21,919 bases of DNA, from IMG/VR virus record IMGVR_UViG_3300025168_000769, positions 1 to 21,919 of that record; one strand, given 5' to 3'. The translations under genes and the position numbers were made by a program. Numbering within the stretch: the stretch's first letter is position 1; every line of letters begins with the position of its first letter. Source of the stretch: a virus. The notes beneath the pieces were generated by a model, which saw only the letters and a list, made by a program, of their open reading frames with translations, did no database searches and was not told where the DNA came from. This document shows positions 1-21,919 of the stretch, in pieces.

Positions 1-1
1 A

Positions 2-241
2 TTACAAAAACAACAATCAGCAGCAGAAGTTAAAAAAGATGAATATCTTAAAAGTGTTGAATTATTAAAATCTCTTATACATGAAAAAGGGACCAAATCT
101 GATTTAACCCGTATACTAGCAGTAGGTTTTTTAATTGAAACTACAGATTTTCTTAATATACCATCAGACCGTAAAAAAATGTTAAAAGAAAATATGAACT
201 GGTGTAATTTACAATACGAAAAATATACAAATGAAAATTAA
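2..241 (+). CDS. Unknown protein, C-terminal 79 residues (start lies left of the window)
   Basis: An open frame runs from the left edge to a TAA at 239-241, giving 79 residues with no credible internal start, so the gene is cut by the window edge. The visible part is helical and charged: it begins LQKQQSAAEVKKDEYLKSVE and ends QYEKYTNEN. A hydrophobic patch (RILAVGFLIETTDFL, about visible residues 37-51) looks like a buried helix rather than a membrane segment. The last 11 nt overlap the next gene's start (231), which suggests translational coupling. I do not recognise the family. Codon use and base composition match the following genes, so I read it as a real gene of the same operon. Confidence 0.6.
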   Translation, partial: LQKQQSAAEVKKDEYLKSVELLKSLIHEKGTKSDLTRILAVGFLIETTDFLNIPSDRKKMLKENMNWCNLQYEKYTNEN

Positions 242-365
242 AAACATTGAAAAATGGACAGAGGAATATTATCCTCATGTAGAGAAAATTAAAAGAACAA
301 AACCTCGCAAAAAAGATTTGGATAGACCAAATAAAGGTACTACAGTTAAACGAATTAAAAAATAA
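231..365 (+). CDS. Small basic protein, 44 aa, unknown function
   Basis: ATG at 231 to TAA at 363-365 encodes 44 residues, starting MKIKNIEKWTEEYYPHVEKI. The C-terminal half is rich in Lys and Arg (RTKPRKKDLDRPNKG, ending VKRIKK). The start overlaps the end of the preceding gene by 11 nt, and the stop lies 3 nt before the next ATG, so the gene fits tightly into a run of same-strand genes. The high positive charge is compatible with binding nucleic acid or an acidic partner, but no motif supports a specific role. It could be a chance frame; the tight packing and continuous same-strand coding argue that it is real. Confidence 0.5.
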   Translation: MKIKNIEKWTEEYYPHVEKIKRTKPRKKDLDRPNKGTTVKRIKK

Positions 366-368
366 ATT

Positions 369-590
369 ATGGCTTACGAAAGACAATTAAATGAAGCAAT
401 GGAAAGATTAGATCAATCTTTAGCGCAACTAAGAAATTTAATTAAAAGAGGACAAAACCAAGACGCTATTCGTTTTATGGAAGAAGGTGCATTAAAAGAA
501 CGTTTCGAAGAATTACAAAATATGATTACTATATCACAAACAAATAGTATAGGATCTAGAGGGACTGCTAATGGTCCTGGAATGTTTTAA
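369..590 (+). CDS. Small helical protein, 73 aa, unknown function
   Basis: Starts at ATG 369 behind an A-rich leader without a Shine-Dalgarno sequence. Residues 1-55 are predominantly helical with heptad-like spacing of Leu and Met (MAYERQLNEAMERLDQSLAQ), so a short coiled coil is likely. The C-terminus is flexible and Gly-rich (GSRGTANGPGMF). There is no signal peptide, membrane segment or Cys. It sits between a small basic protein and an HD-domain hydrolase, with 14 nt to the latter. I recognise no function. Its composition would suit a small oligomeric accessory or regulatory protein, which is only inference. Confidence 0.6.
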   Translation: MAYERQLNEAMERLDQSLAQLRNLIKRGQNQDAIRFMEEGALKERFEELQNMITISQTNSIGSRGTANGPGMF

Positions 591-604
591 AAATAAATAA
601 AGTT

Positions 605-1381
605 ATGTTATCAGCAGAAAAAATCCAATCAAATTGGAATCGTTATGTAAGTGAGATAGAGAAATCTTTCTCAAAAGAAAGAACAGACATACTATTACCA
701 TTTTTAGATAAGTATAAAGAAAGAATGATGATGATGCCTGCTTCAAGTAAAAATTGGCACCATTCAGCATTTGCAGGTGGTTATACTGATCATGTTTTAC
801 GTGTATATGATTGTGCAAATTCGTTATATAAAACGTGGAAAACAATGGGAGGCGATATATCCACATATACTGTCGAAGAAATGCATTTCGCAGCATTATT
901 CCATGATTTAGGTAAGATGGGTCAACAAGAAGGTGAATATTACCAACCAAACGACTCACAATGGCATATGGATAAATTAGGTCAAATGTATAAGTTTAAC
1001 ACTGACATTCCTGCAATGAAAGTCCCTGAACGTTCATTATTTATATTACAGGAAATTGGATGTAAAGTTACTCAAAATGAATTTATTACAATTAAAATTC
1101 ATGATGGTTTATATGATGATTCAAATAAGTTTTACTTTATGTCTGGTCAAAAAGAAACTAGATTAAGAACACATTTACCATTATTAATGCATCAAGCAGA
1201 TCATATGGCTGCTCAAATTGAATTTGAGTTGTGGAATAATTCAGCTAATCCTTCTTCTAAACCAGCAAATGCTACTAAAGGTGATAAGACACTTAGAGCA
1301 GCTAAAAAAGTAAACATACAAAATAACCCAAAATTAGCATCAGCAACATTAGATGTTATAGATTCATTTTTTAAAGATTAA
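605..1381 (+). CDS. HD-domain phosphohydrolase
   Basis: A 258-residue protein with the metal-binding pattern of the HD superfamily: H63 in YTDHVLRV, the His-Asp doublet H100-D101 in HFAALFHDLGKMGQ, H166-D167 in IKIHDGLYDD, and H196/D199/H200 in LLMHQADHMAAQIEFE. HH52-53 may add a ligand. HD proteins of this shape hydrolyse phosphoester bonds in nucleotides or nucleic acids using divalent metals. The arrangement resembles the HD part of bacterial 3'-5' exoribonucleases such as YhaM, but no OB-fold RNA-binding domain is present. The substrate is therefore unknown: RNA 3' ends, (d)NTPs and signalling nucleotides are all possible. The C-terminal 45 residues are Lys- and Asn-rich and probably flexible. 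It stands 2 nt before the next ORF, just upstream of the late sigma factor gene, so it is likely co-transcribed with phage regulatory genes. Confidence 0.85.
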   Translation: MLSAEKIQSNWNRYVSEIEKSFSKERTDILLPFLDKYKERMMMMPASSKNWHHSAFAGGYTDHVLRVYDCANSLYKTWKTMGGDISTYTVEEMHFAALFHDLGKMGQQEGEYYQPNDSQWHMDKLGQMYKFNTDIPAMKVPERSLFILQEIGCKVTQNEFITIKIHDGLYDDSNKFYFMSGQKETRLRTHLPLLMHQADHMAAQIEFELWNNSANPSSKPANATKGDKTLRAAKKVNIQNNPKLASATLDVIDSFFKD

Positions 1382-1383
1382 TT

Positions 1384-1632
1384 ATGATAACACTTAGTAT
1401 AATATTAACAGTAGTAATAACTGCTTCTGCCTTTATAATTAGAAATTTAATAAAGAAAAATGAAAGATTAGAAGATTTTATTACAAAACAAAGTGAAGCT
1501 ATCACTGCTTGTGATGTAAGATTAAAACAATTAGATCAAAAAGGATCATTTGTAGCAGATGATGAAATTGGTTTTTTCTTTAAAGAAGTAGAAAAAATTC
1601 AAGAAGCTCTAAACGAGTTTACCCTTAAATAA
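1384..1632 (+). CDS. Small single-pass membrane protein, 82 aa
   Basis: Residues 2-19 form one hydrophobic segment (ITLSIILTVVITASAFII) followed directly by RNLIKKNER. The positive charges after the helix predict an N-terminal membrane anchor with the C-terminal domain in the cytoplasm. The rest (about 60 residues) is charged and helical, compatible with a coiled coil. There is no lipobox or signal-peptidase site, so it is an anchor rather than a secreted protein. The ATG lies only 2 nt after the HD-hydrolase stop, suggesting translational coupling. The family is unknown. Possible roles include a spanin-like or superinfection-exclusion factor, or a membrane tether, but nothing in the sequence selects among them. 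Confidence 0.65.
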   Translation: MITLSIILTVVITASAFIIRNLIKKNERLEDFITKQSEAITACDVRLKQLDQKGSFVADDEIGFFFKEVEKIQEALNEFTLK

Positions 1633-1649
1633 AAATTAGTAAAAACCAC

Positions 1650-2426
1650 ATGTCAAACAAACTTAAGTATGCCCCTAGCCCCCCACCAGAACCAGTAATC
1701 ACTGGTTCTCTTGAACCAGGTCCTAAAAAAAGAGGAAGAAAAAGAACCAAAAAACAATATTTTACACTAGACACAGACGCAGCTATTAAAGAGTATTTAG
1801 CTACATCTAACCAAGATGATAGAGACGAAATATTTAAAACAAGAATTTGGTATCCCTTTTATAAACTTGCTGAAAATTTAATACATACATTTAAATTTTA
1901 CTATACAGAAGTAGATGATTTAGAAGATTTAAAACATGAAGTAATTGTTTTTCTTTTAGAAAAACTAGATTATTTTAAACCAGAAAAAGGTACTAAAGCA
2001 TTTAGTTATTTTTCAATTGTAGGTAAAAATTATCTTATACTTTATAATAATAACAATTATAAAAAGAAAAAATCAAAAGTAGATGTTTTAAAAGCAGATG
2101 AAGATGAAGGAGTTTTATATCAATTAGGTAGAGATGATCGTAAACAAGATATTAAGGATTTTATAGATTATTTTACAGAATATATTGATAAACATATGTT
2201 TACTATGTTTAAAAAAAACAAAGATAGAAAAGTAGCTGATGCAATTAATATACTTTTTAAACGTAGAGAAAACCTAGAAATATTTAATAAAAAAGCACTT
2301 TATATTTACATAAGAGAAATAACAGATGTAGAAACTCCTACAATTACTAAAGTAACTAAAATACTTAAAAAACAGTATAAAAATTTATATAGTGAATATA
2401 TAGAAACAGGGTATATAAAAGTCTAA
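1650..2426 (+). CDS. Late-transcription sigma factor, T4 gp55-like
   Basis: A 258-residue protein whose centre resembles sigma-70 region 2. Residues 70-132 contain DLEDLKHEVIVFLLEKLDYF, then KPEKGTKAFSYFSIVGKNYLI, the acidic helix, Gly turn and aromatic helix typical of regions 2.1-2.4. In T4, gp55 gives the host RNA polymerase specificity for late promoters, recognising only a -10-like TATAAATA and acting with gp33 and the gp45 clamp. This protein lacks a clear region 4, as gp55 does, but is longer than T4 gp55 (185 residues). It carries an N-terminal Pro-rich and strongly basic extension (KKRGRKRTKK near residues 26-35) and a Lys-rich C-terminal helical part. It lies just before the baseplate genes, and a conserved promoter-like motif follows its stop by 7 nt. 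A divergent extracytoplasmic-type sigma is the main alternative. Assignment to the sigma superfamily is good; gp55 orthology is likely. Confidence 0.8.
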   Translation: MSNKLKYAPSPPPEPVITGSLEPGPKKRGRKRTKKQYFTLDTDAAIKEYLATSNQDDRDEIFKTRIWYPFYKLAENLIHTFKFYYTEVDDLEDLKHEVIVFLLEKLDYFKPEKGTKAFSYFSIVGKNYLILYNNNNYKKKKSKVDVLKADEDEGVLYQLGRDDRKQDIKDFIDYFTEYIDKHMFTMFKKNKDRKVADAINILFKRRENLEIFNKKALYIYIREITDVETPTITKVTKILKKQYKNLYSEYIETGYIKV

Positions 2427-2433
2427 AAATTCC

Positions 2434-2450
2434 ATATTTATAATAAAACA
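2434..2450 (+). promoter_or_regulatory. Putative late promoter, copy 1 (upstream of 2453)
   Basis: ATATTTATAATAAAACA fills most of the 26-nt gap between the sigma-factor gene and the gene at 2453. It matches two other intergenic sites (6594 and 17347) at 14 of 17 positions. The TATTTATAA core would serve as a -10-like element, giving a leader of only a few bases. There is no recognisable -35 element, as expected for a gp55-type promoter. The strand and exact start point are inferred. Confidence 0.5.
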
Positions 2451-2452
2451 AT

Positions 2453-2839
2453 ATGGATTCATTAAATCAAGTATTATTCGATGATAAATCTTTTGGAGAC
2501 TTACTAAAAGAAATTCACGGTAATCAAAAGAAAAAAGCCAAACAACTTGCATCTTTAATAGCTGAATTACGTCCTTTAGTCCAATCTTTAGGTGATGCCA
2601 CTGTCGTAGTTCCACTAATAAAAGAATATATGGAAATAAGTGTTAAAAATGACGACCAATTAATTAAGATGGCAGCTATTGTTCAACGTTTATCTACAGG
2701 TGCTTCTTCAACAGGAGATGGTGGTTTATTAACAAACGAAGAAATGGATCAATTAATGGATGTAGCTGAAGAAATAGCTAAAACAGTTGAAAAACCTAAA
2801 CAAATAGAAGCCCCCGAAGAAGATGGCAACAATAAATAA
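2453..2839 (+). CDS. Conserved small helical protein at head of tail module, 128 aa
   Basis: Residues 1-85 are helical (MDSLNQVLFDDKSFGDLLKE; later LIKEYMEISVKNDDQLIKMA and AAIVQRL). They are followed by a Gly/Ser/Thr-rich hinge (STGASSTGDGGLL) and an acidic C-terminal helix with a Lys/Glu tail. It is the first gene after the putative late promoter at 2434. Its last 17 nt overlap the spike gene start at 2823, so the two products are probably made together. That suggests an assembly factor or minor component of the baseplate hub, possibly with a job like the small T4 hub-assembly proteins gp26, gp51 or gp28. No motif confirms this, and it should be treated as an uncharacterised tail-associated protein. 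Confidence 0.7.
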   Translation: MDSLNQVLFDDKSFGDLLKEIHGNQKKKAKQLASLIAELRPLVQSLGDATVVVPLIKEYMEISVKNDDQLIKMAAIVQRLSTGASSTGDGGLLTNEEMDQLMDVAEEIAKTVEKPKQIEAPEEDGNNK

Positions 2840-4388
2840 TAATAAAAATATTAATGATTCTTTTTTAGGTGGGGGGAGAAATGTTGTCCCTTGCAAGGTT
2901 AAAAAAGTAATATTAGATGGATCCACCCCAGAAGCAGCTAATTTTGGGGGATATGATGCTGTAGGGATGATTTTCTTTAATAAAGTTCCAACATCAGAAC
3001 AACCTATTTATAAAGAGGCAAATATTAAAGAAGATCCTAAATTACCAATATTTGATGGTGTAGCTAAGCCCTTATTTCCTTTTTTAAAATACTACCCTTT
3101 AATTAACGAAATAGTACCTATAATTACACTTACAGGTAAAGATTATATGGATAATAGAAATGAGGGAGAAACTAATTATTATTTTCCTCCTATAAATTTA
3201 TGGAACCACCCCCACCATAATACTTTACCTGCTTTAAGTAATTATATAAGTAATGATAAATTAGGAGAAATAAGAAAAAATGAAGATTATGCACAAGCAG
3301 GTTTATTAAGAAGAACAACAGATGGTGAATTAGATTATGAAGTTCCCTTAGGAGACTATTTTAATGAACAATTAAATATTAAACCCTTAAGACCATATGA
3401 AGGGGATCATATAGTGGAAGGTAGATTTGGTAATTCACTTAGATTTGGAGCAACAGCTAGAAGTAAAACAATACCTGTATCTCAATCAAACAACTGGTCT
3501 GCGGGAGCTAAAGGTAATATAGGAGATCCTATTACTATTCTTAGAAATGGCCAAGCAGAAGGATTAGATGAAATGGGTTGGGTACCTACAGTTGAAGATA
3601 TTAATTTAGATGCATCATCTATTTATTTAACTTCAAATCAAAAATTAGATAACTTAACAATAGCAGCACCCGATTGTTGGTATTCTTTTGGTTTAAATGC
3701 TGATATACCTCAAGACCCTAACCAGGAAGCAAAAAAGTTCTTAGATTCACCTGTTGATTTTTTACAATCAGACGATGAAATAACATCAGAAACAACAACA
3801 ACTACAACTGATGAATCAACAGAACCAGTAGAACCAATAGAAACAGAACCAGTAGAAACAGAACCAGTAGAAACAGAACCAGTAGAAACAGAACCAACGG
3901 GTAATATTTCAGAAGACACAGCGGGATTAAATGAAGAAGAAATAGATCCAAATGAATATTACCAACAAGATTTTGGACAAGAATTAGAAATAATACAAAG
4001 ACCTCCATTACCTAATAGTTATCAAATAGCAACAGGTGCTAATAATTGTAGAAATTGTAATTTTAATAGACATCATTATTGTAATAATTGGAACGCAACA
4101 GTAAGAGCTAAACATGAAAACCCTTGGGTGTGTGGTGCTTGGAAAGCAAAAGGACCTTATGCTAATATTATAGGAAAATATTATAAGGGTATAGGAAAAG
4201 ACAAAGAATTTGACATAGCTGAAAGTTTAGCAAGACAAGACGCATTATCAAAAGTATATTCAGAAATAGGGAATACAAATGTAAATGTTGAATTTGGTGA
4301 TGATTACCAAACAGGAATACCAACAAGATATCAGGTTGATGGAGAATTAGAAGTATATTTTGCATTTAAAGTTAAATCAATAAGTTAA
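2823..4388 (+). CDS. Baseplate central spike/hub protein (gp5-like OB part) with Cys cluster
   Basis: A 521-residue protein. Around residues 193-209 it carries GDHIVEGRFGNSLRFGATAR, which resembles the OB-fold region of phage baseplate spike proteins in the T4 gp5 and VgrG family. GDPITILRNGQ and ASSIYLTSNQKL follow (about residues 238-275), again spike-like beta strands. No lysozyme domain is visible, unlike T4 gp5. Residues about 320-360 form a Thr-rich then TEPVE-repeat linker. After it comes a Cys cluster C409-x2-C412-x7-C420-x16-C437, with HH418-419 and aromatic residues around it, which suggests a metal or Fe-S site. The final 75 residues (IGKYYKGIGKDKEFDIAESL onward) form an alpha/beta domain. 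The start at 2823 is inside the preceding gene. It probably sits at the tip of the tail tube and pierces the host envelope. The structural-protein assignment is strong; the exact gp5 equivalence is inference. Confidence 0.75.
   Translation: MATINNNKNINDSFLGGGRNVVPCKVKKVILDGSTPEAANFGGYDAVGMIFFNKVPTSEQPIYKEANIKEDPKLPIFDGVAKPLFPFLKYYPLINEIVPIITLTGKDYMDNRNEGETNYYFPPINLWNHPHHNTLPALSNYISNDKLGEIRKNEDYAQAGLLRRTTDGELDYEVPLGDYFNEQLNIKPLRPYEGDHIVEGRFGNSLRFGATARSKTIPVSQSNNWSAGAKGNIGDPITILRNGQAEGLDEMGWVPTVEDINLDASSIYLTSNQKLDNLTIAAPDCWYSFGLNADIPQDPNQEAKKFLDSPVDFLQSDDEITSETTTTTTDESTEPVEPIETEPVETEPVETEPVETEPTGNISEDTAGLNEEEIDPNEYYQQDFGQELEIIQRPPLPNSYQIATGANNCRNCNFNRHHYCNNWNATVRAKHENPWVCGAWKAKGPYANIIGKYYKGIGKDKEFDIAESLARQDALSKVYSEIGNTNVNVEFGDDYQTGIPTRYQVDGELEVYFAFKVKSIS
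3819..3896 (+). repeat. 15-bp tandem repeat encoding a TEPVE linker
   Basis: The unit ACAGAACCAGTAGAA occurs at 3819, then three times in perfect tandem at 3843, 3858 and 3873, with a partial copy from 3888. A 9-bp partial unit (3834-3842) separates the first copy. It encodes repeated Thr-Glu-Pro-Val-Glu (residues about 333-358), a stiff acidic linker between the OB-like part and the Cys-rich domain of the spike protein. The in-frame unit means copy-number change would only alter linker length. Confidence 0.9.
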
Positions 4389-4389
4389 A

Positions 4390-5058
4390 ATGGCAAGACT
4401 ACCAGGAGAAATAGAAAATATAAAAAATATCACAGATGAATTTAGTAGAATTCAAGACAGTGGTATAAATCCTATATTAACACCCATTTATCCTAATGAT
4501 TATCAGGGTAAACAAGTAATAATAAACGCAGACAGACTAATTTTTAACGCTAGATTACAATTTAGTGGACAAGAAGCACAAGGATCAGCTCAAACTTATG
4601 AAGGAGGAGACATACATATGTTTTCACATAATTTTCTTTCTTTAAGTACAAATGGTAGCATTCATTTAAACACATTATACCCACAAGGAGGAGAATTAGC
4701 TGATGATACTAAAAATACCAAAAACTACATAATGATAAATGCTCCTAATATTTTTGTAGGTATGGACACGGCTGAAGGTAGACCAAAAAACTACCCAACA
4801 GAACCAGCAGTATTAGGTTTAAAAAACCAAGCATTAATGGATAAATTATTAAATTTACTTTTAGATTTATTACAAAAATTAAGTACATCTAATGTTCATA
4901 TAGGTGATAGAGGAGGAACTACTACTCCTATAGGTACTACATTTAATTCTATGAGTGAAGATTGGGATGGTGAAGGAGAACCTCTTCCTAATAGTATAGG
5001 TGAATTAAGATCTATGTTAAGAGAAATTAAAAGTAATCATGTATTTATAAAAAAATAA
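4390..5058 (+). CDS. Beta-rich baseplate spike-like protein, 222 aa
   Basis: The body is built of short beta-strand repeats: GKQVIINADRLIFNARLQFS, then GDIHMFSHNFLSLSTNGSIH, then NYIMINAPNIFVGMDTAEGR. This pattern resembles the beta-helical needle segment after the OB fold in gp5/VgrG-type spikes. It is followed by PTEPAVLGLKNQALMDKLL, a segment often seen in phage spike proteins where the needle ends and a helix starts. Residues about 145-165 form a Leu-rich helix, and the C-terminus is Gly-rich then basic. The ATG lies 1 nt after the spike/hub gene's stop, so the two may together supply the parts of one membrane-piercing device. A separate tail-tip or hub subunit is the alternative. Confidence 0.65.
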   Translation: MARLPGEIENIKNITDEFSRIQDSGINPILTPIYPNDYQGKQVIINADRLIFNARLQFSGQEAQGSAQTYEGGDIHMFSHNFLSLSTNGSIHLNTLYPQGGELADDTKNTKNYIMINAPNIFVGMDTAEGRPKNYPTEPAVLGLKNQALMDKLLNLLLDLLQKLSTSNVHIGDRGGTTTPIGTTFNSMSEDWDGEGEPLPNSIGELRSMLREIKSNHVFIKK

Positions 5059-5059
5059 A

Positions 5060-6586
5060 ATGAGTAATCTATTTAAAGGACAATCAGAAATAACAAACCA
5101 AATTAAGGATAAAATGAATTCGGTAATGAATAATATGCCAGGGGGTCAAATTCCTGAAAATGTATCATTATCTAAATTAAAAGGAATAGCACCTAATATT
5201 AACACTATAAAAAATACACTATCCCCAGATACAAATGTCCCAGAAACATTTTTAGCAGAATTTAATCCTTTAAATGATTTAATTAAAAATATACCAATAC
5301 CTACACCTAAATTAAAAACAGTAGATTTTACTCCTTCAGAACCCAAAATAGAAGAAGAAATAAATGAAGCAAAATTATTAGAAGAAGGAGTATCTAAAAA
5401 GAAAATAGATGAATTAAAAAGAAAAAGAGAAGCTAGACAAAAGGCAAATGAAGTAAAAACAGAAATTTCAAATAAATTACAATCCTCTGTAACAAGTAAA
5501 GTAAATAATATAATAGGGGGAGTTCAAAACTTAGCTCAAAGTACTCTTAGTGGAGCAGTAACACAAGCTATAGGAGGGATAGATAGTCCTATAATTCAAA
5601 AAATAGCAGCATATAAATATTTTAAGGCTCAATTAGGAACTGTTGATGAAAGAATGGCAAACATACAAGAACAAATAAATAAAATAAAAGAAGAAGCTAA
5701 GGAAGTACTAAAAAAACAAACAGATTCTATTGATAAAAAGGGTGAAATAGAAAAAGAAGAAAAGAAAAAAGAATCGGAAGCTTCATCTCAAGAATCAATA
5801 GCAAACACATTTAAATCAAAATCAAGATCAGGATCCCCTGAACCTGGTAGTAAACATAATAGTAAAACAACAAGAAAAGCTTTAGACCTAAGACAAAAGG
5901 TAGAAGGATTTAAAGCAGTAGCAGAACAAACAGCAGAAAATATAGGAAAATTACTAACAGATGTGTTAGGTAGTCTTGGAAATTTACTTTCAGTTATTTT
6001 AAAAGTAGTAGGAGCTCTTCTATCAGTTATTGCATTTATTATGTTTTTAAAACAATTATTAGAACTATTAATGTTATTATTATTTAAAAAAAGTAATAAT
6101 ATAAATAATGAAAATTCATCAGCTAATTCACCTGAAAACTTTTTAAACGAAATAGGATATCCTGGATTAACAAATGAAGATTTTTCAACACTTTCAACTC
6201 CTTTATCTCCTACACCTTTTGACACAACAAATACAAATTTTATAGAAGTAGATATATTTAACCCTATAATGTTTGGATCTTACCAAATAGGAGATCCTTT
6301 AACACAAGGAGATTTAGATTTAAATTCAGGAAAAGATTTTAATAATCATCCCTTATTAGGAGATTTAGAAGGCATACATCCCCAACTTACAAATCAACTA
6401 TATAATAATGGAACTTTACCTTTATTGGGAAGTGAACCATTAGATGTAAACCAATATTCAGAAGATTTAGATAAAATATATGATGATTTATTAAATGAAT
6501 TAGTAGAAACACAACAAATTGAATATATTGAAAAATTATATAATTTAGATTTTGAAATGATAGGATATAAGCGTTATAGAGCTTAA
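5060..6586 (+). CDS. Coiled-coil tail protein with hydrophobic segment, candidate tape measure
   Basis: A 508-residue protein. Residues about 95-140 and 195-250 are charged helices with coiled-coil character (KKKIDELKRKREARQKANEV; EQINKIKEEAKEVLKKQTDS), and residues about 240-275 are Lys/Glu/Ser-rich. Residues about 298-342 are strongly hydrophobic (LGNLLSVILKVVGALLSVIA, then FIMFLKQLLELLMLLLF), enough for one or two membrane helices. The C-terminal 160 residues are acidic and Asn/Pro-rich. Position between the spike genes and the wedge genes, length near T4 gp29 (590 aa), helical content and an internal hydrophobic segment fit a tape-measure protein, which sets tail length and can insert in the host membrane during ejection. 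No direct family match is visible, so this is inference; a hub-associated membrane protein is the alternative. Confidence 0.6.
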   Translation: MSNLFKGQSEITNQIKDKMNSVMNNMPGGQIPENVSLSKLKGIAPNINTIKNTLSPDTNVPETFLAEFNPLNDLIKNIPIPTPKLKTVDFTPSEPKIEEEINEAKLLEEGVSKKKIDELKRKREARQKANEVKTEISNKLQSSVTSKVNNIIGGVQNLAQSTLSGAVTQAIGGIDSPIIQKIAAYKYFKAQLGTVDERMANIQEQINKIKEEAKEVLKKQTDSIDKKGEIEKEEKKKESEASSQESIANTFKSKSRSGSPEPGSKHNSKTTRKALDLRQKVEGFKAVAEQTAENIGKLLTDVLGSLGNLLSVILKVVGALLSVIAFIMFLKQLLELLMLLLFKKSNNINNENSSANSPENFLNEIGYPGLTNEDFSTLSTPLSPTPFDTTNTNFIEVDIFNPIMFGSYQIGDPLTQGDLDLNSGKDFNNHPLLGDLEGIHPQLTNQLYNNGTLPLLGSEPLDVNQYSEDLDKIYDDLLNELVETQQIEYIEKLYNLDFEMIGYKRYRA

Positions 6587-6593
6587 CCTACTT

Positions 6594-6610
6594 ATATTTA
6601 TTAACAAACA
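6594..6610 (+). promoter_or_regulatory. Putative late promoter, copy 2 (upstream of 6620)
   Basis: ATATTTATTAACAAACA lies in the 33-nt gap between the tape-measure candidate and the gene at 6620. It shares 14 of 17 positions with the sites at 2434 and 17347. It would start transcription of the wedge genes (gp25, gp6 and downstream). Its core has one extra T compared with TATTTATAA, so it may be a weaker site. Confidence 0.45.
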
Positions 6611-6619
6611 CAATTAAAA

Positions 6620-7066
6620 ATGAAAGCAAAAACTTTTGAAAACCTAATTAGAAAAGTAGTTAGAGAAGAAATCGATTATGCGTTACGCAGAGAAATTAAA
6701 TCACTTAAAGAAGATTTACGTGATGAATTAAAACCTACAATAGTAGAACACACGGAAAAAAGGGTTGAAGTACCAGAAGTTACAAAAAAATCTTTAAAAG
6801 AAAAAATTATGGGCACACAACCTATAAAACATCATAAAACTCAAAACTATACCTCTAATAGTGCATTAAATGACTTATTAAATGAAACAGCAGCAGGAGA
6901 TACAAATACACAAACAGCCCAATCACCTGTAAATTTAGCTAATCCTTTTGCAACAGGAGGATCTTTACCTATGGATGTAACAAACATGCCAGAACCAGTA
7001 GCAAAAGCAGTAACAAGAGATTATAGTGGTTTAATGGGAGCAATATTAAAGAAAAAAAGAAACTAA
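6620..7066 (+). CDS. Helical linker-like protein upstream of gp25, 148 aa
   Basis: Residues 1-40 form an amphipathic charged helix (MKAKTFENLIRKVVREEIDY, then ALRREIKSLKEDLRDELKP). The middle (residues 55-125) is low in predicted structure, with Thr, Asn and Pro. The C-terminus has PEPVAKAVTRDYSGLMGAIL followed by KKKRN. The helix, disordered middle and short C-terminal helix look like an adaptor that bridges two partners. It is the first gene after a putative late promoter and stops 3 nt before the gp25 start, so a role in baseplate wedge assembly is reasonable. I do not recognise a named T4 equivalent; gp53 or a scaffold-like protein are possible but unsupported. Confidence 0.65.
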   Translation: MKAKTFENLIRKVVREEIDYALRREIKSLKEDLRDELKPTIVEHTEKRVEVPEVTKKSLKEKIMGTQPIKHHKTQNYTSNSALNDLLNETAAGDTNTQTAQSPVNLANPFATGGSLPMDVTNMPEPVAKAVTRDYSGLMGAILKKKRN

Positions 7067-7069
7067 TAA

Positions 7070-7564
7070 ATGGCAAACGTAAGAGAATACATTCAAATTA
7101 ACCCAGCAGAAAAAAGAAATAAAGCCTTAGGAGTTATATTTCCTTTTAATGCAGAGGGTGTATTTTATTCATCTTACACAACAGCAGAACAAGTAAAAAG
7201 TAATTTATTAAATGTATTACTTACAGAACCAGGTGAAAGAGTATTTAAACCTAATTTTGGAGTAGGATTAAGAAACTATTTATTTGAAAATTCAAATGAT
7301 TTATCTAATTTAGAAGAAAAAATTAATAACCAAATAAACCAAAATATAGCGGGTATAGAATTAGTAAGTGTCGATCTTATTAAAGAACCAGATAGTCATA
7401 AAATAAAAATAGCAATATCTTATAGAGTATTAGCTAATCAAGAATCAGACACTATACAAATTAATTTTTCACAAGATAGTAGCATTAACAATTCAGGAGC
7501 ATCTTCTCCAAGTGTAGGAGCTTCTTCAGGAGGTGGAGCTTCTTCAGGGGGAGGTGGGTATTAA
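7070..7564 (+). CDS. Baseplate wedge protein, gp25/gpW family
   Basis: Residues 20-138 match the GPW/gp25 family. The hallmark EPGERVFKPNFGVGLRNYLF (residues 53-72) carries the conserved Glu-Pro-x-Glu-Arg motif, preceded by a helix (VKSNLLNVLLT) and followed by the helix NLEEKINNQINQNI and beta strands (KIKIAISYRVL). In contractile tails this protein joins gp6 to the sheath and seeds sheath polymerisation at the baseplate. It is 164 residues against 132 in T4 gp25. The excess is mainly a C-terminal Gly/Ser tail (about residues 138-164) built from a short repeat, unusual for the family. gp6 follows after 11 nt, the order seen in P2 (W then J). This is one of the firmest assignments in the window. 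Confidence 0.95.
   Translation: MANVREYIQINPAEKRNKALGVIFPFNAEGVFYSSYTTAEQVKSNLLNVLLTEPGERVFKPNFGVGLRNYLFENSNDLSNLEEKINNQINQNIAGIELVSVDLIKEPDSHKIKIAISYRVLANQESDTIQINFSQDSSINNSGASSPSVGASSGGGASSGGGGY
7496..7552 (+). repeat. 18-bp repeat encoding the Gly/Ser tail of the gp25-like protein
   Basis: Two adjacent 18-bp units (GGAGCTTCTTCAGGAGGT at 7517 and GGAGCTTCTTCAGGGGGA at 7535), with a diverged copy from 7496 separated by 3 nt. They encode GASSGGG-type residues. The region is richer in G than its surroundings and probably grew by slippage or unequal copying. Confidence 0.75.
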
Positions 7565-7575
7565 AATAAAATAAT

Positions 7576-9456
7576 ATGGCTTATAATAAAATATCAAATA
7601 AAACACCAATAAAAGATATAAAATATCTAAATAAAGATTTTAATTCTTTTAGATCTGATCTTATAGAATTTACAAAAACTTACTATCCAGATACTTTTAA
7701 TGATTTTACAGAAGGATCTCCAGGACTAATGTTTATGGAGATGGCCGCTTATGTGGGAGATGTTTTATCATATTATACTGACACCCAATTACAAGAAGTA
7801 TTTTTAGACACAGCTCAAGAAAGAACAAATTTATTTCATTTAGCATATACATTAGGATATAAACCTAAAGTAACATCAGTTGCTACAACAAATTTGGATA
7901 TATTTCAATTAGTACCCGCTTCAACAACAGATAATTTTTCTCCGGATTTTAACTATGCATTAACTATTAACCAACCCTCTTCTTTTTCTTCAGGTAATAT
8001 TAATTTTATACTTCAAAATCCAGTAGTTTTTGATTTTTCATCTTCTTTTGACCCAACAGAAATTTCAGTATATTCAGTAGATTCATTTAATAATCCAGAA
8101 TATTATTTATTAAAAAAATCAACACCAATAATTTCAGCTGAAAGAGTTAGTAAAGACTTCCAAATAGGAAATATTGAAAGATTCTTAATATTAGATTTAA
8201 TAGATGAAGAAATAATAAATATAGAATCTATTATAGATTCAGATGGAAATGAATACACAGAAGTACCTTATTTAGCTCAGGACACAGTATTTGAAAATAT
8301 AAATAATGTTCAAGGAAATACAACATCATTATATGAATTTCAAACAGAAACTCCTTATCTTTTAAAATTAAAAAGAGTACCAAGAAGATTTGTCTCTAGA
8401 TTCACATCAGATGGTATACTAGAACTTCAATTTGGAGCAGGTGATTCAAATAAATCAGATGAAGAAATACTTCCAATTCCTGATAATATTGGTTTAGGGG
8501 GTAGAGATGGAAGAAGTAAATTAGATCAATCTATTGATCCTTCTAATTTTTTACATTCTCAAACATACGGAAAGTCACCATCAGACACAACATTAACTGT
8601 TACCTATTTAAGAGGAGGAGGAATTAGATCAAATGTACCTCAAAACACTATAAATAAAATAAACACAGTAACAATTAATACAAAACCTAATTTAAGTGGT
8701 CCTATTGTATCTTTTTGTAGAGAATCCTTAGCATGTTCTAACACAGTAGCAGCTACAGGTGGGGGAGGTGCTGACACAACAGAAGAAATAAAACAAAAAA
8801 CAGCAGCAAATTTTGCTACACAACAAAGAGTAATAACTAAAGAAGATTACTTAATTAGAACTTTATCTATGCCCTCTATTTATGGTAGTATAGCTAAAGC
8901 ATATATAGTAAAATCATCAGAAATAGAAAGATCAAACCCAAATGTAGAATCTTCTCAAATTTCTTCAAATTTATACTTACTGGGTTATGATAATGATAAA
9001 AAACTTACAACATGTAATGATGCTACTAAAACAAATTTAGCAACATATTTAAATTATTACAAACCACTAACAGATTCTATTAATTTAATGGATTCTTTTG
9101 TAATTAATTTTGGTATTGATTTTGAAATTTCAACTTTTAGAAATAACAATAACCAACAAGTACTATTAGATTGTATAAATGAACTAAAAGATTATTTTAA
9201 TATAGAAAAATGGCAAGTAAATCAACCTATAATAGAATCAGAAGTTTATAATTTAATAGGTAATGTAAAGGGAGTACAATCTGTTATAAATGTTATTTTT
9301 AATAATTTAGCAGGCACAGAGTTAGGATATTCTCAATTTAAGTACGATTTTGAAACAGCAACTAAAGATGGTATTATATATCCATCATTAGATCCAAGTT
9401 TATTTGAAATAAAATACCCAGACACAGATATTAAAGGTAAAATAAAACAATACTAA
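7576..9456 (+). CDS. Baseplate wedge protein, gp6/gpJ family
   Basis: A 626-residue protein, close to T4 gp6 (660). The N-terminus has the family signature with a Thr-Glu-Gly-Ser-Pro-Gly turn (residues 45-50) and the helix LMFMEMAAYVGDVLSYYTD (51-69), then QERTNLFHLAYTLGYKP. Around residues 402-430 it has the baseplate-J segment TEEIKQKTAANFATQQRVIT followed by KEDYLIRTLSMP, where the Asp-Tyr pair is typical. gp6 dimers form the continuous iris ring of the baseplate, joining the wedges and changing conformation when the sheath contracts. It follows gp25 by 11 nt and precedes a tail structural gene by 1 nt. Between the two family segments it carries a Gly-rich loop and strands typical of phage insertions. 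No truncation or frameshift is visible. Confidence 0.95.
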   Translation: MAYNKISNKTPIKDIKYLNKDFNSFRSDLIEFTKTYYPDTFNDFTEGSPGLMFMEMAAYVGDVLSYYTDTQLQEVFLDTAQERTNLFHLAYTLGYKPKVTSVATTNLDIFQLVPASTTDNFSPDFNYALTINQPSSFSSGNINFILQNPVVFDFSSSFDPTEISVYSVDSFNNPEYYLLKKSTPIISAERVSKDFQIGNIERFLILDLIDEEIINIESIIDSDGNEYTEVPYLAQDTVFENINNVQGNTTSLYEFQTETPYLLKLKRVPRRFVSRFTSDGILELQFGAGDSNKSDEEILPIPDNIGLGGRDGRSKLDQSIDPSNFLHSQTYGKSPSDTTLTVTYLRGGGIRSNVPQNTINKINTVTINTKPNLSGPIVSFCRESLACSNTVAATGGGGADTTEEIKQKTAANFATQQRVITKEDYLIRTLSMPSIYGSIAKAYIVKSSEIERSNPNVESSQISSNLYLLGYDNDKKLTTCNDATKTNLATYLNYYKPLTDSINLMDSFVINFGIDFEISTFRNNNNQQVLLDCINELKDYFNIEKWQVNQPIIESEVYNLIGNVKGVQSVINVIFNNLAGTELGYSQFKYDFETATKDGIIYPSLDPSLFEIKYPDTDIKGKIKQY

Positions 9457-9457
9457 A

Positions 9458-10642
9458 ATGGCATATTATTCTATATTTCCTGAAAAAGACACAACATTAT
9501 ATAGTCATCCAGATCGTATTAATATGAATACGGGTAAAGATGAAGCATTAGAATTAGTTGAAGAAAAAGCAACAACAGGTGAAATTTATTACCCTTCAAG
9601 AATTTTAATCAAGTTTAAAAGCACAGACATACGAGATGTAATTCAAAATAAACTAACAGGTGTTGCTAAAGAAGTAACAGCTAATACAATTGAAATATCT
9701 TTAGATTTATTCACAGGTGAAAATAAAAGCCTAACGGCAGACCATACTATAGAAATCTTCCCTTTAAGCGAATCTTTTAATGAAGGAACACAACGATATG
9801 ATGCTAATCCTCCCTCAACTACAACAGGAAGTTTTCAAGCAGCAAATGGAGCTACTTGGGTTCATAGAACTAATGCTACATCATCTTTATGGGCTCACGC
9901 TACAGGATCTATGGGGGCAACAGGATCTTGGCTATCAAATGATATTGCAATAGGTGGGGGGATATGGTATACAGGTAGTGGGTTTAGATCAGAAGCAACC
10001 TTCTTAGCAGAAGATAATTTAGATTTATCTTTAGATGTAACTACTATAGTACAAAAATATTCATCAAGTTTTTATCAAGATGCAGCATACCCAACAGGCC
10101 TTACTAATAATGGATTTATAATTAAAAAACTAGATTCTACAGAAGAAGATGGTTTTGGTTTTGGTGAACTACAGTATTTTTCATCAGATTCGCATACAGT
10201 TTATCCCCCTAAATTAACTTTTAAATGGGATGATTCATCATATAACCCAACAGTTGGAGCTACAACACTAGAAAGTGGAGATATATTTTTATCACTTTAT
10301 AATAGTAAGCAAGAATATCAAAGAAAATCAAAACACCGTTTTAGAGTAACTACAAGAAAAAGATACCCAGATAGAACATTTATATCTTCTTCAAATTATC
10401 TAGACATACAATATTTACCAGCTACTAGTTATTATAGTGTACGTGATGCAGAAACAAATGAAGTAATAATACCTTTTGATACTAGTTATACTAAACTAAG
10501 TGCAGACAGTGAGGGTATGTACTTTGACTTACATATGGAAGGATTTCAACCAGAACGTTATTATAAATTAATGCTTAGATCTGACAATCTTGAGGGTATT
10601 CAGATACATGATGAAGATTATTCTTTTAAAATAGTAAGATAA
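9458..10642 (+). CDS. DNRLRE-like beta-rich tail/baseplate structural protein
   Basis: A 394-residue, beta-rich protein. Residues 1-60 resemble the DNRLRE domain: FPEKDTTLYSHPDRINMNTG then a Glu-rich strand and the Arg-containing RILIKFKSTDIRDV. Such domains occur in surface and adhesion proteins and form a jelly-roll-like fold. The middle is rich in Gly, Ser, Thr and Trp (GATGSWLSND, GGGIWYTGSGF). The C-terminal third contains regular strands (RFRVTTRKRYPDRTFISSSN; FDLHMEGFQPERYYKLMLRS), consistent with an Ig- or fibronectin-like domain. It lies between gp6 and a coiled-coil gene and overlaps the latter by 1 nt (TAATG). It probably decorates the wedge, occupying the place of T4 gp8, gp10 or similar proteins, though I cannot equate it with any of them. 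Confidence 0.65.
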   Translation: MAYYSIFPEKDTTLYSHPDRINMNTGKDEALELVEEKATTGEIYYPSRILIKFKSTDIRDVIQNKLTGVAKEVTANTIEISLDLFTGENKSLTADHTIEIFPLSESFNEGTQRYDANPPSTTTGSFQAANGATWVHRTNATSSLWAHATGSMGATGSWLSNDIAIGGGIWYTGSGFRSEATFLAEDNLDLSLDVTTIVQKYSSSFYQDAAYPTGLTNNGFIIKKLDSTEEDGFGFGELQYFSSDSHTVYPPKLTFKWDDSSYNPTVGATTLESGDIFLSLYNSKQEYQRKSKHRFRVTTRKRYPDRTFISSSNYLDIQYLPATSYYSVRDAETNEVIIPFDTSYTKLSADSEGMYFDLHMEGFQPERYYKLMLRSDNLEGIQIHDEDYSFKIVR

Positions 10643-10983
10643 TGAAGTTAAATAAAAAAATATATACTACTCAAGAATCTGATAAACTAATAGATAAATC
10701 TTTTAAAGAATTAGGAAGAAAAACAGAGGGAACTTCACTAACTAATTTTTTTGAAATATATAATAATCTATTTTTAGAAATACCAAAATCAGGAATAAAC
10801 TCTCATGCAACTTTAGCTAGTAGAAGTAATAGATATATAGGTTTACAACAAACAAACGTAGAACTAAGTAGAGCTAATAAAACAATTAAAGATTTAAGAG
10901 ATAAAATCTCAAGATTAGAATCAGAAAACGAAACATTAAAATCAGAAAACGTAGAAAAAGATAGAAGATTAAATTCTCTATAA
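10642..10983 (+). CDS. Short C-terminal coiled-coil protein, 113 aa
   Basis: ATG at 10642 shares its A with the stop of the previous gene (TAATG), a typical termination-reinitiation arrangement. Residues 70-113 form a clear coiled coil with Leu/Ile heptads (NVELSRANKTIKDLRDKISR, then LESENETLKSENVEKD). The N-terminal 65 residues look like a small globular domain (IYTTQESDKLIDKSFKELGR; TNFFEIYNNLFLEIPKSG). It sits between two wedge or adhesin genes, so it is probably a trimerising or bridging part, or a chaperone for the giant protein that follows. No named family is recognised. Confidence 0.7.
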   Translation: MKLNKKIYTTQESDKLIDKSFKELGRKTEGTSLTNFFEIYNNLFLEIPKSGINSHATLASRSNRYIGLQQTNVELSRANKTIKDLRDKISRLESENETLKSENVEKDRRLNSL

Positions 10984-10993
10984 AAATAAAAAT

Positions 10994-13900
10994 ATGGCTA
11001 ACATTGTTTCACAAAATACCTCTCCTACTTTAAACTTAAAGAATATTGAAGATTTAGGTTCTACATTAGTAGATAGAAATTTTGGTAGGCCCGAAGATTA
11101 TATTAATATCCACATATATGATCTTAATGATAACCTTTTAGACACTGTTGAAAATTTTAAAGGATATAAATCAGAACAAAATACAAAAGGTTTAATACAA
11201 GATCTAAATTTAGATCCTTTAGAAATATTAAATGAATTAGGATATATAACAGGTACTTATAATATAAAAGTAAATATACAAAAAAGGAAAATATTTAACA
11301 CTATTACTCCTGCTTTTAAAATAAAAGAAATATCCTCTACAAGAACAGAATTAAAATTAACAACTGTTCTATCTTCAAATAATACTAATTTAGCTAATAA
11401 CTCAAGAAATTTTGTACAAGCAGTTCAAAATTCAACCTATTTTAGAGATTTTATATTAAATTTCGGAAGAGATAGAAATATAACAGCAGTAAATATTGCG
11501 TTAGATACATCAAACCCTAATGACACTACTTTACAAATAAAATTATTAGAACCTCTTTTAGAAAATTTAGAAACAGGAGATAAATTATCTATAGTAGAAA
11601 ATATAGTAGATCCTGTTATTTTAACTTATGATTTAGGTTTATTACCTTCTACAGACACAACAATATCCATAAAAGGTCCTAATTTTAAAATAGACACTAG
11701 ATTAAATAATTCAGTACCAACAGCTTTTAGATCATATGATGATATATTAAGTACTTCAACAACTTCTTCTTACCAAAAATTAGTAAGTAAATTAAAGGGA
11801 TATGATGTACCAGAAATAGATTATGGATATGTAAGACCCACAGACACAGCCTCTTTAAATTTTGAAACAGTAACACCTACCCATTTTGAAAATTTTGTAC
11901 ATTTTGGTAGTGCAACTGAATTACTAAAAAACTTTGAATATAAATTAAAATTAATAGAAGTATATGATAAACAAATACATGAATTAAATCTAATATCAGG
12001 ATCATCTTTAAATACTGTAATATCAGACTCTTCTTCTTCTATTTCACTTAAAAAAGAAAACCTAATTCAAGGTTTTAGTGGATATGAACAATATTTATAT
12101 TTTGAATCTGGTGCATATTCATGGCCTAAAAGTGGATCTCACCCACAAGAAGAACCTTACATACAATCACACACAACTTCATCAGAAGCATCAGCTTGGT
12201 TAGGTAGCACAAATAATTCTATCACTGAGGGTTCAGGACAGTTATCATCAGCTTCAATTTTTGATAAACAAAACCCAAACAGATTAATGAAATTAGTCCC
12301 TACTTTTATAGGGGATAGAGAAGAAAACCAACCATTTGAGTTATTTTGTGATATGATAGGAGAACATTTTGATCCTGTTTGGACACATGTAAAAGAAATA
12401 ACACAAACAATAGACAATAGCCATAAATTAGGTGTTTCTAAAAATTTAGTATATTATATGCTACAAAATTTAGGAATAGAAGCCTACGACCAATTTGAAA
12501 ATGAAGATTTAATAAATTACATTTTTGGTCAGTCAATGATAACTAATGATACTTCAACTATTATAACAGGTTCTAATGAAACTTTTGCAAAACAAGATAT
12601 AACAAAAGAAATATGGAAACGTTTATACCATAATGCACCTTATCTTTTAAAAACTAAAGGAACAGAAAGAGGTTTAAGAGCATTAATTAATTGTTATGGT
12701 GTTCCAGACACAGTATTAGATATTAAAGAATTTGGTAGTTCAGATCCCGATAGAGATAAGTTTAAATTATACACATATAATAAATTCACTCAAGTATTAA
12801 GTGGTAATTCTTTAGATAAAACTAAAAAGGGGATGTTTATTGAAACAGCATGGACAAGTTCAAATACAGATGCTATGATATTAAAACCTTCAGCGTCTGC
12901 TAAAACAGTTGAATTTAGAATTAAACCAACAAGATCAGGATCAGATGCTTATCATTTATTCTCATTAACAAACCACACAACACAAAGTTTATCTGGTTCA
13001 GATTTACACTTAGTTTTACATCCATACACAGGTAGTCATGACTTTTTTGCAACAGATGATAAAACACAATATGGTAAATTAGATTTACTTCATTTTACCT
13101 CAAGTATACTTACTTCTTCAGGACATCAATTAACAAGTCCTGTTGAATTAGCAGATACAGTAAATGTAACAGCTACTGGAACAGGAGCAACTATTAATAA
13201 CAAAAGTAGAGTAACTTTTATATCAGACGCAGGTGATGATTTTGTTAGTCCTATTGTTCCCGCAAGTATAATGACAGCAGGAAAAAGATATAATGCATCA
13301 GCTACTATATCAGAATATTTAGACACTTCAGGAACAGATTCAATTGGGTTTGGAAATTCAGGAGGTATAAGCAGTAATATTGGAGAAGGCAGAATAACAA
13401 GTAATGGTAATATTTCTCATAATTTTACTTCTGATGGAAACGAAATAAATATATTCGCAGGAGATGGAGTAGCAGGAGTAATGGATAATATATCTGTAAA
13501 AGAAATACTTCATGATTCAGAATATTTCCCTATATTTAATGGAAATTTTTGGGACATATCTTTAGGAACAGATGGAATTTCAGGTAGTGATTCAACTGTA
13601 CACTTAGGTGCTTATCAATCAAACCATTTAAGAAACGTATTACATTATACTTCTTCAGCAACTATAGATGAAATTACTAATGCTGAATCATTTGGTAGTA
13701 GATATTATTCAGACACAGGAAGTTTAATACAAAATGGAACCTTTGCTAATTTTAATGCTGGTACTCAAACTGTTGATAATTGGACATTACAAGATAATGG
13801 TGATGGGTTTCAAGCATCTACATCATGTGTATTTAGAGCAAACCAAGGTCAAGGCCAAACAGGAGTTGATGTTACAATAGCACTTATATCTACAGATGGT

Positions 13901-16900
13901 ACTACAAAAAGATATGAGGGAATTGCTAGTAACGTGGGTATCCTTAATGGGGCTCTATTAGGAAATGGTAATACTGCCTTCCATTCAGATGGAACTATAC
14001 CAGAAAATACTTTAGCATTTAAATCAGCTGTAGAAGGAGGAATTACAGGCCATGCTGGTAGAATTAACATTGCAATATCATCAACTAATGCTTCTGAAGA
14101 CACTGTAACTTTTACTCAAAATGTAGGAGGAACAGCTGGAAATACAAGCATAACAGTAGGAGGTGATTGGAATAATTTATCCTCTACTCCAAATAATTTT
14201 AGTGGAGGAACTAATGATCATGCTACTTTTTCATCTGTAACTAATGGTATTAAAATAACAATTGATTCAACTCCTACAAATACTTTTGAAGTTAGAGTAA
14301 AACAAAACGTGTCTAATAACTTAAAATTAGGACATAAATACAGATTAAGCTTTGAAGCTACAACAACAGATAGTAATCTAAATGCTTTTATTTCAACAAC
14401 AAATGGTCAAAATAATCAATTAGATCCTACTAATGCAATTAATAATGGTCCAGTTATTACTGATTCTAGTTACACATATTATCAAACTACCTTTGAAACA
14501 ACATATATAAACGACACTAATAAAAGAATAGACACTAATCAAAGTAGTGATGATGGGGATTTATTTATTCATTTTTATTTAACTAGTGCAGCAACGAGCG
14601 ACACAGCAGAAATTAGAAATGTAAGAATAGAAGAATTAGGAGCCCCAAGTAGTGCCTATTTAGGGGGAATAAAAAATTACAATAAAGGAGGTATAATTAC
14701 AAGTTCTTTTTACACTAATAATAATATAGAGGGTTTTAATTTAAAAGATGGAAAAAGTGTTTTTGATTTAGGTTATAATGGTGGTATGTCAGAAGTAAGA
14801 TATTATTTTGGTGAATTACTAAACCATAATACATTACAACAACATGCTTTAGAACCTTTAATATATGGAGGTAATACTATATCATCATCATTTGATCATT
14901 TAATTGTAAGATATCCTTTATCTTTTGAGTTAGATTTATCTCATGGTTCAACATCACAAGTAGGAGGAGTAATCTCAAACCCAAATAATGGAACTGTTGG
15001 AACTACTATTCAAGGTGGTGCAGTAATGAACACAGGATTAACCCCTCAATTTACAGTTCAAGGTATACCTTTATTACAATCTCACCACCCTAACATAGAC
15101 ATAGATTATTTAGAGGGATTTACACTCTTTAATAATAGTAATGTAGAACTATTACAGGAAGAACATCATTTACCTACACCAAATACAATAGGAAAATCAC
15201 CTGTAAATAATAAAGTAAGAATAGATAAAGGAACCACAGACGATAATATTTTATCACCAGATATTTTATCACAATTACCTTCATCAGAAAGACAAGTTCC
15301 TGACTTTAGTAATATTGGTGTGTATTTGTCTCCACAAAATGAAATAAACGAAGATATAATTTATACTTTAGGTACATTTAATTTAGATGAATTTTTAGGA
15401 GATCCTAGAGAAGAAACATCAGAAACATACGAAGATTTTAAACCTTTAGTTGATCAATATTTTAAAAAGTTAAAAAAAGGAAAAGACAGATATAATATAT
15501 TTGACTTTACAAGATGGGTTTCTTTCTTAGATCATACTTTATTTGACTTAATTAAAAAATTTACACCTCAAAAATCAATAGACAAAACAGGAGTACTAAT
15601 TGAACCTCATTTTTTAGAAAGATCTAAATTTAGAAGATATCATCCGATAGTAAGTAATACAACTTATGAAGGAGTTTTACAAGAAATAACACAATCATTC
15701 CATAAAAATAATAATACATCCTTATTAAATGGTACTTTAGGAACAGCAGTAATATCTTACACAGCAATTTCTTCAAGTAATACCCATATAAATTATAACA
15801 CATTTATAGATGTAGCAAAAGCATTATCAGGCAGCAGTACATGGGAACAAAGTGGTTCAAATGAATTAAGACCTCATGTTTTAACCCCTAAAGGTAACTT
15901 TATAAATTCTAAAATTAGTAAAGTTAAATTTAAACTATACACTTCAGGAGGATTAGAAACAGGACCAGGCACATTAACATCAACAGAATTTGATGATGAA
16001 TTAATAGATTTAGCAGGTTGGAATAATCCACGTTATGAAGGATCAAAACTAACAGGAGTAAAAGTTAATGAATATAATGAAGGAGATATAACTTATGGTT
16101 TAAATCCTGTAGTAGAACAAAAATCAGCAGCAATCTATTTTGGTAAATCATTAATAGGTGCAGATGAAGAAGATAATGATTTAGTTACTATTAAAAACCA
16201 TTCATATATTAACATAGAAAAAATTATGTTAATTAATAAGTACACTGATGAAATTACTACAATTGATCTTAAAAATGAAAACTATAATGGTATAAATGGA
16301 TATATTGCAAATGATCTTAAAGATGGGTCTGGATTTAATATAGAATTATTAGATGATAAAATTACTCATAAATTAAGAGACTCTTACAAAGCTAAATTCA
16401 ACCAAGGATACTTAAAGAAAACCATAGAACATAAAGGAATGAATGGAACAGGAGTAACATTCGGAGAGGGAATCCAAGCAGGATATCTTGATGTAGTTTC
16501 AAGTGCACCAAGTGTGTATTATAATGCATTAGACACACAAAATGTATTTTGTTATGGTAATCTTAATACTACAATGAATAATAATACTTTAACCTTAAAA
16601 AGTAATCCTTTAACTAGACAAATTTGGTCTACTAAAGATACATTTGGTACATTAAGTTTTAATACAGGTAGTTTTGATTTTGTTAATAGTGGTATGCAAC
16701 AATTAGGAACATTTATTAATTCAATGTTAATACCAGTTGCTTCTGAAAGTCAGTATAGATTATTTGGAACATTAAATTTAGGTCAAAAACAAAATCAAGG
16801 TAACTACACAGCATCTTTTAATCAAGGAATTAAAAGTATAAGCACATTTGAAATTGATTTAGAAAAATATGATACAACTGATTCTATACAAGTTTCAAGT

Positions 16901-17329
16901 AGTCTTTATATAGATGGAATCAATAGAACTATAGACCATCCAAAACATTATTTACTTCCTACTATGCAAGGACCACATGATCTTATGACAAGTGGAATAC
17001 CAGCGGGGAATGGAGGACCAACAGGAAATTCAACTACAGAAGTTTCTGGTACTACTACTACATCAACAGCAGTTGAACTACAATTTTATTGGGGGGGAAT
17101 TGGTACTCAAAACGCAATATACCAAATTTCATATTTAGAAGAAACAAACACAATTATAGCAGATATAGACAAACCATCAGAACTATCAAACGATGTGGGT
17201 GATGAAGGATTTGTTATTATACCAGACAATATAGATAAAGACATTAGAGATAACTTATCTTTTTATTTAGACAAAGCGGGATTAAAAGCATCAGCGGGAG
17301 TTGAAAAACTACCTTTACGAAAACTTTAA
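10994..17329 (+). CDS. Giant baseplate wedge/adhesin protein with gpI-like (Tail_P2_I) segment, 2111 aa
   Basis: A single uninterrupted frame of 2111 residues, the largest gene here. Residues about 430-585 hold a Tail_P2_I-like segment: ELFCDMIGEHFDPVW, then KEIWKRLYHNAPYLLKTKGT and ERGLRALINCYGVPDTVLDI. In P2-type tails gpI links the wedge to the fibre. Residues about 610-700 look LamG/ConA-like (FIETAWTSSNT, TVEFRIKP). About 710-838 and 912-1215 are carbohydrate-binding-like segments ending in DNISVKEI and VRIEELG; the second is interrupted by another domain at about 955-1075. Later blocks include GELLNHNTLQQHALEPLIYG (about 1270-1290), DFTRWVSFLDHTLFDLIKKF (about 1504-1523) and a beta-rich C-terminus. 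The order after gp25 and gp6 matches W-J-I. It may take over the roles of T4 gp7 and of receptor-binding subunits. The baseplate assignment is firm; the adhesin role is inference. Confidence 0.8.
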   Translation: MANIVSQNTSPTLNLKNIEDLGSTLVDRNFGRPEDYINIHIYDLNDNLLDTVENFKGYKSEQNTKGLIQDLNLDPLEILNELGYITGTYNIKVNIQKRKIFNTITPAFKIKEISSTRTELKLTTVLSSNNTNLANNSRNFVQAVQNSTYFRDFILNFGRDRNITAVNIALDTSNPNDTTLQIKLLEPLLENLETGDKLSIVENIVDPVILTYDLGLLPSTDTTISIKGPNFKIDTRLNNSVPTAFRSYDDILSTSTTSSYQKLVSKLKGYDVPEIDYGYVRPTDTASLNFETVTPTHFENFVHFGSATELLKNFEYKLKLIEVYDKQIHELNLISGSSLNTVISDSSSSISLKKENLIQGFSGYEQYLYFESGAYSWPKSGSHPQEEPYIQSHTTSSEASAWLGSTNNSITEGSGQLSSASIFDKQNPNRLMKLVPTFIGDREENQPFELFCDMIGEHFDPVWTHVKEITQTIDNSHKLGVSKNLVYYMLQNLGIEAYDQFENEDLINYIFGQSMITNDTSTIITGSNETFAKQDITKEIWKRLYHNAPYLLKTKGTERGLRALINCYGVPDTVLDIKEFGSSDPDRDKFKLYTYNKFTQVLSGNSLDKTKKGMFIETAWTSSNTDAMILKPSASAKTVEFRIKPTRSGSDAYHLFSLTNHTTQSLSGSDLHLVLHPYTGSHDFFATDDKTQYGKLDLLHFTSSILTSSGHQLTSPVELADTVNVTATGTGATINNKSRVTFISDAGDDFVSPIVPASIMTAGKRYNASATISEYLDTSGTDSIGFGNSGGISSNIGEGRITSNGNISHNFTSDGNEINIFAGDGVAGVMDNISVKEILHDSEYFPIFNGNFWDISLGTDGISGSDSTVHLGAYQSNHLRNVLHYTSSATIDEITNAESFGSRYYSDTGSLIQNGTFANFNAGTQTVDNWTLQDNGDGFQASTSCVFRANQGQGQTGVDVTIALISTDGTTKRYEGIASNVGILNGALLGNGNTAFHSDGTIPENTLAFKSAVEGGITGHAGRINIAISSTNASEDTVTFTQNVGGTAGNTSITVGGDWNNLSSTPNNFSGGTNDHATFSSVTNGIKITIDSTPTNTFEVRVKQNVSNNLKLGHKYRLSFEATTTDSNLNAFISTTNGQNNQLDPTNAINNGPVITDSSYTYYQTTFETTYINDTNKRIDTNQSSDDGDLFIHFYLTSAATSDTAEIRNVRIEELGAPSSAYLGGIKNYNKGGIITSSFYTNNNIEGFNLKDGKSVFDLGYNGGMSEVRYYFGELLNHNTLQQHALEPLIYGGNTISSSFDHLIVRYPLSFELDLSHGSTSQVGGVISNPNNGTVGTTIQGGAVMNTGLTPQFTVQGIPLLQSHHPNIDIDYLEGFTLFNNSNVELLQEEHHLPTPNTIGKSPVNNKVRIDKGTTDDNILSPDILSQLPSSERQVPDFSNIGVYLSPQNEINEDIIYTLGTFNLDEFLGDPREETSETYEDFKPLVDQYFKKLKKGKDRYNIFDFTRWVSFLDHTLFDLIKKFTPQKSIDKTGVLIEPHFLERSKFRRYHPIVSNTTYEGVLQEITQSFHKNNNTSLLNGTLGTAVISYTAISSSNTHINYNTFIDVAKALSGSSTWEQSGSNELRPHVLTPKGNFINSKISKVKFKLYTSGGLETGPGTLTSTEFDDELIDLAGWNNPRYEGSKLTGVKVNEYNEGDITYGLNPVVEQKSAAIYFGKSLIGADEEDNDLVTIKNHSYINIEKIMLINKYTDEITTIDLKNENYNGINGYIANDLKDGSGFNIELLDDKITHKLRDSYKAKFNQGYLKKTIEHKGMNGTGVTFGEGIQAGYLDVVSSAPSVYYNALDTQNVFCYGNLNTTMNNNTLTLKSNPLTRQIWSTKDTFGTLSFNTGSFDFVNSGMQQLGTFINSMLIPVASESQYRLFGTLNLGQKQNQGNYTASFNQGIKSISTFEIDLEKYDTTDSIQVSSSLYIDGINRTIDHPKHYLLPTMQGPHDLMTSGIPAGNGGPTGNSTTEVSGTTTTSTAVELQFYWGGIGTQNAIYQISYLEETNTIIADIDKPSELSNDVGDEGFVIIPDNIDKDIRDNLSFYLDKAGLKASAGVEKLPLRKL

Positions 17330-17346
17330 ATTTTTGAAAACATATT

Positions 17347-17363
17347 ATATTTATAACAAAACA
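17347..17363 (+). promoter_or_regulatory. Putative late promoter, copy 3 (upstream of 17372)
   Basis: ATATTTATAACAAAACA lies in the 42-nt gap after the giant wedge gene, the longest gap in the window. It shares 14 of 17 positions with the two other copies. It would drive the three structural genes that follow. No hairpin terminator is visible in the same gap. Confidence 0.5.
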
Positions 17364-17371
17364 TAACAACA

Positions 17372-18064
17372 ATGGGATATTTAGACAATACAAGCATCAC
17401 CGTAGATGCAATTTTAACAAAAAGAGGACGTGAATTACTTGCAAGAGGAGACGGTTCTTTTAATATAACACAATTTGCATTAGCAGATGATGAAATTGAT
17501 TATACTTTATTTAATGAAAATCATCCTAATGGTTCACAATTTTTTGGAGAAGCAATTGAGAATATGCCTCTTTTAGAAGCAATTCCTGATGAAAATAACA
17601 TTATGATTCATAAGTTAGTTACATTACCAAGAGGAACAACAAAAATGCCTATTGTAACTGCTAATGTGTCTAAAATTCAATTATCACTTGGTGCTTCAAC
17701 ATCAGTAAACCCAAATACATTAAATTTCCAAGGCTTAGCAAACGTAACAGAACCAGGAGGTTATTTAGCTACAATTGCAGACAGAAGATTATTAGTAGCA
17801 TTTGAGGGTGTAGGTGGAGCTACAGCAACAACAACAGCAAGACCATTTAGTAATTCAGCTTTAAGTGAAACTATTAGAGGAGGTTCATTCTCATTAACAG
17901 CAATTAACAGTACAACATTATTCGGTGATAATTCTAAATTATTAACTACTTTAACTATTGAGGGTGTTGATTCTGGAGCAAGAGTAACTATTCCAGTTGA
18001 AATAACTAAAGATGTAATAGCAACATCAAACACTCAAGGAGTAACCGGAGTAACATTAACATAA
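17372..18064 (+). CDS. Conserved virion structural protein, 230 aa
   Basis: The N-terminal 100 residues form a compact conserved-looking domain: MGYLDNTSITVDAILTKRGR, then ELLARGDGSFNITQFALADD and EIDYTLFNENHP, then MPLLEAIPDENNIMIHKLVT. I associate this pattern with structural proteins of marine phages, but have no named function for it. Residues about 105-230 are Ser/Thr-rich beta strands resembling an Ig-like domain (GGSFSLTAINSTTLFG; LTTLTIEGVDSGARVTIPVE), as often found on phage surface proteins. It follows a putative late promoter and precedes two related structural proteins by 6 nt, so it is probably part of the baseplate periphery or a fibre-attachment subunit. The virion role is likely and the exact place unknown. 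Confidence 0.65.
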   Translation: MGYLDNTSITVDAILTKRGRELLARGDGSFNITQFALADDEIDYTLFNENHPNGSQFFGEAIENMPLLEAIPDENNIMIHKLVTLPRGTTKMPIVTANVSKIQLSLGASTSVNPNTLNFQGLANVTEPGGYLATIADRRLLVAFEGVGGATATTTARPFSNSALSETIRGGSFSLTAINSTTLFGDNSKLLTTLTIEGVDSGARVTIPVEITKDVIATSNTQGVTGVTLT

Positions 18065-18070
18065 TAAAAA

Positions 18071-19135
18071 ATGGCAACATACAATAGATTAAACCCAGAA
18101 GATACAACAGTAAGCACAGACAAAGTAGTTAGTGACACTTGGACTAACCAAGGAAATAATGGTAATATCCTAGTAGATAATTTTACATCATCAGTACAAG
18201 TAGCTGTTTCAACAGCAACTAGTCAAGGTAATTTCTTTTATGAAGTATTTTCATCCACTAATGATGCAACTGTTAATCCTATTGAAGGAGAGGGCCAAGT
18301 TCAATATACGATTTCTTATGGTCATAAAGCGGGATCAGGTTCTTTAAATTTTACAAATACAGCAGGAGCTTTTGGAAACACAGCAACTAAATGTATTTAT
18401 AAACAATATTCTCAATTAGTATTTGGAGATGAAAATTCAAATTTTGTTTTTGACTCTCATGAAGCTAATGATATTTGGGTAATTAATATAGCTAGGGGGA
18501 GATATAAACATGCCCTTAAAGCAGGCTCTTTAAATTTAAAATTAGATAACGCTTCAAATATAGACTTTTTTACAGATGATTCTGTAACACAAACAGGTTC
18601 TGCTGTAGTTACTAATTTGGGAAGACAATTTAACCTAGTGTCGGGTTCCGATGGTGTAATGTCAGGTTCTCTATTAACTCAAACAAGCCATTTAGCTAGT
18701 CCAGATAGTGGATCTTTTGGTTTTGTTTACCCTGATGCAGGAATTATAATATTTAACGGTGATGCTTTAAGACAAAGAACACCATCATTCTGGACTGAGG
18801 GAGATGCAGCAGCAACTGAAAATTTACCTCAAAAATTATTTGATTCAATAAAAAAGGGGGCATCATTTGAACTAGACAGTGAAGAAAGAGTATCATCACA
18901 ATACATGTTTGTAAGAGTTAAAAATGGTGAATATAATTACTCTTCAAATCCAAGCTATATAGATACTAATGGAAATCTTAATAATACAACAATGACAGAT
19001 TCACCTACAACTTATATAACAACAATTGGTTTATATAATGATGATAATAATTTATTAGCAGTAGCAAAATTAAGCCAACCATTGAAGAAAGACTTCACAA
19101 CAGAAGCACTTGTTAGAGTTAAATTAGACTACTAA
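18071..19135 (+). CDS. Tail structural protein, short paralogue of the next gene, 354 aa
   Basis: Residues 1-20 (MATYNRLNPEDTTVSTDKVV), the middle (WVINIARGRYKHALKAGS near 138-155; FGFVYPDAGIIIFNGDALRQ near 216-235) and the C-terminus (TYITTIGLYNDDNNLLAVAK, then LSQPLKKDF) each have a counterpart in the 735-residue protein encoded next. The pair therefore arose by duplication and shares a scaffold. No enzymatic motif, signal peptide or membrane segment is present; it is beta-rich and Ser/Thr/Asn-rich as usual for virion surface proteins. The common C-terminal domain is likely the attachment or multimerisation part, perhaps fixing both to the baseplate. The function of each is inference. Confidence 0.7.
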   Translation: MATYNRLNPEDTTVSTDKVVSDTWTNQGNNGNILVDNFTSSVQVAVSTATSQGNFFYEVFSSTNDATVNPIEGEGQVQYTISYGHKAGSGSLNFTNTAGAFGNTATKCIYKQYSQLVFGDENSNFVFDSHEANDIWVINIARGRYKHALKAGSLNLKLDNASNIDFFTDDSVTQTGSAVVTNLGRQFNLVSGSDGVMSGSLLTQTSHLASPDSGSFGFVYPDAGIIIFNGDALRQRTPSFWTEGDAAATENLPQKLFDSIKKGASFELDSEERVSSQYMFVRVKNGEYNYSSNPSYIDTNGNLNNTTMTDSPTTYITTIGLYNDDNNLLAVAKLSQPLKKDFTTEALVRVKLDY

Positions 19136-19146
19136 AATGTACCTGA

Positions 19147-21354
19147 ATGGCAGTTTTCAAATCACTTAGTCCTGATGATGTATCTAGAGTACCTTTCAAC
19201 GCTAATAAACAATTTACATTTAATTCATCATCAGCAGCAACAGTAGGATTTACAGTTGAAAGATTTGAATATACATCATCTATATTAGATACTTTTAGTA
19301 GTAGTTCTACAGATTCTAAAAATATTATAAAATATTATCAATTAGATCACTTATTTTATAAAAACAACCAATTAGATATAGCTAATAAATTAGGTGATGC
19401 TAATTATTTAGCAGGTAATAGAACATTATATGATAAAGTTAATGTAATATCAATTCCTTCAAATTTATATGGTAACAAAATAAAATCTGGTACTTTTATT
19501 TATTCAAGTAGTAATGAAACCATAACAGATGATAGTAAAGGAAACTTAATAGTTTCAGGTACTAATTTAATTAACCATAGTATAGATGAAAGAGAAAAAG
19601 TATTTAATTTAGGACCAATAAAAGGTTTTAAACAATATAATCTTAACTATGATTTATATGGTAAAGTTTCTCCTAATAAATCAGAACATTATACTAGAGA
19701 AAGCATATATGATGATAGTTATTATAACAATACATTAGATTATAAAAACATATCATTTAAATCAGAAAATTTAAGTCCTGATTTATTATCAGAGTATGGA
19801 TTTCAAACAATATTTCATGATAACACAGCTAATTGGACAGTAGGAAGTGCAATCACATCTGATTTTACCGTTTCAGGAGGTGTAAAATTATCAGTAGCAG
19901 GAAATGGCACAACAGGTCTACAATTTAAAGCAGCTTTCACAGAAAGAATACTAAAACCTTTTAAAAAATACAGATTAGAATTTGACATTACGGATATAAA
20001 TGGTTTTACATCTACGGGAAAAGTAAAAAGTTATCTTCAAGTAGACGGAATTAATATTTATAGACCCTATGGAGATCCAACAGTAAAAGAAGGAAAAACT
20101 ATAATAGAATTTCAATATGTTCCTATTTCTCTTAATGCGCCTTCAACAGATACTTCATATACAGACCCACAAGCTTTAGGTTTTCCAGACTTAGAAAAAC
20201 TATCTATTCATTTTGAATTTGAAAATGGAAACACTGAAGCTTTTGATATGACAATAAAAAATACTTCTTTTAAAGAAATCGTAGATTACCCAACAGTTAA
20301 TTTTGTTTCATCTGATTCTTCTTCCATTGTAGCCCCCCATAATGAAACTTATAATTTTAGTTCTGGTGAAGATTTTACAATTGCAATGAATATTAATCCC
20401 TCTAGTGGAAGCGTATATCTATTAAGTAAAAGCACAACAAAAACAATAATAAAAACACCCATAAACGAACAAACATACACAACAGGTTCTTCTCAACCCA
20501 TTGATGTAAAATCAAAAGTACAATATCCTTTTGAAATATTTATAGATTCATCTAATTTATTAACTTTTAGAAAAACAGATGGAGTAAATACACCTACAGT
20601 TACAGCTCCCATAGCTACTGGTTCTTTACATCATATAGTATGTATGAGTTCTGCTTCTAAAATGGAAATTTGGGTAACAGGTTCAAAAATATCAAGCACA
20701 ACGGACACAACAATAAACAAAATAGAAAACCAAGCAAATTTATATATTGGTAGCAAAGGAGAAATAGATAATTTTTACACAGGTAGTTTAGCTAATGTAA
20801 TGGTTTTCAATTCCTCAAGAACACCATCACAAATTGACAGTTTATATTCAAGTTCTAATGGTTCACCTTATGTAGGAAATATATTTTATTCAAATGGGTT
20901 AGCTACTATCACACATCCAAAACATTTATCAATAGCTCAACCTTTTGAAAGTGGAAGCACAAATACTGATAATCCTCTATTATTAAAAAGAAAAAATTTA
21001 GATGAAATTAATAATAGTGCAGTGCTTAATAGTCTTTTTAATTTACCCTTTTCAGGATCATTAGCCCACAGCACTAAATTTAAAAATATACATCCTATTT
21101 ATGAAAATGAATACATGTGTACTATAAATTCAGATGAATATAATTTTACACATAATATTTCAATAAGAAAAAATAAATCAGACCAAAAACCAAATTTAGC
21201 AAACTTTGCAACCGGTTCACAATTTAAACCTTATGTTACAACAGTTGGTTTATACAATGAAGATAATGAATTATTAGTAATTGGTAAATTAGGACAACCT
21301 GTAAGAATGTCAGATGAAGCTGACACTACTTTTGCACTTCGCTGGGATACCTAA
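19147..21354 (+). CDS. Tail structural protein/adhesin with carbohydrate-binding-like and LamG-like modules, 735 aa
   Basis: The ends match the preceding 354-residue paralogue: MAVFKSLSPDD at the start, VNVISIPSNLYGNKIKSGTF near 96-115, VGNIFYSNGLATITHPKH near 576-593, and PYVTTVGLYNEDNELLVIGK then LGQPV at the C-terminus. Between these, about 211-380 looks like a carbohydrate-binding beta-sandwich (ANWTVGSAI; KKYRLEFDITDINGF), and about 381-570 resembles LamG/ConA (GEDFTIAMNINPSSGSVYLL; GSLHHIVCMSSASKMEIWVT; IYIG-like NLYIGSKGEIDNFYTGSLAN). Such modules bind glycans, so it may bind surface polysaccharide. The start at 19147 is chosen by similarity to the paralogue; an ATG at 19137 opens a different, short frame. 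No break is seen. Confidence 0.75.
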   Translation: MAVFKSLSPDDVSRVPFNANKQFTFNSSSAATVGFTVERFEYTSSILDTFSSSSTDSKNIIKYYQLDHLFYKNNQLDIANKLGDANYLAGNRTLYDKVNVISIPSNLYGNKIKSGTFIYSSSNETITDDSKGNLIVSGTNLINHSIDEREKVFNLGPIKGFKQYNLNYDLYGKVSPNKSEHYTRESIYDDSYYNNTLDYKNISFKSENLSPDLLSEYGFQTIFHDNTANWTVGSAITSDFTVSGGVKLSVAGNGTTGLQFKAAFTERILKPFKKYRLEFDITDINGFTSTGKVKSYLQVDGINIYRPYGDPTVKEGKTIIEFQYVPISLNAPSTDTSYTDPQALGFPDLEKLSIHFEFENGNTEAFDMTIKNTSFKEIVDYPTVNFVSSDSSSIVAPHNETYNFSSGEDFTIAMNINPSSGSVYLLSKSTTKTIIKTPINEQTYTTGSSQPIDVKSKVQYPFEIFIDSSNLLTFRKTDGVNTPTVTAPIATGSLHHIVCMSSASKMEIWVTGSKISSTTDTTINKIENQANLYIGSKGEIDNFYTGSLANVMVFNSSRTPSQIDSLYSSSNGSPYVGNIFYSNGLATITHPKHLSIAQPFESGSTNTDNPLLLKRKNLDEINNSAVLNSLFNLPFSGSLAHSTKFKNIHPIYENEYMCTINSDEYNFTHNISIRKNKSDQKPNLANFATGSQFKPYVTTVGLYNEDNELLVIGKLGQPVRMSDEADTTFALRWDT

Positions 21355-21364
21355 AATAGTTTTC

Positions 21365-21377
21365 GTATATTGTATAC
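21365..21377. promoter_or_regulatory. Hyphenated palindrome abutting a start codon, possible operator or promoter
   Basis: GTATA-TTG-TATAC is a perfect 5-bp inverted repeat with a 3-nt spacer. It ends directly before the ATG at 21378, in the 23-nt gap where structural genes give way to nucleic-acid genes. TATATTG is close to the -7 element of flavobacterial promoters (TAnnTTTG), but no clear -33 element is assigned. A short palindrome is not rare in AT-rich DNA. Confidence 0.3.
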
Positions 21378-21806
21378 ATGCAATGGAACTATCAAAACAA
21401 ACACATACAAGAAATTAATGACCTTCCAGAAGGTGCATTTGGTTTCATCTATCAAACAACTCACATTCCAACAGGAAAAAGATACATTGGTAAAAAATCT
21501 TTAATTTATAATTTAAAGAAAAAATTAGGTAAAAAAGAAAAAGCCCTATGGGAAGGTAAAGGTCGCCCACCAGTATACAAAAGAGTATTAAAGGAAAGCG
21601 ATTGGAAAACTTACTATGGATCACATGCATTTATTAAAGATGCAAATGATGATGATTTAGAAAGAACAATTTTACAAGTGGCTTACAATAAAAAAGAACT
21701 TACATACTTAGAATGTAAATACCAATTTATATTAGAGGTTTTAGAAGATAAAAAATATCTTAATGACAATATATTAGGTAAGTTTTACGATAGAGACTTT
21801 AAATGA
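21378..21806 (+). CDS. GIY-YIG nuclease-like protein
   Basis: A 142-residue protein with the GIY-YIG core: GFIY (residues 22-25) and YIGKK (36-40), with R35 between. Further conserved features are SDWKTYYGS (74-82), E112 in LTYLECKYQFILE (the position of the catalytic Glu), and N131 in LNDNILGKFYDRDF. GIY-YIG enzymes cleave DNA using a Tyr pair, Arg and metal-bound Glu. No separate DNA-binding domain of a homing endonuclease is present, so a phage DNA-processing or host-DNA-degrading nuclease is as likely as a mobile element. It overlaps the primase gene by 4 nt (ATGA), which ties it to replication genes. It uses TGA as its stop, the only gene here to do so, as the overlap requires. Confidence 0.75.
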   Translation: MQWNYQNKHIQEINDLPEGAFGFIYQTTHIPTGKRYIGKKSLIYNLKKKLGKKEKALWEGKGRPPVYKRVLKESDWKTYYGSHAFIKDANDDDLERTILQVAYNKKELTYLECKYQFILEVLEDKKYLNDNILGKFYDRDFK

Positions 21807-21919
21807 AAGAAGATTTATTAAAACAGCTATTAGAATCAATTTTAGGTAGAAGTAAATCTGCCCGTGGGGGAGATGAAGCTGTGTTTAATTGTCCATCTTG
21901 TAACCATCATAAGAAAAAA
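21803..21919 (+). CDS. DNA primase, T4 gp61-like, N-terminal part only
   Basis: The frame starts at ATG 21803, overlapping the previous stop by 4 nt, and is open to the window edge (39 residues). After a helix (MKEDLLKQLLESILGRSKSA) comes FNCPSCNHHKKK, with C30, C33, H35 and H36. This is the first half of the zinc-binding site found in phage primases of the T4 gp61 type and in DnaG-like CHC2 domains. Primases make the RNA primers for lagging-strand synthesis together with a helicase. The Cys-Pro-x-Cys-Asn-His-His-Lys pattern is typical for marine T4-like phages in my recollection. The catalytic TOPRIM part lies beyond the window, so the assignment rests on this motif and the start context. 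Confidence 0.7.
   Translation, partial: MKEDLLKQLLESILGRSKSARGGDEAVFNCPSCNHHKKK

Follow-up and report, generated by a model that had tools for sequence, protein, structure and literature searches.

Phage T4 reads its late genes from promoters made up of an AT-only octamer, TATAAATA, which lies at -10 without a -35 element and is served by gp55, gp33 and gp45, the phage supplying a small sigma factor of its own (PMC2988020). In marine T4-like cyanophages (S-PM2 and others), a late promoter of the same type, NATAAATA, has been predicted in silico from the gaps before late genes (PMC2984593). Far-T4 phages are widespread in water, and Roux et al., who did not detect the T4 transcription-regulation core genes in them, left their transcription open (PMC4360716); marine Far-T4 viruses have been linked to Bacteroidetes (Tominaga et al., PMC7198788), the primary-sigma promoters of which carry a TTTG at -33 and a TAHHTTTG at -7 (PMC6847099). 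A literature search that left most subscription journals outside its scope returned no publication pairing Far-T4 with a promoter, nothing on phage Mel-JY01, and no paper in which TATTTATA is described as the late promoter of a phage; a T4 structure paper has this sequence only in the template strand.

Here we analyze a 21,919-base IMG/VR fragment (the window; 29% GC, some 20 genes encoded on a single strand), whose nearest annotated relatives are Flavobacterium immuto phages and Microcystis phage Mel-JY01, and which, having no terminase gene, is placed among the Far-T4 phages through shared genes. Three of its gaps hold the motif ATATTTAT, followed by a loose WANMAA. We consider it likely that this motif is a Far-T4 late-gene promoter of the -10 type with no -35 element, at which host RNA polymerase, together with the product of a sigma-like gene at 1650-2426, would begin transcription some 5-6 nt downstream. 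The function is very probably an ordinary one, that of a late promoter; what is unexpected is its sequence, in a large branch of T4-like phages that has been little studied.

Three sites in the window and their conservation before orthologues

The putative promoter sites are 17-mers on the plus strand at 2434-2450 (ATATTTATAATAAAACA), 6594-6610 (ATATTTATTAACAAACA) and 17347-17363 (ATATTTATAACAAAACA); their octamers span 2434-2441, 6594-6601 and 17347-17354, and transcription is predicted to start at about 2446, 6606 and 17359, respectively. As an earlier note on this DNA had reported, the copies agree at 14 of 17 positions and fill the three longest gaps in the window (26, 33 and 42 nt; the next longest are 23 and 17 nt). 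When both strands were scored with a matrix trained on relatives only, from which window-like sites had been taken out, the three highest-scoring positions were the sites at 17347, 6594 and 2434, in that order, at 18.6-19.4 bits. The fourth-ranked position reaches 10.3 bits, leaving a margin of 8 bits over the rest of the window, and Markov-1 simulations give a mean of 0.015 hits per window at the score level of the three sites. The same note's caution that the core alone is not specific was borne out: the 8-mer TATTTATA by itself occurs 13 times in the window against 8.6 expected, which is near chance, and it was rejected as the core in favor of the invariant form, ATATTTAT. A further candidate site, GTATTTATAAAAAAATA at 5041, lies within the terminal part of the 4390 gene, has a low matrix score and was likewise discarded.

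Each site precedes, on the plus strand, what would be the first gene of a late unit. For the first of these genes (2453-2839, 128 aa), 80 relatives have an orthologue placed after the sigma gene and the motif; the second (6620-7066, 148 aa) is succeeded by baseplate genes that PHROGs identify as gp25-like (7070) and gp6-like (7576); and the third (17372-18064, 230 aa) is 60% identical to an immuto protein also preceded by the motif. The suggestion that the sites stand before blocks of structural genes can be followed as far as these two baseplate genes, while most of the other genes match no named family. Elsewhere in the window, a short tandem repeat of ACAGAACCAGTAGAA units is visible by eye at about 3831-3895, within the 2823 gene. 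The best PHROG match of 21378-21806 is 'NAD synthetase', which looks like a naming error; homing-endonuclease families match as well, and in Mel-JY01 the counterpart carries a GIY-YIG annotation.

Orthologues were drawn from two sets of 80 IMG/VR loci, one surrounding the sigma gene and the other the 17372 gene, and the 60 nt upstream of their starts were read. ATATTTAT stands before 80 of 80 orthologues of the 2453 gene, 36 of 37 of the 6620 gene and 80 of 80 of the 17372 gene, down to a protein identity of 33%, and all 367 regions read upstream of eight further genes (sigma, 2823, 4390, 5060, gp25-like, gp6-like, 10994 and 18071) lack it; since the loci are related and cannot be counted as independent, the weight lies on this contrast between gene sets. 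The 19147 gene, with the octamer in 12 of 49 upstream regions, has it in some lineages only.

The motif favors one strand and the morphogenesis genes

We scanned immuto (NC_055915.1; 160 kb, complete), two IMG/VR contigs, G001 (155 kb) and G002 (169 kb), and a close relative, G005 (73 kb). On the main gene strand of immuto the octamer ATATTTAT occurs 31 times, 23 of them in intergenic DNA, which makes up 7% of the sequence, versus four times on the other strand; the corresponding counts are 42 (36 intergenic) versus 10 (1 intergenic) in G002 and 67 (50 intergenic) versus 18 (7 intergenic) in G001. The earlier note had proposed a whole-genome matrix scan. Run in these relatives with the 17-position matrix at 13 bits, it returned hits that lie between genes, keep to one strand and sit directly ahead of gene starts: forward hits are intergenic in 15 of 16 cases in immuto, 13 of 15 in G002, 26 of 31 in G001 and 4 of 6 in G005, and reverse hits number 1, 1, 2 and 2, respectively. 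Nor is the motif equally frequent inside genes in these relatives, its matches favoring morphogenesis genes. In immuto, [AC]TATTTATW precedes 20 of 62 genes of the morphogenesis modules versus 13 of 170 genes elsewhere (p=9e-6), and the genes so preceded include those for terminase, portal, tail spike, a virion structural protein, tail sheath, tail tube, baseplate hub and tape measure.

Mapping of immuto proteins onto G001 and G002, by which upstream motifs were compared gene by gene, shows that both contigs keep the motif before the terminase gene, the portal gene, the next gene, PhoH, the tail tube and hub genes, and the 2453- and 17372-type genes. In immuto, G001 and G002, no replication gene among those tested has it upstream. 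The box is also absent before the gp25-like and gp6-like genes of all three genomes and before the major capsid gene of immuto, a pattern that fits reading from the first gene of a unit. Intrinsic terminators lie just upstream of 5 of 29 immuto sites, as against 3 of 96 other starts. Conservation, the strand and intergenic bias, and the preference for morphogenesis genes in relatives together support, at the level of sequence, the earlier reading of the motif as a late promoter.

Form of the motif and comparison with host promoters

The invariant core of the motif is the octamer ATATTTAT, after which comes the loose WANMAA. An initial definition, TATTTATAA with a following CAAAAC, survives in part: ATATTTAT is the invariant stretch, A and T both occur at position 9, and CAAAAC is mostly variable, with only two of its A's (positions 13 and 14) strongly conserved, at 85% each in 75 non-redundant sites. 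A fixed 17-mer was given up because the downstream letters differ by lineage (TGATAAACGC, ACGTAAACGC, ATCCAAA), the octamer and a weak WANMAA being what is kept. The motif is a single box without a -33 or -35 element; a TTG partner upstream of the octamer is not enriched at any offset, and is present in at most 5% of the 75 sites and 7% of the immuto late sites. A positive control for this test is provided by a second class of immuto sites, ATATTTAGGTA, which has a TTG exactly 24 nt upstream in 16 of 16 cases (spacing TTG-21 nt-ATATTTAGGTA; also written TTG-ATATTTAGG). These sites are found mainly at 61-76 kb (NC_055915.1 60955-76215, also 22093), as well as in loci L083 and L084, before mostly small genes with no assigned function. 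Their arrangement is close to the Bacteroidota primary-sigma design (PMC6847099), a likeness for which we call them early-type, and they look like host-sigma early promoters.

It is unlikely that a Bacteroidota primary sigma also reads the octamer, as a degenerate -7 box (TAHHTTTG) and with no phage sigma involved. A T directly 5' of the octamer in 60% of sites does yield TATATTTA, which resembles the -7 box, but the octamer sites contain neither the -33 TTTG nor the -7 TAHHTTTG, and at -5 the nearly invariant host G is always A, with the next base always T (PMC6847099). The -33 elements of F. johnsoniae are weak (PMC6847099); for the octamer, a TTG partner is not enriched, though immuto keeps a separate class of sites with one. 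ATATTTA occurs in the immuto early-type sites too, yet the octamer ATATTTAT is present in Mel-JY01, a phage recorded from a cyanobacterium.

The distance from octamer to ATG ranges from 4 to 36 nt, and the long distances come mostly from loci with Shine-Dalgarno-like leaders, where the octamer lies upstream of the leader. At a distance of 4, position 13 is the A of the ATG, so that the mRNAs would be leaderless. In loci L034-L042, the octamer that precedes the 2453-type gene shares bases with the final part of the sigma coding sequence and stops 4 nt short of the ATG, and the transcript there would have no leader. A signal for translation initiation or mRNA processing within the leader might likewise sit 4-36 nt before start codons, and the downstream A-richness would suit Bacteroidota starts, which lack Shine-Dalgarno sequences; such a signal is nonetheless very improbable, given that only certain genes have the motif and always the same ones, that its distance to the ATG varies widely, that it stands upstream of Shine-Dalgarno-like leaders where these are present, and that some sites come directly after terminators.

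Comparison across the T4 supergroup and the candidate sigma factor

A single motif pipeline, applied to T4, cyanophage P-TIM40, Mel-JY01 and Rhodothermus phage RM378, yields the known boxes in the sense direction (TATAAATA in T4, ATAAATA in P-TIM40), ATATTTAT in Mel-JY01, and TTATTTAA on both strands of RM378. Genes of RM378 run on both strands and TTATTTAA follows gene direction, divergent neighbors included; it is probably the late box of this phage. Between positions 30001 and 80000 of RM378, ten annotated starts, distributed over both strands and including that of the portal gene, have TTATTTAA 14-25 nt upstream. The RM378 box resembles that of the window in its TATTTA core, its sense orientation, its place before late genes and the presence of a distant sigma relative, but differs in its flanking bases, and RM378 is very divergent. 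A terminase tree sets T4 and P-TIM40 against immuto, Mel-JY01, RM378, G001, G002 and LR756508 with 100/100 support, RM378 having a long branch. The simplest reading is that a TATTTA-type late box belongs to the Far-T4 side, whose phages appear to use a late promoter of this type; the late box would then not be constant across the T4 supergroup.

With T4 the window shares an AT-only octamer at a putative -10, with no -35 and before late genes, and a phage with what would be a small sigma of its own; with the cyanophages it shares a prediction made in silico from such gaps. The box itself differs. TATAAATA is nearly the reverse complement of ATATTTAT (its own reverse complement is TATTTATA), the cyanophage box, being the same as that of T4, is also of opposite sense, and TATAAATA in the sense direction precedes only 1 of 80 2453-type orthologues. 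The earlier comparison with T4 is refined on this point: the site is not a T4-type box, and TATAAATA reads the opposite way. It is scarcely credible that the sites are T4-type boxes (ATAAATA) of the minus strand, directing transcription to the left. Reverse-complemented, ATATTTAT becomes ATAAATAT and has ATAAATA in common with the T4 box, but transcripts from such a promoter would enter the preceding gene in antisense, the ATAAATA of T4 and P-TIM40 is in sense orientation, and RM378 TTATTTAA keeps to gene direction on both strands.

If the octamer is a late promoter reading into the downstream units, host RNA polymerase carrying the sigma from 1650-2426 would recognize ATATTTAT, melt the AT-rich DNA at the box, and start about 5-6 nt 3' of the octamer, at the conserved A's, to give short leaders into the late units. 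The 1650-2426 product (plus strand, 258 aa), a divergent sigma-like protein, is the likely reader of the box, an assignment we infer from its role, adjacency and co-occurrence. Pfam Sigma70_r2 matches it at E=0.011 and a relative at 0.0022, both below the cut-off, and a structure model built from alignment rows of the window and related loci only (pLDDT 70.7, pTM 0.43; moderate confidence) finds mostly sigma factors in the PDB, with a best E of 0.036. These signals of sigma-70 region 2 are consistent with membership in the sigma-70 family, while lying below thresholds. A search of solved structures with the sigma sequence profile returned nothing; in phage genomes it picks up a relative in RM378 (E=1e-10) and none in T4 or P-TIM40. 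The PHROG gp55 (late-sigma) family has one match in immuto, exactly this sigma gene (KNV73_gp118; E=0.008), and hhalign of the sigma profile against gp55 gives E=0.0027 but a probability of only 11%. What had been noted as a sigma factor gene adjoining the first copy of the motif is thus a sigma-like gene of remote, sub-threshold similarity.

Compared with the T4 sigma, the candidate is longer and has a predicted extra C-terminal helical part. Unlike T4, the relatives examined gave no match to a gp45 clamp, neither N nor C domain being detected in immuto, RM378, Mel-JY01, G001, G002 or G004; in the control, T4 was matched by both domains and P-TIM40 by the C domain only, and since the N-domain model missed the cyanophage clamp, a divergent clamp could be missed. 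No bacterial-type beta clamp was found in these phages. A tentative possibility is that Far-T4 late transcription is clamp-free, with a two-domain sigma (region 2 plus the C-terminal helical part) reading ATATTTAT, approximately the reverse complement of the T4 box, and that box and sigma co-diverged at the most basal split within the T4 supergroup. The octamer, the candidate sigma and the cultured model immuto make the question of Far-T4 transcription directly testable, and the octamer offers a practical means of marking late operons in the genomes of many uncultured phages.

A relative of the sigma is also present in LR756508, a 484-kb phage in which ATATTTAT is not enriched in the stretch examined and no box of its own was found. 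The reading frame of this relative (LR756508.1 100306-100980) continues across a single in-frame TAG, a hint of stop-codon recoding.
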